64,000 nucleotides of DNA from Alistipes sp. (lineage in GTDB: Bacteria; Bacteroidota; Bacteroidia; Bacteroidales; Rikenellaceae), in contig JAFQHI010000006.1 in assembly GCA_017398045.1 (NCBI GenBank), forward strand, positions 115,782-179,781, in the 5' to 3' direction. A program made the translations under genes and the position numbers. Each line of letters opens with the position of its first letter. Positions within the stretch are counted from its first letter, which is position 1. Below, piece by piece: positions 1-64,000 of this stretch. Below the pieces are notes generated by a model that worked only from the letters and a program-made list of their open reading frames with translations, was not told the origin of the DNA and did not search any database.

Positions 1-24
1 TAAATTCTAAATTTTGAATTGCTG

Positions 25-1560
25 TCACACGCCCCAATTTCCTCTGTCGAGCGAGCGATAGCCGATGGCTTCGGCCACATCGCTCTGCGCGATTTGCTCG
101 CGTCCGGCCAGGTCGGCAATCGTGCGAGCCACCTTTAGGATGCGGTCATAGGCGCGTGCCGAGAGCGAGAGTCGTTCCATCGCCCGTTTTAAGAGCCTAT
201 CGGAAGCCTCGTCCAACACGCAATAGGTGCGCACCATGGCGGCATTCATGCGGGCGTTGGTATGCACCCCTTCGATGCCCTCGAAGCGTTTGCGTTGAAT
301 GGCACGGGCCTGCATCACCCGCTCACGCACCACAGCACTACGCTCCCCCTCGGCAGCCGATTGCAACTCCGACGGCTCGACGGGGGTCACTTCGATATGC
401 ATATCGATACGGTCCATCAAGGGTCCCGAGATGCGCCCCATGTAGCGACTGACCGACCCGGGCGAGCAGGTACACTCCTTCGTGGGGTGGTTGTAGTAAC
501 CGCAAGGGCAGGGGTTCATCGCCGCCACAAGCGTGAAGTTGGCCGGATAGACAACGCTGTATCGGGCGCGAGAGACGACGATTTCGCGGTCCTCCAAGGG
601 TTGGCGCAACACCTCCAGCACCTGACGGCCGAACTCGGGCAGCTCGTCCAAAAAGAGGATGCCGTTGTGGGCCAACGACACCTCACCGGGTCGGGGTGAT
701 TGTCCGCCACCGATGAGCGACACGGGCGAGGCGGTATGGTGCGGGGCGCGGAAGGGTCGTTGTGACATCAGCCCGTTGAAGCGTTGCAGACCCGCCACGG
801 AGTGAATCTTCGTGGTCTCCAACGCCTCCTCGCTCTGCAACGGGGGCAGGATGGTCGGCAGGCGACGTGCCAACATCGTTTTACCCGAACCCGGGGAGCC
901 AATCATCAGCACATTGTGGCCACCTGCGGCTGCAATCTCCAACGCGCGTTTTACGTGTACCTGCCCCTTTACGTCGGCAAAATCCTCGGCATAACGCCCT
1001 GCATCCTCCATCGCAATGGGGGCAGCAGGTGCGACAGGTTGCAGGGTAATCTCTCCATTCAAAAAGTCGATGGTTTGGCGCAGGGACTCCACACCCAGCA
1101 CCTCCAACTCACCCACAACGGCCGCCTCGGCTACATTTTCCCGCGCAAGAATCAGTCGTCTTAAGCCCGCTTGGCGAGCCGCCAACGCCAGCGACAAGAC
1201 ACCGCGCACGGGCTTCACCGTTCCGTCCAACGACAACTCGCCGGCCAACATCGTATCGTCGAGCATCCCCACCTCGACACGTCCCATGGCGGCCAAAATA
1301 CCGATGGCAATCGGCAGGTCGAAGGCGGCACCCTCCTTCTTCAGGTCGGCAGGTGCGAGATTGACCACCACCTTGCGCCCCGAGAATCGCTCCTCGGAGT
1401 TTTCGAAGGCGGCACGAATACGCTCTTCGCTCTCCTTGACGGCATTATCGGGCAGACCGACCAGGTAGAGACCCAATCCGCCTCCTGCGATATTGACCTC
1501 CACACTCACCGGAACGGCATCGATACCGACCAATGCACCGGCATGGGTTTTCACAAACAT
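25..1560 (-). CDS. comM: YifB/ComM-family Mg-chelatase-like AAA+ ATPase
   Basis: This 511-residue protein matches the YifB/ComM family throughout. The N-terminal third is ChlI-like (starting MFVKTHAGAL). The AAA+ core has Walker A GSPGSGKT at residues 221-228 and Walker B ILFLDE at 301-306. A CPCG...ECTC cysteine cluster sits at 351-365, followed by the usual helical C-terminal domain. In gamma-proteobacteria ComM is a hexameric helicase that helps branch migration during natural transformation; its role in Bacteroidota is not settled. It begins 28 bases after the dnaB stop on the same strand, so it is probably read through from dnaB. It lies two genes from comF, but no other competence genes are seen here. 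Length is normal for the family. Family call is firm; the cellular role is inferred. Confidence 0.93.
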   Translation of the reverse strand: MFVKTHAGALVGIDAVPVSVEVNIAGGGLGLYLVGLPDNAVKESEERIRAAFENSEERFSGRKVVVNLAPADLKKEGAAFDLPIAIGILAAMGRVEVGMLDDTMLAGELSLDGTVKPVRGVLSLALAARQAGLRRLILARENVAEAAVVGELEVLGVESLRQTIDFLNGEITLQPVAPAAPIAMEDAGRYAEDFADVKGQVHVKRALEIAAAGGHNVLMIGSPGSGKTMLARRLPTILPPLQSEEALETTKIHSVAGLQRFNGLMSQRPFRAPHHTASPVSLIGGGQSPRPGEVSLAHNGILFLDELPEFGRQVLEVLRQPLEDREIVVSRARYSVVYPANFTLVAAMNPCPCGYYNHPTKECTCSPGSVSRYMGRISGPLMDRIDMHIEVTPVEPSELQSAAEGERSAVVRERVMQARAIQRKRFEGIEGVHTNARMNAAMVRTYCVLDEASDRLLKRAMERLSLSARAYDRILKVARTIADLAGREQIAQSDVAEAIGYRSLDRGNWGV

Positions 1561-1588
1561 ACGGGTAGGGTTTTAGCGGATTCGGGGG

Positions 1589-3208
1589 TTAAAAGGGGAC
1601 ATCATCGTCAATCTTTGGAGGTGCGGGGTTGAAGGGCTGACCGGCAGGGGGCAGACCGAACTCGTCACCACCCGTAGCACCGCCCAGACCGCCACTCATC
1701 GCGCCACCGCCATTCGCACCGCTGGCATTCGCACCGCTGGCATTCGCACCGCTGGCATAGTCGTCGTAGGCCTGGTTCATCTCGGCCGCCTGCTGCGGAG
1801 GCAGCATCGTATCGTCGGGGTCCATGAAGCGGGCCTGCTCCTTCACGAAGCGCAGGTTCACATCGCACACCGCACCGTTACGGTGCTTGGCCAGAATGAT
1901 TTCGGCCATGCCGGCTGTCGGCATACCGTTTTCGTCTTGGTGGATGCCGTAGTATTCGGGGCGGTGGATGAAGGCCACGATATCGGCATCCTGCTCGATG
2001 GCTCCCGACTCTCGCAGGTCGGAGAGCTGCGGACGCTTCGAACCACCGCGCATCTCGGTCTGACGGCTGAGTTGCGACAGGGCGATAATCGGCACATTCA
2101 ACTCTTTGGCAATCGCCTTCAGGGTACGCGAAATGAAGGCCACCTCCTGCTCACGGTTGCCGTTCTTCGAGTCGGTCGTACCGGTCATCAGCTGGAGGTA
2201 GTCGATGATGATGATTTTAATATCGTTGTGAATCTTCAGACGACGCGCCTTCGAACGGAACTCGAAGACCGACAATGCGGGCGTATCGTCGATGAAGAGG
2301 GGGGCATTCGAGAGGGGCTTGGTGGCCGACTCGAGGTGTCGCCACTGCTCGGGCGAGAGGCGTCCCGACTTCACGTCGTTACCCGAAAGACCCGTTTCGG
2401 CCACAATCAGACGCATCATCAGCTGCACGGCCGACATCTCAAGCGAGAAGAAGGCGACCCCCTGGTCGTAATCGACCGCCATATTACGGGCCATCGACAA
2501 GACGAAGGCCGTCTTACCCATCGAGGGGCGGGCGGCGATGATAATCAGGTCCGAGAGCTGCCAACCGAGCGTCACGCGGTCAATGGCCTTAAAGCCCGAG
2601 GGAACACCATTGAGCGACGAGTCGTTCTTCGAGGCCTCCTCAATCTGGGCCAAAGCACGCGCCAGAATATCCTTCGAGTGCTGCACCGAACGCTTCACGT
2701 GGCCCTCCGAGACTTTGAAAATCTCGCCCTCGGCAAAGCCAATCAGCTCCGTCACGTCGGTCGATTCGTCGTAGGAGCGTTTCTGAATCTCGGTGGCCGA
2801 GCGAATCAGCTCGCGCTGGACATACTTCTGCGCCACAATCTTGGCGTGGAACTCCACGTTGGCCGCAGCGGCCACCTTTTGGGTCAGTTGGGCCAGATAG
2901 ACCGCACCACCCACCTTTTTCAGCTCCTGCTTCACCTTCAGACGCTCGGTCACCGTGTAGAGGTCAATCGGCTTCAGCTCCATCGACAGCTCGCTGATGG
3001 CACGGAAAATCAAACGGTGCTCTTCGGTATAGAAGGCTTCGGGGGTCAGGTACTCCTGGACGGCAATGATGGCATCCTTTTCGAGCATCAAGGCACCCAG
3101 GACGGCCTCCTCCAGTTCGACAGCCTGGGGAGGTACATTGCCGGTCACCTCGGTCATCGCCTCGTAAGCGGCCCTATTGCGGGCTGCGGGGGTATATTCT
3201 TTCGCCAT
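1589..3208 (-). CDS. dnaB: Replicative DNA helicase DnaB
   Basis: A 539-residue DnaB, the hexameric 5'-3' helicase that unwinds DNA at the replication fork. The N-terminal DnaB domain covers about residues 25-130. The RecA-like motor follows, with Walker A ARPSMGKT at 226-233, the Walker B-like IIIIDYLQL at 332-340 and the SRQTEMRGGSKRPQLSDLRESGAIEQDAD motif region near 381-409. After about residue 475 the protein has a low-complexity tail rich in Gly, Ala and Asn. The tail includes three ASGAN repeats from a 15-bp tandem repeat and ends in PPKIDDDVPF. That tip closely resembles the acidic tip of SSB proteins. A good promoter lies 38 bases upstream on the minus strand. Identity is firm; a role for the tail is inference. 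Confidence 0.97.
   Translation of the reverse strand: MAKEYTPAARNRAAYEAMTEVTGNVPPQAVELEEAVLGALMLEKDAIIAVQEYLTPEAFYTEEHRLIFRAISELSMELKPIDLYTVTERLKVKQELKKVGGAVYLAQLTQKVAAAANVEFHAKIVAQKYVQRELIRSATEIQKRSYDESTDVTELIGFAEGEIFKVSEGHVKRSVQHSKDILARALAQIEEASKNDSSLNGVPSGFKAIDRVTLGWQLSDLIIIAARPSMGKTAFVLSMARNMAVDYDQGVAFFSLEMSAVQLMMRLIVAETGLSGNDVKSGRLSPEQWRHLESATKPLSNAPLFIDDTPALSVFEFRSKARRLKIHNDIKIIIIDYLQLMTGTTDSKNGNREQEVAFISRTLKAIAKELNVPIIALSQLSRQTEMRGGSKRPQLSDLRESGAIEQDADIVAFIHRPEYYGIHQDENGMPTAGMAEIILAKHRNGAVCDVNLRFVKEQARFMDPDDTMLPPQQAAEMNQAYDDYASGANASGANASGANGGGAMSGGLGGATGGDEFGLPPAGQPFNPAPPKIDDDVPF
1711..1755. repeat. 15-bp tandem repeat, three exact copies, inside dnaB
   Basis: The unit CATTCGCACCGCTGG occurs at 1711-1725, 1726-1740 and 1741-1755 without mismatch. 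It keeps the reading frame and encodes the ASGAN repeats in the DnaB C-terminal tail. Copy number could vary between strains without disrupting the protein. Confidence 0.9.
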
Positions 3209-3246
3209 GGTTGGGATGTGTTTCGGAAACGTATATCAACAAACAA

Positions 3247-3277
3247 CAAAAGTAGCAAAAGCGTGCGACATTTCAAA
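3247..3277 (-). promoter_or_regulatory. Bacteroidota-type promoter for dnaB
   Basis: On the minus strand a TTTG (3274-3277) is followed after 19 bases by TACTTTTG (3247-3254), matching the TTTG-N19-21-TAnnTTTG consensus. Transcription would start near 3240, giving a leader of about 30 bases before the dnaB ATG. The rest of the gap up to the comF stop (3278-3394) shows nothing recognisable. Confidence 0.7.
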
Positions 3278-3394
3278 GTCGAACCTTTAGGTTCGGTGTC
3301 AAAAAGTGTGTTGATAACCGACCAAAACGGCACCACACCCCGTAGAAGGGGGTTTCGTCTGTCGAAAAGTTTTGAAAAAAGGGAACGAACGAGG

Positions 3395-4114
3395 TTACTC
3401 CTCGCCCAACGGAGCGCGTGGAGCAGCCAATACGGCTACGCTGATGCGGCAGTCGGGAACGCGACACCGAATCGCCTCGATGAGCGAAATCATCGTACTT
3501 CCGGTTGTCAAGACATCATCCACCAGGAGCAGGTGTTTCCCGCGCAGTGTCTCGGCCGCACGCACCGAAAAGGCATCCTCGACATTCGAAGCGCGGTGAC
3601 GCATCGGTGTACGCGCCTGCGAAGAGGTGTTGCGATGACGTCGCACGGCACGACGCTCGAGCCGAACACCCAGGGCCGAGGCGACTCCTTCGGCCAGATA
3701 GGTGGCCTGATTATAGCCGCGACGAAGCTGTTTCAACGGGTGCAGGGGCATCGGAATCACCATATCGATATCGCCATACAATCCGCTCTGCTTCAGTCGA
3801 TTCCCATACCAATAGCCCATTTGTTGCGCCACGCGCCAGGCCTTGTGATACTTAAAATCGTGGATAAGCCGTTGCCAGCCGCTCTCCTGCTGAAAGAAGA
3901 GCATCGCCGAGGCCCTCTCGACAGGCACCAACCCTTCGAATTTGGCCAGCACGGGGTTGCTCGGTTCCTGCTCGTAACCGGTCAGGGGTGCCGTGACACG
4001 ACACAGCGTGCATAGCAACTCCTCACCCTCGGCCAACGGCTCACCGCAAACGGCACAAAAAGGCGGAAAGAGCAACTCTTTCACCGCGGCAAAGAGCCTA
4101 TCGAGGGTCCACAT
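3395..4114 (-). CDS. ComF-family phosphoribosyltransferase-like protein
   Basis: A 239-residue ComF-family protein. The N-terminal zinc ribbon shows CAVCG and CTLC pairs at residues 19-37. The C-terminal half has the phosphoribosyltransferase signature LLLVDDVLTTGSTM. Gram-negative relatives are called GntX or ComFC; in transforming bacteria ComF acts with PriA-like helicases in processing incoming DNA. Here its start codon lies inside the 3' end of priA (17-base overlap), so the two are almost certainly co-transcribed. That PriA-ComF pairing fits a DNA-processing role. No reaction is established for the family. Family call firm, function uncertain. Confidence 0.9.
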   Translation of the reverse strand: MWTLDRLFAAVKELLFPPFCAVCGEPLAEGEELLCTLCRVTAPLTGYEQEPSNPVLAKFEGLVPVERASAMLFFQQESGWQRLIHDFKYHKAWRVAQQMGYWYGNRLKQSGLYGDIDMVIPMPLHPLKQLRRGYNQATYLAEGVASALGVRLERRAVRRHRNTSSQARTPMRHRASNVEDAFSVRAAETLRGKHLLLVDDVLTTGSTMISLIEAIRCRVPDCRISVAVLAAPRAPLGEE

Positions 4115-6350
4115 TGATACTGATTGTTACGGTCTTAAAATCCTTCTCAGCAAGCAGTTCGGCCACCTCGCGGGCGACCAGCTCATTGGCTCTCAAGCGC
4201 GAGGCCGAGGCCTCGATTTTGAGCATCAACTGCATGAGATACTCACCCCGGATACGGTCCACAACCGGGGCTATCGGCCCCAGCAGACGGCTATGGAAGA
4301 TGCGACGCAGGCGCGTAGCCAGCTCTGTGGCTGCTCGACGCACGAGTTGCACATCCTGATGTTTGAGGGTCAGCACCGTAAGGCGGGCATAGGGGGGATA
4401 AAAATAGCTCTGCCGCTCGGCCAACTGCTCACGCGCCATCGCAGCATAATCATCGTTCAACACCTGCCGGAGCAGGGGGTGCGACGGGTCGGAGGTCTGA
4501 ATCACCACCTCGCCCTCGGCACTCCGACGGCCGGCACGGCCTGCCACCTGTTGCAAAAGTTGGAAGGCCCGCTCCGAGGCCCTGAAATCGGGGTTGAGCA
4601 GCAGGTTGTCGGCATTCAACACACCGACCAAGGTCACATCGTCGAAATCGAACCCCTTGGTTATCATCTGCGTACCGACCAGAATGTCGGTGCGATGGGC
4701 GGCAAAGTCGTTGATAATGCGCTGAAAAGCACTCTCCGACGTAAGCTGGTCGCGGTCGAGACGTGCCACACGCGCCTCGGGGAAAAGTTCGGCAATCTGC
4801 TCCTCAATCTTCTCCGTGCCGAAGCCCATCGGTTGCAGCTCGACCACCTTACACGAGGGGCAACGCGAAAGGGCCGTTTCGGTATGTCCGCAATAGTGGC
4901 AGACGAGTTGCGAGCGGTATTTATGGTAGCTGAGCGTGACGTTGCAATGGGGACAACGAGCCGTCCATCCGCATTGGGGACACTCAAGATAGGGGGCAAA
5001 ACCGCGTCGATTCTGGAAGAGCATCACCTGCTCCCCTCGCGCGAGAGTCTGCTCGATTTTATCAATCAACAACTTATTGAAATGGCCGTATCGTTCGCCA
5101 CGTTGGGCTGCACGGCGCGTATCCGAAAGGTAGATTTTGGGCAACGAGGCCCCACCGTAACGCTCCGTGAGGGTCGCCATGCCATACTTGCCCGAAAGGC
5201 CGTTCAGCCACGACTCCAAGGCGGGCGTAGCACTCCCCAAGAGGGTGCTGCACCCCCGTTGGTGCGCCATCCACACCGCCACATCGCGTGCCGAATAGCG
5301 GGGTGCGGGGTCGGCCTGTTTGTAGCTCGCGTCATGCTCCTCATCAACGATGATAAGTTGCAGATGCTTCAAAGGCAGGAAAATCGACGAGCGCACGCCC
5401 ACGACAAACTCCCCACCCGAAGAGCGGTTCAATCGCAGGTAGTTCTCCGAGCGACGTTGGTTCGTCAGGCGCGAATGATAGGCCGTGAGGCGCGAACCGA
5501 AGATGCGCTCCATGCGCTCAATCAGTTGGGCCGTGAGGGCAATTTCGGGAACCAACAGCAGCACATCGCCCCCGCGAGCCAAGACCTCGGCAATCAGGTG
5601 GATATAAATCTCCGTCTTTCCCGAACCCGTCACGCCATGCAGCAGGGCGGTGGTGCGTCCTGCCGCAAAGTAGGCCTTCAACTTCGCCAGCGCATCCGCC
5701 TGATGCGGCGTAAGGGTCGGCAGGCGGAACGTGGGCGAACCATGCTCCAGGTCGGGGGTATGCTCCGTGAGGGTCAGAATACCCTTTTTAACGAGCGTCT
5801 GCAAGGGGGTGGCATCGGCCGAAAGGAGGCGACGAGCCACCTCACCCGCATGTTTACGCTCTTCGCTTGCTACCACCTCCAGCAAAGTCTCATACAGGCG
5901 CGGGGCGCGACGCTCCAACCTATCGAAAAGCTCATTAAGCAGCGTTTCGTCCCGATAGCTCTCCGAAAGGGCATAGTAGCGTTCCGTGCGCTCCTGGTAG
6001 CACTCCTCAAGGAGTTGGCTTTCGCTGTCGGCCGAGGGTTTGATGAGCGACGGAAGGGCGCAACGCATCACTTCGCCCAGCGTGCAGAGGTAGTACGAAG
6101 CTATCCACTCCCACATTTCGCGCTGCTGCTCATCGAGCAACGGGCGGTCGTAAATCTTGCCCACGAGGCTCTTCACCCGTTGTACGCGCGGTCGCTCGTT
6201 GTGCAGTCGCCAGACGATGCCCGTATAATATTTCCGCAAGCCGAACTGTACCGACACAGCCTCTCCGACCTGCACCTCCATCCCCTCCGGAACGGCATAG
6301 GTGTAGGCAGGTTGCGCGAGTGGCAATACGATATCGGCGTACAAATGCAA
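4098..6350 (-). CDS. priA: Primosomal replication restart helicase PriA
   Basis: A 750-residue PriA, the 3'-5' helicase that rebuilds the replisome at stalled forks. The N-terminal 3'-end binding domain covers about residues 1-100. The helicase core has Walker A GVTGSGKT at 239-246 and DEEH at 336-339. The zinc region between about 457 and 500 shows four Cys pairs (CPQCG, CPHCN, CHYCG, CPSC). The helicase C-terminal lobe includes the GTQMITKGFDFDDVTLVGVLNAD region. It is the first gene of the priA-comF unit. The start at 6350 is followed upstream by an AT-rich repeat. In E. coli PriA binds the SSB tip, which is relevant to the SSB-like tail seen on DnaB here. Confidence 0.97.
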   Translation of the reverse strand: MHLYADIVLPLAQPAYTYAVPEGMEVQVGEAVSVQFGLRKYYTGIVWRLHNERPRVQRVKSLVGKIYDRPLLDEQQREMWEWIASYYLCTLGEVMRCALPSLIKPSADSESQLLEECYQERTERYYALSESYRDETLLNELFDRLERRAPRLYETLLEVVASEERKHAGEVARRLLSADATPLQTLVKKGILTLTEHTPDLEHGSPTFRLPTLTPHQADALAKLKAYFAAGRTTALLHGVTGSGKTEIYIHLIAEVLARGGDVLLLVPEIALTAQLIERMERIFGSRLTAYHSRLTNQRRSENYLRLNRSSGGEFVVGVRSSIFLPLKHLQLIIVDEEHDASYKQADPAPRYSARDVAVWMAHQRGCSTLLGSATPALESWLNGLSGKYGMATLTERYGGASLPKIYLSDTRRAAQRGERYGHFNKLLIDKIEQTLARGEQVMLFQNRRGFAPYLECPQCGWTARCPHCNVTLSYHKYRSQLVCHYCGHTETALSRCPSCKVVELQPMGFGTEKIEEQIAELFPEARVARLDRDQLTSESAFQRIINDFAAHRTDILVGTQMITKGFDFDDVTLVGVLNADNLLLNPDFRASERAFQLLQQVAGRAGRRSAEGEVVIQTSDPSHPLLRQVLNDDYAAMAREQLAERQSYFYPPYARLTVLTLKHQDVQLVRRAATELATRLRRIFHSRLLGPIAPVVDRIRGEYLMQLMLKIEASASRLRANELVAREVAELLAEKDFKTVTISINVDPR

Positions 6351-6390
6351 AATTTAGAATTTAGAATTCAAAATTAAAAATTAAGAATTA
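6351..6390. repeat. AT-rich intergenic repeat of AATTTAGAATT / AATTAAAAATT type
   Basis: Forty bases made of near-repeats such as AATTTAGAATT and AAAATTAAAAATTAAG lie directly before priA. The same type of sequence occurs at 1-20 and 34969-35008. The adjacent 6391-6442 is G-rich low complexity with nothing recognisable. Confidence 0.6.
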
Positions 6391-6442
6391 GGGGGGGGAA
6401 GTAGGTGGAGAGGGTATAGGGGATGGGGCGGGGCGGGAAAGT

Positions 6443-6485
6443 AAAAGGGTGCTGAAAGAGAACCCTTAAGAACCTTTCAGTACCC
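6443..6485 (-). terminator. Rho-independent terminator downstream of the YitT gene
   Basis: A 12-bp stem GGGTGCTGAAAG (6447-6458) pairs with CTTTCAGTACCC (6474-6485) with one G-T wobble. Read on the minus strand it ends in TTTTAC. It lies 28 bases after the stop of the gene at 6514-7407. The loop contains one CCCTTAAG element of the genome-wide repeat family. Confidence 0.72.
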
Positions 6486-6513
6486 TTAAGTACCCTTTGA
6501 ATCTCTATCGGGG

Positions 6514-7407
6514 TTAGATTTTGTTCAGCGTCTCGAAGCCCTGACCATAGACACCCATCACCGAACCGACGGTCATAAAGGCACCCGGGTCCACCGACTT
6601 GACATATTTCAACAGCATCGGGGTTTCGCGCTTGCGGCAAACCACCATCACCACCTTCGTATCCTTCTTCGAGTACCAGCCCTGGGCATCGAGCAACGTC
6701 ACACCGCGATGCACGTTGTTGGCAATCGCCTCGGCCATCTTCTCGGGGTCCTGCGAGACGATAAGCACCTGATTCGACTGCTGGCTGCCGGCCTGAATCA
6801 TATCGACCGTATAACCCACGACGGCCGTCATGATGTAACCGTAGATAACCGTGGCGATGTCGTAGCCCACGAACAGGGCCGAACCGATGATAAACAGGTC
6901 GCTGTAAATCAAAATCTTACCATAGCTCACCGTGCGGTAGTGGTTGATAATCACGGCCGCAATATCCGTACCTCCGGTCGAACCGCCCTGTGCGAAGCAA
7001 ATCACGATACCCAAACCGGCACAGACACCACCCAGCACAATGGCCACAATCGGGTCCTGCAGGCCAAGGAAGTTACCCGGAGGCAGCACACCAATCCACA
7101 TATTCATACTCAACGAGAGTACCACCACGCAGTAGATGGTCTTAAAACCGAAGTTCCACCCCACGATAAAGCCCGATATGAGCAGCAAGATAGCATTGAT
7201 AATCAGCACCATCGTACCGATTTGCAGGTCGGCAATGCCGGCTTGTGCCAACGCCTTGCAAAGCACCAGTGCCAAACCCGATGCGCCACCGCCCGTACCG
7301 TCGTTCGGCAGAATACAGGCCACCCAACCGAAGGAGTAGAACAACATACCGGCAGCCATGAAGATATACTCTTTGGCTACCTTGAAAATTTTATCAAACG
7401 AACTCAT
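6514..7407 (-). CDS. YitT family membrane protein
   Basis: A 297-residue integral membrane protein of the YitT family (YitT_membrane plus C-terminal DUF2179). The first ~200 residues hold about five or six hydrophobic segments with Gly-rich turns (GTGGGASGLAL, GGVCAGLGIVICFAQGGSTGGTDIAAV). The last ~80 residues are soluble, ending with the DUF2179 ligand-like region (ANNVHRGVTLLDAQGWYSKKDTKVVMVV). No transport substrate is established for the family. It lies 30 bases downstream of the radical SAM gene on the same strand, possibly in one transcript, and is closed by a hairpin terminator. Family call firm, function unknown. Confidence 0.9.
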   Translation of the reverse strand: MSSFDKIFKVAKEYIFMAAGMLFYSFGWVACILPNDGTGGGASGLALVLCKALAQAGIADLQIGTMVLIINAILLLISGFIVGWNFGFKTIYCVVVLSLSMNMWIGVLPPGNFLGLQDPIVAIVLGGVCAGLGIVICFAQGGSTGGTDIAAVIINHYRTVSYGKILIYSDLFIIGSALFVGYDIATVIYGYIMTAVVGYTVDMIQAGSQQSNQVLIVSQDPEKMAEAIANNVHRGVTLLDAQGWYSKKDTKVVMVVCRKRETPMLLKYVKSVDPGAFMTVGSVMGVYGQGFETLNKI

Positions 7408-7437
7408 GGTCGCTTTGTTTAATGAATGATTCTCTTT

Positions 7438-8400
7438 TTATCCTCTTTCTGCGGGCAAATTTATAAAAAATTCGCCCTGATAGGTACGCTTTTCGGCCAA
7501 ACTTTTTTCGAGCATGGTCCATAGTTGCTCGTTGCGAATCAACCCCCAGGTCGGCCCTGCATGAAAACGCGGTGGAGCCTCGGAGGCAAATCGTTCGACC
7601 ACCACATCGGGGCGCAGACGACGAAGTAACTCAACCACAAGGTCGATATAGGCCTCCACCGTCCAAAAACGGAATCGTTCGGGATGCGCCTCATACTCCT
7701 CGGCCATCGGCGTATGGCGGAAGAGTTGCAGCTGGTGAAATTTCACCGACGTCAGCGGCAAGCGATTGATACGCTCCACCCCCTTGATAAGCATCTCCTC
7801 GGTTTCGCCCGGCAGTCCCAGTATGAAGTGCGCACCGCAGTGCAACCCTCGCTCGGCCGTCATCCGCACCGCCCGTTCGGCCGTGGCGAAATCGTGTCCC
7901 CGATTCACCGCCCGAAGGGTCTTGTCATAGACCGACTCGATGCCATACTCCACGGCCACATACTTCTCGCGGGCCAATGCGGCCAGGTAGTCCAACCGCT
8001 CCTCGTCCACGCAATCGGGGCGGGTGCCAATGACCAGCCCCTCGACATCGGGATGGGCCAACGCCTCCTCATACCGCGCCCGCAACACCTCGAGGGGCGC
8101 GTAGGTATTCGTGAAGGATTGGAAATAGACCAAATAGCGTTGTGCCTCGCGGTAGCGACGACGGTGGAAGTCGATGCCCTCCTCGATTTGGCGCGTTATC
8201 GAAAGCCCCCGCCGACAATAGGACGGTGTAAAGGCGTCATTCGAGCAGAAGGTGCAACCGCCCGTCGAAAGGCTCCCGTCCCGATTCGGGCAACTGAAGC
8301 CCGCATCGACCGAGAGTTTCTGCATCCGTCGGCCAAAGAGACGGCGAAAATAGCCCGAATAGGAGTTATAACGCCGCTCGTCGCCCCACGGATAGCTCAT
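7438..8400 (-). CDS. TIGR01212-family (YhcC-like) radical SAM protein
   Basis: A 320-residue radical SAM protein of the YhcC type. The cluster-binding cysteines appear in DAGFSCPNRDGSLSTGGCTFC near residues 33-53; the wide first spacing is characteristic of this family rather than the plain CxxxCxxC. Downstream are VIGTRPDCVDEE, YGIESVYDKTLRAVNRGHD and HFILGLPGETEEM, all typical. The family is presumed to modify tRNA or a related substrate but the reaction is not settled. The start lies 13 bases after the nuclease stop, so the two genes are probably co-transcribed. Family call firm. Confidence 0.92.
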   Translation of the reverse strand: MSYPWGDERRYNSYSGYFRRLFGRRMQKLSVDAGFSCPNRDGSLSTGGCTFCSNDAFTPSYCRRGLSITRQIEEGIDFHRRRYREAQRYLVYFQSFTNTYAPLEVLRARYEEALAHPDVEGLVIGTRPDCVDEERLDYLAALAREKYVAVEYGIESVYDKTLRAVNRGHDFATAERAVRMTAERGLHCGAHFILGLPGETEEMLIKGVERINRLPLTSVKFHQLQLFRHTPMAEEYEAHPERFRFWTVEAYIDLVVELLRRLRPDVVVERFASEAPPRFHAGPTWGLIRNEQLWTMLEKSLAEKRTYQGEFFINLPAERG

Positions 8401-8413
8401 CGCTGCAGGCTAC

Positions 8414-9712
8414 TTAAAAGGTCCAATCCGAAAGGTTGTAGCTCTCCTTCGGTGCGTTGGGTACGTTGCCGAAGAAGGTGAGGCCCGTAAGCTCCTCCAT
8501 CTCCTTCACGGTCAAGAACATACCCTTCGTTTCGTAATCGGCCGGCTTCGGCACTTCACCCTTGGTGTAGGTGCGATGCTCAACCAGCACGGCGATACAT
8601 TGCAGCTCATCCTTCGAGCAGTTCACCACCCACTTGTTCTGGTGGTTCTTCGTGCGAAGCAACACCTTATAGTAGTGGGTCGGGATGGTCGTGCCGCTCA
8701 CCTTTTTGGGGCTTTCGGCAGGGTCCCAATAGCAACCAATCACCTGATAGGTCGTATCGGCTGCACCTACCCACTGCTTATCTACCCACTCCTCGAGCGT
8801 GTTCCAGGCACCGCCACCCGTGTTGAAGTAGGTCGAGTGCTGGGGCGCGATATTCGAGTAGTAGAAGGCCTGCTGATTGGCCAGACGGCTCACCAGACGC
8901 TCGGCCGAACCCAGCAGGTGACCGCGCGTATAACCCGACCACTTGCCGGGCTGCGTCACCGTGATTTTGGGGTCTTGGCCATAGTCATCCGTGCGGTCGG
9001 AGTTCTTTTTGGCATAGAAATCGTGCATCGGAGCGGCGACCCAAATAGCGCACATCTTCTCGGTCGAATAGCAAACCGAGTAGTTGCGGGCATAGTTGCT
9101 ACCCGACTTGACATCGGTGATGTGGTAGGCATACTGCCAATCCGAGCGGTTGTTGGTGGTCGGCAACTCGGCCCAACCCGACTTCAGCGTATTGCCCGAG
9201 GGGGTCGGAGTGGGGTCGGGCGTGGGGTCGGGGTCGGGCGTAGGGTCCGGTTCCGGCTCCGGTTCGGGGTCCGGCTCGGATTCCGGCTCACCGGCAGGCT
9301 GGTTAATCGTCACCACCACGGGACGTGCATCGCCATAGCTGATGGTCAGCTCGGCCTTACGGGCCTCACCGCGGTTGGCCATCGCCTCATAGCTGATGGA
9401 GGCGGTAAAGGTCGTCTGCCCCAGGCTGTTGGTTCCCATCTTACCCTTGGTCGAAATCTTCGGCATCACCCAACCGGCATTGCTCTTGGCCGTGGCAATC
9501 ATCTCGCCAAAGGGGTTCACGACCGTGTAGTCAATCACACCCTCCGTTTGGTTGGCACTGGGCAACACAATCGCGGGGTTGCACGAAATGGTTAAAGCAG
9601 GTTCGGAGGGAAGCATCACTACCTCGTCCGAATCGTCGCAGGCATAGGTCAGGATTCCGACCAAAGCCAGCAGAAAGCTCCAAAGTAAAAATCTCTTCAT
9701 ATGGGTTGACAT
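8414..9712 (-). CDS. Surface lipoprotein: BACON-like domain, acidic Pro linker, DNA/RNA non-specific endonuclease
   Basis: A 432-residue predicted lipoprotein. A hydrophobic signal ends in LTYAC at about residue 24, followed by DDSDE, an acidic stretch of the type that sends Bacteroidota lipoproteins to the cell surface. Residues 35-145 look like one BACON-type Ig-like domain ending VTINQPAG. A Pro/Asp/Glu repeat linker (PEPEPDPTPDPD) follows at about 146-175. The C-terminal half is a NUC1-type non-specific nuclease with TRGHLLGSAERL (catalytic His) and YYSNIAPQHSTYFN. An alternative start lies four codons inside at 9700 (MKRFLL). It would degrade extracellular nucleic acid for feeding or defence; the substrate is inferred. 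Confidence 0.88.
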   Translation of the reverse strand: MSTHMKRFLLWSFLLALVGILTYACDDSDEVVMLPSEPALTISCNPAIVLPSANQTEGVIDYTVVNPFGEMIATAKSNAGWVMPKISTKGKMGTNSLGQTTFTASISYEAMANRGEARKAELTISYGDARPVVVTINQPAGEPESEPDPEPEPEPDPTPDPDPTPDPTPTPSGNTLKSGWAELPTTNNRSDWQYAYHITDVKSGSNYARNYSVCYSTEKMCAIWVAAPMHDFYAKKNSDRTDDYGQDPKITVTQPGKWSGYTRGHLLGSAERLVSRLANQQAFYYSNIAPQHSTYFNTGGGAWNTLEEWVDKQWVGAADTTYQVIGCYWDPAESPKKVSGTTIPTHYYKVLLRTKNHQNKWVVNCSKDELQCIAVLVEHRTYTKGEVPKPADYETKGMFLTVKEMEELTGLTFFGNVPNAPKESYNLSDWTF

Positions 9713-9747
9713 TTATAAATTTCTTCGTTCTTAAGGGGTCAATCGCC

Positions 9748-10197
9748 TTATCGGTTCTTCGAATCTATCCAGATGGTCACCGGCCCGTCGTTCGTAAGGG
9801 CAATCTGCATATCGGCTCCGAATTCACCGGTCTGCACCTTTCGCCCCGTCAGCGTCTCCATACGTGCCACGAAGCGTTCATACATCGGACGCGATACCGC
9901 CTCGGGAGCCGCCGCGATATAGCTCGGACGGTTGCCCTTGCGCGTGGAGGCCAGGAGCGTGAATTGGCTCACCACAAGCAGTTCGCCACCAACCTGCCCC
10001 ACATCGAGGTTCATCACCCCGTTTTCGTCGTCGAAGAGGCGAATCTTCAGGAGCTTCTGTGCCAGATACTCCAAATCCTCCTCCGTATCCTCGTGCGTGA
10101 CTCCGACAAAGACCAACAGTCCCTGCCCGATGGCCCCCTTTACGACACCCTCAATCTCGACCGAGGCGCGTCTTACACGTTGAATCAACAGTCGCAT
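9748..10197 (-). CDS. dtd: D-aminoacyl-tRNA deacylase
   Basis: A 149-residue DTD enzyme of normal length that removes D-amino acids (and glycine from tRNA-Ala) mischarged on tRNA. Visible signatures are MRLLIQRVRRASVEIEG at the start, the SQFTLLAST motif with the catalytic-pocket Ser-Gln region near residue 79, and the Gly-transPro motif region NDGPVTIWID near the end. It begins two bases after the stop of the pseudouridine synthase gene, so the cdd, rluA-like and dtd genes form one tight unit. Identity firm. Confidence 0.95.
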   Translation of the reverse strand: MRLLIQRVRRASVEIEGVVKGAIGQGLLVFVGVTHEDTEEDLEYLAQKLLKIRLFDDENGVMNLDVGQVGGELLVVSQFTLLASTRKGNRPSYIAAAPEAVSRPMYERFVARMETLTGRKVQTGEFGADMQIALTNDGPVTIWIDSKNR

Positions 10198-10199
10198 CG

Positions 10200-10886
10200 C
10201 TACAAGGTTTCAAAGTATGCCCACAGGTTATCCCCCTTCGGTACGGGAGCCACAACCTCGACCCACTCGTGGCGCACGGGGTGGTCAAAACCCACACGGC
10301 GCGAGTGGAGCGAGATGCCGCCACCCGGAATCGAGCGTTTGGCCCCATATTTCAAATCGCCCCGAATCGGACATCCGATGGCCGAAAGCTGGGCGCGAAT
10401 CTGGTGGTGGCGACCCGTCAACAGCTCCACCTCAAGGAGCGTGTAGTGGGTGCCGGCACCCTGCATCACATAGTTCAGGCGTGCCTCTTTCGCATCGCCC
10501 TTGGGCTGCGAGTAGGCCTTCGAACGGTTCGTGCGCCCATCGCGCAGGATGTAGTGGGTTAGCGAACCCACCTCCTTTTCGGGTCGATTCTCGACCAACG
10601 CCCAATAGTATTTTTTAATCTCACCCGCCCGAATCATCTCGTTCAGGCGCACCAATGCCTTCGAGGTCTTGGCAAAGACCACGGCACCGCTTACGGGTCG
10701 GTCGATGCGATGCACAACCCCCAAAAATACCCGCCCGGGCTTCGCGTCACGCACCTTCAGGTAGGCCTTAATCTGGTCCTCCAAGGCACTTTCGCCCGAG
10801 GGGTCGGGTTGCACCAAATCGCCACTGTGTTTATTGACCACCAACAGGTGGTTGTCTTCGTAGAGGATATCGTCGGGTGAAAACAT
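10200..10886 (-). CDS. RluA-family RNA pseudouridine synthase (short form)
   Basis: A 228-residue RluA-family synthase without an S4 domain. The catalytic Asp lies in VVHRIDRPVSGAVVFAKT near residues 62-79. The family-specific ELLTGRHHQIRAQL motif is present, as is GDLKYGA. It isomerises a uridine in rRNA or tRNA; the short single-domain form and sequence do not tell which. It sits six bases after cdd and two bases before dtd, so these are co-transcribed. A second, longer RluD-like enzyme occurs at 23795-24916. Family firm, target site unknown. Confidence 0.92.
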   Translation of the reverse strand: MFSPDDILYEDNHLLVVNKHSGDLVQPDPSGESALEDQIKAYLKVRDAKPGRVFLGVVHRIDRPVSGAVVFAKTSKALVRLNEMIRAGEIKKYYWALVENRPEKEVGSLTHYILRDGRTNRSKAYSQPKGDAKEARLNYVMQGAGTHYTLLEVELLTGRHHQIRAQLSAIGCPIRGDLKYGAKRSIPGGGISLHSRRVGFDHPVRHEWVEVVAPVPKGDNLWAYFETL

Positions 10887-10892
10887 CGTCGT

Positions 10893-11348
10893 TTAGAGGA
10901 TAAAGGTGAAGGGCAACAACAATTCGGTCGAACGCACCACGCTGGCCGAACCTCCGCCATACATGATGACGCGGATGGGCGACTTTTGGCGACGCTCGAC
11001 ATCGACCAACACCTGACGGCACTGCCCGCAGGGGTAGCACTCGCGCTCCGAGGGGTCGGAGGCGATGGCAAGGGTCACAATCGGGTCATCGGCATAGTTG
11101 GCCTGCGCATAGAACAGGAGCGACCGCTCGGCACACAACCCTGCCGGAAAGACCTCGCTCTCCGAATTGCTTCCCGTGAGGATGCGTCCGCTACGCAGAC
11201 GAGCCGCTGCCCCTACATGAAATTTCGAGTAGGGCGCATAGGCATTGCGGGTGGCCTTTACGGCCTCCTCAACCAACGTGCGGTCCGCCTCGGCCATCTC
11301 GCCGAGTGAGGCATAAGCCTCGTATTGAAAGACGAACTGTTTTTCCAT
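10893..11348 (-). CDS. cdd: Cytidine deaminase
   Basis: A 151-residue zinc cytidine deaminase for pyrimidine salvage. The zinc and catalytic residues are visible: CAE at residues 72-74 (in GLCAERSLLF) and PCGQC at 106-110. HVGAAARL near residue 44 is the substrate-side motif. In most homologues the segment before CAE reads NVEN; here it reads SNSESEVFPAGL, a common Bacteroidota variation. It is the first gene of the cdd-rluA-dtd unit and has its own promoter 28 bases upstream. Identity firm. Confidence 0.94.
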   Translation of the reverse strand: MEKQFVFQYEAYASLGEMAEADRTLVEEAVKATRNAYAPYSKFHVGAAARLRSGRILTGSNSESEVFPAGLCAERSLLFYAQANYADDPIVTLAIASDPSERECYPCGQCRQVLVDVERRQKSPIRVIMYGGGSASVVRSTELLLPFTFIL

Positions 11349-11375
11349 AGCCTTTCACTTAAGTGGATAATCGGT

Positions 11376-11406
11376 CAAAGATAGCAAAAAAAGTGGAAAG
11401 AGCAAA
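11376..11406 (-). promoter_or_regulatory. Promoter for the cdd operon
   Basis: On the minus strand TTTG (11403-11406), 19 bases, then TATCTTTG (11376-11383): a full match to the phylum consensus. The -33 TTTG is supplied by a GAGCAAAGAG element of the dispersed purine-rich repeat, so the repeat has become part of the promoter. Confidence 0.75.
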
Positions 11407-11660
11407 GAGGAAAGAGGAAAAAGAGAGAGCAAAGAGGAAAGAGATAACTTTGCGATTAAGGCGAGCGCATACGCTTGCGTAATGCCGAGCCGGAGCAACC
11501 GACGCTGCGGAGCGAGAGCAAAACCAAACTTGTTTGGGTTTTGCCAAGCCGCGAGGAGGAAACGTAAAGCGTAAAGTCAAGCCACCAAAGGTGGGTTAAA
11601 GAGCAAAGAGCAAAGAGGAAAACCCCTTAAGAAACCTTAAGCACCCTTAAGGAACTTTAC
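11399..11660. repeat. Composite dispersed intergenic repeat (GAGCAAAGAG tracts, GC-rich core, CCTTAAG tracts)
   Basis: Three parts follow one another. First come purine-rich tracts of GAGCAAAGAGGAAAGAG type (11399-11440). Then comes a core beginning GATAACTTTGCGATTAAGG (11441 on) and ending CACCAAAGGTGGGTTAAAG. Finally there are CCTTAAG repeats (11623-11660). The core is shared with 36722-36900; relative to that copy it carries an extra ~75 bases after GCCGAGCCGGAGCAA. The remainder up to 11758 shows no clear promoter for the next gene. Confidence 0.8.
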
Positions 11661-11758
11661 CAAACCCCTCACATCGCCTTTCTCTTCATTTTTCGGGTGT
11701 CGTTATACTACATTGCCCACTTTTTGCGTTGAGTTAGAAACCAAAACAGCAGAAAGCG

Positions 11759-12448
11759 ATGAAAAAGATGATGTTCCTTTTGGCGGCCATGGTGGTTGCC
11801 CTTTCGGCCTCGGCGCAACAAGTGGAGGCCTTTCCGAGTTATATCGAGGTGACGGGCGTGGCCGAAAAGGAGGTCGCTCCGAACGAAATTTTCCTCTCAA
11901 TCACCATCAACGAGCGCGACTCGAAGGGGAAAATTTCGATTGACGAGCAGCAACGCGAAATGCTCGCGGCACTGAAAAAATTGGGCGTCAAGGCCGATGA
12001 ACAGCTCAAGATGGTGGACCTCACGAGCAGCTATTTCAAACGTGGCAATGCGCTGGCTAAAGCGCAGTATGAACTGAAGTTAGGTTCGGCCGCAGAGGTG
12101 GCTAAAGTGTGGCGTGCGTTGGATGGTTTGGGCATCTCGCAGGTGACCGTGCAGAAGGTCTCGCACAGCGACCTCGAAAAGTTCAAGGCCGAGACCCGCA
12201 GCGAGGCGATACGCGCCGCCCGCGACAACGCCCGCGCCCTGGCCGAGGCCATCGACCAAAAGGCGGGTAAATGTTTCTGGATTGCCGACTACTCCTCGCC
12301 CGTAAGAACGGTCTATGCTGCAGCAAACCTCAAATCGCGCGCCATGGCCGAGGAGACTTCGTTCGATGCCGTGGTCGAAGAGGAGGGCCTCGAATTCCAG
12401 ACCATCAACCTCCAACATCGCGTCCAGGCAAAGTTTGTCTTGGAGTAA
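11759..12448 (+). CDS. SIMPL-domain (DUF541) exported protein
   Basis: A 229-residue protein with a clean signal peptide (MKKMMFLLAAMVVALSASAQ) and a SIMPL/DUF541 domain filling the rest. Family marks are ITGVAEKEVAPNEIFLSITI-like first strand and the repeated motifs around KAETRSEAIRAARDNARALAEAI. SIMPL proteins are periplasmic or surface beta-alpha proteins (Brucella BP26 forms channel-like oligomers); no enzymatic role is known. It stands alone between the repeat region and the B12 riboswitch, with only 56 bases to the next transcript start. Family call firm, function unknown. Confidence 0.88.
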   Translation: MKKMMFLLAAMVVALSASAQQVEAFPSYIEVTGVAEKEVAPNEIFLSITINERDSKGKISIDEQQREMLAALKKLGVKADEQLKMVDLTSSYFKRGNALAKAQYELKLGSAAEVAKVWRALDGLGISQVTVQKVSHSDLEKFKAETRSEAIRAARDNARALAEAIDQKAGKCFWIADYSSPVRTVYAAANLKSRAMAEETSFDAVVEEEGLEFQTINLQHRVQAKFVLE

Positions 12449-12468
12449 AAAGAAATTGGTGTAAAAAA

Positions 12469-12499
12469 TTTGGAGATTCCATTTTAATCCATACCTTTG
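12469..12499 (+). promoter_or_regulatory. Promoter of the B12 uptake operon
   Basis: TTTG (12469-12472), 19 bases, TACCTTTG (12492-12499) is a full consensus match. Transcription should begin near 12505, exactly where the riboswitch fold starts. Confidence 0.8.
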
Positions 12500-12504
12500 C
12501 ACTC

Positions 12505-12668
12505 GTAAGGTTCTCCGAAAGCCGTCGAGACGGCCGAGGGGTGAAAAGGAAATTCGGTGAGAATCCGAAACAATACCTGTTGCTGTAATTTCCGCAAAGT
12601 TTGATGCTTTCAGCCACTGGGAAACTGGGAAGGCGCATCAAAGGGGAATAAGTCAGAAGACCTGCCTA
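12505..12668 (+). ncRNA. Cobalamin (AdoCbl-type) riboswitch
   Basis: The conserved B12 core is present: a GGTGAAAAGGAAATTCGG-like segment with GAGAATCC (12540-12566), the B12 box GCCACTGGGAAACTGGGAAG (12613-12632), and a closing strand AGACCTGCC (12658-12666). AAGGT at 12507-12511 can pair with ACCT at 12660-12663 as the P1 helix. It precedes btuG, which fits feedback by B12 on its own uptake genes. A long 3' expression region follows to 12911, with further hairpins (for example GGGCC at 12698-12702 with GGCCC at 12723-12727) and a terminator. Confidence 0.93.
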
Positions 12669-12852
12669 CAAAGAGATGAAGAAGCCTGCAGGTGTACGGG
12701 CCAAGCATCAAAGCCGAAGGATGGCCCAATGGATTGGTGGTTTGCCGACGGTTGAAGCGGGGGGGGGTAAAACCAACCGCATCAATACGGAATAAGGCAA
12801 TGAGGGTCGGACGCTCAACAGGATGTCAATTCCGCTCGGTTTTGTTTCTTGA

Positions 12853-12888
12853 CGTCGTATTCCAAGCAGGGATGCGACGATTTTTTTT
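12853..12888 (+). terminator. Probable riboswitch-controlled intrinsic terminator before btuG
   Basis: CGTCGTA (12853-12859) pairs with TGCGACG (12873-12879, one G-T wobble), a 13-base loop between them, followed at 12881 by eight T residues. It ends 24 bases before the btuG ATG. The position in the leader suggests control by transcription termination, which would be testable; the loop is longer than usual. Confidence 0.6.
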
Positions 12889-12911
12889 ACCCATTATAAA
12901 GAGACAAAACC

Positions 12912-14000
12912 ATGAAAACGCTGTTTCGTTACCTGTGGCTGCTGATGGCCGGCTGTATGTTGGCAGCCTGCTCCGAGAGTGAAGATGAAAATCCCAACGG
13001 ACCTACCATCGATCCGGTGGACCCGCCCAAAGGGGTCTATGTGGTCAATGCCGGCAATTTCAACGCCAGCAACGCCTCGCTCTCATTCTACCTCTCCAAT
13101 GAAAGAAAGGCATTCAACGAAATCTTCGTCAAGGCCAACGACTACAAGTTGGGCGATACGGCCCAATCGATGGCCATCCGCAACAACACGGGATGGGTCG
13201 TTGTCAACAACTCGCACATCATCTATGCCATCGACCTTGCGACCAACAAGGAGAAGGGTCGTCTGACAGGCATCACCTCGCCCCGCTACATCTGCTTCCT
13301 CTCGGACGAGAAAGCCTACGTAAGCTCGATGTACAGCGACCAAATCACCATCTTCAACCCCAAAACCTACACCATCACAGGAACCATCACCGTACCGAAA
13401 AATACGGCCATTGCGGGCCACACGGGTTCTACGGAGGAGATGGTCGTGATTGGCAAGTACCTCTATGTCACCTGCTGGTCGTATGAGAAAACCATCGTCA
13501 AGATTGACACCTCGACCGACAAGGTGGTTGCCACGTTGGAGGTGGGCCTGCAACCCGCATCGCTCGTCAAGGATAGCAACGGCAAGCTCTGGACCATCTG
13601 CGATGGCGGTTATGAAGGCTCGCCCGTTGGCTATGAGGCTCCCGTACTCTGCCGTATTGACCCCGAAAAGATGACTGTCGAGGCACGCTACTCGTTTGCG
13701 AAGGGGGACTATATCTCGAAGGTACGCATCAACGGCACGGGCGATAAGCTCTATTGGCTCAACGGAGGTGCGCTCTACGCGATGGAGATTGGCGCAGAGA
13801 GCCTCCCCACCGCGAAATCGCTCAATGCCGACGGCTACCTCTACGCCCTCACGGTTGACCCCAAGACCAATGAGATTTATGTAGCCGATGCCATCGACTA
13901 CCAGCAGGCCGGTATCGTCTATCGCTACTCGGCGGCAGGTGAGCTGCTCGACAGCTTCTATGTCGGTGTCATCCCGACCGAATTCTGCTGGAACAACTAA
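12912..14000 (+). CDS. btuG: BtuG-type surface cobalamin-binding lipoprotein (beta-propeller, DUF5074/YncE-like)
   Basis: A 362-residue lipoprotein. The signal ends in LAAC with Cys20, followed by the acidic stretch SESEDEN that marks surface export in this phylum. The rest is a YncE-like propeller: repeated blades such as GWVVVNNSHIIYAIDLATNKEKGRLTG, AYVSSMYSDQITIFNPKTYTITGTI and LYVTCWSYEKTIVKIDTSTDKVVATLEV. In Bacteroides, BtuG is a seven-bladed propeller that binds B12 very tightly and hands it to BtuB. Here it follows the cobalamin riboswitch and sits 21 bases before the receptor gene, which makes the assignment strong. The start at 12912 gives a complete lipoprotein signal. Confidence 0.9.
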   Translation: MKTLFRYLWLLMAGCMLAACSESEDENPNGPTIDPVDPPKGVYVVNAGNFNASNASLSFYLSNERKAFNEIFVKANDYKLGDTAQSMAIRNNTGWVVVNNSHIIYAIDLATNKEKGRLTGITSPRYICFLSDEKAYVSSMYSDQITIFNPKTYTITGTITVPKNTAIAGHTGSTEEMVVIGKYLYVTCWSYEKTIVKIDTSTDKVVATLEVGLQPASLVKDSNGKLWTICDGGYEGSPVGYEAPVLCRIDPEKMTVEARYSFAKGDYISKVRINGTGDKLYWLNGGALYAMEIGAESLPTAKSLNADGYLYALTVDPKTNEIYVADAIDYQQAGIVYRYSAAGELLDSFYVGVIPTEFCWNN

Positions 14001-14021
14001 TTCCCCATCAACCCCACAACC

Positions 14022-16100
14022 ATGAAACAACTCCTGCATACCCTTGCCCTGCTTTTCCTCGTTGGTCAGGCCGCCACGGCACAAAACAGCATCGATTCGC
14101 TCATCCAAATCGATGAGGTGGCCGTTGTGGGTCGTCGCCCGATGAAGCAAATCGGTGTGCAGCGCACGGAGTTCGACTCGGTGGCTTTGAAGGAGCATAT
14201 CGCCCTCTCGATGGCCGATGTGCTGACCTATAATTCGTCGGTTTTTGTCAAGAGCTACGGCCGTGCGACCCTCTCGACGGTCGCCTTCCGCGGCACCTCG
14301 CCCTCCCACACGCAGGTCTTGTGGAACGGCATGAAGCTCAACTCCCCAATGCTCGGCATGACCGACTTTTCGATGATTCCCTCCTACTTCATCGACGAGG
14401 CCTCGCTCCTGCACGGCTCCTCCTCCATCAGCGAAACGGGAGGCGGTCTGGGCGGAGCCGTAAAGCTCTCGACCCGTCCGAAAGAGTATGATGGTTTTCA
14501 CCTGCAATTTGTGCAGGGCGTAGGGTCGTTCGAGACCTTTGACGAGTACCTGCATCTGGGCTACGGCAACGACCGCTGGCAACTCTCGACCCGTCTGGTC
14601 TATGCCACCTCGCCCAACGACTACAAATTCGTCAATCGCGATAAAAAGCTCAATATCTACGACGAGAATCACAACATCATCTCCCAATACCACCCCACGG
14701 AGCGCAACCGCAACGGCGCGTTCAAGGATTTTCATGCCCTGCAAGAGGTCTATTACCGCCTCACGGAGCGCGACCGCCTTTCGCTCACGGCCTGGTACAC
14801 CGCCTCGGACCGCGAATTGCCGATGATTTCGACCTCCTATGCCGAGGAGGAGGAGATTGAGAATCGCCAGCGCGAGGAGACGCTGCGCACGCTCCTCGGC
14901 TGGGAGCGCATCGCCACAACGGGTCGGCTGTCGGCCCAGGCGGGTTATATCCACTCCTGGTCGGCCTACGACAGGCGTATCACCCATAAAGGCGGCTCTT
15001 CGGAGGAGGGCGATGCGGGGCTGCCGGATGGCACGATGGAGTATTCGCGCAACCACCTCAACACCCTCTACGGACGCTTCAGCGGTGAGTATATTCCCTC
15101 CGAAAGGTGGCTCTTCTCGGCCGAGGTGGCGGCACATCACCACCGAAGCCGTGCTACCGGCAAGGAGATTATCGACAGCGAAGGGGCGCATCGGGCCGGA
15201 TTCAAGGAGCATCGCACGGAGCTGACCGCCACAGCTACGGCGCGTTGGCGGGCCATGCCCTGGTTGGGCGTGGGGCTGACCCTGCGCGAGGAGCTGTACG
15301 ACGACGAGCTTTCGCCCCTGATTCCCGCCCTCTTCGTCGATGGCGAGTTGATTCGGGGTGGCAAGCTGGTGCTGAAGGGTTCGCTCTCGCGCAACTACCG
15401 CTACCCGACCCTCAACGATCTCTACTTCCAGCCGGGTGGTAACCCCGACCTTAAGCCCGAGAAGGGCTGGAGCTACGACGTGGGGGTAGATTGGCACCTG
15501 GGCAACAAGGAGCGTTTGGCCGTTGATGGCTCGCTCACCTGGTTCTCGTCGCGCATCGAAGATTGGATTTTGTGGTACCCCAAAGCGATGGGCTACTACA
15601 CCCCCGACAACGTGAAGGAGGTCCACTCCTACGGCATTGAGGTCGAGGCTTCTGCCGCTTGGCGACCCGCGAAAGAGTGGCTTGTGGAGCTGCACACCTC
15701 CTACGCCTGGACCCCCTCGCTCAACGAAGGCGACCCCTTCTCGTCGGCCGACCGTTCGGTCGGGAAGCAGTTGCCCTATGTTCCCGAACACTCTGCCTCG
15801 GCCACCCTGCGCCTCGCGTGGCGAAAATGGGAGTTGGGCTACAAATGGTGCGCCTACAGCAAACGATACACCCTCTCGAGCAACGGCGAGAGCATCAACG
15901 GCTCGCTCAAAGGGTACGCCTTGAGCAACCTCACGCTGGGTCGCACCCTCTCCCTCGCGTGGTGTGACCTCTCGCTACGTGGCGCGATAAACAACCTCCT
16001 CGACAAGGAGTATGTAACCGTTCTCTCGCGTCCGATGCCGGGCATCCATTATGAAATTTTCCTCGGAATCACCCCCAAATGGGGCAAAAAGAGAAGATAA
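14022..16100 (+). CDS. btuB: TonB-dependent cobalamin receptor BtuB
   Basis: A 692-residue outer-membrane receptor. Signal peptide MKQLLHTLALLFLVGQAATAQ is followed by a TonB box region (SLIQIDEVAVVGRR), a plug domain to about residue 150 (VAFRGTSPSHTQVLWNGMKLNSPM), and a barrel ending in the strand YEIFLGITPKW. It carries out TonB-driven import of corrinoids across the outer membrane, probably with BtuG as the lid. It is second in the riboswitch-controlled operon. It lacks the N-terminal carboxypeptidase-like extension of SusC proteins, which fits a cofactor transporter. Substrate is inferred from riboswitch and neighbours. Confidence 0.93.
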   Translation: MKQLLHTLALLFLVGQAATAQNSIDSLIQIDEVAVVGRRPMKQIGVQRTEFDSVALKEHIALSMADVLTYNSSVFVKSYGRATLSTVAFRGTSPSHTQVLWNGMKLNSPMLGMTDFSMIPSYFIDEASLLHGSSSISETGGGLGGAVKLSTRPKEYDGFHLQFVQGVGSFETFDEYLHLGYGNDRWQLSTRLVYATSPNDYKFVNRDKKLNIYDENHNIISQYHPTERNRNGAFKDFHALQEVYYRLTERDRLSLTAWYTASDRELPMISTSYAEEEEIENRQREETLRTLLGWERIATTGRLSAQAGYIHSWSAYDRRITHKGGSSEEGDAGLPDGTMEYSRNHLNTLYGRFSGEYIPSERWLFSAEVAAHHHRSRATGKEIIDSEGAHRAGFKEHRTELTATATARWRAMPWLGVGLTLREELYDDELSPLIPALFVDGELIRGGKLVLKGSLSRNYRYPTLNDLYFQPGGNPDLKPEKGWSYDVGVDWHLGNKERLAVDGSLTWFSSRIEDWILWYPKAMGYYTPDNVKEVHSYGIEVEASAAWRPAKEWLVELHTSYAWTPSLNEGDPFSSADRSVGKQLPYVPEHSASATLRLAWRKWELGYKWCAYSKRYTLSSNGESINGSLKGYALSNLTLGRTLSLAWCDLSLRGAINNLLDKEYVTVLSRPMPGIHYEIFLGITPKWGKKRR

Positions 16101-16106
16101 TATGTC

Positions 16107-16182
16107 GGCAGGGGTCGCACATTCGATTGAAAACCGCGTTATTTGCCATAACTACGTCACAACGACCCCTGCCCGCTTTTTT
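16107..16182 (+). terminator. Long-loop hairpin with T-run between btuB and btuF
   Basis: GGCAGGGGTCG (16107-16117) pairs perfectly with CGACCCCTGCC (16163-16173), followed by CGC and TTTTTT (16177-16182). The 45-base loop is unusually long. It would reduce read-through from the outer-membrane genes into btuFCD. Confidence 0.6.
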
Positions 16183-16188
16183 GAACAC

Positions 16189-17313
16189 ATGAAACGAATC
16201 GCGCTACTTATTTGGTTGGTCGCTCTTGCGGCCTGCTCGCCGGGAAGAGGCTCGTTGGAGGCCTTCCAAAAGGAGCTATACACGCCCCGCTATGCCGAGG
16301 GCTTCACGCTCCGCACCACAGCCGATGGAGCATCGACCCTGCTGACCACCGCCAGCCCCTGGCAGGGAGCCAAAGAGCCGACCCGCCTCCTGATTCGTCG
16401 CAACGGAGAGCCTGTTCCGAAGGGCTTTACGGGGCAGGTCATCGAGGGCGAGGCGCAAAGGGTGGTCGTCATGTCCTCCTCCTACGTGGCGATGCTCGAT
16501 AAGGTGGGGGCTTTGGATTGCGTGGTCGGTGTTTCGGGCCTCGATTTTATCTCCAATCAGACCCTTCGCGCCCGTCGCGATGCGGTGGGTGATGTGGGCT
16601 ACGACGGCAACCTGAATTACGAACTGCTCCTACGATTGGAGCCTGACCTGGTCTTGCTCTATGGCGTGAGCGGCACATCGGAGATGGAGGCACGCCTCAG
16701 CGAGTTGCAGATTCCCTTCGTCTATGTGGGCGAATACCTCGAAGAGCATCCGTTAGGCAAGGCCGAGTGGAGCATCTTCGTGGCCGAGCTGGTCGGACGA
16801 CGTGCCGAGGCCGAAAAGCTCTTTTACCCGATGGCCGAACGCTACAACGCCATTGCACAACAACACTACGAAGGCGAAAAACCGCGCGTGATGTTCAACT
16901 CGCCCTATCGCGATTCCTGGTTTATGCCCCCCGCAAAGAGCTACATGGTCCAACTCGTGAGCGATGCCGGAGGAGCCTACATCTACACCCGCGACGATGG
17001 CGACAACCGCAGCGATGTGATTGACCTCGAGGAGGCCTATATGCTCACCTCGGAGGCCGACCTGTGGCTCAATCCGGGCGTTCTGTTCTCGCTCGAAGAG
17101 CTGTGCCGCCGTTTCCCGCGCTTTGCGGATGTACGGGCGGTACGCGACCGCGCCGTCTGGAACAACACTCGACGGATGCAACCCAACGGGGGCAACGACT
17201 TCTGGGAGCGAGGGGTTGTAGAGCCGGATGTCATCCTGCGCGATTTGCAACACCTGCTCCATCCGTCGCTCGACCCCGATTACGAGTTCACCTATTATAT
17301 ACGCCTCGAATAG
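16189..17313 (+). CDS. btuF: Cobalamin ABC transporter substrate-binding lipoprotein BtuF
   Basis: The start at 16189 (MKRIALLIWLVALAAC) gives a 374-residue protein with a clear lipobox; an in-frame extension to 16051 overlaps btuB and has no signal peptide. The mature part is a class III periplasmic binding protein (Fe/B12 type): RVVVMSSSYVAMLDKVGALDCVVGVSG, DVGYDGNLNYELLLRLEPDLVLLYG, PFVYVGEYLEEHPLGKAEW. No acidic stretch follows the Cys, so it should stay in the periplasm. It passes B12 to BtuC. Fe-siderophore binding is the alternative, made unlikely by the riboswitch-led locus. Confidence 0.88.
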   Translation: MKRIALLIWLVALAACSPGRGSLEAFQKELYTPRYAEGFTLRTTADGASTLLTTASPWQGAKEPTRLLIRRNGEPVPKGFTGQVIEGEAQRVVVMSSSYVAMLDKVGALDCVVGVSGLDFISNQTLRARRDAVGDVGYDGNLNYELLLRLEPDLVLLYGVSGTSEMEARLSELQIPFVYVGEYLEEHPLGKAEWSIFVAELVGRRAEAEKLFYPMAERYNAIAQQHYEGEKPRVMFNSPYRDSWFMPPAKSYMVQLVSDAGGAYIYTRDDGDNRSDVIDLEEAYMLTSEADLWLNPGVLFSLEELCRRFPRFADVRAVRDRAVWNNTRRMQPNGGNDFWERGVVEPDVILRDLQHLLHPSLDPDYEFTYYIRLE

Positions 17314-17325
17314 CTCTTTTTTTGC

Positions 17326-17333
17326 TACCTTTG
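17326..17333 (+). promoter_or_regulatory. -7 promoter element directly before btuC
   Basis: TACCTTTG lies in the 28-base gap between btuF and btuC, with its last base 8 bases before the btuC ATG. No TTTG is seen at the -33 distance, so strength is doubtful. If used, the transcript would be leaderless or nearly so. Confidence 0.45.
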
Positions 17334-17341
17334 TACCCGGC

Positions 17342-18346
17342 ATGAAATCGCGCAACACCATACACTTTATCGTTCTCTCGCTGCTTATCGTCGCACTCTT
17401 TATCGTGGACCTGGCGGTGGGTTCGGTCGCCATTCCCCTGCGCGAGGTGTGGGCCGCACTCACAGGAGGCGAAGTGGCCGCCTCGACGGCAAAGATTGTC
17501 TGCTCGATTCGCCTTGTCAAAGCGGTGGTTGCCCTCGTGGCGGGAGCGGCTTTGGCCGTAAGCGGCCTTCAGATGCAGACCCTCTTTCGTAACCCGCTCG
17601 CGGGTCCCTACGTGCTGGGTATCAGCTCGGGTGCGAGCTTTGGCGTCGCGTTGCTGCTGCTGGGTGCGCCCCTGCTCGGCATCGGAGGTTCGGCCCTCCT
17701 TTCGTCGCTCGGCATGGCCGGAGCCGCCTGGCTGGGTGCCGCCGCCATCCTTGCGCTGGTGGCTGCGTGCAGTCGGCGCATCAAAGATATTATGGTCATC
17801 CTGATTCTGGGTATGATGTGTTCGTCGGGCATCGATGCCGTGGTGCAGATTCTGCAATACCTCTCGAGCGAGGGCGCACTCAAATCGTTCGTCATCTGGA
17901 CCATGGGGTCGCTGGGCGATGTAACGACCCTGCAACTGGGGCTGCTCGTCGTGGCCGTAACGGCCGGATTGATACTCGCCATCGGGGTCATCAAACCGCT
18001 CAACCTGCTTCTGCTCGGTGAGCAATATGCCCGCACCATGGGGCTGAATGTCCGCTCGACGCGCCTCAAGGTCTTTCTCTCGACAACCCTCCTGGCCGGT
18101 ACCGTGACCGCCTTTTGCGGACCGGTGGGCTTCATCGGACTGGCCGTACCCCACCTCTCGCGTATGCTCTTTCGGGCAGCCGACCACCGCATCCTGATTC
18201 CCGCCTCGGCCCTCACCGGAAGTGCCGTGCTGTTGCTGTGCGATATCCTATCCAAACTCTTCACGCTCCCGATTAACACCATCACCGCCCTGATGGGCAT
18301 CCCGATTGTGGTGTGGGTCGTCTTGCGCCATAAAACGATTGCTTAA
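17342..18346 (+). CDS. btuC: Cobalamin ABC transporter permease BtuC
   Basis: From the start at 17342 (MKSRNTIHFIVL) the protein has 334 residues, normal for FecCD-type permeases; the in-frame extension to 17228 overlaps btuF and is not hydrophobic. About ten membrane segments are visible. Family marks include VVALVAGAALAVSGLQMQTLFRNPLAGPYVLGISSGASFG near residue 60-100 and FCGPVGFIGLAVPHLSRML, the coupling helix region that contacts BtuD. It pumps B12 through the inner membrane with BtuD. Substrate assigned from context. Confidence 0.9.
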   Translation: MKSRNTIHFIVLSLLIVALFIVDLAVGSVAIPLREVWAALTGGEVAASTAKIVCSIRLVKAVVALVAGAALAVSGLQMQTLFRNPLAGPYVLGISSGASFGVALLLLGAPLLGIGGSALLSSLGMAGAAWLGAAAILALVAACSRRIKDIMVILILGMMCSSGIDAVVQILQYLSSEGALKSFVIWTMGSLGDVTTLQLGLLVVAVTAGLILAIGVIKPLNLLLLGEQYARTMGLNVRSTRLKVFLSTTLLAGTVTAFCGPVGFIGLAVPHLSRMLFRAADHRILIPASALTGSAVLLLCDILSKLFTLPINTITALMGIPIVVWVVLRHKTIA

Positions 18347-18351
18347 AAAAG

Positions 18352-19065
18352 ATGATTCGGCTTGAAAATATCTCGTTGGGCTACGCAGAGCGACCTCTGC
18401 TCGAGCGTGTATCGACCTCGTTTGAGGTCGGTCGTCTCACGGCCCTCATCGGCCGCAATGGTTCGGGAAAATCGACGCTGCTGCGCGCCTTGGCCGGCCT
18501 GGGTCCCTACACCGAGGGGGTTATCCGCATCGGCGAGGAGCCTATCGAGCGACTCGACAGCCACACCCGTTCGATGCGCATCGCCTTCGTCACGACCGAA
18601 CGGGTACGCATTGCCAACCTCCGTTGCCGCGACGTGGTGGCTTTAGGTCGCGCCCCCTATACGAATTGGATTGGCCGGATGCAGGAGGAGGATACCCACG
18701 TGGTGGAGGCTGCGCTGGAGGCGGTCGGGATGTCCGCCTTCATCGACCGCACGATGGACCGTATGTCGGATGGTGAGTGTCAGCGCGTGATGATTGCCCG
18801 CGCCTTGGCACAGCAGACCCCCGTCATCCTGCTCGACGAGCCTACCTCGTTCCTCGACTTGCCGAACCGCTACGAACTATGCCGCCTCTTAAGCCGTCTG
18901 GCACACGAGGAGCAGAAATGCATCCTCTTCTCAACCCATGAGTTGGAGATTGCCCGTTCGCTGTGCGATTCGATTGCCCTTGTGGACAATCCCCGCCTGC
19001 ACCACCTCCCGACCGACGAGATGGTGCGTAGCGGCCTTATCGAACGCATCTTCGATTTACGATAG
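18352..19065 (+). CDS. btuD: Cobalamin ABC transporter ATPase BtuD
   Basis: A 237-residue ABC ATPase. Walker A GRNGSGKST is near residue 35-43, the signature reads MSDGECQRV (a variant of LSGGQ), and Walker B is VILLDEPTSFLD. The switch His is in FSTHELEIA. It is five bases after the btuC stop, so translation is probably coupled. It powers BtuC. The signature Asp in place of the first Gly is a mild deviation seen in several FecE/BtuD-type proteins. A terminator hairpin follows 22 bases after the stop. Confidence 0.92.
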   Translation: MIRLENISLGYAERPLLERVSTSFEVGRLTALIGRNGSGKSTLLRALAGLGPYTEGVIRIGEEPIERLDSHTRSMRIAFVTTERVRIANLRCRDVVALGRAPYTNWIGRMQEEDTHVVEAALEAVGMSAFIDRTMDRMSDGECQRVMIARALAQQTPVILLDEPTSFLDLPNRYELCRLLSRLAHEEQKCILFSTHELEIARSLCDSIALVDNPRLHHLPTDEMVRSGLIERIFDLR

Positions 19066-19087
19066 CAACACATCAAAAAAACGCACA

Positions 19088-19127
19088 AGAGGGGTTGTCC
19101 GACAAATTTGTTGAGCAACCCCTCTTT
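19088..19127 (+). terminator. Terminator of the B12 operon
   Basis: AGAGGGGTTG (19088-19097) pairs with CAACCCCTCT (19116-19125), with an inner stem around ACAAATTTGTT, and then TT. It closes the btuG-btuD transcript. The T-run is short. The following 80 bases to 19208 hold no consensus promoter. Confidence 0.6.
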
Positions 19128-19208
19128 GCCATAGACAGGAAACAGACCACGGCTGCGGGTTGTGGCATCTTCTTTGCGTGGCATCGGGTTGAACTAATTC
19201 GTACACGT

Positions 19209-19883
19209 ATGAACACGAAAAAACTTCTCTCGATTGCGCTCCTGACCGCCATGGTCGGATTCGGGAGCTGCCAGAAAGAGCCGTCCACCTCATCGCTCAG
19301 AGATGAGTATCTGGTCTATACGGCTTATGACGCAAAGGCCGATTTTAAGGCTTTAGCGACCTACTACCTCCCCGACAGCATCCTGCTCATCGGCGAGGGG
19401 GCAGTGGATGATGCGGGCAACAAAGTGGCCAAATATTGGAAGGATGCCGATGCGCTGGCACTCATCGGCACGGTGGCCGAAGAGCTGAACGAAAGGGGCT
19501 ACACCCGCATCCTCGACCCTGCGGAGCGTCAAACGGCCGATATGGGTGTGCAGATAAGCTACGTGGAGGAGACGACCCTCTTTGTCGGCTACAACGACCC
19601 CTATTGGTGGGGATACTATCCCTACTATTGGGACCCCGGGTATTGGGGTTCGTGGTGGGGCGGCTGGTACTACCCCTTCGCCTCCTACTACGGCTACACG
19701 ACCGGTTCACTGCTCACCGAGCTGGTCCATCTGACGGCCGAGCCGACTGCCGACCGCAAACTGCCCGTCTTGTGGAACAGCTATATCAGCGGTCTGTTGC
19801 AGGGCAATAAGCCGATAAACATCTCCGAGGCGACAGAGGCCATCGAACAGGCCTTCTCGCAGTCGCCCTATCTCAAGAAATAA
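19209..19883 (+). CDS. DUF4136-type lipoprotein
   Basis: Starting at 19209 (MNTKKLLSIALLTAMVGFGSC) gives a 224-residue lipoprotein with a GFGSC lipobox; longer in-frame versions run through the btuD terminator. The mature part fits DUF4136: YLVYTAYDAKADFKALATYYLPDSI, then LIGTVAEELNERGYTRI and GVQISYVEETTLFVGY. A Trp/Tyr-rich segment (YWWGYYPYYWDPGYW) lies near residue 135-150, and then a C-terminal KLPVLWNSYISGLLQG region. The role of the family is unknown. It is paired with the barrel gene 16 bases downstream. A decayed copy of its first 25 codons lies at 53222-53305. Confidence 0.8.
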   Translation: MNTKKLLSIALLTAMVGFGSCQKEPSTSSLRDEYLVYTAYDAKADFKALATYYLPDSILLIGEGAVDDAGNKVAKYWKDADALALIGTVAEELNERGYTRILDPAERQTADMGVQISYVEETTLFVGYNDPYWWGYYPYYWDPGYWGSWWGGWYYPFASYYGYTTGSLLTELVHLTAEPTADRKLPVLWNSYISGLLQGNKPINISEATEAIEQAFSQSPYLKK

Positions 19884-19899
19884 CCAAATTAGGATTCGT

Positions 19900-20523
19900 A
19901 TGAAAAAGTTATACATTCGCTTGGCGGTGTTGGCTGTTGCAGCCTTTGCCGCCCTTCCGAAGGCCTCGGCACAACTGCTGCCCGACAGCTACTTCAACAT
20001 CGATTGGCAACTCGGTATGCCGGCGTCGAACGACTTTGCCGATAAGACCTCGGGCTGGGGTATGAATTTCGAGGGTGGCTATTTCCTCACCGACGAGATT
20101 ACGATTGGCGGCTTCATAAGCTACCAGACCAACTTCAAAAAGTTCCCGCGCGAGACGCTCACCCTCGGTGACGGCAGCTCCCTCACCACGAGCCAAAAGC
20201 ACGCGCTGTTTCACCTGCCGTTTGGCGTCGCAGGTCGCTACAATTGGTTCAAAGATTCGATTTTCCAGCCCTATGCCGGGTTGAAATTGGGAGCCTCGTA
20301 TGCTCAAATCAACTCCTACTATTATGTATATAAGCAGTATGAGAATACGTGGGGCTTTCACCTGCAACCCGAGGTCGGCGTTTCGATTTTCCCGCGCCCC
20401 GATATGCGATTCGGTTTCCATGCCGCCCTCTATTACAGCTACTCGACCAACTCGGGCGACCTGCTGACCTACCACCTCGACGGCATCAATGCCTTCGGAT
20501 TCCGATTCGGTATCTCCTTCTAA
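19900..20523 (+). CDS. Outer-membrane beta-barrel protein (OmpA/Opa-like fold)
   Basis: A 207-residue exported protein with signal peptide ending PKASAQ near residue 25. The remainder alternates polar and hydrophobic residues as in an eight-stranded barrel: GWGMNFEGGYFLTDEITIGGFISYQTNF, FGVAGRYNWFKDSIFQPYAGLKLGASYAQ, and a C-terminal strand ending FGFRFGISF with the aromatic last residue needed for insertion. No ligand can be named. It follows the DUF4136 lipoprotein by 16 bases, so the two probably act or at least are expressed together. A strong hairpin terminator follows. Confidence 0.82.
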   Translation: MKKLYIRLAVLAVAAFAALPKASAQLLPDSYFNIDWQLGMPASNDFADKTSGWGMNFEGGYFLTDEITIGGFISYQTNFKKFPRETLTLGDGSSLTTSQKHALFHLPFGVAGRYNWFKDSIFQPYAGLKLGASYAQINSYYYVYKQYENTWGFHLQPEVGVSIFPRPDMRFGFHAALYYSYSTNSGDLLTYHLDGINAFGFRFGISF

Positions 20524-20561
20524 ACAAATGAGCGAGGAACCAACGCGCCTCCCCACTCTTT

Positions 20562-20610
20562 ACATTTCACCCCTGCCGAAAACAATTTCGGCAGGGGTGA
20601 ATGTTGTTTT
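20562..20610. terminator. Bidirectional terminator between two convergent genes
   Basis: A perfect 14-bp stem CACCCCTGCCGAAA (20568-20581) / TTTCGGCAGGGGTG (20586-20599) with a 4-base loop, extended by ACATT/AATGT. TGTTTTTA follows on the plus strand. It separates the barrel gene from the convergent ygiQ gene. Confidence 0.88.
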
Positions 20611-20633
20611 TATCAGTCGCAAGCGATGTTTCT

Positions 20634-22412
20634 CTATTTTTTGTCGCCTCTTCGTTTGGCCGCCCTCATCGCTTTACCTTTGCTTGTCGGAGCGGTCGAA
20701 CGCGATGGCTGACGCTGAAAAAAGTAGCTCTTTTGCTGGCGTTTCTCCTCCTGTGTGCGGGCTACGAAAAGGGGCTTTCGAGTGTAGGGATTCATCCCCG
20801 TATAGAACATCACGGAGGAGAGGGTCATCGGCGTAGGGGTCAAATCCTGCACCTGCTCCAACGTAAAGTGCAATTTGCCCAGCACCCGCTCCGAGAGGGC
20901 CTTCATATCCCGCTCCATACATCCCGGGTGGGAGGAGATGAAATAGGGAATAAGCTGGTAGCGAAGCCCCTCACGACGACACACGGCATGAAAATCCTCG
21001 TTCAGCTTCTCAAACAACTGAAACGACGGCTTGCGCATCAGGTGCAGCACATGCTCCTCGGTGTGTTCGGGGGCGACCTTCAATCGACCCGAAGTGTGGT
21101 ATTTCAGGACGGTCTGAAGGTAGGGGCTGTCGTCGAACAAATCGTAACGGATGCCACTGCCGATATAGGCGTGTTTAATTCCCTTGCGCGAGCGAATCTT
21201 CTCATACAAAGCCAACAACGGGCGGTGGTCGTTGTCGAGATTCGGACACCGCTTCGGATGCAGACACGAGGGGCGACGGCACTTTTCGCAGAGCGTCTTA
21301 TCGCGCCCGCTCATGCGGTACATATTGGCCGACGGACCACCGATGTCGGAGAGGTTACCACGGAAATCGGCCATGTTGGTAATACGCTCCACCTCGCGCA
21401 GAATCGACTGCTCGCTGCGCGACTGGATAAATTTGCCCTGATGCGCCGAGATGGTGCAGAACGAGCAACCGCCAAAACAGCCTCGGTGCATATTGACCGA
21501 GTGTTTAATCATCTCCCAGGCGGGAATCTCGCCACGCCCCTCATAGCGGGGGTGGGGTGCGCGTTCGTAGGGAAGGTCGAACGAGTGGTCCAGCTCCTCG
21601 GTCGAGAGAATCGAGTGGGGCGGTGTGACCACCACCCATTCATCGCCCACAGCCTCGACAAGCGTCTTGTCGGGGTGCAGCAGGTTGCTCAAGGTCTCGA
21701 TGATGCAGAAATTCTCGCCAAAGGCCTCTTTCGATTTTTGGCACACCTCAAACGAGTGAAGGCGCACCGTGCGGTCGGGGTCGAGCTTTTCGATGTAGCT
21801 CTTTTCGGCACGGAAGGCCACCTGCGGAATCTTGCGCAGGAGCTTGGCGTTGTAGCCGTTCTTCATCGCACGCGCCACCTCCAAAATCGTGCGGTCGCCC
21901 ATACCATAGACCAACAAATCGGCCCCCGACGAGCAGAGAATCGAGGGGTGAAGCCTATCCTCCCAATAGTCGTAATGGGTCAGACGGCGCAGCGAGGCCT
22001 CGATACCGCCCACCACTACGGGCGTATGGGGGAAGAGCCGTTTGAGAATCCGGCTATAGACACTCACCGTGCGGTCGGGACGAAATCCCGCCTTGCCTCC
22101 GGGGGTGTAGGCATCGTCGTGACGAAGGCGCAGATTGGCCGTATAGTGGTTCACCATCGAGTCCATTGCTCCGCCCGTGATGGCGAAGAACAGACGCGGT
22201 GTGCCGAGCTTCTTGAAATCGCGCAAATCATCGCGCCAGTTGGGTTGTGGCACAATGGCCACGCGATAGCCTTCGGCCTCCAGCAGGCGACCAATCACCG
22301 CCGCACCAAATGCGGGGTGGTCGATATAGGCATCGCCCGTGAAGAGAATCACATCCAGTTCATCCCATCCGCGTGCGCGTACCTCTTTTATGGTGGTCGG
22401 CAAAAAGGCCAT
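20634..22412 (-). CDS. YgiQ-family radical SAM protein
   Basis: A 592-residue YgiQ protein. The radical SAM cluster motif is in NMHRGCFGGCSFCTISAHQGKFIQSRS, near residue 300-327, an arrangement characteristic of this family. The N-terminal part carries FDVILFTGDAYIDHPAFG-like and GGIEASLRRLTHYDYW motifs. A Cys-rich segment, KTLCEKCRRPSCLHPKRCPNL, follows the core. The family is widespread but its reaction is unknown. The last ~40 residues are basic and low complexity. It is the last gene of the tgt-led minus-strand run, eight bases after the GH28 gene. Confidence 0.92.
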   Translation of the reverse strand: MAFLPTTIKEVRARGWDELDVILFTGDAYIDHPAFGAAVIGRLLEAEGYRVAIVPQPNWRDDLRDFKKLGTPRLFFAITGGAMDSMVNHYTANLRLRHDDAYTPGGKAGFRPDRTVSVYSRILKRLFPHTPVVVGGIEASLRRLTHYDYWEDRLHPSILCSSGADLLVYGMGDRTILEVARAMKNGYNAKLLRKIPQVAFRAEKSYIEKLDPDRTVRLHSFEVCQKSKEAFGENFCIIETLSNLLHPDKTLVEAVGDEWVVVTPPHSILSTEELDHSFDLPYERAPHPRYEGRGEIPAWEMIKHSVNMHRGCFGGCSFCTISAHQGKFIQSRSEQSILREVERITNMADFRGNLSDIGGPSANMYRMSGRDKTLCEKCRRPSCLHPKRCPNLDNDHRPLLALYEKIRSRKGIKHAYIGSGIRYDLFDDSPYLQTVLKYHTSGRLKVAPEHTEEHVLHLMRKPSFQLFEKLNEDFHAVCRREGLRYQLIPYFISSHPGCMERDMKALSERVLGKLHFTLEQVQDLTPTPMTLSSVMFYTGMNPYTRKPLFVARTQEEKRQQKSYFFQRQPSRSTAPTSKGKAMRAAKRRGDKK

Positions 22413-22420
22413 AAGTAATG

Positions 22421-23785
22421 TTAATAGACGTCCAAAATGATTTTCTCGCTATCCTCGGGCAGCGTTTCGGCTAACATCGCTCCATTCACGGAGCTGTTCG
22501 TGAGTGTCACCCCCTCGGTCAGCATAAGGTGGTAGGGGTGCGTGGCATCTCCCACGTGGAAGTTGCGAATCGCGATGTTGCGAATCCGCTTTTCGGGGTT
22601 ACCCTCCATAAAGAGGGCGTAGTTATCGGCTCGCTTGGCCTTGACATTTTCGATGACGAAATCTTCGTAGATGGCCGGATAATTTCCGCCTCGGAAACCA
22701 AAATAGTTCGTCTCGAAGCGCAGAATCGCACCACGCGCCCGCTCCACGGTGATATCCTTCACCCTGACACGACGGATATAGCCGCCACGGTCTTTGTTCG
22801 ATTTGAAGTAGATGGCGTTCTTCACCGTACCGATGGCGACCCGCTCCATATAGACATTGGCCGCACCGCCCGACATCTCGCTGCCGATGCAGAGTCCGTT
22901 GCACTCGGAGTGGAAGAGGCAGTCGCGCACGACGATATTTTCCGACGGACGGCCCGTCGAGCGGCCATCCGTATCGCGTCCCGATTTGATGGCCACCGAA
23001 TCGTCGCCCGTGCGGAAGGTGCAGTTCTCAATCAGCACATTCGAGGTCGATTCGGGGTCGCAACCGTCGTTGTTCGGGAAGTGGCTGTCGATGGTCACCC
23101 CACGCACAATCACGTTGTCGCAAAAGACGGGGTGGATGGTCCAGAAGGGAGAATCCTTAAAGGTGAGGTCCTCGACAAGGATGCGCGAACAGCCGTAGAA
23201 CTGCACCATCGAGGGGCGCAGGACGGTTCCTGCGCCAAAGATACGCTCCTCAACGGGGGTCAGCTTGTCACCCATCTCGCGCAAACGGTCACGGTCCTCG
23301 GCCTCAATCCCGCTCCAGGCGGCAAACTCCTTGCCTCCCTGGGCATCAATCGTGCCACGACCCGTGAGGGCGATGTTGGTGCAGTGGTAGGCATAAATCA
23401 TCGGCGAGTGGCCGTAGAGTTCCGTCCCCTCCCAGCGGGTTAAGACCACAGGCAGGAAATCGGCCGAGCGGCCGCTGAATTGGAGGTAGGCACCCTCCTC
23501 AAGATGCAGATTGACGTTGCTCTTCATGCGCAACGGACCGTTGAGCGCATAATGACCCGCCTGCACCGTGACACGACCGCCACCGTAATAGGAGCAGGAG
23601 TCGATTGCCTGTTGCAGAATGGGGAGCATCTCCACCCCCTCGCGCTGCTCCACCACCCACTCACGGTCGGGGAAGGAGGTGCGGGCAATGTTGGCGATGA
23701 TGGCCTCCTGCGGGGTGAGGGGCCGCTGTTCGGCTGCGCAACTCGCCACAAAAATTGCGAGCAGCAGGATGAGAAGTCGTTTCAT
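22421..23785 (-). CDS. Glycoside hydrolase family 28 lipoprotein (pectin-acting), atypical active site
   Basis: A 454-residue predicted lipoprotein (signal ending FVASC) with a right-handed beta-helix. GH28 marks are FPNNDGCDPESTSNVLIENC and TGDDSVAIKSG, which carry the catalytic Asp residues. The usual GHG motif reads CNGLCIGSE, so the His position is Asn, and the usual RIK reads YFK. That departs from classical polygalacturonases and suggests another pectic linkage such as in rhamnogalacturonan. It sits nine bases after rluD and eight before ygiQ, an odd partnership that looks like co-transcription by position only. A PL10 pectate lyase lies at 47048-48268. Confidence 0.87.
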   Translation of the reverse strand: MKRLLILLLAIFVASCAAEQRPLTPQEAIIANIARTSFPDREWVVEQREGVEMLPILQQAIDSCSYYGGGRVTVQAGHYALNGPLRMKSNVNLHLEEGAYLQFSGRSADFLPVVLTRWEGTELYGHSPMIYAYHCTNIALTGRGTIDAQGGKEFAAWSGIEAEDRDRLREMGDKLTPVEERIFGAGTVLRPSMVQFYGCSRILVEDLTFKDSPFWTIHPVFCDNVIVRGVTIDSHFPNNDGCDPESTSNVLIENCTFRTGDDSVAIKSGRDTDGRSTGRPSENIVVRDCLFHSECNGLCIGSEMSGGAANVYMERVAIGTVKNAIYFKSNKDRGGYIRRVRVKDITVERARGAILRFETNYFGFRGGNYPAIYEDFVIENVKAKRADNYALFMEGNPEKRIRNIAIRNFHVGDATHPYHLMLTEGVTLTNSSVNGAMLAETLPEDSEKIILDVY

Positions 23786-23794
23786 GGCGTATGG

Positions 23795-24916
23795 TTAAAT
23801 ATCGGCCGTTTCAAAGGTCTCGACGGCCGCGGTATAGGTATCCCACTTTTGCAAAACCGCCTTGAAATCGGCCGGCAGTTCGCTATCGAGCAGCAGCTCC
23901 TTGCCCGTGCGCGGGTGCGTAAAGCCGAGGGCCTTGGCGTGCAGGGCCTGACGGGGCATCAGTTCAAAGCAGTTTTCGATGAATTGCTTGTATTTCGAGA
24001 AGGTCGTTCCCTTCAGGATGCGGTCGCCACCGTAACGGGCATCGTTGAAGAGCGGATGGCCCTTCCACGACATATGGACGCGAATCTGGTGGGTACGACC
24101 CGTCTCCAGACGGCACTCCACAAGGGTCACGTAGCCGTAGCGACGCAAAACGCGGTAATGCGTCACGGCGTGCTTGCCGTCCGAGCCATCCTCGAAGACA
24201 TACATCTTCTGACGTTCGCGGGGCGAGCGGCCGATGTTGCCGATAATCGTCCCCTCGTCCTCCTCGAAGTTACCCCACACGAGGGCCACATAGCGGCGGT
24301 AAATCGTGTGGTCGAAGAATTGTTTGGCAAGGCGGGCGTGAGCCTCCTCGTTCTTGGCAATCACGAGCAGACCCGACGTATCTTTGTCGATGCGGTGTAC
24401 CAGACCCGCCCGCTCCTCGTTTGCACAGGTGGCATCGGGACCTTGCAGGTGGTAGAGAAGCGCATTGACCAGCGTACCGTAGTGGTTGCCCACACCCGGG
24501 TGAACCACCATGCCGGCCGGCTTATTGACCAGGAGCAGGTCATCGTCCTCGTAGGGAATCTCGAGCGGGATATGCTCGGGAATGAGCGATACATCGCGTC
24601 GGGGATAGGGCATCACCACCTGGATATAGTCCAGCGGCTTGACCTTGTAGCTCGATTTCGAGGGCGACCCATTGACCAGCACATTGCCCGAGTCGATGGC
24701 CGCCTGAATACGGTTGCGCGACGAGCGTTCCATCCGCGCCTTGAGGAATTTATCCAGGCGCAGAAGCGATTGTCCCTTATCGACCGTGACGTTGAAGTGT
24801 TCGTACAGGCCCCCCTCTTCGCCCTCCTCACCCTCGTCGTCGGGCAGCAGGTCGGCATCGGGTTCAACCGCGAACTCCTCCTTCTCCATCCATCCGTTCT
24901 CTTCGTGCAGCTCCAT
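23795..24916 (-). CDS. RluD-like 23S rRNA pseudouridine synthase with S4 domain
   Basis: A 373-residue RluA-family enzyme. An acidic N-terminal extension (EPDADLLPDDEGEEGEEGG) precedes an S4 RNA-binding domain (QSLLRLDKFLKARM). The catalytic core follows, with LVHRIDKDTSGLLVIAKN containing the active Asp and ECRLETGRTHQIRVHM. Architecture matches RluD, which modifies helix 69 of 23S rRNA; RluC is the alternative. Its ATG overlaps the stop of the PASTA gene by one base (TAATG), so translation is probably coupled. In Bacteroidota this order PASTA-rluD is common. Family firm, specific target inferred. Confidence 0.92.
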   Translation of the reverse strand: MELHEENGWMEKEEFAVEPDADLLPDDEGEEGEEGGLYEHFNVTVDKGQSLLRLDKFLKARMERSSRNRIQAAIDSGNVLVNGSPSKSSYKVKPLDYIQVVMPYPRRDVSLIPEHIPLEIPYEDDDLLLVNKPAGMVVHPGVGNHYGTLVNALLYHLQGPDATCANEERAGLVHRIDKDTSGLLVIAKNEEAHARLAKQFFDHTIYRRYVALVWGNFEEDEGTIIGNIGRSPRERQKMYVFEDGSDGKHAVTHYRVLRRYGYVTLVECRLETGRTHQIRVHMSWKGHPLFNDARYGGDRILKGTTFSKYKQFIENCFELMPRQALHAKALGFTHPRTGKELLLDSELPADFKAVLQKWDTYTAAVETFETADI

Positions 24917-25878
24917 TATTCGAAAAATTCATCTTCGGTTTGTTCGGCCGACTCCGCGGCCTCGGGTGCGATTTCGCCCATCAACTCCACACGTGCCAAC
25001 GAATCGGCCTGCTCCTGCTCCAGACGCAGACGCTCGGCAGCCGCCTCACGCGCCAACTTCTCGGCCTCGGCACGTACCTGCTTCACACGCTCCAGGTCGA
25101 GCGTCAGCATCAAATCGACGGGCGCACCGAGCGACAAAGCCTGCTCGGCAGGGTTGCTCTGGGCATAGACGCGGGCATCCTTCTGGTTCAGGAGGTTGAT
25201 GCCCTCCTCATAAATCACCTTGCCCACATTCAGACCCGACTCCCACAAACGGCCTTTGGCCTGCTGCAACGAGAGGCCCACCACCTGCGGTACAAAGGTG
25301 ACATTGTCACCGGCATCGACGCCCACATAGAGCGTGATACCCGACCCCATCTCGGCCTCGATGCGGCTCTCGGCCAAGACCTGCTGACGGCCGCAATACT
25401 GCTCCAGGACATAGTTCGTAGCCATATCGGGGCGATAAATCAGCTCCTCAATCTCCAAACCGGCAATCTCCAGCATATTCTTCGCCTGACGCAACGACCG
25501 CCCTGCCACATAGGGGACGGGGACCATCTTCTGGCGGAAGGAGTTGATGGTGACATAGACCGTGCGGCCGGGCTTCACCTCCACGCCCCCCTCGGGGAGT
25601 TGGTCGAGGATGATGCCGCCCTCGTAGGCCGGCACGAACAACGAGTCGTTGATGTGCAGTTCGAGGTCGTGCTTTGCGGCCAGCTCTTCGGCTTCAGAGA
25701 GGAGGATACCCGAAAAATCGGGTACCGTGCGTCGTGCGCCATGGCGCGTGGCTACCTGCATCACAAAGTGAGCCATGAGGGCCAGGGCCAACATAATGGC
25801 GACGATGAGAAAGAGGTTCCAGGCAAGACGATTCGAGCGCAATCGCTGCCACAGGGTTGTATTGGTTTTCTTTGCCAT
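24916..25878 (-). CDS. Single-pass membrane protein with three PASTA domains
   Basis: A 320-residue protein: a short basic cytoplasmic start, one membrane helix (LAWNLFLIVAIMLALALMAHFVM, residues 18-40), then three PASTA repeats. The repeats contain VPDFSGILLSEAEELAAKHDLELHI, VPYVAGRSLRQAKNMLEIAGLEI and VPQVVGLSLQQAKGRLWESGLNV. PASTA domains bind peptidoglycan or muropeptides in other phyla. There is no kinase domain, unlike the Gram-positive PknB proteins. The last ~60 residues are an Arg/Glu-rich, probably coiled region ending EDEFFE. It lies 32 bases after the lptF/G gene. Likely envelope-related; precise role unknown. Confidence 0.88.
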   Translation of the reverse strand: MAKKTNTTLWQRLRSNRLAWNLFLIVAIMLALALMAHFVMQVATRHGARRTVPDFSGILLSEAEELAAKHDLELHINDSLFVPAYEGGIILDQLPEGGVEVKPGRTVYVTINSFRQKMVPVPYVAGRSLRQAKNMLEIAGLEIEELIYRPDMATNYVLEQYCGRQQVLAESRIEAEMGSGITLYVGVDAGDNVTFVPQVVGLSLQQAKGRLWESGLNVGKVIYEEGINLLNQKDARVYAQSNPAEQALSLGAPVDLMLTLDLERVKQVRAEAEKLAREAAAERLRLEQEQADSLARVELMGEIAPEAAESAEQTEDEFFE

Positions 25879-25910
25879 AATTGCAAACGATTACAAATTG
25901 GGTGTGTCGG

Positions 25911-27014
25911 TTATTTCGGTGCCTTCTGGTAGAGGTAGATGGCGATGATTAAGTAGATGAGGTTTGGCAACCAGATGGCTACACCGGGTGGCAACGAACC
26001 ACTCTTGGCAAACTCCTCGAAGAAGCGGTAGAAGAGGATGTAGGAGAAGCAGAGCGCGATGCCGACACCGATGTGCAGACCCGTACCGCCGCGCACTTTG
26101 CGCGAGGAGAGTGAGACTCCGATAAGGGTCAGGATAAAGGTGCCAAGCGGGTAGGCAAAGCGAGCGTGCTGTTCGACCTGGATGATGTTAATCGTGTCGG
26201 AGCCTTTCTCGCGTTGCTGGGCCAAGAAGTCGTTCAGTTCGTGGATGTTCATCGTCTTGATGAGCTGATTCACCACACCCAACTCGGCCTCTTCGAGGTT
26301 AATCAGCGTGTCGAGGTTGCGGTATTGGGTGAAGGTTTCGTTCTCCTCGCTGTCGAAGGTGCGGGTGGTGTAGCGGGGTGCGGTCCACCGCTTGGTTTCG
26401 GGGTCGAAGGTTACATCGGCCGCCTCCAGCGAGCGGGTCATCGACCCCTCTTCATACTCTTCGAGTGCGAAGAACGAGGCCCGCTTCGAGCTGTTTTGGT
26501 AGCCACGCACATAGGCAAATATACCCGGCTCGATTTGGCGATAGATGTGGCGGTCGAACTGCACATTCTGGCGACGTTTGATGTATTTCGCCTCAAACGA
26601 CACAATCTTCTGCTGCGTCACGGGAATCACCCACAGATTGAGCGTCAACGACATCGAACCGATGATGAGCGCACCGAGGAAATAGGGCCACATCAAGCGT
26701 CGGAACGACATACCGCCCGAAAGCATCGCCACAATCTCGGTTTGGTAGGCCAACTTCGAGGTGAAGAAGATACAGGCGATGAAGGTGAAGAGCGAGCAGA
26801 ATTGGTTGGCAAAGTAGGGGATGAAGTTCAGGTAGTAGTCGAACAACACCTCCGAGAGGGGGGCGTGCAACTCCGTGAAGTCGTCAATCTTCTCCACGTA
26901 GTCGAACAGCACGACGATGACCAGAATCATCGCAATGGCGAAGAAGAAGGTCATCAGGAACTTGCCGAGTATGTAGCGGTCCAGAATCTTGAACCCCGGG
27001 TTGCTGATTTTCAT
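25911..27014 (-). CDS. LptF/LptG family lipopolysaccharide export permease
   Basis: A 367-residue YjgP/YjgQ permease. The start FKILDRYILGKFLMTFFFAIAMILVIVVLFDYVEKIDDF is diagnostic. Three N-terminal membrane segments precede a ~150-residue periplasmic beta-jellyroll (VQFDRHIYRQIEPGIFAYVRGY...), and three C-terminal segments follow (GTGLHIGVGIALCFSYILFYRFF). LptF and LptG with LptB extract LPS from the inner membrane and feed the Lpt bridge. No lptB is present nearby; Bacteroidota usually scatter these genes. Which of F or G it is cannot be decided from sequence alone. It starts nine bases after tgt. Confidence 0.92.
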   Translation of the reverse strand: MKISNPGFKILDRYILGKFLMTFFFAIAMILVIVVLFDYVEKIDDFTELHAPLSEVLFDYYLNFIPYFANQFCSLFTFIACIFFTSKLAYQTEIVAMLSGGMSFRRLMWPYFLGALIIGSMSLTLNLWVIPVTQQKIVSFEAKYIKRRQNVQFDRHIYRQIEPGIFAYVRGYQNSSKRASFFALEEYEEGSMTRSLEAADVTFDPETKRWTAPRYTTRTFDSEENETFTQYRNLDTLINLEEAELGVVNQLIKTMNIHELNDFLAQQREKGSDTINIIQVEQHARFAYPLGTFILTLIGVSLSSRKVRGGTGLHIGVGIALCFSYILFYRFFEEFAKSGSLPPGVAIWLPNLIYLIIAIYLYQKAPK

Positions 27015-27023
27015 GCGGTACGG

Positions 27024-28160
27024 TTAAAGACGTTGGGTAAGTTTTACGACCATCTGCTCCTTCCACTGCTTGAAGTCGCCGGCAATGATATGCGCACGCG
27101 CCATGCCGACCAGACGCAGGTAGAAGGCGATGTTGTGCAACGACGCAATCTCGGCACAGAGCATCTCCTGGCAGACAGCCAGGTGGTGGAGGTAGGCCTT
27201 CGAATAGACCTTATCGACGAAGGCCGTGCCATCGGGGTCGATGGGCGAGAAGTCCGTCTCCCACTTTTTGTTGCGGATGTTGATGATGCCCTCGGCCGTG
27301 AAGAGCTGGCCGTTGCGACCGTTGCGCGTCGGCATCACACAATCGAACATATCGACACCGCGGTCGATGGCCTCCAGAATATTCACCGGCGTACCGACAC
27401 CCATCAGATAGCGCGGTTTGTTCTCGGGCAGAACGGCATTGACCACCTCAATCATCGCATACATCACCTCCGTCGGTTCGCCCACGGCAAGACCGCCGAT
27501 GGCATAACCGTCGGCATCGTATTGCTGCACATGCTCGGCCGCTTTGGCACGCAGGTCGGGATAGGCGCAACCCTGCACAATGGGGAAGAGGGCCTGGTAG
27601 TGGCCATATTTTGGGGCGGTTTGGTGGTAGCGGTTGAAGCAACGGTCGAGCCAACGCTCCGTGAGGGCGAGCGAGCGGGCCGCATAATCGCGCGGAGCAT
27701 CCCCCGGGGGACACTCGTCGAAGGCCATCATGATGTCGGCTCCAATCGTGCGCTCGGTGTCAATCACGCTCTCGGGCGTGAAGAGGTGCTTCGAACCGTC
27801 GATGTGTGAGCGGAAATAGCAACCCTCCTCCTTGAGCTTACGGCAGTCGGCCAACGAGAAGACCTGAAAACCGCCGCTATCGGTGAGCATCGGACCCTCC
27901 CACGAGGAGAAACGATGCACGCCTCCCGCCTGCTCCAGAATCTCCATACCCGGACGAAGGTAGAGGTGGTAGGTGTTGGCCAAAATAATCTGGGCCTTGG
28001 CCTCCTCCTTGACGTCGCGGTGGAACAAGCCCTTCACGGTCGCAGCCGTACCGACGGGCATAAAAATCGGCGTTTGAATCACACCGTGGTCGGTCTGAAT
28101 CTCGCCAGCTCGCGCCTTCGACGAGGGCGCAGTATGTTGCAATGTGAATGTTAAGCTCAT
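27024..28160 (-). CDS. tgt: Queuine tRNA-guanine transglycosylase, zinc cysteines absent
   Basis: A 378-residue TGT that exchanges G34 of GUN-anticodon tRNAs for the queuosine precursor. Catalytic features are present: MLTDSGGFQVFSLA near residue 88-101 (general-acid Asp), GGLAVGEP, YLMGVGTPVNILEAIDRGVDMFDCVMPTRNGRNG (nucleophile Asp). The usual zinc motif PECxCxxC before YSRAYLHHL is replaced by PDGTAFVDKVYSKAYLHHL, so all three Cys ligands are missing, while the following IASLHN histidine remains. I believe many Bacteroidota TGTs share this, but could not check. It is first in the tgt-lptF-PASTA-rluD-GH28-ygiQ run and has a clear promoter. Confidence 0.94.
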   Translation of the reverse strand: MSLTFTLQHTAPSSKARAGEIQTDHGVIQTPIFMPVGTAATVKGLFHRDVKEEAKAQIILANTYHLYLRPGMEILEQAGGVHRFSSWEGPMLTDSGGFQVFSLADCRKLKEEGCYFRSHIDGSKHLFTPESVIDTERTIGADIMMAFDECPPGDAPRDYAARSLALTERWLDRCFNRYHQTAPKYGHYQALFPIVQGCAYPDLRAKAAEHVQQYDADGYAIGGLAVGEPTEVMYAMIEVVNAVLPENKPRYLMGVGTPVNILEAIDRGVDMFDCVMPTRNGRNGQLFTAEGIINIRNKKWETDFSPIDPDGTAFVDKVYSKAYLHHLAVCQEMLCAEIASLHNIAFYLRLVGMARAHIIAGDFKQWKEQMVVKLTQRL

Positions 28161-28209
28161 AAAATCGTACGAATCTCACGCACTCGCGCATTATGCGCAT
28201 TATGCCTGG

Positions 28210-28241
28210 CAAAGATAGTGAAAGCCGAGCGCACTGCCAAA
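28210..28241 (-). promoter_or_regulatory. Promoter of the tgt-led operon
   Basis: On the minus strand TTTG (28238-28241), 20 bases, TATCTTTG (28210-28217): full consensus. It gives a leader of about 45 bases containing a short direct repeat GCGCATTAT. Confidence 0.8.
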
Positions 28242-28287
28242 AAAATCGGGCAAAAAGCACGAACGCACGCGACGACCCGGAGACGGA

Positions 28288-28427
28288 GTTAGTTGTTTTA
28301 GCCTTTCGCTTGCCGAAGGCAATAGACAAAACGATATGCAATCTCGGGCATCAAGCGAGCTTGTGCCGCGAAATTGCATATCGTTTTGTCCCTCCTACGG
28401 AGGGGTCGAAAGGCTAAAACTACTAAC
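28288..28427. repeat. 140-bp cruciform element (long inverted repeat with side hairpins)
   Basis: Outer arms GTTAGTTGTTTTAGCCTTTCG-type (28288-28308) and its complement (28407-28427) pair over about 21 bp with one mismatch. Inner arms ACAAAACGATATGCAAT and ATTGCATATCGTTTTGT pair over 17 bp. Between outer and inner arms are two small opposed hairpins, TTGCCGAAGGCAA on the left and CCCTCCTACGGAGGGG on the right. The tip is a 27-base loop. No open reading frame of note lies inside. Type of element unknown. Confidence 0.85.
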
Positions 28428-28462
28428 AGAGGAAGATGCCCCTCCAAACTAAAGAAAAGATA

Positions 28463-28587
28463 TAGACAATCCCCCTAAATCCCCCTTTACGGCAATAAAT
28501 TGCCGTGACTGCTTGCGCGCCTCGGCATAGTCTGCAAGCAGCCTCTGCACTCGGCTGTTGCAGCAGTTGAAAAGGGAGGCTTGGTCG
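28463..28587 (+). repeat. Dispersed ~125-bp structured repeat, copy 1
   Basis: An inverted copy at about 85 % identity (by eye) lies at 41216-41338. It contains its own hairpins: ACGGCAAT/ATTGCCGT and CTGCTTGC/GCAAGCAG. Nothing coding is visible. Confidence 0.75.
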
Positions 28588-28657
28588 CTGCGCTCCTTGG
28601 GTGGAGCTGACAATCGTCGTGCTTTTTGCCCGATTTGGACGCAGTGCCGAGGCGCAT

Positions 28658-28816
28658 CCTATCTAAACCGAGCGTAGCGAAGGTAAAGATAGTGAAAGAA
28701 AGGGCAGAAAGGGCGAAAAAGGCAAAAATGAGTTTCCCTTAAGCCCCCTTAAGGAACTTTAAGGAACCTTAAGGAACCTTTTTTCTCTTACCTTCGCTCC
28801 GCTCGGTTTAGATAGG
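28658..28816. repeat. Inverted-repeat-bounded element containing CCTTAAG tracts
   Basis: A 29-base arm starting CCTATCTAAACCGAGCG (28658-28686) and its complement (28788-28816) differ at one base. Inside are a GAAAGGGCGAAAAAGG purine tract and a CCCTTAAG/CCTTAAGG tract at 28736-28780. The arm sequence recurs in the tandem repeat at 32744-33062. Confidence 0.75.
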
Positions 28817-28870
28817 CCAAACATGGTTTTTATTCCTTTTTGGAAGGTCTCGACTTGTGAACGGAATAAG

Positions 28871-29064
28871 CCTATTTTTACCTTCGCTTTGCGGAGTCTT
28901 CCGACCCGCGCCGCTCGGTTTAGATAGGCTACGCCTCGGCAATCCGCTAAACTTCGTTTAGAAAAATGGAGGTAAAAGGGGCTTCGTGAATAAATTCCCG
29001 GCCCCTTTTACCTCCATTTTCTCCAAATAAATTTGGGATTGCGCTCGGCTTGCACTATCTTTGT
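28871..29064 (+). repeat. 194-bp promoter cassette, copy A
   Basis: This block equals 32977-33170 in length with only 7 differences that I count (about 96 % identity). It contains a 20-bp perfect hairpin (28963-28982 with 29001-29020), starting AAAATGGAGG and ending CCTCCATTTT, followed by a complete promoter. It sits immediately upstream of the glycosyltransferase gene. Confidence 0.9.
29032..29063 (+). promoter_or_regulatory. Promoter of the glycosyltransferase operon
   Basis: TTTG (29032-29035), 20 bases, TATCTTTG (29056-29063). The ATG follows after 8 bases, so the transcript would have almost no leader. Confidence 0.82.
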
Positions 29065-29071
29065 ACCCACT

Positions 29072-30229
29072 ATGCAACTGTTCGATAAATTTCTCTCCAC
29101 ATACGGTATTTTAGGGCTTGTTTTGTGTGCGGTGGCATTGGTGCTGCTCTTTTGGCAGGCCATCATCTACCTCCGCCTCGGCATGCTGGTCGGATACAAA
29201 AACAACCGCCGCAAAAAGGTGCGCGAGGACGAGCCGCCCATCTCAATTGTAGTCCCCATGTTTTCAGAGGATTACGGATTCGTCGAGGAGCGTCTTCCGT
29301 TGCTGCTTCAGCAGGAGTACAGCCAATTCGAAGTGGTCTTGATTTACGTGGGCCAAAACAGCGATTTCCACGAAGAGTTGGTGCGCTTGCGCCAAAATTA
29401 CCCCTTCCTGACGGTCACGCGCATCCACCTCGACCCGCGCCGTCCGATTTCGCGCAAAATGGCCCTCAACATCGGCATCAAAGCGGCCCATTTTGAGTGT
29501 ATGCTCTTCTCCTCGACCGAGGCGATGCCGCGCTCTTCGCGCTGGCTTTCGCTCATGGCCTCGGGATTTGCCCGCGGTCAGGTGGTCATCGGCTATGCCG
29601 GCGTGGAGCAGACCAAAGGGTTGCAGAATCTCCTGATGCGTACCGACCGCATGATGCAGAGTGCCGAGTGGCTCTCGCGGGCGGCCAAGGGGAAACCCTA
29701 TCGCGGTACGTTGCACACCTTCGGATTCACCAAGACCCTCTATTTCAGCAAGAAGGTAAACGGGTTCAACCGCCTCGGCATGAACATCGGCGAGGACGAC
29801 CTCTTCCTGCAGGAGGTGGCACGTCGCGCCAATACGAGCCTGATTCTCTCGCCCAAGGCGACCATCGACCAAAAGGTGTGGGGCGGTTTAGGCTGGTGGA
29901 TGCACGAGGAGACCTACTATGGAGCTGCCGCTCGTTTCTATCCGCGCGGTGTGCGTTGGATTCGCTTCTGGGAACCCTTTTCGCGCGTCGTATTCTTCGG
30001 GGTGCTACTGGCCATGGCTCTCCTCTTGCCGCTCGAAATGCAGGTAGCAGCCGCCGTGTTGCTCCTGCTGCGTTATCTGATTGTCTTGTTTGAGGTGCGT
30101 CGCATCGCCCGCCGTCTGGGCGAGAAGCGGATGCTCCGACTCTACTTCCTCTACGACCTCTTCAGCCCCCTGTGGGTACTGCTTCGCTCGCTGCTTATGA
30201 TGCGTAAAGACGAGCGTGTATGGAGATAG
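29072..30229 (+). CDS. Membrane glycosyltransferase, family 2 type
   Basis: The start at 29072 (MQLFDKFLSTYG) gives 385 residues; an in-frame extension to 29033 would read through the promoter. One N-terminal membrane helix (residues 10-35), a GT-A catalytic domain (ISIVVPMFSEDYGFVEERL, LLQQEYSQFEVVLI) and two C-terminal hydrophobic segments are seen. The usual metal-binding DxD position reads FSSTEAMPRSSRW, without the Asp pair. The later acidic motif IGEDDLFLQEVARRA is intact. The acceptor is unknown. The sigma factor gene starts inside its last codons (10-base overlap), so the two are co-transcribed. Confidence 0.85.
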   Translation: MQLFDKFLSTYGILGLVLCAVALVLLFWQAIIYLRLGMLVGYKNNRRKKVREDEPPISIVVPMFSEDYGFVEERLPLLLQQEYSQFEVVLIYVGQNSDFHEELVRLRQNYPFLTVTRIHLDPRRPISRKMALNIGIKAAHFECMLFSSTEAMPRSSRWLSLMASGFARGQVVIGYAGVEQTKGLQNLLMRTDRMMQSAEWLSRAAKGKPYRGTLHTFGFTKTLYFSKKVNGFNRLGMNIGEDDLFLQEVARRANTSLILSPKATIDQKVWGGLGWWMHEETYYGAAARFYPRGVRWIRFWEPFSRVVFFGVLLAMALLLPLEMQVAAAVLLLLRYLIVLFEVRRIARRLGEKRMLRLYFLYDLFSPLWVLLRSLLMMRKDERVWR

Positions 30230-30783
30230 CCGATTACCTGGTAGCCGACGATAAGCGACTTATCTCGCTCGCCCTCGAGGGTGACCACACCGCCTTCGAA
30301 CACCTCTTCAACCGTTACCGCGAGGCCATGCGCCAGCTGTTGATTCAGCGTGCCGGTTCGGAAAGCGATGCCGATGACCTGTTGCAGGAGACCTTCATCA
30401 AAGTCTATCTGCATCTGGACCGCTACAACAGCGAATACACCTTCGGACAGTGGGTCTATACGATAGCCCGGAACACCTTCATCGACTATGTGCGTCGTCG
30501 TCAGGAGGACCTCTCGATTGACGAGCGGTTTTCGGCTCCCCCCTCATCGGCTCCGACCCCCGAGGAGAGTGTCATCCGCCTCCAGCAGCGCGACCAAATC
30601 GAACACTACCTCGAAGCCCTCTCTCCGCGCTATCGCCAACTGATTCGGATGCGCTTCTTCGAGGAGTACAGCTACGAGGAGATTGCCGAGAAACTTGCCC
30701 TCCCGATGGGGACGGTCAAAACCCAGATTCACCGCGCCCGCGAACGGATGTGTGACCTGATTCGCAAGGGCGAAAATCATTAA
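30220..30783 (+). CDS. ECF-type RNA polymerase sigma factor
   Basis: A 187-residue sigma-70 family protein with region 2 (DHTAFEHLFNRYREAMRQLL, SDADDLLQETFIKVYLHL, FGQWVYTIARNTFIDYVRRR) and region 4 (LSPRYRQLIRMRFFEEYSYEEIAEKLALPMGTVKTQIHRARERM). No anti-sigma gene is adjacent. It overlaps the glycosyltransferase by 10 bases and is followed after four bases by rsmG, so it sits in the middle of a three-gene transcript rather than beside an extracytoplasmic sensor. That arrangement makes its trigger unclear; promoter recognition unknown. Confidence 0.92.
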   Translation: MEIADYLVADDKRLISLALEGDHTAFEHLFNRYREAMRQLLIQRAGSESDADDLLQETFIKVYLHLDRYNSEYTFGQWVYTIARNTFIDYVRRRQEDLSIDERFSAPPSSAPTPEESVIRLQQRDQIEHYLEALSPRYRQLIRMRFFEEYSYEEIAEKLALPMGTVKTQIHRARERMCDLIRKGENH

Positions 30784-30787
30784 AAAG

Positions 30788-31408
30788 ATGGAGCTGATAC
30801 TGAAATATTTTCCCAACTTGAGTGAGGCACAAAAGGGGCAATTTGCTGCCCTGTATGCCCTCTATGAGGATTGGAACGCCAAAATCAACGTCGTCTCGCG
30901 CAAGGATTTTGACCAACTCTACCTGCGCCATGTCCTTCACTCGCTCTCCATTGCCAAGGTGTGCCGCTTTGAGGCGGGTGCCGAGGTGTTGGATGTCGGT
31001 TGCGGAGGCGGCTTTCCCTCCATTCCGCTCGCCATCCTCTTCCCCGACGTGAAGTTCGTGGCAGCCGACTCGATACGCAAGAAAATCACCGTGGTGGAAG
31101 GGGTGGCCAAGAGCCTGGGGCTGCAGAACATCACCCCGCATTGGGGGCGTGTGGAGCAGCTGCCGCAACACTTCGACTACGTCGTCTCGCGTGCCGTAAC
31201 GGCCATGCCCGAGTTCGTGGGATGGATTTGGCACAAGATTCGTCGCGGTCAAAAAGGGTCGCTCCCAAACGGCATCCTCTACCTCAAAGGGGGCGATTTG
31301 GCCGAGGAGCTGGCCGCAACCCGTATGCGGTGGGATTTGTACGCCATCAGCGACTTCTTCGAGGAGGAATTTTTCGAAACCAAACAGGTGGTTTACACCG
31401 CCAAATAA
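30788..31408 (+). CDS. rsmG: 16S rRNA (guanine527-N7)-methyltransferase RsmG
   Basis: A 206-residue RsmG (GidB). The SAM site EVLDVGCGGGFPSIPLAILFP is near residue 61-81; NVVSRKDFDQLYLRHVLHSL and FVAADSIRKKITVVEGVAKSLGL are further family motifs, as is DYVVSRAVTAMPEFV. It methylates G527 in the 530 loop of 16S rRNA; loss gives low-level streptomycin resistance in other bacteria. It starts four bases after the sigma factor gene. Length normal, identity firm. Confidence 0.95.
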   Translation: MELILKYFPNLSEAQKGQFAALYALYEDWNAKINVVSRKDFDQLYLRHVLHSLSIAKVCRFEAGAEVLDVGCGGGFPSIPLAILFPDVKFVAADSIRKKITVVEGVAKSLGLQNITPHWGRVEQLPQHFDYVVSRAVTAMPEFVGWIWHKIRRGQKGSLPNGILYLKGGDLAEELAATRMRWDLYAISDFFEEEFFETKQVVYTAK

Positions 31409-31439
31409 TTGCGATTCAATTACCTAAAAAACTGACAAT

Positions 31440-32624
31440 ATGAGAGATTTTACCTACTATGCTCCAACCGAAGTAGCCTTTGGCGCACACTCCGAGGAGC
31501 GCATCGGCAAACTGGTGGCCAAGTATGGCGGCACGAAGGTGTTGATTCACTATGGCGGAAGCTCGGCCGAGCGGTCGGGTCTGCTGGGGGTGGTGCGTGA
31601 GCAACTCACGGCCCACGGCATCGCCTACGTAGAGCTGGGAGGCGTAGTCCCCAACCCGCGCGTATCGAAGGTGCGCGAGGGTATCGAAATCTGCCGCCGC
31701 GAGGGGGTCGATTTCATCTTGGCAGTGGGTGGCGGCAGCGTCATCGACTCGTCGAAAGCCATCGCCTTCGGCTTTGGTTATGAGGGCGATGTGTGGGATT
31801 TCTTCCTCGGCAAAGCCAAGGCCGGTGAGTGCCTGCCGCTCGGTACGGTATTGACCATTCCGGCAGCCGGTAGTGAGATGTCGGATGGCTGTGTCGTAAC
31901 GAATGAGGAGGGGTGGCACAAGCGTGGCTACTCGACCAATAAGACCCGTTGCAAATTCGCCATCATGAACCCCGAGCGCACCTATACCCTGCCCCCCTAC
32001 CAGACGGCGTGTGGCATTGTCGATATCATGATGCACACCATGGAGCGTTACTTCTCGCACGAGAACGAGATGACGCTGACGGACAACATCGCAGAGGCCA
32101 TTCTGCGCACGGTACTCGACTGGGGTCCCGTTGTGATGCGTGAGCCGGAGAACTACCGCGCACGCGCCCAAATCATGTGGGCCGGTTCGTTGGCACACAA
32201 CGACCTGACGGGATGCGGTACGATTGGCGACTGGGCTACGCACCACCTGGAGCATGAGTTGAGCGCGATTTTCGATGTGGCTCACGGTGCCGGTCTGGCC
32301 GCTGTATGGGGCAGCTGGGCGCGCTACGTGAAGAACGAGGATATCTCGCGTTTTGTGCGTTTTGCAGTCAATGTGATGGGTGTCGAAAACGACTTCACCG
32401 ACCCCGAGCGCACCGCCCTGAAGGGCATCGAGAAGATGGAGGCCTTCTACCGCTCAATCGGTATGCCGACCTCGATTCCCGAGCTGATTGGTCGTCCCGC
32501 CACGGAGGAGGAGATTCTCCTGATGGCCGATAAATGCTGCCGCCAGGATACCCACACCGAGGGTAACTTCAAAGTCCTCTACCGCAAGGAGATGGAGGAT
32601 GTGTATCGCCTGGCCAACAAATAA
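31440..32624 (+). CDS. Iron-containing (NAD(P)H-dependent) alcohol dehydrogenase
   Basis: A 394-residue group III alcohol dehydrogenase of the BdhA/YqhD type. The cofactor loop GGGSVIDSSKAIAFG lies near residues 97-111. Metal ligands are suggested by DIMMHTMERYFSH near 197-209 and DVAHGAGLAAVWGSWARYV near 280-298. Such enzymes reduce aldehydes such as butanal or methylglyoxal-type compounds, often for redox balance in anaerobes. Substrate cannot be told from sequence. It follows rsmG by 31 bases and may be in the same transcript; a CTTAAG hairpin terminator follows. Confidence 0.9.
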   Translation: MRDFTYYAPTEVAFGAHSEERIGKLVAKYGGTKVLIHYGGSSAERSGLLGVVREQLTAHGIAYVELGGVVPNPRVSKVREGIEICRREGVDFILAVGGGSVIDSSKAIAFGFGYEGDVWDFFLGKAKAGECLPLGTVLTIPAAGSEMSDGCVVTNEEGWHKRGYSTNKTRCKFAIMNPERTYTLPPYQTACGIVDIMMHTMERYFSHENEMTLTDNIAEAILRTVLDWGPVVMREPENYRARAQIMWAGSLAHNDLTGCGTIGDWATHHLEHELSAIFDVAHGAGLAAVWGSWARYVKNEDISRFVRFAVNVMGVENDFTDPERTALKGIEKMEAFYRSIGMPTSIPELIGRPATEEEILLMADKCCRQDTHTEGNFKVLYRKEMEDVYRLANK

Positions 32625-32662
32625 GAGCGAAAGGTCTTATAAAGTTCCTTAAGGGGACTTAA

Positions 32663-32697
32663 GGGTGCTTAAGGGAAATGCTTAAGCATCCTTTTTT
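32663..32697 (+). terminator. Terminator built from CTTAAG repeats
   Basis: GGGTGCTTAAG (32663-32673) pairs with CTTAAGCATCC (32681-32691) over 11 bp with one wobble, followed by six T residues. It shows how CCTTAAG tracts can act as transcription terminators. Confidence 0.78.
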
Positions 32698-32743
32698 GCT
32701 CTTTGCGCCTTTCTCGCCCTTTACACTATCTTTACCTTCGCTA

Positions 32744-33062
32744 CGCTCGGTTTAGATAGGCTGCGCCTCGGCAATCCGCTAAACTTCGGAGGCCGTTGGG
32801 GAATTCTTTGATTCCGTCGCTGGACATGCATCGAATCGGCCTATCTTTACCTTCGCTTTGCGGAGTCTTCCGACCCGCGCCGCTCGGTTTAGATAGGCTG
32901 CGCCTCGGCAATCCGCTAAACTTCGGAGGCCGTTGGGGAATTCTTTGATTCCGTCGCTGGACATGCATCGAATCGGCCTATCTTTACCTTCGCTCCGCGG
33001 AGTCTTCCGACCCGCACCGCTCGGTTTAGATAGGCTGCGCCTCGGCAATCCACTAAACTTCG
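32744..33062. repeat. 137-bp tandem repeat, about 2.3 copies
   Basis: Unit 1 (32744-32880) and unit 2 (32881-33017) differ at only three positions that I count, and a partial third unit runs to 33062. Each unit starts CGCTCGGTTTAGATAGGC and contains GGACATGCATCG. A related single unit without the middle part is at 28871-28960. Short open frames in it repeat with the unit and are not genes. Confidence 0.9.
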
Positions 33063-33170
33063 TTTAGAAAAATGGAGGTAAAAGGAGCTTCGTGAATAAA
33101 TTCCCGGCCCCTTTTACCTCCATTTTCTCCAAATAAATTTGGGATTGCGCTCGGCTTGCACTATCTTTGT
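32977..33170 (+). repeat. 194-bp promoter cassette, copy B
   Basis: Same block as 28871-29064 with 7 differences. The hairpin arms are 33069-33088 and 33107-33126 with one mismatch. Its first third belongs to the last tandem-repeat unit. It drives dnaX. Confidence 0.9.
33138..33169 (+). promoter_or_regulatory. Promoter of dnaX
   Basis: TTTG (33138-33141), 20 bases, TATCTTTG (33162-33169); ATG after 8 bases. Identical to the glycosyltransferase promoter. Confidence 0.83.
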
Positions 33171-33177
33171 TCCCCAT

Positions 33178-34968
33178 ATGAGCGAGTTTATTGTCAGTGC
33201 AAGAAAGTATCGTCCCGCGACGTTTCAATCCGTGGTGGGACAAAAGCACATCACCTCGACGCTGAAAAATGCCATCGAGCGTGGTCAGTTGGCCCATGCC
33301 TACCTCTTCTGCGGCCCGCGCGGTGTGGGCAAGACCACCTGCGCCCGTATCTTCGCCAAGGCGATTAACTGCCTCTCACCCCACGGTGCCGAGGCCTGCA
33401 ACGAGTGCGAATCGTGTCGCTCGTTTGGGGAGGGTCGCTCGCTCAATATCCACGAGCTGGATGCCGCCTCGAACAACTCGGTGGAGGATATCCGCACCCT
33501 GATTGAGCAGGTGCGCATCATCCCCCAGGTGGGTCGCTACTCGGTCTTCATCATCGACGAGGTTCATATGCTCTCGGCGGCCGCCTTCAACGCCTTCCTT
33601 AAGACCCTTGAAGAGCCGCCCCAGCACGCCATCTTCATCCTCGCCACGACCGAGAAACACAAAATCATCCCCACGATTTTGTCGCGTTGCCAGATTTACG
33701 ATTTCAACCGCATCCGTGTCGAAGACTCGGTCGAGTACCTGAAATACATCGCCTCCGAGGAGGGCATCACGGCCGACGAGGAGTCGCTGAACCTCATCGC
33801 CCAGAAGGCCGACGGCGGTATGCGCGACGCCCTCTCAATGTTCGACAAGGCCGTCTCGTTCTGTGGCACAACCCTCGACTACCACTCCGTGGCCCAGACC
33901 CTCAATGTGCTGGACTACGACACCTACTTCCGCATGACCGAGCTACTCACCGCAGGCAACTACACCGAGGCTCTTGTGGCCTTCGACGAGGTGCTTTCGA
34001 AGGGTTTCTCGGGGCAGACCTTTATGGCGGGTCTGAATCGCCACCTGCGCGACTTGCTGATGGCTCGTCAGCCCGATACGCTGAAGTTGATAGAGATGAC
34101 CGGAACGCTCATGGAGCGATACCGCAAGCAGGCCGCCTCCACCGAGGCGGAGTTCCTCTTCGGCGCAATTTCGATACTCACCGAATTGGACGGAAAGATA
34201 CGACAGGCATCAAACGGTCGTCTGTTGGTTGAGCTGGGTCTGATGAAAATCGCAAGACTCGGCCAAAAAAAAAAGATAGATGACGAGGAGCTGTACGAAC
34301 TGCCCGCATTAGAGCAGCGCACGGTGCGCACAGCACCCACCGCCCCGCAGGTAACGCCCGCAGCACCTCAACCGACGGTCGCCCCGCCAACCACCGAGCC
34401 GCAACCCCGCATCGAGCCGGCACAAGCGACCACTGCAACAACGCCCGCGACCGAAGCTGCGGCACAACACACCGAGGCTCCGGCTCCGCAACCCGAACCG
34501 CGCCCCGTACATCGCACCGCGACCATCGGGCTTTCGCTCTCGGCACTGTTGGCCGAGGAGGAGCGACCCAAGGAGGAGCAGACGGCCGAGGAGAGCATAG
34601 GTCCGGTCATTGACCCGCAGGCAGAGGAGAAGTTGCGCAACAACCGAGCAGCCATCCTTGCGATGGTACGCACCGAGCGACCCCGCTTCTATCCCTCGTT
34701 CGAAAGGCTGGAGGTGGCAGGAAACGAACTGCAAATCTCGGTGCCGAGCCGTGAGTTGCACGACGAGATTCAGCGCAACCGCACAGCCCTGCTGATGCAG
34801 ATAGCACGCATCGCCAAGGTCGAGGGGTTGATTGAGCTGAAGGTCGATATCAACGAGGAGCTGCGAGCCGAGAAGCCCATCAAACTCGAGGACCGCCTGC
34901 GACACCTCACGGAGAAGAACCCGAAACTTGTCGCCCTGCGCAAGGCCCTCGATATGGAGGTTGAGTAA
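33178..34968 (+). CDS. dnaX: DNA polymerase III subunit gamma/tau
   Basis: The ATG at 33178 (MSEFIVSARKYRPATF) gives 596 residues; a longer frame to 33139 would lie in the promoter. Domain I has Walker A GPRGVGKTT near residue 42-50, a zinc site (CLSPHGAEACNECESC) and Walker B IIDEVHML. The sensor ILSRCQIYDFNRI follows. Domain III ends near residue 360. Then comes a Pro/Thr/Ala/Glu-rich linker (about 375-470) and a conserved C-terminal tau domain. Tau links the clamp loader to the polymerase and helicase. A ten-A run at codons 363-366 could give a short gamma form. Identity firm. Confidence 0.96.
   Translation: MSEFIVSARKYRPATFQSVVGQKHITSTLKNAIERGQLAHAYLFCGPRGVGKTTCARIFAKAINCLSPHGAEACNECESCRSFGEGRSLNIHELDAASNNSVEDIRTLIEQVRIIPQVGRYSVFIIDEVHMLSAAAFNAFLKTLEEPPQHAIFILATTEKHKIIPTILSRCQIYDFNRIRVEDSVEYLKYIASEEGITADEESLNLIAQKADGGMRDALSMFDKAVSFCGTTLDYHSVAQTLNVLDYDTYFRMTELLTAGNYTEALVAFDEVLSKGFSGQTFMAGLNRHLRDLLMARQPDTLKLIEMTGTLMERYRKQAASTEAEFLFGAISILTELDGKIRQASNGRLLVELGLMKIARLGQKKKIDDEELYELPALEQRTVRTAPTAPQVTPAAPQPTVAPPTTEPQPRIEPAQATTATTPATEAAAQHTEAPAPQPEPRPVHRTATIGLSLSALLAEEERPKEEQTAEESIGPVIDPQAEEKLRNNRAAILAMVRTERPRFYPSFERLEVAGNELQISVPSRELHDEIQRNRTALLMQIARIAKVEGLIELKVDINEELRAEKPIKLEDRLRHLTEKNPKLVALRKALDMEVE
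34265..34275 (+). promoter_or_regulatory. Candidate programmed frameshift / slippage site in dnaX
   Basis: Ten A residues then G, read in frame as CAA AAA AAA AAG. This contains the slippery heptamer A AAA AAG in the phase used by E. coli dnaX. A -1 ribosomal shift, or one extra A in the mRNA, gives GAT AGA TGA and stops after two codons; one fewer A gives an immediate TAG. The product would be about 366-368 residues, ending at the domain III boundary. Confidence 0.7.
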
Positions 34969-35008
34969 ATTAAGAATTAAAAATTGAGAATTAAAAATAA
35001 TAATTACA
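34969..35008. repeat. AT-rich spacer repeat between dnaX and tyrS
   Basis: TTAAGAATTAAAAATTGAG-type repeats fill the 42-base gap. Similar tracts occur at 1-20 and 6351-6390. Confidence 0.55.
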
Positions 35009-35010
35009 TA

Positions 35011-36312
35011 ATGGCTACGAAGAATTTTATCGAAGAGCTTGAGTGGCGCGGCATGATTCATACCATCATGCCCGGAGCCAAGGAGCAGTTGGAGAAGGAG
35101 CTGACGACGGCCTACCTGGGCATCGACCCCACGGCCGATTCGTTGCACATCGGACACCTCGTCGGTGTGATGATTTTGAAACATTTCCAGATGTGCGGTC
35201 ACCGTCCGCTGGCCCTCATCGGTGGTGCTACGGGTATGATTGGCGACCCCTCGGGTAAGTCGCAGGAGCGCAACCTGCTGGACGAGCAGACCCTGCGTCA
35301 CAACCAGGAGGCCATCAAGGCCCAGCTGGCCAAACTGCTCGATTTCGACTCGGATGCCCCCAATGCTGCCCGTCTGGTGAACAACTACGACTGGATGAAG
35401 GAGTTCTCGTTCCTCGACTTCGCTCGCGATATCGGTAAGTGCATCACGGTCAACTACATGATGGCCAAGGATTCGGTGAAGAAGCGTTTCAACGGCGAGG
35501 GCGAGGGTATGTCCTTCACGGAGTTTACCTACCAGCTCTTGCAGGGTTACGACTTCCTGCATCTGTACCAGACGATGAACTGCAAAATCCAGCTCGGCGG
35601 TGCCGACCAGTGGGGTAACATCACCACCGGTACGGAGTTGATTCGTCGCAAGCTCGGCTCCGAGGCCGAGGCCTTTGCCATCACATGCCCGCTTATCACG
35701 AAGGCCGACGGTACGAAGTTCGGCAAGACCGAGAGCGGCAACGTATGGCTCTCGCCCCGCTACACCTCGCCCTATAAGTTCTACCAGTTCTGGCTCAACG
35801 TAAGCGACGAGGATGCCAAGCGTTACATCAAGATTTTCACCCTCCTGGACCGCGAGACGATTGATTCTTTGACAAAGGAGCATGAAGAGGCTCCCCACCT
35901 GCGTGTGCTGCAAAAGCGTCTGGCCGAGGAGATTACGACGATGATTCACTCGCGCGAGGAGTACGAGAAGGCGGTCGAGGCGTCGCAGATTCTCTTTGGT
36001 GGCGCAACCTCCGAGGCCCTCAAGAAGCTCGACGAAGAGACCCTGTTGCAGGTCTTCGAGGGCGTCCCCCAATTCCGCATCGAGCGTGCCGCGCTCGAAA
36101 ACCTCCCCTTCATCGAGCTGGCTGCCGGTGCAACGCAGATTTTCCCCTCGAAGGGTGAGTGCCGCAAGATGGTGCAGGGCGGTGGTGTGTCGCTCAACAA
36201 GGAGAAGGTGACCGACCCGCAACGTCCGACCACGGAGGAGGACCTCATTGCCGGTAAGTATCTGCTCGTACAGCGCGGTAAGAAGAACTACTACCTGGTG
36301 ATTGTCGAGTAA
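35011..36312 (+). CDS. tyrS: Tyrosyl-tRNA synthetase
   Basis: Starting at 35011 ([15 protein letters not shown]) gives 433 residues; nine further in-frame codons upstream fall in the AT-rich repeat. Class I signatures are visible: HIGHLVGV near residue 49-56 and [12 protein letters not shown] (KMSKS equivalent) near residue 236-247. The tyrosine-binding [28 protein letters not shown] is intact. A C-terminal S4 domain ([19 protein letters not shown]) completes it. It charges tRNA-Tyr. It follows dnaX by 42 bases and precedes folB by 10, probably one transcript. Identity firm. Confidence 0.97.
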
Positions 36313-36322
36313 TCCGCACCAC

Positions 36323-36676
36323 ATGAAGTACACCATCACACTCGAAAGGATGGAGTTCCGAGCCTATCACGGTTGCTACGACCTCGAACAGCAGGTCGGC
36401 AACCGTTTTACGGTCGATTTGCAACTTGTGACCGAGTTGGGTCGTGTAGCCGAGGAGGATAGCGTGGAGATTGCCGTCAACTACCTCACCGTCTATGAGG
36501 TGGTGCGCGAAGTGATGAGCCATACGCAACGCACCATCGAACGGGTGGCGATGAACATTATCGAGGCCGTCAAGGAGCGATTTCCGCAGATTGAGTGTGT
36601 TGTATGTACGGTGGCCAAGCTGGCCCCGCCGCTGGGAGGAAAACTGCACAGCGTCAGCGTGACCCTCCAAGATTAA
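36323..36676 (+). CDS. folB: Dihydroneopterin aldolase
   Basis: From the ATG at 36323 (MKYTITLERMEFRAYHGCYDLEQQVGN) the protein has 117 residues, the normal FolB length; the in-frame extension to 36302 overlaps the end of tyrS. Family marks are FRAYHGCYDLEQQVGNRFTVDL, NYLTVYEVVREVM with the catalytic region, and VAKLAPPLGG near the end. It converts dihydroneopterin to hydroxymethyl-dihydropterin in folate synthesis. The first enzyme of that pathway, folE, lies at 46390-46998. Confidence 0.92.
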   Translation: MKYTITLERMEFRAYHGCYDLEQQVGNRFTVDLQLVTELGRVAEEDSVEIAVNYLTVYEVVREVMSHTQRTIERVAMNIIEAVKERFPQIECVVCTVAKLAPPLGGKLHSVSVTLQD

Positions 36677-36996
36677 GAAGAGGAGAGAGCGAAGAGCGAA
36701 GAGGAAAGAGCAAAGAGCAAAGAGATAACTTTGCGATTAAGGCGAGCGCATGCGCTTGCGTAATGCCGAGCCGGAGCAAAGTCAAGCCACCGAAGGTGGG
36801 TTAAAGAGCAAAGAGATAACTTTGCGATTAAGCCGAGAGCAGAGGCCGCTTGCGGACTATGCCGAGGCGGAGCAAAGTCAAGCTGCCGAAGGCAGGTTAA
36901 AGAGGAAAGAGAGTTAAGTGGGAAGTGCAAAGAGGAAAGCGTTTCTTTTTCGCCTTAAGCACCCTTAAGTCCCCTTAAGCTCCCTTAAGAAACTTT
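36677..36996. repeat. Composite dispersed repeat, two core copies plus CCTTAAG tract
   Basis: The order is a purine tract (36677-36721), a core beginning GATAACTTTGCGATTAAGG (36722-36800), a second core beginning GATAACTTTGCGATTAAGC (36811-36902), another purine tract, then a CCCTTAAG tract at 36953-36992. The AAGCAC/GTGCTT ends of the tract can pair. Each core includes TAACTTTG, a match to the -7 element. The rest to 37046 shows only a weak promoter-like CCTTTGTTAGG. Confidence 0.82.
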
Positions 36997-37046
36997 CTTG
37001 TGCTTCCTCCCGCCTTTGTTAGGATATTTAGGTTAGTTAGCAACAT

Positions 37047-38390
37047 ATGAATGAAGAGAAAAGAGCCACCTTTGGTGGCCGCATCAGTGCGGTGTTGGTG
37101 GCAGCAGGCAGTGCCGTCGGCCTGGGTAATATCTGGCGGTTTCCCTATTTGGCCGGTGAAAACGGTGGCGGAGCCTTTTTGGTCATCTATTTAGCAGCCG
37201 TGCTGCTCATTGGCCTTCCGCTGATGATTAGCGAGTTCTCGTTGGGTACCGCCACGCGCCACAATGCCGTGGGGGCCTTTCGCGCATTGAACAAACGCTG
37301 GGCGGTTGTCGGCTACATGGGTATCCTCTCCTCGGCCCTGATTTTGAGCTTCTACCTGGTGGTAGCGGGTTGGACGGCCGAATATATGGTTCACTCCGTC
37401 ACGAGCGACTTGGTGCGTAATACCGACCCGGCGAGCCACGTAGCCGCCTTCGAGCAGTTTGTGGGTCACCCCTGGAAGCCGGTCATCTATGCGCTGCTCT
37501 TTTCATTGGCCACCCACCTTATTATCGTCCTCGGTGTGCAGAAGGGTATCGAGCGAGCCTCGAAGGTGATGATGCCCGTCCTGCTTTTGGTGTTGGTCGT
37601 GTTGGCTGTCAATTCGATGCTGATGCCCGGTGGTATGGAGGGGTTGAAATTCTTCCTCAATCCCGACTTTTCAAAAGTGACGGCCGAGACGATTCTGCTG
37701 GCTGTCGGCCAGGCCTTCTTCTCGCTCTCGATTGGTTTGGGAACAATGATTACCTATGCCTCCTACTTTAAGCAAGGTACTTCGGTGCAGGGAACCGCTT
37801 TGCAGGTGACCCTACTCGACACGTTTGTGGCGGTGATGGCCGGTTTGGTGATTTTTCCGGCGGTCTTCAGTGCCGGCATCGAGCCGGGGTCGGGACCCTC
37901 GCTGGTCTTTATCACCCTGCCCTCGATTTTCAGTACGCTGCCGATGAGCGGCTTCTGGTCCACGATTTTCTTCCTGCTGCTTGTCTTGGCGGCTCTTACT
38001 TCGACCATCTCGCTGCATGAGTCGGTCACCGCCTACGTGGAGGAGGAGTGGAAGATGTCGCGCCAAAAGGCGGCCCGCCTGACGACCCTGCTGACAGGCC
38101 TGTTGGCTGTCATGGCCTCCCTCTCGCTCGGCATCTGGAAGGAGTATACGATTTGCGGGCTGACCTTCTTCGACTCGCTCGACTACCTCACGGCCAACAT
38201 CCTGCTGCCGCTCGGTGCCTTCCTCACCTGCCTCTTTGTGGGGTGGAAATTCGACCGCACGCTCTTCGCACAGCAACTCTACCCGAACGGCATCATGGGG
38301 CGCGAATATCCCATCCTGCGCTTTATGATTCGTTACATCTGCCCCATCATCCTCTTTGTCATCTTTGCCGATAACCTGGGGTTGATTTAG
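37047..38390 (+). CDS. Sodium-dependent transporter, SNF (NSS) family
   Basis: A 447-residue transporter with about eleven hydrophobic segments. The first helix motif RISAVLVAAGSAVGLGNIWRFPYLAGENGGGAFL is diagnostic of the neurotransmitter:sodium symporter family and holds the sodium and substrate sites. Helix 6 motif QAFFSLSIGLGTMITYASYF is also typical. Bacterial members (LeuT, TnaT, MhsT) take up amino acids; substrate cannot be told here. It stands alone and is closed by a bidirectional terminator shared with xerD. Family firm. Confidence 0.93.
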   Translation: MNEEKRATFGGRISAVLVAAGSAVGLGNIWRFPYLAGENGGGAFLVIYLAAVLLIGLPLMISEFSLGTATRHNAVGAFRALNKRWAVVGYMGILSSALILSFYLVVAGWTAEYMVHSVTSDLVRNTDPASHVAAFEQFVGHPWKPVIYALLFSLATHLIIVLGVQKGIERASKVMMPVLLLVLVVLAVNSMLMPGGMEGLKFFLNPDFSKVTAETILLAVGQAFFSLSIGLGTMITYASYFKQGTSVQGTALQVTLLDTFVAVMAGLVIFPAVFSAGIEPGSGPSLVFITLPSIFSTLPMSGFWSTIFFLLLVLAALTSTISLHESVTAYVEEEWKMSRQKAARLTTLLTGLLAVMASLSLGIWKEYTICGLTFFDSLDYLTANILLPLGAFLTCLFVGWKFDRTLFAQQLYPNGIMGREYPILRFMIRYICPIILFVIFADNLGLI

Positions 38391-38412
38391 CGGGCCGAGC
38401 CTGTATAACCAT

Positions 38413-38453
38413 AAAATTGGGGCTGTCACCATCTTCGTGACAGCCCCAATTTT
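38413..38453. terminator. Bidirectional terminator between SNF transporter and xerD
   Basis: A perfect 17-bp stem AAAATTGGGGCTGTCAC (38413-38429) / GTGACAGCCCCAATTTT (38437-38453) with a 7-base loop. A-rich on one side and T-rich on the other, it serves both convergent genes. Confidence 0.9.
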
Positions 38454-38473
38454 GCAGCTGCATCCATCGGTCG

Positions 38474-39370
38474 CTACAACGGCAGATGCTCCTCGACGGT
38501 CGAGCGGAGGTGTTCCGCATCGAGGTGGGTATAGATTTCGGTCGTGAGGATGCTCTCATGGCCCAACAGCTCCTGCACCTGACGAATGCCCGCGCCCCCC
38601 TCCAAAAGGTGGGTGGCAAAGGAGTGGCGCAGCGTGTGGGGCGAAATCTTCTTATCGATGCCGGCACGCAGAGCCGCCTGGCGAAGAATCGTGAAAATCA
38701 TCACGCGCGTAAGCTGTCTGCCACGGTTGTTCAAAAACAGCACCTCCTCATTCGACTTGGCCGCCTTGCGCCCCTCCAGGTAGAGCGAGATGCGCTCACG
38801 CGCCAGGTCGCTAATCGGCACCAACCGTTGTTTGTCACCCTTGCCAATCACACGGATATACCCCTCACCAAAGAAGAGGTCGCTCACGCGCAACGTGATA
38901 AGCTCCGTCACACGCAGACCGCACGAATAGAGGACCTCAATCATGGCGCGGTCGCGCAGCCCCTTCGTTGTATCGACCTCGATGGAGGTAATGAGTCGGT
39001 CAATCTCCTCGGTCGTAAGCACATCGGGGAGCGTGCGTCCGCTCTTCGGCGTAGAGATATCCTCGGCAGGCGAGGTCAGGATTTCATCGGTGAGCAGCAG
39101 GTAGTTAAAGAAGCTGCGCAGACCGCTCAACATACGCGCCTGGGAACTCTTCTCGCGCCCACGGTCGTAGAGCCACTCGAGGTATTGTTCGACCATCTCG
39201 CGCTCCACCTTGCGGGGCGGAACATCCCATTTGACAAGCACGAAGTGGGCAAACTGCTCCAGATCGCGCATATAGGCCTCCACCGAATTCTCCGACAGAC
39301 GCTTCTCGACCTTGATGTAGGTGCGGTATCGGCGGGCCGTTTCGACCCATTTTTTCTGTTGTGTGGCCAT
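38474..39370 (-). CDS. xerD: Tyrosine recombinase XerD
   Basis: A 298-residue tyrosine recombinase. The N-terminal SAM-like core-binding domain spans about residues 12-95. The catalytic residues are all visible: Arg in LYSCGLRVTELITL, Lys in VIGKGDKQRLVP, HTLRHSFATHLLEGG (His-x-x-Arg), the His in LLGHESILTTEIYTH and the Tyr nucleophile there. With XerC it resolves chromosome dimers at dif, and many mobile elements borrow it. On the minus strand TACCTTTG at 39404-39411 is a likely -7 element. XerC versus XerD assignment rests on length and overall pattern; no partner is in the window. Confidence 0.93.
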   Translation of the reverse strand: MATQQKKWVETARRYRTYIKVEKRLSENSVEAYMRDLEQFAHFVLVKWDVPPRKVEREMVEQYLEWLYDRGREKSSQARMLSGLRSFFNYLLLTDEILTSPAEDISTPKSGRTLPDVLTTEEIDRLITSIEVDTTKGLRDRAMIEVLYSCGLRVTELITLRVSDLFFGEGYIRVIGKGDKQRLVPISDLARERISLYLEGRKAAKSNEEVLFLNNRGRQLTRVMIFTILRQAALRAGIDKKISPHTLRHSFATHLLEGGAGIRQVQELLGHESILTTEIYTHLDAEHLRSTVEEHLPL

Positions 39371-39463
39371 CTTTTTGGTTTTTTATGCGTAACTTTGCTT
39401 GTACAAAGGTAGCAAATAACTTGGTTAAAAACAGTCGAAACGGTTTCTTAAATCTAAAAAAGA

Positions 39464-40372
39464 ATGAAACGATTCGGAAAGATACTCTTCCAACTTGCGA
39501 TTTATCTACTGGCTCTCATCGGCCTGATAACCCTTGCTTTTCTCTTTTTCATCGGGTCAAAAGGGTACGGTTTATCGGTCTCGTACAATGCCTCCGATTA
39601 TGCCGAGCGAATCGAGTTGTTGCGCACGGTAACTCCCTACACAACCGATACAACCCCAATCAATATGCGATTTTCAATCGACTCGTTGCGCTCGGCCGAA
39701 ATCATGGCCTACTTTCGGCTCGATACGTTGTATTCGGCCGATGACAGCACCTGGGAGAAATCGTTGGCTATCGGAAAGTTTGTGACCCGCAACATTCCTC
39801 ACGCCAATCAAACGGTCTATCCCGAACAGGTCCACGCAATCGGTCTTTGGGAATACACGAAAAACGTGGAGCCGGCCTTCAACTGCCGACTGCACAGCAT
39901 CATGACCTTCGAGTTACTCTCCGCAGCCGGCATCAAGGCGCGCTACATCACCTGCCTGCCCAAGGATAAGAACGACCAGGATTGCCATGTTGTGAACGAG
40001 GTGTGGTTGCCCGAACAGCACAAATGGGTAATGCTCGATACGGATATGGGCGGTCACTATGTGACGGATACTGCGGGAAATCTGCTCTCGTTGAGGGAGA
40101 TGCGCGAACACTATATCGCCGATAAAGCGATGCTCTTTTACCCCGGCTATGAGAACGGCAGCTCCCAAATCACTTACTACTACGAGTATATGGCCAAGAA
40201 CGTCTATTGGTTTGCTCGTTGGGAAAACCTCGGATTTTACCAGGAGGACTTTACGGCTCAACCCGACTCTACGGCGCGAGGAAGCTATTACGCCCTCGTT
40301 CCGGACGGTTTTGAACCATTTGGGCGATACGACCCCAAGCCCACAAGCGATGTGGAGCAGTTTTGGCAGTAA
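39464..40372 (+). CDS. Membrane-anchored transglutaminase-like protein
   Basis: A 302-residue protein with one N-terminal membrane segment (residues 5-30) and a transglutaminase/protease-like core. The catalytic triad is visible: Cys in EPAFNCRLHSIMTFELLSAAGIKARYI, His in DCHVVNEVWLPEQHKW, Asp in VMLDTDMGG. In bacteria such domains act as proteases or in peptide cross-linking; the target is unknown. A -7 element TAACTTTG lies at 39390-39397, nearly back to back with that of xerD. It is followed by recO after 24 bases. Confidence 0.82.
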   Translation: MKRFGKILFQLAIYLLALIGLITLAFLFFIGSKGYGLSVSYNASDYAERIELLRTVTPYTTDTTPINMRFSIDSLRSAEIMAYFRLDTLYSADDSTWEKSLAIGKFVTRNIPHANQTVYPEQVHAIGLWEYTKNVEPAFNCRLHSIMTFELLSAAGIKARYITCLPKDKNDQDCHVVNEVWLPEQHKWVMLDTDMGGHYVTDTAGNLLSLREMREHYIADKAMLFYPGYENGSSQITYYYEYMAKNVYWFARWENLGFYQEDFTAQPDSTARGSYYALVPDGFEPFGRYDPKPTSDVEQFWQ

Positions 40373-40396
40373 CCGAAAAACGATTCTAAACCGATT

Positions 40397-41125
40397 TTGA
40401 AGACCTACAAGGGGCGCGGCATTGTGTTGCACACGCTCAAATATGGCGACTCGTCGATGATTGTCTATCTCCTGACGGATGTGGGCGGACGGCGCAGCTA
40501 CATGGTGCAGGGGGTGCGCTCACGCACGGGGCGCGGCTCGAAGCAGGCCCTTTTTCAGCCCATCTTTCCCGTTGAATTCGAGGGGCTTGAGCCGTCGCAA
40601 AGCCAGCAGATGCACCGCTTCAAAGAGGTACGCGCAGGTTTTCTCTTGCAGGGTATTCCGTTCGATGTGCGCAAATCGACCATGGCCCTCTTTATGGCCG
40701 AGGTCATTTACCGCCTGATCCGCGAGAGCGAGCGCAACGAACCGCTCTTCGAGTTTGTCTGGAATTCGGTTGCGGCACTCGACCAGATGCAGGAGGGGGT
40801 GGCCAACTTCCACCTTTGGTTCCTCGCCCAGTTGAGCCGTCTGGTCGGCTTCTTCCCGGGCAACGACCACACCGAGGGGTGTTGGTTCGACATCAAGGAG
40901 GGCCTTTACACCCCCATTCGTCCGCTCCACACGCTGATTTTAGCACCCGAAGAGGCCTTGCTGTTGCATCGGATGATGCAGACCCCCATCACGGAGCTGC
41001 ACACCATCACCCTCAATCGCCAGCAACGGGTCGAATTTCTGAACGCCATGCTCACCTACTTCGGCTACCACCTCGACGGCATCAATGCCGTGCAATCGGT
41101 AAGAATCCTGCGCGAAGTCTTTTAG
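40397..41125 (+). CDS. recO: DNA repair protein RecO, TTG start
   Basis: A 242-residue RecO. The N-terminal OB fold reads KGRGIVLHTLKYGDSSMIVYLLTDVGG, and the C-terminal helical domain includes FLAQLSRLVGFFPGNDH. The usual zinc Cys cluster is absent. RecO loads RecA onto SSB-coated DNA with RecR. The start must be TTG at 40397 (or ATT just before): the frame is open only from a TAA at 40370, and the first ATG would remove the conserved GIVLHT strand. It follows the transglutaminase gene by 24 bases. Confidence 0.92.
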   Translation: MKTYKGRGIVLHTLKYGDSSMIVYLLTDVGGRRSYMVQGVRSRTGRGSKQALFQPIFPVEFEGLEPSQSQQMHRFKEVRAGFLLQGIPFDVRKSTMALFMAEVIYRLIRESERNEPLFEFVWNSVAALDQMQEGVANFHLWFLAQLSRLVGFFPGNDHTEGCWFDIKEGLYTPIRPLHTLILAPEEALLLHRMMQTPITELHTITLNRQQRVEFLNAMLTYFGYHLDGINAVQSVRILREVF

Positions 41126-41173
41126 CGACCCGCGAGTTTAACCTTTTCTCAACACAAAAAACCGAGGAGAGGC

Positions 41174-41402
41174 CCGAGATTTACAAGCAGCACCATGCTA
41201 CACACCGAAGCCCCGCGACTAAGCCCTCCTTTTCAACTGCTGCGACAGCCGAGAGCAGAGGTCGCTTGCGAACCTATGCCGAGGCGCGCAAGCAGTCACG
41301 GCAATTATTGCCGTAAAGGAGCTTCGGGGGATTGTCTAATTGTCAAAACAAAGAAAGATAAAAAATCTTATCCATTTTTGCTTTGAGCCGAAACCGAGAT
41401 TT
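41174..41402. repeat. tRNA-tail duplications enclosing an inverted copy of the 28463 repeat
   Basis: CCGAGATTTACAAGCA occurs at 41174-41189 and 41394-41409. The second is part of a 23-base exact copy (41380-41402) of the 3' end of the neighbouring tRNA-Thr and its flank (41664-41686). Between them lies the inverted ~123-bp copy (41216-41338) of the repeat at 28463-28587. No gene is visible in 41126-41660. Confidence 0.75.
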
Positions 41403-41455
41403 ACAAGCATTGCTGCGCAATACTTGTGACTGCCTGGCGCCTCGGTAAACCTGAA

Positions 41456-41559
41456 ACAAATGAATTGCTACACAATTTATAGGTCAAGAACAGAAGCGAT
41501 TATGAAAACACATTTTCAATCACTTCTGCCCATGACCAACAATCTTCGATTGCATTTGT
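41456..41559. repeat. 104-bp imperfect palindrome
   Basis: Nested pairing: GGTCA (41482-41486) with TGACC (41533-41537), and CAGAAGCGATT..GAAAA with TTTTCAATCACTTCTG (41513-41528). Outer ACAAA/ATTTGT segments extend it. It resembles the cruciform at 28288-28427 in design but not in sequence. Confidence 0.6.
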
Positions 41560-41622
41560 CTTCAGCGGTCTACACTCGGCTGTTGCGCAGTTGAACTCTC
41601 CGAGTAATCCCGATATCGATAC

Positions 41623-41668
41623 AAAAAGCAGAGGAGAAGACCATTTGATTGGTCTTCTCCTCTGCTTT
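41623..41668 (-). terminator. Terminator of tRNA-Thr
   Basis: A perfect 18-bp stem AAAGCAGAGGAGAAGACC (41625-41642) / complement (41651-41668) with an 8-base loop, ending in TTTTT on the minus strand. It starts two bases after the tRNA. Confidence 0.9.
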
Positions 41669-41669
41669 G

Positions 41670-41741
41670 AGCCGAAACCGAGATTTGAACTCGGGACCCC
41701 TTCATTACGAGTGAAGTGCTCTACCGCTGAGCTATTTCGGC
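41670..41741 (-). tRNA. tRNA-Thr(CGT)
   Basis: On the minus strand a full cloverleaf of 72 bases is present. The acceptor is GCCGAAA/TTTCGGC (7 bp), the D arm GCTC/GAGC and the anticodon arm CTTCA/TGAAG with loop CTCGTAA, giving anticodon CGT. The T arm is CCGAG/CTCGG with TTCAAAT. The discriminator is U and CCA is not encoded. It reads ACG threonine codons. It is a single gene with its own strong terminator. Confidence 0.96.
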
Positions 41742-41861
41742 CTTTCGGGATTCTTCTGTTCCCGTTTCGGTGTGCAAATATCTAAAAAAAATTTAATTCC
41801 TACAACTATTTTCGAAAAAAAGTCACTTTTCTTGCTTATCTTCGCATAAAAATAGCCCGAT

Positions 41862-43289
41862 ATGATCACCTTTTTCTGTTGTTTGGCCCTTTTGGTGACC
41901 GCTTACTTCACCTATGGTCGCTACCTGGAACGTCAAGTGGGAATTGATTCCGACGCAAAAACGCCCTGCCATCGTCTCTACGACGGTGTGGATTATGTAC
42001 CCCTGCCGCGTTGGCGCGTTTTTCTGATTCAGCTCCTGAACATCGCCGGTACGGGTCCCATCTTTGGAGCAATTCTCGGAGCCTGCTTTGGCCCGGTTGC
42101 CTTTCTATGGATTACGCTGGGAGGTATTTTCATGGGTGCCATGCACGACTTTGTATCGGGTGTGATGTTGGTGCGCCACGACGGATTGAGCATCCCCGAG
42201 GTGGTGGGTCACTACCTGGGTGGCGGAATGCGCCAATTTATGCGTCTTTTTTCGGTGCTGCTCCTGATTTTGGTGGGCGCGGTCTTTGTCCTCAGTCCGG
42301 CACAACTGCTGGGCGGCATGACCCCCTCGATTTCCGTTTCGGCCTGGGTGTGGATTATTTTGGCCTACTATTTTGTGGCTACGCTCCTACCCATCGATAA
42401 GATTATCGGTAAAGTCTATCCCCTCTTTGGTGTGGCGTTGGTAGCGATGGCCGTGGGGCTTTTTGGTGCAGTCGTTTTCGGTGATTACACGATTCCGGAG
42501 CTGACGACCCTGAAAAATTTCCAGCTCAACGCACACAACCTGCCCATTATTCCGACCCTCTTTATCACGATTGCCTGCGGTGCGATTTCCGGCTTCCACG
42601 CCACGCAGTCACCCTTGATGGCTCGTTGTGTCGGCAACGAGAAGGAGTGTCGTTCGGTCTTCTACGGCGCAATGATTTCGGAGAGCATCATTGCCCTCAT
42701 CTGGGCCGCCGTAGCGATGGCCTTCTTTGGTGGTGCGGGAGAGCTGGCCCTCAACCTGAAGGAGCATGGCGGTAGCGCAGCCTGGGCTGTGGATACGATT
42801 TCGAATGGTATGCTGGGGATTGTTGGTGGCATCTTGGCCCTTTTGGGTGTGGTGGCAGCCCCCATCACCTCGGGCGATACGGCTTTCCGCTCGGCACGTC
42901 TGATTATTGCCGACCTGATGAAGCTCGAGCAGCGCACCATTTGGAAGCGTTTTGCTATCTGCATACCTTTATTTATACTGGGCTGGTGGATTACGACGGT
43001 CGATTTCGATGTCGTGTGGCGTTACTTCGCATGGACCAACCAATCGTTGGCGACCATCGTGTTGTGGACCATTACGGTCTATCTCTACCGTCGTAAGGCG
43101 AACTACCTCCTCGCCTTTGTGCCGGCCGTGCTGATGACCTACGTATGCGCATCGTTCCTCTTCGTGTCGGGGCAGTTCTTCGGCATGGAGAACCGAATCG
43201 CAGCCTACTTGTTGGGTGGTGTGCTGACCCTGCTGATTACCTTAATAATGATTCATCTTTTACGCAAAAATGCAAAGACCGCAGCTTAA
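41862..43289 (+). CDS. CstA-family permease (carbon starvation protein A, short form)
   Basis: A 475-residue multi-span membrane protein with about thirteen hydrophobic segments. CstA marks are AYFTYGRYLERQVGIDSDAKTP, NIAGTGPIFGAILGACFGPVAFLWITLGGIFMGAMHDF and ISGFHATQSPLMARCVGNEKECR. E. coli CstA and YjiY are about 700 residues and take up peptides or pyruvate; this shorter type is common in Bacteroidota. Its substrate is unknown. A weak -7-like TATCTTCG lies at 41837-41844. The next gene overlaps its end by 20 bases. Confidence 0.9.
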   Translation: MITFFCCLALLVTAYFTYGRYLERQVGIDSDAKTPCHRLYDGVDYVPLPRWRVFLIQLLNIAGTGPIFGAILGACFGPVAFLWITLGGIFMGAMHDFVSGVMLVRHDGLSIPEVVGHYLGGGMRQFMRLFSVLLLILVGAVFVLSPAQLLGGMTPSISVSAWVWIILAYYFVATLLPIDKIIGKVYPLFGVALVAMAVGLFGAVVFGDYTIPELTTLKNFQLNAHNLPIIPTLFITIACGAISGFHATQSPLMARCVGNEKECRSVFYGAMISESIIALIWAAVAMAFFGGAGELALNLKEHGGSAAWAVDTISNGMLGIVGGILALLGVVAAPITSGDTAFRSARLIIADLMKLEQRTIWKRFAICIPLFILGWWITTVDFDVVWRYFAWTNQSLATIVLWTITVYLYRRKANYLLAFVPAVLMTYVCASFLFVSGQFFGMENRIAAYLLGGVLTLLITLIMIHLLRKNAKTAA

Positions 43290-43962
43290 CCCTACCCCTG
43301 ACCAGACGTTCGAATTGGTTGGAACGGGACCCTACGATTTTCGCAAAATTCTTGATGAGGCCGCACGCCTGCAACACGAGGGGCAGGTAGAGCGAGCCTG
43401 CAACCACCGTTTTCAGGCCTTCCAGCGACTGATGGAGCTGCTGCCCGACGACGAGGAGGTGATTCTTGAGTGGAACCACCGCAACTCGCGTGCAGTGCTT
43501 GAACTGCTCCACGCCACGGCCGTGGACCACTTCCTGATTGGTGATTACGAACTCTCGGCTGCCCAGCTGGAGCTGTTGATGGAACTCGACCCCGAGGACC
43601 ATCTGGAGGCCGCGACGCTGCTGGCCTTCGACTACCAGGCGATGGATGAGCAGGAGTTGTTCGATGAGGTAATCAACGATGTATCGGACAAGCACGCCGA
43701 CCGCGTGATTTTGTTGCTTTGGGCGGGATTCAGACGTGAAGGGAGATTGCCTGCCGGTGAGCTGAAGCGATTGCAAGAGCGATTCCCCGCCTATTACCGT
43801 GAATTTACGGCTACGGCACATCCGGCCGATGAGGCCTACCTGCAATCCATCGAGTCGGAGCATCCGAGTGTCGAGGCCGAGGCCCGCGAATTGTGGTTCA
43901 GAACCGAATCGCTCTGGTCACGCTGGCCGGCCTTCATCGAGCAACTCAAAGCTACGCTATAG
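43270..43962 (+). CDS. Uncharacterised helical-repeat protein coupled to the CstA gene
   Basis: I do not recognise a named family. The 230-residue product is acidic, has no signal or membrane segment, and looks all-helical with TPR-like pairs: QVERACNHRFQAFQRLMELLPDDEEVI, DHFLIGDYELSAAQLELLMELDPEDHLEAATLLAFDYQAM. It overlaps the permease gene by 20 bases in another frame, so translation is coupled. That suggests a cytoplasmic partner or regulator of the permease, but this is inference. Codon use matches the neighbours. A T-run hairpin follows. Confidence 0.75.
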   Translation: MQRPQLNPTPDQTFELVGTGPYDFRKILDEAARLQHEGQVERACNHRFQAFQRLMELLPDDEEVILEWNHRNSRAVLELLHATAVDHFLIGDYELSAAQLELLMELDPEDHLEAATLLAFDYQAMDEQELFDEVINDVSDKHADRVILLLWAGFRREGRLPAGELKRLQERFPAYYREFTATAHPADEAYLQSIESEHPSVEAEARELWFRTESLWSRWPAFIEQLKATL

Positions 43963-43980
43963 GGGCAAAAGCCCTTCGTT

Positions 43981-44027
43981 TCCCTCCACCGAATGTGCCG
44001 TAAGGTGTATCGGTGGGGGATTTTTTT
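43981..44027 (+). terminator. Terminator after the CstA operon
   Basis: TCCCTCCACCGA (43981-43992) pairs with TCGGTGGGGGA (44010-44020), followed by seven T residues. Confidence 0.85.
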
Positions 44028-44045
44028 GTACTATCGACAGGGAAA

Positions 44046-44792
44046 CTACCTCTTGAGAGGGCATCGCTTCAGCCAAAGGTCGGCCATGCGACGATGACCG
44101 GCGGCCGTAGGATGGATGCCGTCCCAAATCCAATAGGAGGCCGGAGTGGCGTGCTGTTGTTCGAGACGGGCAAAGAGGGCGTAAAAATCGACCAGGCGGG
44201 CATCAAATTCACGAGCCAGGCGACGCACGGCCTCGGCACAAGCCGCAACGCGCGCCTCCCGTTCGGCATAGTTCTTCGTCTTTGCCAAGCGGCCGGCCTT
44301 AAGCACAAAGGGGGTGCAAAGCATCAACCGCACCGCGGGAAAGGCCTCACGTGTTCGTTTTAAGTAGGCACGATAGCGATTCTCCCAAGCCGCAATATCA
44401 AAATTTGCCGCCTTGAGCGAGCGGTCCACGTCGTTCGTGCCGACCAGAATCGTGAGCAGGTCGGGCCGTAACGCCTCCACATCCTGCTCCCACCGCGTCT
44501 CCAACTCCGCAAGCGTGTAGCCGCTGATGCCACGGTTGAAACATTGATAATCGCATTCGGGACGACGACTCTGCAACTCGGAGGCACACAGCAACATATA
44601 GCTGTGGCCGTAGAGGTGGTTCAGGTCTTTGTGGTTGCGCTCCTCGCTCGGAGCCATCGTTCCCCCGCTACGTCCCCAACCGCCGTCGGTAATCGAGTCG
44701 CCAATCCAGACAAGGCGTAGTCCCCCACCATAGCTCACGGAGGCAAGCAGTAGCAGAATCACCGTGAAGAAGAGCCGTCGAAACTTCATCAT
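44046..44792 (-). CDS. Exported SGNH/GDSL-family esterase
   Basis: A 248-residue protein with signal peptide (FRRLFFTVILLLLASVSYGG) and an SGNH hydrolase fold. Block I is VWIGDSITDGGWG (nucleophile Ser), block II has the Gly in FNRGISGYTLAEL, block III is LVGTNDVDRS (Asn), block V is WDGIHPTAAGH (Asp and His). Such enzymes deacetylate xylan, pectin or other polysaccharides, or act on lipids. Substrate unknown; pectin-acting genes elsewhere in the window make a carbohydrate esterase plausible. A minus-strand -7 element TATCTTTG lies at 44863-44870. The start could be Met1 or Met2. Confidence 0.85.
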   Translation of the reverse strand: MMKFRRLFFTVILLLLASVSYGGGLRLVWIGDSITDGGWGRSGGTMAPSEERNHKDLNHLYGHSYMLLCASELQSRRPECDYQCFNRGISGYTLAELETRWEQDVEALRPDLLTILVGTNDVDRSLKAANFDIAAWENRYRAYLKRTREAFPAVRLMLCTPFVLKAGRLAKTKNYAEREARVAACAEAVRRLAREFDARLVDFYALFARLEQQHATPASYWIWDGIHPTAAGHRRMADLWLKRCPLKR

Positions 44793-44922
44793 TTTTGAAC
44801 TTTAAAAGCTTATAGGTCGTTTGTGGGCCGATAAAAGTTGGTCTTTACCGGCATCTCCATGACAAAGATACGAAAAAAGGTGAGCCGGAGGATTTCTGTG
44901 CGCGATATTCTGAAAAAAGTTG

Positions 44923-44930
44923 TACCTTTA
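44923..44930 (+). promoter_or_regulatory. -7-like element TACCTTTA before the HAD gene
   Basis: TACCTTTA differs from consensus only in the last base. Its end overlaps the first possible ATG (44930), so transcripts from it could only use the next in-frame ATG at 44951. No clear -33 TTTG. Confidence 0.5.
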
Positions 44931-44950
44931 TGCCACAAACCGAATATGTG

Positions 44951-45793
44951 ATGGAGAATCCCCGTTTTACGATTGCCCTGATTTACGATTTCGATGGCAC
45001 GTTAGCCCCGGGCAATATGCAGGAGTATGATTTTATCCCCGCCGTGGGAAAGAGCAACAAGGAGTTCTGGTCCGAGGCCAACGAATTGGCCGAGCAGCAA
45101 GATGCCGACGGTGTGCTGACCTACATGGCGCGTATGATTCAGTCGGCCCGTTCGAAGGGGCTTTCGTTGCGTCGGGAGGCCTTCCGTGAGTCGGGCCGCA
45201 AGGTGCAACTCTATAGGGGCGTGAAGGAGTGGTTTGAGCGCATCAACCGCTATGGCGAGGAGCAGGGCATCCGCATCCTGCACTACATCAATTCGTCGGG
45301 TCTGACGGAGATTATCGAGGGGACGGAGATTGCCCACGAATTCCGCAAAATCTACGCCTGCTCGTTCCTCTACGACGTCGATGGCATCGCCTATTGGCCT
45401 GCCGTGGCGGTCAATTACACGAACAAGACGCAGTTTATCTTCAAGATTAACAAGGGGGTGGAGTCGGTGTACGATTCGACGCAGGTCAATCGTTACATCC
45501 CCGAAGATGACCGCCCCGTCCCCTTCAAGCATATGATTTATGTGGGTGACGGTACGACCGATATCCCCTGCATGCGCCTGGTGAAGAACTTCGGTGGCCA
45601 CTCGATTGCCGTCTTTAACCCCGAGCAGGAGTCGGGGCGCGAGTCGCTCGGGTCGCTCATTCACGACAACCGCGTGAACCACATCTGCCCGGCGGACTAC
45701 ACCGAGGGTGGCGAAATGGACCGCGTCGTGAAGATGATTATCGACAAGATGTCGTTAGACGATAAGTTGGAGAAAATGGAGATTGGAAAATAG
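44951..45793 (+). CDS. HAD-superfamily phosphatase (phosphoserine phosphatase-like)
   Basis: I choose 44951 ([20 protein letters not shown], 280 residues) because the -7 element overlaps the upstream ATG at 44930. HAD motif I is DFDGT, motif II is the Ser in [12 protein letters not shown], the motif III Lys is probably in [10 protein letters not shown], and motif IV is [13 protein letters not shown] helical cap lies between motif I and II. Substrate unknown; a phosphoserine-type reaction is only suggested by the cap type. It is two bases before rdgB, so the two are coupled and may both belong to nucleotide or metabolite house-cleaning. Confidence 0.85.
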
Positions 45794-45795
45794 GG

Positions 45796-46377
45796 ATGAA
45801 AATTATCTTTGCAACAAACAACGCTCATAAGTTGAGCGAGGTGCAGGCCGTCCTGGGCGAGGGTTTCGAGTTGGTAACGCCACGTATGTGCGGTGTGGAG
45901 GAGGATATCCCCGAGACTGCCGAAACGCTCGAAGGAAACGCCTCGCAGAAGGCACACTACCTCTACGAAAAGACGGGGCTGGATTGCTTTGCCGATGATA
46001 CGGGCCTCGAGGTGGAGGCTCTCGACGGCGCACCGGGTGTTCACTCGGCACGCTACGCCACCGACGGCCACGACTTTGCGGCCAATAACCGCCTGCTGCT
46101 GAAAAATCTGGAGGGCAAGGAGAACCGTCGCGCCCGTTTCCGCACCGTTATTTCGCTCATCGAGCAAGGCGAGGAACACCTCTTCGAAGGGATTGTCGAG
46201 GGGCATATCATCGACCACGAAAGCGGAGAGGAGGGCTTCGGCTATGACCCGCTCTTTGTCCCCGAAGGGTTCGACCGCACCTTTGCCGAGATGAGTGCCG
46301 AGGAGAAAAATGCCGTTTCACACCGCGGACGTGCCGTGAGAAAACTGGTTACCTATTTGCACGCAAAGCAACAATAA
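45796..46377 (+). CDS. rdgB: Non-canonical purine NTP pyrophosphatase (RdgB/HAM1)
   Basis: A 193-residue ITPase. Signatures are [19 protein letters not shown] at the start, [26 protein letters not shown] near residue 62-87, [13 protein letters not shown] and [18 protein letters not shown] near the end. It hydrolyses ITP, XTP and their deoxy forms to keep them out of DNA and RNA. It sits between the HAD phosphatase and folE in a compact run. Identity firm. Confidence 0.95.
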
Positions 46378-46389
46378 ACAACTACTGCT

Positions 46390-46998
46390 ATGGAGGAGAA
46401 GAACTATACGAAAAAGGAGTTGTATGACCCTGAAACGATTGAGCAACTCAAAGAACACTACACGGCCGTCTTGCGCCTTTTGGGCGAGGACCCCGAACGC
46501 GAGGGGTTGGTCAAGACCCCCGAGCGCATGGCCAAGGCGATGTGTTTCCTGACGCAGGGCTACGACCAGGACCCGCTGGAGATTCTGCGCTCGGCGATGT
46601 TCAACGAGAAGTATAAGCAGATGGTCTTGGTCAAGGATATCGAGTTCTACTCGATGTGCGAGCATCACGTCCTGCCCTTCTACGGCAAGGCTCACGTGGC
46701 CTATATTCCGAATGGCCGCATCACGGGCCTCTCGAAGATTGCCCGCGTGGTGGAGTGCTTTGCCCGCCGCTTGCAGGTGCAGGAGCGTTTGACGGTGCAG
46801 ATTCGTGACTGCATCCAGGAGGCCCTGAATCCGCTGGGTGTGGCAGTGGTGATTGAGGCGAGCCATATGTGTATGCAGATGCGCGGTGTGGAGAGCCAGC
46901 AGTCGGCTACCACCACGTCGGCCTTCACGGGCATCTTCCTCAAAGACCATCGCACGCGCGAGGAGTTTATGAACCTCATTTCGCACAAATACCGCTAA
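46390..46998 (+). CDS. folE: GTP cyclohydrolase I
   Basis: A 202-residue FolE. The zinc ligands are in [40 protein letters not shown] (Cys and His) and the second Cys in [13 protein letters not shown]. The C-terminal part reads [13 protein letters not shown]. It makes dihydroneopterin triphosphate from GTP, the first step of folate synthesis (folB is at 36323-36676). It starts 12 bases after rdgB. Length and motifs are normal. Confidence 0.96.
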
Positions 46999-47047
46999 AA
47001 AAAGCGCAAAACACGCCAACAAACGCTCCAATTAAAACACGCTAACC

Positions 47048-48268
47048 ATGAAACGTACACTTTTCTTTTTGATGCTGCTTTTTGGTGCGACGCTCGCCGT
47101 GGCACAACAACGCAATTTCACCCACCTGTCGTGGACGCACGTAGCGATGCGTATGCCGACGGACTGGTATGGCTCGGAGGAGGCACGTGCGATTGCCGAA
47201 ATCGTTCTGGAGTCGCAGCTGCCGTGTGGCGGATGGAGCAAGAACATCCCCTGGCACCGTATGGCCGAGAAGCACCATAAGAGCCTGGCGTGGGAGCGCG
47301 AAATTGGTTCGGCCATTTTCGACAACAACGCCACGACGACCGAAATGGCGTTCCTCTCGAAGGTCTATGCTGCCAAGCCCGACAAACGCTATAAGGAGGC
47401 CTTTCAACGCGCCTTTGAGCTGATTGTCGAGGCGCAGTATGAGAGTGGCGGCTGGCCGATGTTCTACCCTTTGAGCGAGGCGTGCCTGGATGCCCACGGC
47501 GTGAAGGACCCCGTGATGGGTATCAACTACATCGAGAACATCAACTTCAACGACAACGCTCACGCCAACCTCTTGGGGGTGATGAAGCAAATCTATCAAA
47601 AGGATGCACTTTTTGCACCGCTCGTAACGCGCAAGATGCAGCGCGTGGCCAAAGAGGTCTATTTCAAGGGTATTCAGTGTATTCTCGACTGCCAGATTGA
47701 CGGTCGATATGAGCAGTATGTACTGCGCGAGACACCGACCGGCAAGATTATCGCCGACCGCCGCGTAGGGGATGCTCCGCTGTCGGTGTGGTGCGCCCAG
47801 CACAACGCCCGCACGCTGGAGCCTGCCCAGGCACGTGCCTATGAGTTCCCCTCGTACAGTGGTGGCGAGACGGCCGGCCTGCTGACAACCCTCATGGAGG
47901 TCAATCCCGAGGATATTCCGGCCGAATACCCCACGATGTGGCGCGATATTCAGCGGTCGGTGAAGGCGGCTGTGGCATGGCTCGATGCGCACCGCATCTG
48001 CGATTACGACTACGTAAACATCTTCGAGGGGCGCAAGCCGGTGGACCGCAACCTGGTCGAGGCGAAGGGTAAACGCAACGTATGGGCGCGATTCTATGAG
48101 CTGACTACGGCACGCCCGATCTTCGGTATGTACGACTTCGTGCGCCTCTATTCGCTCGACGAGGTTTCGGTACATCGTCGCATGAGCTATGGTTGGTACT
48201 CGAAGAATCTTGAGCGTGTGCTTGAGCGGGACTATCCGCGCTGGAAGCAACAACACGGTATCGAGTAG
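47048..48268 (+). CDS. Secreted pectate lyase, PL10 type
   Basis: A 406-residue exported protein (signal MKRTLFFLMLLFGATLAVAQ) resembling PelA/PL10 pectate lyases. Family marks are ESQLPCGGWSKNIPW, IGSAIFDNNATTTEMAFLSKVY, EAQYESGGWPMFYPL and INFNDNAHANLLGVMKQIY. These enzymes cut polygalacturonate by beta-elimination in a calcium-dependent manner. No CBM or linker is present. It stands 49 bases after folE with no clear own promoter. Together with GH28 (22421-23785) it points to pectin use, although no SusC/D pair is seen in this window. Confidence 0.87.
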   Translation: MKRTLFFLMLLFGATLAVAQQRNFTHLSWTHVAMRMPTDWYGSEEARAIAEIVLESQLPCGGWSKNIPWHRMAEKHHKSLAWEREIGSAIFDNNATTTEMAFLSKVYAAKPDKRYKEAFQRAFELIVEAQYESGGWPMFYPLSEACLDAHGVKDPVMGINYIENINFNDNAHANLLGVMKQIYQKDALFAPLVTRKMQRVAKEVYFKGIQCILDCQIDGRYEQYVLRETPTGKIIADRRVGDAPLSVWCAQHNARTLEPAQARAYEFPSYSGGETAGLLTTLMEVNPEDIPAEYPTMWRDIQRSVKAAVAWLDAHRICDYDYVNIFEGRKPVDRNLVEAKGKRNVWARFYELTTARPIFGMYDFVRLYSLDEVSVHRRMSYGWYSKNLERVLERDYPRWKQQHGIE

Positions 48269-48308
48269 CCTTTGTAGCAATTAGCTTCGTTTTACAGTTT
48301 CTGCAAAG

Positions 48309-48806
48309 ATGAATTTTCGACAAGCCACTTCGCGTGATTTGCCCACGATTTTTGTGATTCTGGAGGATGCTATCCGTCGTCTGGGTGAGGCGGGGGTGGA
48401 CCAGTGGCAACACGGCTACCCGAACCGCGCACGCATTGAGGCCGACGTGAAAGAGGGCATTGGGTATGTCATTGAACAGGCGGATGAGGTGCTGGCCTAT
48501 GGTGCGGTGCTTTTTGATGGGGAACCGTCCTACCGCACGATTGAGGGAGCGTGGCTCACCGAGCAGGAAAATTATGTGGTAGTACATCGGATGTGCGTAG
48601 CCGAGAAGGTGCTGGGGCAAGGCTTTGGCCGATGCTTTATGCAGGCTGTAGAGCGACTGGCGTGCGATCGCGTGAGCAGTTTTCGGGTGGATACTCATGC
48701 CGACAATCGCGTGATGCAGTCGCTACTTCCACGGCTCGGCTTCACACGCTGCGGCATCATCTACTTCGAAAGCCGCCACCTGATAGCCTTTGAAAAAACC
48801 CTTTGA
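48309..48806 (+). CDS. GNAT-family N-acetyltransferase
   Basis: A 165-residue GNAT. The acetyl-CoA segment reads VHRMCVAEKVLGQGFGRCFMQAVERLA near residue 95-121, with the N-terminal RQATSRDLPTIFVILEDAIRRLGEAG helix pair. The C-terminal part reads VDTHADNRVMQSLLPRLGFTRCGIIYF. Substrate unknown; small-molecule or protein N-termini are both possible. It is the last ordinary gene before the RM island, whose left repeat starts 86 bases downstream. Confidence 0.85.
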   Translation: MNFRQATSRDLPTIFVILEDAIRRLGEAGVDQWQHGYPNRARIEADVKEGIGYVIEQADEVLAYGAVLFDGEPSYRTIEGAWLTEQENYVVVHRMCVAEKVLGQGFGRCFMQAVERLACDRVSSFRVDTHADNRVMQSLLPRLGFTRCGIIYFESRHLIAFEKTL

Positions 48807-48891
48807 TTTTGGACACTTTTTTACACCGTTTTTCCCTTTATTACGCCACATAAATCACTAATAAACAACACGCTATCTTCTGAAAATACGC

Positions 48892-48924
48892 TATCAATCT
48901 ATTATCGGCGATAATAGGTTGATA
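48892..48924 (+). repeat. 33-bp palindromic repeat, left boundary of the RM island
   Basis: The block contains ATCAATCTATTATCG and CGATAATAGGTTGAT around a central G, so it is a palindrome with 15-bp arms and one mismatch. An exact copy in the same orientation is at 52818-52850. Confidence 0.88.
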
Positions 48925-48990
48925 TATCATTGATGGTGGAATGTTTGATAAAAGGAGAATAATTCCTAATTGCCGAATGCTCTTTTTTAG

Positions 48991-49956
48991 TTAGGGCAAG
49001 GCTGTTTTTGATAACTCTTTAGCTATATACCACATCATAACAGGTGGTACAGCATTACCGATTGCTTTATATTGGCGAGCTTCAGAAACTGAATCCAAAA
49101 TAAAAGAATCGGGGAATGATTGTATCCTTGCACACTCTCGTGGAGTGAAACGACGATAGCGGTCATTCACAAATCGCACAGGATCCGTTGAATTTAGACT
49201 AACTTTCGCTAAATGCGAACTTATGGTATTACAAGGCTCATCGAGATTCTGTACTCTGCCCTTATTCATCTTTTCGCGCACAGCCATCATTCCATCAACA
49301 GCTTTTTGGCTAAAAAACCATTTGTCCTCATTATCGGCTGACAAATCTATAACATCTCCCAATGTCTTACGATTGTTGATGGGCGTGGGATAGTTGAATC
49401 TGTTATAGTCGTTCTCGTCGCGAAAGCCAACAATTACAACTCTTTGGCGACGCTGTGGTACTCCATACTCTTCGGCGTTGAGAAGCTTGTGCACAACTTT
49501 GTAACCCGCATTCTCAAATTCCTCAATAATCATCGGGAAGGCTTTGCCTTTGTTCGCGGATAATAGACCTTTGACATTCTCGGCAATGAAGAATCGAGGT
49601 TGTCGCTTTCGCAAGATTTTTACCATCTCAAAGAACAGCATGCCTCGCTCGTCTTTATACCCAAGTCGAGGTGGATTCTGTGCAGATATAGAAAATGATT
49701 GACAAGGGAAACCGCCTATCAAGATATCAAACTCAGGCAGACTCGCAATATCCAAAGATTTAATATCTTGAACAACACATTTATGCTTAAAGTTGTTGTT
49801 ATAAATCTTCGTGCAGTACTCATCATTATCCAACGCATACACAATCTCATAAGGTAGTTTAGCGTATTTCTTTCCGAGATACTCAAATCCACCCAAAATG
49901 CCAAAATCCATACCTCCGCACCCACAAAACATTGATGCAACTTTCAATTTTTTCAT
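48991..49956 (-). CDS. DNA (cytosine-5) methyltransferase 1 of the RM island
   Basis: A 321-residue m5C methyltransferase. Motif I is FCGCGGMDFGILGG near residue 10-23, motif IV GGFPCQSFS with catalytic Cys85, motif VI ENVKGLL at 126-132, and motif VIII YGVPQRRQRVV at 164-174. Motifs IX and X follow (FTPRECARIQSFPDSF, YKAIGNAVPPVM). The target recognition region between VIII and IX is short. Its start overlaps the end of the DUF3883 gene by four bases. Codon use is AT-rich compared with the flanking chromosome, pointing to transfer. Recognition sequence unknown. Confidence 0.93.
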   Translation of the reverse strand: MKKLKVASMFCGCGGMDFGILGGFEYLGKKYAKLPYEIVYALDNDEYCTKIYNNNFKHKCVVQDIKSLDIASLPEFDILIGGFPCQSFSISAQNPPRLGYKDERGMLFFEMVKILRKRQPRFFIAENVKGLLSANKGKAFPMIIEEFENAGYKVVHKLLNAEEYGVPQRRQRVVIVGFRDENDYNRFNYPTPINNRKTLGDVIDLSADNEDKWFFSQKAVDGMMAVREKMNKGRVQNLDEPCNTISSHLAKVSLNSTDPVRFVNDRYRRFTPRECARIQSFPDSFILDSVSEARQYKAIGNAVPPVMMWYIAKELSKTALP

Positions 49957-51353
49957 AACATTAGTGCGGTTTTAGTACAAGCGGTTTCCGGGAATGATAT
50001 TTCTGCACCACTCTTATGAGATAAGGACATAAAGATTTTATCCTGTTTATAAAGCTTTACAGGATCCTGCAATATGTATAGCGTGCGTTCATCTTTGCTT
50101 ATCATAAGACGATAGACATAATATCGATCTCGTAATGTAGTAGCGGAATTCCACTCATTGGGAGTTAAGTGGAAATTTCCGAAGTTAAGTCTGTTTTGGC
50201 TAATGGTTGTTTTAACCTCAATGTAACGCTTGATGCGATCAGGTGTTCCCTCCAAACTTTGAATATCATATCCCACTCCCAACGATGTTGGTATCTTCTG
50301 TACTAAGTGAGGTAAATCTCCAAGTCCGCATTGAGTAATACGAGCCTTCTCGTGGCTAATCACAAGTGATTCTCCAATATCACCAATATCTTTTGTCGAA
50401 TGTTGCGAGTCTGTAATAATCTGCCTGATACGGTCATCCACTATATCGGAGCGCTCCGGAATAGACTCTTCGATAAATTGGACAATATCGGTTGCAAACA
50501 AATCTGTAGAGAGTTTATTGTTCACATATTCAAACCAAAGAGGTTCAATAAGTCGAATTGCGGTGATATCAATGTTCGAGACCCCATAGAAATCATCATA
50601 TCCCCCAAAGTAGTCAGAACTGCTGATAAAAGCTGATATGGCATCCACTTCTGCCCCATTGATGTAATAATATCCATGAGATTCTCTCAATAGGTTTGCT
50701 AAAACCATATAGTCCAGAATATCAGCGGCATATCTCGTTGTATCTCCGTTAGAATCATACTCGATCTTGGCAGTCCGATTCTGTAATATAAGTTTAACAA
50801 CGTCTTTTGCCTCTCTATTATCTCGTGTAACACGCAAATCATTGAAAATACAATGAGTTGCCTCTACTTTGTTGATTGAGAAATTGGTTTTCTCCTCATT
50901 ACCTGCAATTAATACTTTTAGAATATATTGTGCAGGTTTGAATTTAACGCCAGCTTCTATAAACTCTTTAACTCTATCTTGTTTAAGATGGCCACCAGGG
51001 TATTGGAAGTAGTATAAATAGTATTTGAAGAACTCTATTAAGTCTTGATTAGTAGCCAACAATCTTGCTATGTCGCCAGTTCTTGTTATGTCGGCCTGCT
51101 TATCTTCAATGTAAAAGCCGAATAATGCAGCAATCTCGGTTCTCCAATTGTTAATAGTTTTTTCAGCCAAAGAGTAGTTGCCTCCATATAATCGAATTGC
51201 ACGATTAAGCGACTCGGCATAGTCGCGCACCGGCAGATCGGATAATCTATTACACTCCTGCGCGACATATAGCAACACACTCTCAACATCGTTCTTGAAA
51301 CGAGGTCTAACATGATGTATTCGAAAAAAATATTCGTCAGGAACAGCGTACAT
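49953..51353 (-). CDS. DUF3883-type protein with PD-(D/E)XK signature, probable restriction endonuclease
   Basis: A 466-residue protein without signal or membrane segment. The C-terminal domain carries a nuclease-like set: IGE at 326-328, GYD at 361-363 and EVK at 379-381 (in RYIEVKTT), matching DUF3883 and the PD-(D/E)XK pattern. The first ~300 residues show no known domain and are probably the DNA-recognition part. It lies between two m5C methyltransferase genes, overlapping one and seven bases from the other, so it is most likely their restriction partner. The gene is AT-rich. Function is inferred from motif and context. Confidence 0.78.
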   Translation of the reverse strand: MYAVPDEYFFRIHHVRPRFKNDVESVLLYVAQECNRLSDLPVRDYAESLNRAIRLYGGNYSLAEKTINNWRTEIAALFGFYIEDKQADITRTGDIARLLATNQDLIEFFKYYLYYFQYPGGHLKQDRVKEFIEAGVKFKPAQYILKVLIAGNEEKTNFSINKVEATHCIFNDLRVTRDNREAKDVVKLILQNRTAKIEYDSNGDTTRYAADILDYMVLANLLRESHGYYYINGAEVDAISAFISSSDYFGGYDDFYGVSNIDITAIRLIEPLWFEYVNNKLSTDLFATDIVQFIEESIPERSDIVDDRIRQIITDSQHSTKDIGDIGESLVISHEKARITQCGLGDLPHLVQKIPTSLGVGYDIQSLEGTPDRIKRYIEVKTTISQNRLNFGNFHLTPNEWNSATTLRDRYYVYRLMISKDERTLYILQDPVKLYKQDKIFMSLSHKSGAEISFPETACTKTALML

Positions 51354-51360
51354 ACTTCTT

Positions 51361-52401
51361 CTATTTGTGGTTTGGTAATAGTTGCTCTGCTATTGCCTTT
51401 GCCATCAAAGGAGGCACAGCATTTCCCACTTGCTTGTATTGGCTTGTCTTACTATGAGTAAACACGAAACTATCAGGGAAGGATTGAATACGAGCACTTT
51501 CACGGACTGTTGGGACACGATTATATGTATAATGAAAATGGTGTCGATGCCCAGTATCAATAGTAATGCTTGGCTTCTTGCTATTCAGTCGAGACCACGC
51601 AATATGTACGTTACGAGTCTGTTGAAGCTCTTTGGGCAAATCCTTATAGTTGCCACCATCGGGAACCATCGAAATAATGCGCGTTGTCTGCTCGGTATGA
51701 ATTGTTGCTTGATGGTTATGCAAGGTCTCTACTCCTTTGCGCATCATCTGTTGGTAGACACTTTGTGCTGGCAATGGATATGCTTCACCATCAGCTACAC
51801 TATTATCAGGCAAGTCAGATAACGCCTCTTTCGTAGTTATAGGAGTAGTTGTTGTAGGTGTTGGAAATGAATACTCGCCATTTCTCAAGCCAACAAAAAC
51901 AGCTCTTCTACGATTTTGTGGAACGCCATAGTCTGAGGCAAGCAAGATCTTGTAGTTAACATTATAACCTAAATCACTAAAATCCTTGATGATTGATTCC
52001 TTAACAACGCCATCGCCAATAGAGAGGATGTTGGGCACATTCTCCATCACAAAAGCATCAGGCATAAAGCATCTAACAAAGCTGACAAATGATTTGTAAA
52101 GTTTGTTTCGTTCATCATCAATGATGCGCTTACCTGCAATTGAGAAGCCTTGACACGGAGGACCACCAATAATGACACTCACTCGGTCGATGTTATATTC
52201 TCGCTTAATATCTTCGGGATTAATTTTAGATAGATCGCCACAGAGAGTGCGAGCGTCAGGGTTGTTATGCTTGTAGGTATCAAGAGCATCTTGCCAGTTA
52301 TCAATCGCCAATAGCGACTTATAACCAGCCATCTCGAATCCGAGCGACAGCCCTCCGCAACCGGAGAAAAGATCTATGAATGTATATTTGGAGTCTTGCA
52401 T
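51361..52401 (-). CDS. DNA (cytosine-5) methyltransferase 2 of the RM island
   Basis: A 346-residue m5C methyltransferase distinct from the first. Motif I is DLFSGCGGLSLGFEMAGY (residues 10-27), motif IV GGPPCQGFS with Cys83, motif VI MENVPNIL at 119-126, and motif VIII YGVPQNRRRAVFVG. Motifs IX and X read RVPTVRESARIQSFPDSF and YKQVGNAVPPLM. It is the first gene of the three-gene minus-strand operon. Two different m5C enzymes in one system usually mean that each modifies one strand of an asymmetric site. A 200-base structured leader lies upstream. Confidence 0.93.
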   Translation of the reverse strand: MQDSKYTFIDLFSGCGGLSLGFEMAGYKSLLAIDNWQDALDTYKHNNPDARTLCGDLSKINPEDIKREYNIDRVSVIIGGPPCQGFSIAGKRIIDDERNKLYKSFVSFVRCFMPDAFVMENVPNILSIGDGVVKESIIKDFSDLGYNVNYKILLASDYGVPQNRRRAVFVGLRNGEYSFPTPTTTTPITTKEALSDLPDNSVADGEAYPLPAQSVYQQMMRKGVETLHNHQATIHTEQTTRIISMVPDGGNYKDLPKELQQTRNVHIAWSRLNSKKPSITIDTGHRHHFHYTYNRVPTVRESARIQSFPDSFVFTHSKTSQYKQVGNAVPPLMAKAIAEQLLPNHK

Positions 52402-52483
52402 ATCGTCGAAGTTTGGGATAGATTAACTTCGACTATGCGTTCGAATAAGGGCACAAAAAAAAGCGCGGACTTATTCGAATTTA

Positions 52484-52604
52484 TCTTACTGCGGCCCTAG
52501 GAAAGCCTTTAGCGAATAAACGGAATAAAAGCCCACGCCAAACAGCGTGAGCACCAACTTTTATTCCCTTCGCTAAATTTGAAATTTCCTAGGTTTCAGT
52601 AAGC
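52484..52604 (-). ncRNA. Candidate structured RNA (6S-like rod) upstream of the methyltransferase operon
   Basis: On the minus strand about 120 bases fold into one long rod. From the base up the pairs are CTTACTG/CAGTAAG, CCTAGGAAA/TTTCCTAGG, TTTAGCGAA/TTCGCTAAA, GAATAAAAG/CTTTTATTC, and an apical CACGC/GCGTG hairpin, with internal bulges between. TAACTTTG (52611-52618), a -7 match, sits so that transcription would begin right at the first stem. It could be a small RNA (the shape recalls 6S RNA) or the leader of the operon. A U-rich stretch (52453-52462) and a CGAATAAG/CTTATTCG hairpin follow. Family not identified. Confidence 0.5.
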
Positions 52605-52610
52605 GAGAAC

Positions 52611-52618
52611 CAAAGTTA
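52611..52618 (-). promoter_or_regulatory. -7 element TAACTTTG for the structured RNA or the RM operon
   Basis: Matches TAnnTTTG on the minus strand; no TTTG at the -33 distance. A second -7 match, TATCTTTG, lies further up at 52691-52698. Confidence 0.45.
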
Positions 52619-52817
52619 ATACTAACTTATTTTATATCTGTATGTATCTAATTTTGCTCTTTCTTGTTCGTTTTGGTTTGTTTGGTTGCTCAAAGATACA
52701 AAGTTTTTTCAAAACGACAACACACAAACTCGCCATCACCACGCACAAAACGGATATATTTCCTGAGATCTCCCCTCACAGTCTTGCTTTTCTCCTCTCC
52801 GTGATATATCTTTGTAT

Positions 52818-52850
52818 TATCAATCTATTATCGGCGATAATAGGTTGATA
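52818..52850 (+). repeat. 33-bp palindromic repeat, right boundary of the RM island
   Basis: Exact copy of 48892-48924, same orientation, 3926 bases away. The GC-rich coding style resumes just after it. A plus-strand TATCTTTG (52807-52814) lies immediately before it and could serve the next small gene. Confidence 0.88.
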
Positions 52851-52919
52851 ATAGGTCGAGAGAGGGTTGCCTAATAAATTTTGGCGAAATAAATTGTTGA
52901 ATTTCAAAATAAAAACACT

Positions 52920-53144
52920 ATGGAAAAGCTCCGGATTTCGCGCATTTTAACCGTGAAGAGTTACACCGAAACCTTGCGCAGCTTTAAGCGTGGTGAGACG
53001 CGCTATTTCGAGCTTGTGTACACCGACTACACCGGTTTTCACAATGCCCGCACGCGGCTCAAGGAGCAAAAGTGGGGCAAATTCGACTTTGAAAAATGTT
53101 ACGACGATGAGCGCAAGCTCTTCAAGATTACGCGCACCGAGTAA
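52920..53144 (+). CDS. Small hypothetical protein (74 residues)
   Basis: Not a family I recognise. The product MEKLRISRILTVKSYTETLR... is basic with many aromatic residues (RYFELVYTDYTGFHNARTRL) and ends FKITRTE, with no signal or membrane segment. GC-rich third positions match chromosomal genes rather than the island. A hairpin GACCTGCAGGTC followed by TTTTT lies 25 bases after the stop, supporting transcription as a unit. A promoter-like TATCTTTG lies about 110 bases upstream, across the island's right repeat. Probably real; function unknown. Confidence 0.6.
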   Translation: MEKLRISRILTVKSYTETLRSFKRGETRYFELVYTDYTGFHNARTRLKEQKWGKFDFEKCYDDERKLFKITRTE

Positions 53145-53168
53145 ACGCCACATAACGTATTGACAAGC

Positions 53169-53187
53169 GACCTGCAGGTCACTTTTT
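53169..53187 (+). terminator. Small hairpin terminator after the 74-residue gene
   Basis: GACC/GGTC closing a TGCA loop (53169-53180), then ACTTTTT. Weak stem. Confidence 0.45.
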
Positions 53188-53221
53188 ATGCTACGAGGAG
53201 GGTGTACAAATTCATACAGCT

Positions 53222-53305
53222 ATGAACACAAGACATCTTCTCTCGATTGCACTCCCTGGTGCCGTAATCGACTTCAAGAGTTGCCAAAAAGGGCTGCCGG
53301 TTTAA
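53222..53305 (+). pseudogene. Decayed 5' remnant of a DUF4136-type lipoprotein gene
   Basis: The 27 codons MNTRHLLSIALPGAVIDF-KSCQKGLPV match the start of the lipoprotein at 19209 (MNTKKLLSIALLTAMVGF-GSCQKEPST) at about half of the positions, including the lipobox Cys. Similarity begins some 20 bases before the ATG. A stop follows at once, and nothing of the mature protein remains before the terminator at 53341. Confidence 0.7.
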
Positions 53306-53340
53306 CAAATAACAGCCTGAATAGTTGTTCGTTACGAGCA

Positions 53341-53380
53341 AAAAAAAGCGGGTGTCCAAAATGATTGGACACCCGCTTTT
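53341..53380 (-). terminator. Terminator of the YeiH-type gene
   Basis: A perfect 16-bp stem AAAAGCGGGTGTCCAA (53344-53359) / TTGGACACCCGCTTTT (53365-53380), with TTTTTTT on the minus strand. Confidence 0.9.
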
Positions 53381-53400
53381 CTTTACGGTAAGCAAGCTGC

Positions 53401-54699
53401 TTATGCCCACAGCATCGGCTTCACGACGCCGAACATCAGCCAAGCCACGAGGAACGTAGCCACGATGTTGAAGGTCTGGGCCGTAAGGAAGGCATAGAGT
53501 ACATTGCGATTCTCCTTCGAAATGATATCCTTGAGGCGGGTATCGAGACCGATGCAGACGAACGACAAGGAGAAGAAGAGGGTCGAGAGGGTCTTGGCAA
53601 GCGACGTCTCAACAATCTTACCCTTGGCATTGAGGGTCAGCAGGTCAGCCTCTTTCAGCAGCGAGAAAACGAGCGATGCTACGACAAACATCAGGACGAA
53701 CTTCGGGAACTTGTCCCAAACGACCTTGAGTGACGGGCGTTGCGCCTTACCATCTTCACGCTTCGTCGAGAGATAGAGAGCAATAAAGAAGGCAACCACA
53801 CCAATCAATACGTTCTGCGTAGCTTTTACGACGATAGCCGTGCTGTTAGCCAAATCACCGGCCATCTCCGATGAAGCGGCAACACCACTGGTTGTATCGA
53901 CCGTACCACCAATCCACGCGCCCGTAATCTCCTGCTGAATCTCTACGCTGTCACTTAACAGCGGAACTATCATATTAGCCAACCAGGGCATCAGATAGAT
54001 CATCGGAACGGCGATAATCAGCACCACCGACACGATATACGACAAGCTCTTCTTGTCGGCACCGGCCACACCGGCCGTAGCAATGGCTGCCGAAGCACCG
54101 CAAATCGTCAGACCGCTCGACATGGTCATCGCCGTAGCACGCTCCACCTTGAAGATGCGGCGGGCAATGTTGTAGGCAAAGAGCCAAACCACCGTCACGA
54201 TAATGCAGGCCTGAATCAGACCGGCAGCACCCGACTTCATCACATCGCCGATCATGATCGTAGCACCGAGGCAGACAACACCAATCTTGATGTAGAACTC
54301 ACCCTGAATGGCGGGCTTCATCCAATCGGGAACATGGAGGGCGTTGCGAATCAACAGACCGAAAATCACCGAGAAGAACACCGGCTCGAGGCCCAGCTCA
54401 CTCTTGATATACTTGTTCGAGCCAATCCACATGGCCAGGGCTGCGATAGCAAAGACAACGATGAACGAAAGCAACATACCCTTCATCGGGCGGCTCAACA
54501 GCTTGTTACCTGCATAGAGCGTAACGATGGCGATGACAAAGAGCATGGCAATCTTGCCCCAGGCATCCGCCTCCAACATGTTCGACGGAATCGAAATCGT
54601 GGGCAGATACTGACCACAGGCGCAGAGAATCAGCAGCGGAATCGAGAGCATCACCACTACCCAATCCTCCACGAGGAGTTTGTTCCAAAAGTTTTTCAT
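53401..54699 (-). CDS. YeiH-family (UPF0324) membrane transporter, putative sulfate/anion exporter
   Basis: A 432-residue integral membrane protein with about eleven hydrophobic segments. Family marks include EPVFFSVIFGLLIRNALHVP, KIGVVCLGATIMIGDV, TMSSGLTICGASAAIATAGVAGADKKS and QEITGAWIGGTVDTTSGVAASS. Related proteins are annotated as putative sulfate exporters; function in Bacteroidota is not established. It lies 33 bases after the porin gene on the same strand, so porin and transporter are probably co-transcribed, which fits movement of a small anion through both membranes. That link is inference. Confidence 0.9.
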   Translation of the reverse strand: MKNFWNKLLVEDWVVVMLSIPLLILCACGQYLPTISIPSNMLEADAWGKIAMLFVIAIVTLYAGNKLLSRPMKGMLLSFIVVFAIAALAMWIGSNKYIKSELGLEPVFFSVIFGLLIRNALHVPDWMKPAIQGEFYIKIGVVCLGATIMIGDVMKSGAAGLIQACIIVTVVWLFAYNIARRIFKVERATAMTMSSGLTICGASAAIATAGVAGADKKSLSYIVSVVLIIAVPMIYLMPWLANMIVPLLSDSVEIQQEITGAWIGGTVDTTSGVAASSEMAGDLANSTAIVVKATQNVLIGVVAFFIALYLSTKREDGKAQRPSLKVVWDKFPKFVLMFVVASLVFSLLKEADLLTLNAKGKIVETSLAKTLSTLFFSLSFVCIGLDTRLKDIISKENRNVLYAFLTAQTFNIVATFLVAWLMFGVVKPMLWA

Positions 54700-54732
54700 G
54701 ATTTATCGTGTTTAATTATTTGTTTGCTTGGG

Positions 54733-55791
54733 TTAGAACGATACGGTGGCCTGAACCATACCGACGTTGCGGTGGCCTTTGCCCTCCATGCGGTCCTCGT
54801 GTACATAGTTGGCCTGCAGGCGGATGAACTTGAAGGGCTTCCAGGCTACACCAAAGGTGTAATTGGCCTGCTCGGTCTCGGAACGGAACTCCGTATTCTC
54901 GGTGAAGCTGTCGTAGCGGGCGGCTACCGTCCACTTGTCGTTGAACTTCCAGCCGGCCAGGGCATACCAGCCCTCCTGGTCAATCTCCTCATCCTCGATG
55001 TCGGTCTTGGCACCTACATACTCGGCGCGTACCAGGAGGTGCTTGCTGTCATAGACGGCACCTACCGACCAACGCTCGCGGGTGAAGAAATCGCCGGTGC
55101 TCTCACCCCAGTAGTACGAACCCGACACGGTCAGCCCCTTGACGGGGTTCAGCATCAGACGACCCACCACATCCTTCGACTTGTTGTCGTCCTTCTTCAC
55201 GTTGAGGCCGGCACCGTTGAATACGGCAACATCGTAGTTCAGGATGCCGCCAAAGAGCGTACCATGGATGTCGATACCCAGCTCACGACCGGTGTTCGAG
55301 AAGGTCGTCTCGCCTACGGTCTCCGACGAACCTACGAGGCGATCCAGCACCATCGGGTGGTCCATCAGAATCATCTTCGTCGGGGTGTAGTTCGTGTTCT
55401 CGATCGTGAAGGGAACCTTGAACTGACCCGCCTTGATCTTCAGCTCGTCGAAGGGCTTGTAGTTGAAGTAGGCATCGAGGAGCTTGAAGCTCGAGAGCTC
55501 GGCCTGGAACTTATAGTCCAACTTCGGGGTGAGATCACCGGCCAGCGATACGCGTACACGACGCAGACGGAACGACGACTCGTCGCCGTTGTAGGTGTAG
55601 CGACCCATCACATAACCCGAAATCTTCGGGAGGGCCTTCGTAATCTTATCCCAGGTCGTACCCTTCTGCTTGAGCGTATTGACCTCCTCGGTAAGGCTGG
55701 CAATCTGTGCCTGCATCTCCTCCTGGGTCATCGTTTGTGCCTGCACGCCGAAGGTGCCGACAAGGAACAAAGCGAGTAAAAGTTTCTTCAT
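54733..55791 (-). CDS. Phosphate-selective porin (OprO/OprP-type)
   Basis: A 352-residue outer-membrane porin. Signal peptide MKKLLLALFLVGTFGVQAQ is followed by a short coiled stretch (EEMQAQIASLTEEVNTLKQ) of the trimerising type, then a 16-strand barrel. Typical segments are SSFRLRRVRVSLAGDLTPKLDYKFQAEL, LKIKAGQFKVPFTIENTNYTPTKM and the C-terminal HRNVGMVQATVSF ending in Phe. The family favours phosphate or polyphosphate, but homologues in this phylum may pass other anions. It is first in a two-gene unit with the YeiH-type transporter. Confidence 0.9.
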   Translation of the reverse strand: MKKLLLALFLVGTFGVQAQTMTQEEMQAQIASLTEEVNTLKQKGTTWDKITKALPKISGYVMGRYTYNGDESSFRLRRVRVSLAGDLTPKLDYKFQAELSSFKLLDAYFNYKPFDELKIKAGQFKVPFTIENTNYTPTKMILMDHPMVLDRLVGSSETVGETTFSNTGRELGIDIHGTLFGGILNYDVAVFNGAGLNVKKDDNKSKDVVGRLMLNPVKGLTVSGSYYWGESTGDFFTRERWSVGAVYDSKHLLVRAEYVGAKTDIEDEEIDQEGWYALAGWKFNDKWTVAARYDSFTENTEFRSETEQANYTFGVAWKPFKFIRLQANYVHEDRMEGKGHRNVGMVQATVSF

Positions 55792-55945
55792 ATTCCGAAA
55801 TTTTTAGTGAAAATACTCAATGAACACACAAAGGTCTGTATTTTTTCGGAGATGACAATACGCGAAAATACCTATTCTAAATAGAAGAGGTGGTCTAAAA
55901 GTGGGGTGTTTTGTACGATTATTCGCCTTTATCGCGCACGAAGGA

Positions 55946-56353
55946 TTAGCGCGGCAGGGGCATCGAGAGGGTGCGGGCATCGAGCTTCGAGGCAGGATAG
56001 GGGCCGAAAATCCAGGCCTGGCCGTTCGTGAGATTGACGTAGCCGCCCACTTGGAGCGTGATGTTGTTCAGCACATAAATGCGCGTCGGAAGTCCCTGCA
56101 CCTCAAGCCGCACAATCGACGAGCCGGGGACGAGGGGTTGCCACTTGAGGTTGCCGATTAAGGGGCGCGTGTCGGGAAGCGGCAGCAGGGGCAGATGGTG
56201 CAGGCGCGAGGAGTCATACTGCACGTGCCACTCCATGGGGCGCAACGAGTCGGAGGGCAGCATCGGGAATCCGTCACCCCCGTTTTGCGCCGTCGCTGTC
56301 ACATTTGCCAACCCCGCAATGCCCCACACCATCTGCCGAAAAGCCCGTTTCAT
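55946..56353 (-). CDS. Hypothetical exported protein
   Basis: From the ATG at 56353 (MKRAFRQMVWGIAGLANVTATAQ) the product has 135 residues with a signal peptide; a longer frame to 56425 adds a Cys-rich stretch unlikely to be coded. I recognise no family. The mature part contains MEWHVQYDSSRLHHLPLLPLPDTRPLIGNLKWQPLVPG and a strand-rich end (TRIYVLNNITLQVGGYVNLTNGQAWIFG). It could be a small periplasmic or outer-membrane protein. It diverges from the M3 peptidase gene. Reality of the gene is moderately supported by signal peptide and codon use. Confidence 0.55.
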   Translation of the reverse strand: MKRAFRQMVWGIAGLANVTATAQNGGDGFPMLPSDSLRPMEWHVQYDSSRLHHLPLLPLPDTRPLIGNLKWQPLVPGSSIVRLEVQGLPTRIYVLNNITLQVGGYVNLTNGQAWIFGPYPASKLDARTLSMPLPR

Positions 56354-56481
56354 ACCCCAACCCGTTGCAGAGATTGTGCCGAAACGGCCTGTCGGGGCGC
56401 AAAGCGTGCAAAAGAGCGGGGGCAAAGAGCCATATTCGATTTTTTTTCTTCACGCTTCAGAGGCCGTTTCATTCTTTTTTG

Positions 56482-56489
56482 TACCTTTG
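56482..56489 (+). promoter_or_regulatory. -7 element of the M3 peptidase gene
   Basis: TACCTTTG, 35 bases before the ATG. No TTTG at the -33 distance; the stretch upstream is T-rich. Confidence 0.55.
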
Positions 56490-56524
56490 TACACAATCGA
56501 TTTATACACAAAAACATAAAACAG

Positions 56525-58618
56525 ATGAAGAGACTTTTCTTTGTAGCGATGGCACTTGCCGCCTGTAGTTGCAGCGGAGAGAAATCCGCCAACCCCCTTT
56601 TCAACGAATTTGATGCCCCGTTCGGCATTGCCCCCTTCAGCGAAATCACGATTGAGGATTACCGCGAAGGTCTGCTGAAGGGCATGGAGGAGCAGAAGGC
56701 CGAGGTGGAGGCCATCATTGCCAACCCCGAGGCTCCGACCTTCGAAAATACGGTCGTAGCGTTAGACCAATGTGGTGAGTTGTTGCGCAAGGTGCGCGGC
56801 ACGTTTGGTCCCCTCTCGTCGAGCAACTCGACCGACGAGATGCGCGCCCTGGAGAAGGAGCTGTCGCCCCTCTTCTCGGCCCACAGTGACGATATCAACC
56901 TCAACCCCGACCTCTTTGCCCGCGTCAAGGCGGTCTATGAGCAGCGCGAGGAGCTGGAGCTGACGGCCGAAGAGCAGAAGGTGCTGGAGAACCAATACAA
57001 GCGTTTCGTAAGAAGCGGTGCCGAGCTGAACGAGGAGGAGAAGACCCGCCTGCGCGAGCTGAACACACAGCTTTCGATGTTACAGCTCAACTTCTCGCAA
57101 AACCTGCTGCACGAAACGAACAACACGTTTGTCGTGGTGGAGTCGGTGGAGGAGTTGGCCGGTCTGCCGGAGGGCAACATCGCTGCTGCCGCCAAGATGG
57201 CCGAGGAGCAGGGTCAGCCGGGTAAGTGGATGTTCAATATGCAGCGTCCGAGCTGCAACCCCGTGCTGCAATACTGCTCGAACCGCGCTCTGCGCGAGAA
57301 GGTGTACAACGCCTACTACAACCGTGGTAACGTCGATAACGAGTACGACAACAAGGCCATCTCGGCCGAGATTGTCAAGCTCCGCCTGGAGAAGGCCAAG
57401 TTGATGGGCTACGAGAACTACGCCCAGATGGCCCTCGAGGAGCGCATGGCCAAGACCCCCGAGGCGGTCTATAACCTGCTCGATGAGGTGTGGGGTCCTG
57501 CCGTGAAGAAGGCCCAAGAGGAGCTGAACGACATCCGCGCCGAGATTAAGAAGGAGGGCCACTCGTTCGAGCCGGCCGGTTGGGACTATATGTACTACCT
57601 CGACAAGGCCAAGCAGGCGAAGTTTGCTGTCGATGAGCAGGAGATTCGCGCTTACCTCGAGATTAACAACGTGATGCAGGGCATCTTCCACGTGGCAGGT
57701 CAGCTCTATGGCCTCACCTTCAAGGAGATTACTGCCGAGGTTCCCTCCTACGAGCCGACCGCCAAGGCCTATGAGGTGTTGGATAAGGATGGTACGACGC
57801 TGGCCATCTTCTACAGCGACAACTTCCCCCGCGCATCGAAGCGTGCCGGTGCCTGGTGTACGAGTTTCCGTGGCCAGAGCTACGAGGGCGAGGAGCGCAT
57901 CATCCCCATTGTGGTAAATTGCTGCAACATGACCGCCCCCACGGGTGATGGTCCCGCCTTGCAGAGCATCGACAACGTGGAAACCCTCTTCCACGAGTTT
58001 GGTCACGCCCTGCACAGCTTCATGCGCGATGTACGCTACAACAGTGCGGCCGGTGTCGAGCGCGACTTTGTGGAGTTGCCGTCGCAAATCAACGAGCATT
58101 GGGCCTTCGAGCCGGAGGTGCTGAAGGTCTATGCCAAGCACTACGAGACGGGCGAGGTGATTCCGATGGAGCTGGTCGAGAAGATTGTCGAGAGTTCGAA
58201 GTATGGTCAGGGCTTCGCCACGGTGGAGTATCTTGCCGCCTCGCTCAGCGATATGGACCTGCACGTGCTGACCGAGATTCCCGAGAACCTCAACGTGATG
58301 GAGTTCGAGGCCGAGAAGCTCGCTGCACGCGGCATCCCCTCGCAGATTCTGCCCCGCTACCGCATGACCAACTTCAGCCACACGATGGGCGGTGGTTACA
58401 CGGCCGGCTACTATAGCTATATGTGGGCCGAGGTGCTGGATGCCGATGCCTTCGATGCCTTTGCCGAGACGGGCGATATCTACAACCAGGAGGTAGCCGA
58501 CAAGTTCCGCCGCTTTGTACTCACCCCGGGCGGTATCGACGACGGCATGGTGATGTACAAGAATTTCCGCGGCCGTGAGCCGAAGATTGATGCACTGTTG
58601 CGCAACCGCGGTTTGTAA
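56525..58618 (+). CDS. M3-family zinc oligopeptidase / peptidyl-dipeptidase, lipoprotein
   Basis: The ATG at 56525 (MKRLFFVAMALAACSC) gives 697 residues with a lipobox; the in-frame extension to 56195 crosses the promoter. The whole length matches M3 thimet-type peptidases: NPLFNEFDAPFGIAPFSEI at the start, the long helical N-lobe, and the zinc motif ETLFHEFGHALHSFM (HEFGH) near residue 495, with the Glu ligand further on in DFVELPSQINEHW. Such Dcp-like enzymes degrade short peptides in the periplasm. It has its own promoter and terminator. Confidence 0.93.
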   Translation: MKRLFFVAMALAACSCSGEKSANPLFNEFDAPFGIAPFSEITIEDYREGLLKGMEEQKAEVEAIIANPEAPTFENTVVALDQCGELLRKVRGTFGPLSSSNSTDEMRALEKELSPLFSAHSDDINLNPDLFARVKAVYEQREELELTAEEQKVLENQYKRFVRSGAELNEEEKTRLRELNTQLSMLQLNFSQNLLHETNNTFVVVESVEELAGLPEGNIAAAAKMAEEQGQPGKWMFNMQRPSCNPVLQYCSNRALREKVYNAYYNRGNVDNEYDNKAISAEIVKLRLEKAKLMGYENYAQMALEERMAKTPEAVYNLLDEVWGPAVKKAQEELNDIRAEIKKEGHSFEPAGWDYMYYLDKAKQAKFAVDEQEIRAYLEINNVMQGIFHVAGQLYGLTFKEITAEVPSYEPTAKAYEVLDKDGTTLAIFYSDNFPRASKRAGAWCTSFRGQSYEGEERIIPIVVNCCNMTAPTGDGPALQSIDNVETLFHEFGHALHSFMRDVRYNSAAGVERDFVELPSQINEHWAFEPEVLKVYAKHYETGEVIPMELVEKIVESSKYGQGFATVEYLAASLSDMDLHVLTEIPENLNVMEFEAEKLAARGIPSQILPRYRMTNFSHTMGGGYTAGYYSYMWAEVLDADAFDAFAETGDIYNQEVADKFRRFVLTPGGIDDGMVMYKNFRGREPKIDALLRNRGL

Positions 58619-58631
58619 CAAATGTCTTATC

Positions 58632-58663
58632 GGGTGCCTGGCGACTGCCAAGCACCCTTTTTT
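58632..58663 (+). terminator. Terminator after the M3 peptidase gene
   Basis: GGGTGC/GCACCC plus TGGC/GCCA (58632-58657), followed by six T residues. It lies between this gene and the aldolase. Confidence 0.85.
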
Positions 58664-58675
58664 CGCTTTTTAACG

Positions 58676-59701
58676 ATGATATATTTCGATTCCGACTATA
58701 TGGCCGGTGCGCACCCCGAGGTGCTGAAACGGCTCGTCGAGACCAACACGGAGCAAACCGTCGGCTACGGCTGTGACCACTACACGAAGCAGGCCGTAGC
58801 GTTGATTCGTGAGGCGTGCGGATTGCCCGAAGCGCGTGTCCAACTGCTGGTGGGTGGCACACAGACCAACGCCACACTCATTGATGCCCTTTTGGCACGC
58901 CACGAAGGTGTTTTGGCGGCCGAGACGGGCCATATCGCTGTCCATGAATCGGGGGCTGTGGAGGCCTCGGGACACAAAGTGCTGACCCTGCCGCACCACG
59001 ATGGCAAAGTCGCCGCCGAGGAGGTTGCCCACTACATCGAGGAGTTCTACCGCGACGAAACCTACGAACACATGGTTGCCCCCGGAATGCTCTATATTTC
59101 GCAGCCGACCGAGTATGGCACCGTCTATTCGAAGGCGGAGCTGGAGGCCCTTGCCACGGTGTGTCGCAAGGCCGAAATTCCGCTCTACATCGATGGCGCA
59201 CGCCTGGGCTACGCCCTCGCGGCCGAGGGGAACGACCTCTCACTCAAGGAGCTGGCCGCTTTGGCCGATGTCTTTTATATCGGTGGCACGAAGGTCGGTG
59301 CGCTCTTTGGCGAGGCGGTCGTCGTGCGCGACCCGAAGCGACTTCCCCACCTCTTCCCGTTGGTGAAACAACATGGTGCCTTGTTGGCCAAAGGTCGCCT
59401 GCTGGGACTCCAGTTTGAGGCCCTCTTTACCGATAACCTGTACGAAAAGATTGGCCAAAAGGCGGTCGCTCAGGCCCTGCGCATCCGCGAAGCCTTCCGC
59501 TCGAAGGGGTACGAGGTGGTGGTGCCTTCGCCTACCAACCAGCAATTTTTCCGACTCCCGAACGAGGTGATTGACCGCCTGAAAGCGGAGGCGAGCTTCG
59601 AATTGTGGGGTCCGCGCGGAGCTACGGAGACCGTCGTTCGCTTCGTAACCGGTTGGTCCACAACCGACGAAGATGTCGAGCGACTTATCGCCATGATATA
59701 A
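58676..59701 (+). CDS. Low-specificity L-threonine aldolase
   Basis: The start at 58676 (MIYFDSDYMAGAHPEVLKRL) gives 341 residues; the longer frame to 58622 runs through the terminator. This PLP fold-type I enzyme shows YGCDHYTKQAVALIREACG, FLLVGGTQTNATLIDALL-like region, ETGHIAVHESGAVEASGHKV and IDGARLGYALAAEGND. The PLP Lys is in DVFYIGGTKVGALFGEAVV. It cleaves threonine or allo-threonine to glycine and acetaldehyde. Only 12 bases separate the T-run from the ATG, so its own promoter is not evident. Family firm. Confidence 0.92.
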   Translation: MIYFDSDYMAGAHPEVLKRLVETNTEQTVGYGCDHYTKQAVALIREACGLPEARVQLLVGGTQTNATLIDALLARHEGVLAAETGHIAVHESGAVEASGHKVLTLPHHDGKVAAEEVAHYIEEFYRDETYEHMVAPGMLYISQPTEYGTVYSKAELEALATVCRKAEIPLYIDGARLGYALAAEGNDLSLKELAALADVFYIGGTKVGALFGEAVVVRDPKRLPHLFPLVKQHGALLAKGRLLGLQFEALFTDNLYEKIGQKAVAQALRIREAFRSKGYEVVVPSPTNQQFFRLPNEVIDRLKAEASFELWGPRGATETVVRFVTGWSTTDEDVERLIAMI

Positions 59702-59910
59702 AAAGAGGAAAGAGCAAAGAGCGAAGAGGAAAGAGAGGAGAGAGCAAAGAGCAAAGAGGAGAGAGCAAAGAGGGTAAGATTTCTTAAAGAGCCTTAAAAT
59801 AAAAACCCCTTAAGCACCCTTAAGCACCTTTAAGCCCCCTTAAGAAACCTTTTATTCCTTTAGTTCTCTTCGCTCTTTCCTCTCTCCTCTTTGCTCTCTC
59901 CTCTTCGTTA
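59702..59910. repeat. Composite dispersed repeat, third locus
   Basis: Purine-rich GAGCAAAGAGGAGAGAG tracts (59704-59775), CCCTTAAG tracts (59799-59848), then a pyrimidine tract (59870-59905) that is the complement of the first, so the whole can fold back. No core like that at 11441 is present. 59911-59985 shows only a 21-codon hydrophobic frame. Confidence 0.8.
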
Positions 59911-59985
59911 TCTTCTTTCGGGTAGCCGGATGACCCATCGCGCCACCAGCAGGCTAAACAGGGCAATCAACATCGTGCGCGGGGT

Positions 59986-60684
59986 TTAGATGTAATTTTT
60001 GGCGTAGTTACAAATCGTGTCGGCAATGAGGCGATGGCCGGCCGCATTGGGGTGGATACCATCCTCACAGAAGAGGTCGCGGTAGGAGCGTTGCGCCAGA
60101 AAGGGGGTCGTGATATCGATAATCGGGGTGCGGAGCAGGGCGGAGAGTTTGAACAACTCAAGGTTGTACATCTCGTGCCAGCGCGTGATATTTTCGACAC
60201 ATCCATTGAGCCATCCGAGGACATTATCCCGCTCCACGGTTGACATGGTGCGACTGAAGCTCTCGAAATAGCGGTCCGAGATGATGGGCGGCAGCGAGAG
60301 CATCACAGGCAAAGAGCCAAGCCGACGGATGCCGGCCACCAATTCGTGGTATTGGGCGACAAAGTGGTTCAGCGGGGTGACGGGGCGATGCTCCCCCTCG
60401 GGGTTGCAGGCAATCTCCTGCCAGCGATGGTCGCAGTCGTTGCCTCCGAACTCCAGTACACAAAAGTCCGAGCCGGCAATCTGCTCCTTGCGACGCTCCA
60501 GCTCGCGCAACCCATGCGAGGTGGTGTTGCCATAACGGCCGTGGTTCATTATCTTCAATCCGAGGATTGAGCTGCAACGCGACGAAAAATTTTCATCCAA
60601 AAGGGTGTAGCGGGGCTGTGCTGCGGCCATATCAAGCACCACGCCGCGCATAATCGAATCTCCAAAGGCGGTAATCAGTTTCAT
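59986..60684 (-). CDS. SGNH/GDSL-family hydrolase, cytoplasmic type
   Basis: A 232-residue SGNH hydrolase without a signal peptide. Block I is TAFGDSIMRGV, block II has NHGRYGNTTSHGL, block III FGGNDCDHRW, block V DGIHPNAAGHRL. Overall it resembles intracellular acyl esterases. Substrate unknown. It is divergent from the LytTR gene; on the minus strand TAGTTTTG (60714-60721) is a possible -7 element. It is the second GDSL enzyme of the window and differs from the exported one at 44046-44792. Confidence 0.85.
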   Translation of the reverse strand: MKLITAFGDSIMRGVVLDMAAAQPRYTLLDENFSSRCSSILGLKIMNHGRYGNTTSHGLRELERRKEQIAGSDFCVLEFGGNDCDHRWQEIACNPEGEHRPVTPLNHFVAQYHELVAGIRRLGSLPVMLSLPPIISDRYFESFSRTMSTVERDNVLGWLNGCVENITRWHEMYNLELFKLSALLRTPIIDITTPFLAQRSYRDLFCEDGIHPNAAGHRLIADTICNYAKNYI

Positions 60685-60823
60685 AGGAACTCATTTTTGA
60701 ACTTCTCACGCTGCAAAACTAACGCCGAACTTTGCTGTGGGAAAGAGCGGGGGACCACAACCCAATTTTGGGGATTTTTACCCCTTTTTAGGGACAAAAG
60801 TGTGATTATTGGGATAAAAAACC

Positions 60824-60831
60824 TATCTTTG
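60824..60831 (+). promoter_or_regulatory. -7 element of the LytTR regulator gene
   Basis: TATCTTTG followed by GTACATTCG, 33 bases before the ATG. -33 element not clear. Confidence 0.55.
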
Positions 60832-60864
60832 TACATTCGTCACACGCTAAACTGGGATAAAATT

Positions 60865-61662
60865 ATGCTCGATTTACCCGCCATTTTCCGCAAACCGACC
60901 TCGCAGGCGATTCATATCGCAGCCGTGCCGTTGGCTTTCTTTGCCTTCGTCCTGATTTATCGCCCCTTCAACCTCGCGGAGCAGCTCCAGTTGGGGCGTT
61001 TCTCGTTCGGGGTGAACCTCACGCTCATCGCCTGCATCATCTTCGGCTCGACGCTCCTCATGCGCACGCTCTTCTACCTCGTGCGTCAGCGCATCGACCG
61101 CCTCACCTACTACTTTTGGTGTCTGCTGGAAATCACCGTGTCGGTACTCTTTGTAGCCCTCTATGTCTGGCTGATGGAGCGATGCGCGAACCCCTATTTC
61201 GTCGTGGCGGCACGCGCTTACGGATGGCTCTTTCCGGTGCTGATTTTCCCCTACGTGATTACGGCCATGGCGTTGTTTCTGGTCGAGCGGTATCGCATGC
61301 CAGTGCAGGAGCCGGACGAGGAGCAGAAGTTGCGCTTTTACGACGAACGCAAAAATTTGAAGCTGGTCGTCACGGCCGCTTCGGTACTCTATATTGCCGC
61401 CAAAGAGAATTACGTGCAGGTGGTCTATTTGGATGGTGAGCGGGTGAAAGACTACCTGGTGCGTGCCTCGATGCGCTCGATTGAGGAGCTGTGTACACGC
61501 GGAGGTCTGGTGCGCTGCCACCGCTCCTACTACCTCAATCCGCACCATGTGAAGACCCTCCGCCGCGAAAAAGAGGGGGTCATCGTCGCCGAACTGCAAA
61601 CCGCGGGCCATGAAGTCCCCGTCACCAAACGCTACTACGACGCGCTCGTCGAGCGGTTGTAA
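60865..61662 (+). CDS. Membrane-anchored LytTR-family DNA-binding regulator
   Basis: From 60865 (MLDLPAIFRKPTSQ) the product has 265 residues; the longer frame to 60697 crosses the promoter. Four membrane segments (about residues 15-130) are followed by a LytTR domain: LYIAAKENYVQVVYLDGERVKDYLVRASMRSIEEL and LVRCHRSYYLNPHHVKTLRREKEGVIVAEL. There is no receiver domain, so it is probably a one-component membrane regulator rather than a response regulator. Signal and targets unknown. It has its own promoter. Confidence 0.88.
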   Translation: MLDLPAIFRKPTSQAIHIAAVPLAFFAFVLIYRPFNLAEQLQLGRFSFGVNLTLIACIIFGSTLLMRTLFYLVRQRIDRLTYYFWCLLEITVSVLFVALYVWLMERCANPYFVVAARAYGWLFPVLIFPYVITAMALFLVERYRMPVQEPDEEQKLRFYDERKNLKLVVTAASVLYIAAKENYVQVVYLDGERVKDYLVRASMRSIEELCTRGGLVRCHRSYYLNPHHVKTLRREKEGVIVAELQTAGHEVPVTKRYYDALVERL

Positions 61663-61688
61663 GCGAACAGCAAAAAAGGGCTGCTAAA

Positions 61689-61743
61689 GGCGACTAAAGG
61701 TTGCTAAAGGAAAACCCTATTACCTTTAGTTGCCTTTATCGCC
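61689..61743. repeat. CTAAAGG-type repeat forming an imperfect hairpin
   Basis: GGCGACTAAAGGTTGCTAAAGG-type arm (61689-61710) pairs with CCTTTAGTTGCC (61723 on) over about 20 positions. It looks like a CTAAAGG relative of the CCTTAAG tracts and may end the LytTR transcript. Confidence 0.6.
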
Positions 61744-61793
61744 TTTCCAACCTTTACCCATTTCCGTGCCTCATTTTATTATCAATGATAAAT

Positions 61794-61825
61794 AAAAATG
61801 AGGAGCATCCCGTCGGATGCCCCTC
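61794..61825 (-). terminator. Terminator of the lipocalin-like gene
   Basis: GAGG-A-GCATCC (61800-61810) pairs with GGATGC-C-CCTC (61815-61825); on the minus strand it is followed by ATTTTT. Confidence 0.8.
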
Positions 61826-61849
61826 AAGGTGCAAGCTGATTATCAGGCA

Positions 61850-62278
61850 CTAATAGCGCACAAAGTGTTCCTCGTACTTGTAATAACCATCTTCATCGCG
61901 ACCCTCATCACATATGACAAGTTTATCGGCACTCAGAGACAATATCTTCACGCGATTGCTTTCTTCGTCATCTTCAAAATGAATGAACAAAGTATTGCCC
62001 GAAAGCTCATACACGAAATAGTCGGTCCACGATTGGCTGCCATAACTCTCTCGCTCGTAGCCGGTACCGTTCTCATCGAAATAGAATACTATCTCACCCG
62101 GTTCGCAAACATCGACTCCTTGCTCGCCATCCTCATTCCACACTACTTTGACGAGCGTCCAGCGACCATAGAGGTCTTCGGCATTGCCTACGCCGCCGTT
62201 GTCGTCATCGTCACTACAAGCTACAAAACCGCAGCAGAGCATCGCCATAAAGGCGAAATAAAAAAGTTTTTTCATCAC
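61850..62278 (-). CDS. Lipocalin-like surface lipoprotein
   Basis: A 142-residue lipoprotein: signal ending GFVAC, then SDDDDNGG, a strongly acidic surface-export stretch. The mature part looks like the lipocalin-like family common in this phylum: LYGRWTLVKVVWNEDGE, then IVFYFDENGTGYERES, FVYELSGNTLFIHF and a C-terminal KILSLSADKLVICDEG. Such proteins may bind small ligands but none is known. It starts nine bases after the barrel gene at 62288, so the two are co-transcribed. Family call moderate. Confidence 0.82.
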   Translation of the reverse strand: MMKKLFYFAFMAMLCCGFVACSDDDDNGGVGNAEDLYGRWTLVKVVWNEDGEQGVDVCEPGEIVFYFDENGTGYERESYGSQSWTDYFVYELSGNTLFIHFEDDEESNRVKILSLSADKLVICDEGRDEDGYYKYEEHFVRY

Positions 62279-62287
62279 AAAGTAAGA

Positions 62288-62893
62288 TTAGAATTTCAAA
62301 CCAATCGAAATGGTCAAATAGTTGAGCTTATCCGTCTTCTCCCAAGTCTCGTTGAAGTCAAACGTGTAACCCAGGCCGACCATGAATTTGTTAAAGTTGG
62401 CGGCAAGACCAACCGTACCACCCACGTTGAAACGCTTGCCGTCGCCCTCGTCGCTGTCGAAGAGGTCTACATCCTCACCATCATAGGACATCGTACCGAG
62501 AATGTGGCCACGGAGATTAAGACCGGCATGGGGAATAAGCGAGATTGACTCGGTCGGGGAAAATTTCCAGGCTACCGTTACCGGAACATTAAGCGAAAGC
62601 AACGAGGTTTCGATGTCATACTTTTCACCAAAGCTATACATTACATTTGCACCAACCTCCAGGAAGAGCGGAAGGTCCTGAGTCAGGCTGATACCCTTTG
62701 TCCAGCCCAACGAAAGGCCGGTCAGGTCAAGCTCCTCAAGCACGGTCACCGGGCTGTAACCCAGCTCCAAACGGCTGTAATTGTCCGTGTCGGCTACCAT
62801 GCTCGAACGGGTACCGCCACTTACGAACTGCGCCGATGCGGTTGTTGCAATTGCCATCATGGCGATTGCCAACATCAAAGTAATTTTTTTCAT
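62288..62893 (-). CDS. Outer-membrane beta-barrel protein
   Basis: A 201-residue exported protein (signal ending TTASAQ). Alternating strands suggest an eight-stranded barrel: SRLELGYSPVTVLEELDLTGLSLGW, LPLFLEVGANVMYSFG, SISLIPHAGLNLRGHI and a last strand YLTISIGLKF ending in Phe. It resembles the barrel at 19900-20523 in design. Function unknown. It is the first gene of a two-gene unit with the lipocalin-like protein. Confidence 0.83.
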   Translation of the reverse strand: MKKITLMLAIAMMAIATTASAQFVSGGTRSSMVADTDNYSRLELGYSPVTVLEELDLTGLSLGWTKGISLTQDLPLFLEVGANVMYSFGEKYDIETSLLSLNVPVTVAWKFSPTESISLIPHAGLNLRGHILGTMSYDGEDVDLFDSDEGDGKRFNVGGTVGLAANFNKFMVGLGYTFDFNETWEKTDKLNYLTISIGLKF

Positions 62894-62933
62894 AACAAAT
62901 TAGTTTTTAATGAATAAATAAGTGAATATAAGG

Positions 62934-63869
62934 TTAATAATTGTTTAATGTATAAGGGAATGTCATGCGCCAGATGTTTGCAGTTGCCTCCGCGCTACCG
63001 CGCTGCGATACAAAATAGATATAGCGGCTATCTTTGCTCCACATGGGGCTTAAATCGTCGGCCGCATGATAGGTTAATTGGCTCAACATCGTACCATCAA
63101 GTCGTGCCACATAAAGATCTGTATTTCGGTATGTGAACGAATCGTTGCCCGCGATGCTTTCGCCTACGAAGAGCATCCACTCCCCGTCGGGCGACACACA
63201 CGGGGAGGCAAAACTGCGATTCGGATCAGAGATTAAACACTCCTCCACACCGGTCGAATAGTTGATTTTCCAAATTTCCGATCGGCCGTCACTGCCCGTC
63301 CGCGTACAGAGGATAGCCGGCTCATTCGACAAGGGCCAGGGATTCATACCCATCGTGTAGCTCGACAAAAAGTTATTGCCAACGTCATATCCCCAAATAC
63401 TGATACTGTTTGCTTCTTGACGAGCAAAGAAAATTTGTGCCATATCGGCCGTATAGATTGGCGAATAATCGTTGTTGGCCGAGGTGATTTGCCGGCAAAT
63501 ATAGCCTTGCTTGGCACTTGTTCTGAAAACCTGATGGGTTTTGCCGCGCTGCTCGGAAAAACAAATCCACTCACCATCGGGCGAATAACTGAAATCAATC
63601 ACCGCCTGACGATTCGTGCGTTGTGTTGAGCCTCCCTGCTTACCCAACTCCTTCACAAAGATATTGCTGGTCGCGTTGCGCAACGAAAGATAGGCAATGT
63701 GTTTGCCATCCTTCGATACATCAAGAATACGGTTGGTAAACCATTGCAACCCTTTCGAGGAGCGTTTTACAATCGGCATACACACGTAATCCGAAGCCGT
63801 ACTAATCTGCGTGAAATCAATACCACTCTCCTCGGGTACCGTTACAACAGAAAAATCAAGGCTTAATGG
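62934..63869 (-). pseudogene. TolB/PD40-type beta-propeller protein lacking its 5' end
   Basis: The clear protein part runs from about residue 60 of a normal TolB-like lipoprotein to the end, with propeller repeats DVSKDGKHIAYLSLRN, FSYSPDGEWICFSEQRGKTHQVFR, SPCVSPDGEWMLFVGES and SPMWSKDSRYIYFVSQRG. In frame the coding sense continues upstream (LDFSVVTVPEESGIDFTQ...DYVCMPI) to a TGA at 63870-63872. There is no ATG; the first GTG (63785) is inside the conserved part. So the signal peptide and N-terminus are gone, probably by insertion or deletion near 63870. Translation from the GTG cannot be excluded. Confidence 0.75.
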
Positions 63870-64000
63870 TCAAAAAGAGACCTGCGAGAGGGGGTAAAAT
63901 TACTTAATAGTCAAAAAGGAGACCTAAAACAGGCTGTCGAGGAATTATTTCGATAGTTTTTTATAAGTATCTGAACTACATTTTAGATATATTTTGTACT
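63870..64000. other. Non-coding end of window with a short direct repeat
   Basis: CTTAATGGTCAAAAAGAG (63862 on) is repeated as CTTAATAGTCAAAAAGGAG (63903 on), 41 bases apart, each followed by ACCT. The rest is AT-rich. This may be the edge of an inserted element continuing beyond the window. Confidence 0.5.

Follow-up and report, generated by a model that had tools for sequence, protein, structure and literature searches.

Whether a single dnaX gene yields one DNA polymerase III subunit or two is the question raised by the dnaX locus of Alistipes sp., which lies within the 64,000-nucleotide stretch of contig JAFQHI010000006.1 analysed here (the window). The original prediction described a tract of ten A followed by G in this gene, placed it at the end of domain III with a stop codon close behind it in each alternative frame, and proposed two DnaX forms.

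An A10 run at the end of domain III

Reading of the bases at 34265-34275 confirmed the tract, the base after the run being G (34275), and both alternative-frame stops were found. The features of the locus are:

33178-34968, + strand: dnaX, encoding DNA polymerase III subunit tau, the full-length zero-frame product (596-aa ORF)
33883-34260, + strand: domain III, residues 236-361 (PF12169)
34265-34274, + strand: A10 run, candidate slippage site, codons 363-366 (CAA AAA AAA AAG), read from the bases
34277-34279, + strand: TAG reached after loss of one A, 2 nt past the run (predicted gamma, 366 aa)
34281-34283, + strand: TGA reached after gain of one A or a -1 shift, 6 nt past the run (predicted gamma, 368 aa)
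34276-34965, + strand: tau-only part, a proline/alanine-rich linker and C-terminal domain missing from gamma (translation)

The gene was identified by TIGR02397 at 427.9 bits in a search of its own genome, with further matches to NF011531 (over its cut-off), PF13177 and PF22608. PF12169 matches at 24.2 bits, slightly below its curated cut-off of 24.4, and the match stops at residue 361, as predicted for the end of domain III; the run therefore separates the region common to gamma and tau from the region unique to tau. The second frame of six split relatives described below matches 108-121 residues at the C-terminus of the tau-only part. The genome of 2,358,920 bases has two A10 sites, one on each strand, and dnaX holds one of them; runs of A9 or longer give 24 rows corresponding to 22 distinct places.

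Just upstream of dnaX, a 20-nt inverted repeat spans 33069-33126, with arms 95% complementary and 18 nt apart. At 28965-29018 the 15-base core of this repeat is found again as an inverted pair, and the two are perhaps copies of a small repeat element or a terminator.

Conservation of the run in Alistipes and its kin

We read dnaX from 150 of the 200 family genomes searched, the window's own included, and added 19 family loci from a set of 80 named-relative loci; 12 of these 169 loci were dropped, the stretch around the run being identical to that of another, which left 157 distinct genes. A run of at least nine A is present in 156 of the 157, as A10 in 129, A11 in 16, A9 in eight, A12 in two and A13 in one, counts that represent related genes and not independent trials. 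Run length changes 13 times on the family tree. Among the 156 run-bearing genes, 150 form a single ORF (in some cases over the sequence retrieved) and six are split.

Codon usage in these genes disfavours both codons that build the run. Upstream of it, the pooled 150 related dnaX genes use AAA 759 times and AAG 1524 times, and CAA 445 times and CAG 1628 times, giving an expectation of ~2.4% for CAA AAA AAA from codon choice alone. The codons flanking the run vary among family genes, as do the amino acids next to it, whereas the run itself persists. The alignment proposed earlier as a check on codon bias shows a run unbroken by AAG codons in all relatives read save one, and conservation beyond codon bias (156/157 against ~2.4%) is a mark by which Thermus-type slippage dnaX genes are recognised. 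The exception, L198 (genome G079), retains only A4 and represents a natural loss; all six further loci read from that genus (g16) carry A10.

Stop codons in the two other frames

All 150 single-ORF family genes encounter a stop within 21 nt past the run when one A is added (at 0 nt in 97) and within 38 nt when one A is lost. A stop within 6 nt for the added A together with one within 20 nt for the lost A is found in 140 of the 150, compared, among frame-matched positions of the same genes, with 1.3% on the upstream side (42,131 positions) and 2.0% on the downstream side (27,530 positions). Taken alone, the lost-A stop is no more than 20 nt away in 147 of the 150 genes, compared with 20-25% of control positions. 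Flanking bases differ among the related genes, and the triplet next to the run is TGA in 63 of the 157, TAA in 21 and TAG in 15. The window gene itself combines at least nine A inside the tau ORF with near stops in both non-zero frames, two marks of the Thermus type.

Relatives with the reading frame broken at the run

Six dnaX genes from the same genus are split at the run, the zero frame stopping at 365-371 aa and the tau C-terminus continuing in another frame (blastp E 9e-18 to 7e-40). Four of them (L040-L043), which form one group of four species, need one A more for tau, and the other two, L039 (A12) and L044 (A11), need one A fewer. On a FastTree phylogeny of 155 proteins, two partial proteins having been left out, these states require at least three frame changes. 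Since tau is needed, the cells carrying split genes probably make both DnaX lengths. The breaks in L039 and L044 could be homopolymer errors, each coming from a single draft assembly; an assembly error is unlikely for the group of four. The two-ORF form, in which tau requires a frame change, accounts for six of 157 family genes and 29 of the 90 phylum loci considered next, and the window gene, a single ORF, stands outside it.

The run across Bacteroidota

The phylum sample comprised 90 loci from 33 families, the window's own included, drawn from a search of 148 genomes; it is not random, consisting of the 30 best matches and 60 loci picked to cover families. A run of at least nine A near the tau/gamma border occurs in 65 of these 90 loci and in 22 of the 33 families (the window's family included), and 25 loci have none. 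The 25 loci together with L198 indicate that the site is not indispensable. The run-bearing loci divide into 36 single ORFs, 28 that need +1 and one (L293) that needs -1. In the single ORFs, an added A meets a stop within 27 nt in 36/36 and a lost A within 61 nt in 35, the stop of the remaining locus being 258 nt away. One-contig genomes (G256, G294, G204, G274, G262 and G251) supply six of the 29 two-ORF loci. The run starts at codon phase 1 in 29 loci, phase 2 in 25 and phase 0 in 11.

Bacteroidaceae/Prevotellaceae-type loci (L076-L135) show a different feature at this position. In 50 of the 57 loci read, a G-x-x-P motif replaces the A-run no more than ~50 nt after domain III, encoded as GGGC, a loop of 3-4 and GCCC (once GTCC). 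Its Gly codon is GGG in 50/50, compared with 93 of 851 upstream Gly codons, and its Pro codon is CCC or CCT in 50/50, with a variable residue between Gly and Pro; these counts were taken from the protein motif and not from a DNA pattern requiring GGG. The GGGC/GCCC pair may perhaps form an RNA hairpin. A longer stem beyond this core was unsupported, the first outer pair forming in 38/50 and pairs 2-7 in 5-23/50. An Rfam search of six such loci matched nothing except one tRNA. Among the seven loci without the motif, L106 and L125 have A-runs.

Programmed transcriptional slippage as the probable basis of a short DnaX

We consider, with a probability of about 0.75, that the dnaX A10 run serves for programmed transcriptional slippage of the Thermus kind and that tau and gamma are both made. 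RNA polymerase would slip while transcribing the run, so that some dnaX mRNAs gain or lose one A. Messages unchanged, or changed by three, would encode tau (596 aa); the remainder would reach a stop 2-6 nt past the run and yield a gamma-like protein of 366-368 aa (~40 kDa), retaining the ATPase and domain III and lacking the tau-only part, with a predicted C-terminus of ...GQKKKDR or ...GQKKR. Slippage in the cell, and with it the amount and role of gamma, is what we infer from the run, its position and conservation, the stops in both frames and the frame-broken relatives. The two DnaX forms of the original prediction gain support from the kept run and kept stops in relatives, and production of gamma is a probable consequence. 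Transfer RNAs for lysine with UUU and CUU anticodons are both present (loci of 30 of 41 tRNA matches scanned), and a review links both isoacceptors to slippage in Thermus (PMC5009743).

The same short protein could arise from uniform transcripts through a ribosomal -1 shift, either on the heptamer A AAA AAG, which E. coli uses, or on the run itself; ribosome sliding is another known effect of poly-A. The window carries this heptamer in frame, and a shift there reaches the TGA at 34281. An in-frame copy also occurs in 24 of the 65 run-bearing phylum loci, but in only 11 of 150 family genes, so that it is not a conserved element of the family. Shine-Dalgarno (SD)-like sequence within 30 nt upstream is absent from all 150 family genes, window included (six words searched), compared with 717 of 4,938 control stretches; Bacteroidia ribosomes reportedly fail to recognise SD sequences, rpsU of Flavobacteriales being a special case (PMC9976891). 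Downstream folding shows no excess structure (z of -0.41 over 59 genes compared with -0.39 over 60 control stretches), the window's own value of -0.38 indicates no stable stem-loop, and an Rfam search of 33000-36500 in the window returned no match. The lost-A stop is also kept, which favours slippage, being needed by slippage and not by a -1 ribosomal shift. Slippage is further favoured because the homopolymer is kept rather than the heptamer, the phase of the run is free and the frame flips both ways, opposite frame directions being the basis for calling slippage in PMC3711429. This two-direction argument is the weakest point of the case: of 29 two-ORF phylum loci, 28 need +1, a change that a -1 ribosomal shift would equally supply, which weighs slippage down and raises the ribosomal alternative, and the loci needing -1 are L039, L044 and L293 only, each a single assembly. 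On balance we regard ribosomal frameshifting as an improbable source of gamma; some shifting may occur all the same. Where the original prediction left both routes open, slippage is now preferred, and the E. coli-type signals proved not to be conserved.

A still smaller chance attaches to the run being an accident of codon choice in a lysine-rich linker, or a tract made phase-variable by replication slippage, without a programmed product. A lysine-rich stretch is indeed kept in the protein and run length varies among species, with the changes on the tree given above. Against this stand the low expectation from codon choice, the persistence of the run beside changing amino acids and the joint stops, found in 140 of 150 genes but in 1-2% of control positions. 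Well-studied bacteria cannot do without dnaX, and an off state lacking any frame correction would therefore be expected to disappear; four species (L040-L043) nevertheless carry it.

A second A10 at coaBC

The other A10 of the genome lies in coaBC:

L239:1501-1510 (G000:C4:149181-149190), - strand: A10 in coaBC (TIGR00521, 403 aa), codons 188-191, from the genome scan

The run falls at the CoaC/CoaB border, the Flavoprotein domain ending at residue 185 and the DFP domain starting at 193. Among 50 same-genus loci, made up of the 30 best matches and 20 chosen from the rest (116 of 121 genomes had a match), 38 carry at least nine A, in 34 of the 38 as A10. The run is absent in 12, with seven changes on the tree, and in 28 of 29 other phylum loci, which were best matches from the 141 of 148 genomes with a match. 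In the 38 run-bearing loci, an added A meets a stop within 12 nt in 37 and a lost A within 26 nt in 38. The control, based on the first 26 loci, places 8.9% of 7,455 positions within 54 and 26 nt, the widest limits observed, and is weaker than that for dnaX. The site is accordingly a lead and not a result. We tentatively entertain, at somewhat less than even odds, that A10 is a reusable slippage cassette in Alistipes and that the coaBC run yields free CoaC, of about 190 residues, beside fused CoaBC; if true, coaBC would be, after dnaX, another bifunctional housekeeping gene for which a short product is programmed. Titles and abstract openings, together with a word search in PMC3711429, gave no report of frameshifting or slippage for coaBC or phosphopantothenoylcysteine, and titles and abstract openings on transcriptional slippage and Bacteroides mentioned neither the dnaX nor the coaBC site.

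Comparison with known systems

A 2012 review holds that most bacteria beyond enterobacteria and Thermus keep no dnaX frameshift signature and may lack gamma (PMC3290774). In contrast, a slippage-type run is found at the tau/gamma border in 22 of 33 Bacteroidota families and in nearly every gene of the window's family (156/157). If the run works, gamma would be common in a major gut phylum. The frame flips, by which the DNA of one species encodes tau directly and that of its relatives gamma, would provide a natural experiment on the function of gamma.

The in-frame A AAA AAG of the window and its stop within three codons resemble E. coli dnaX, from which the gene differs in having no SD-like stimulator, no stable stem-loop and a heptamer mostly not kept in relatives, E. 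coli using -1 ribosomal frameshifting. The two-ORF dnaX genes found with GeneTack also contain A10 runs for which slippage was proposed, 17 genes from 12 genera being described and nine genes with ten As reported (Antonov et al. 2013, PMC3711429); unlike these, the window gene is one ORF and gives tau by standard decoding. Apart from that paper, no report of a dnaX site in Bacteroidetes, Flavobacterium or Alistipes appeared among the titles and abstract openings of freely accessible papers.

The closest likeness is to Thermus thermophilus dnaX, where transcriptional slippage occurs at A9 and gamma is made from altered mRNAs (PMC5009743, PMC1088944). A further mark of the Thermus type is an mRNA population of variable run length in which gamma makes up about half of the product. 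As in Thermus, tau is a single ORF with a homopolymeric A-run and near stops in both frames, and gamma corresponds to its N-terminal part. The window differs in its phylum, in a run of A10 rather than A9 and in slippage that is predicted from the bases; its run directly follows domain III, whereas that of Thermus lies seven-eighths through the coding sequence (PMC1088944). The kind of site is already known from Thermus and two-ORF dnaX genes, and the 2013 supplement may already list some of the species; added here are near-fixation in a family, the single-ORF A10 form, flips within one genus and breadth across the phylum.
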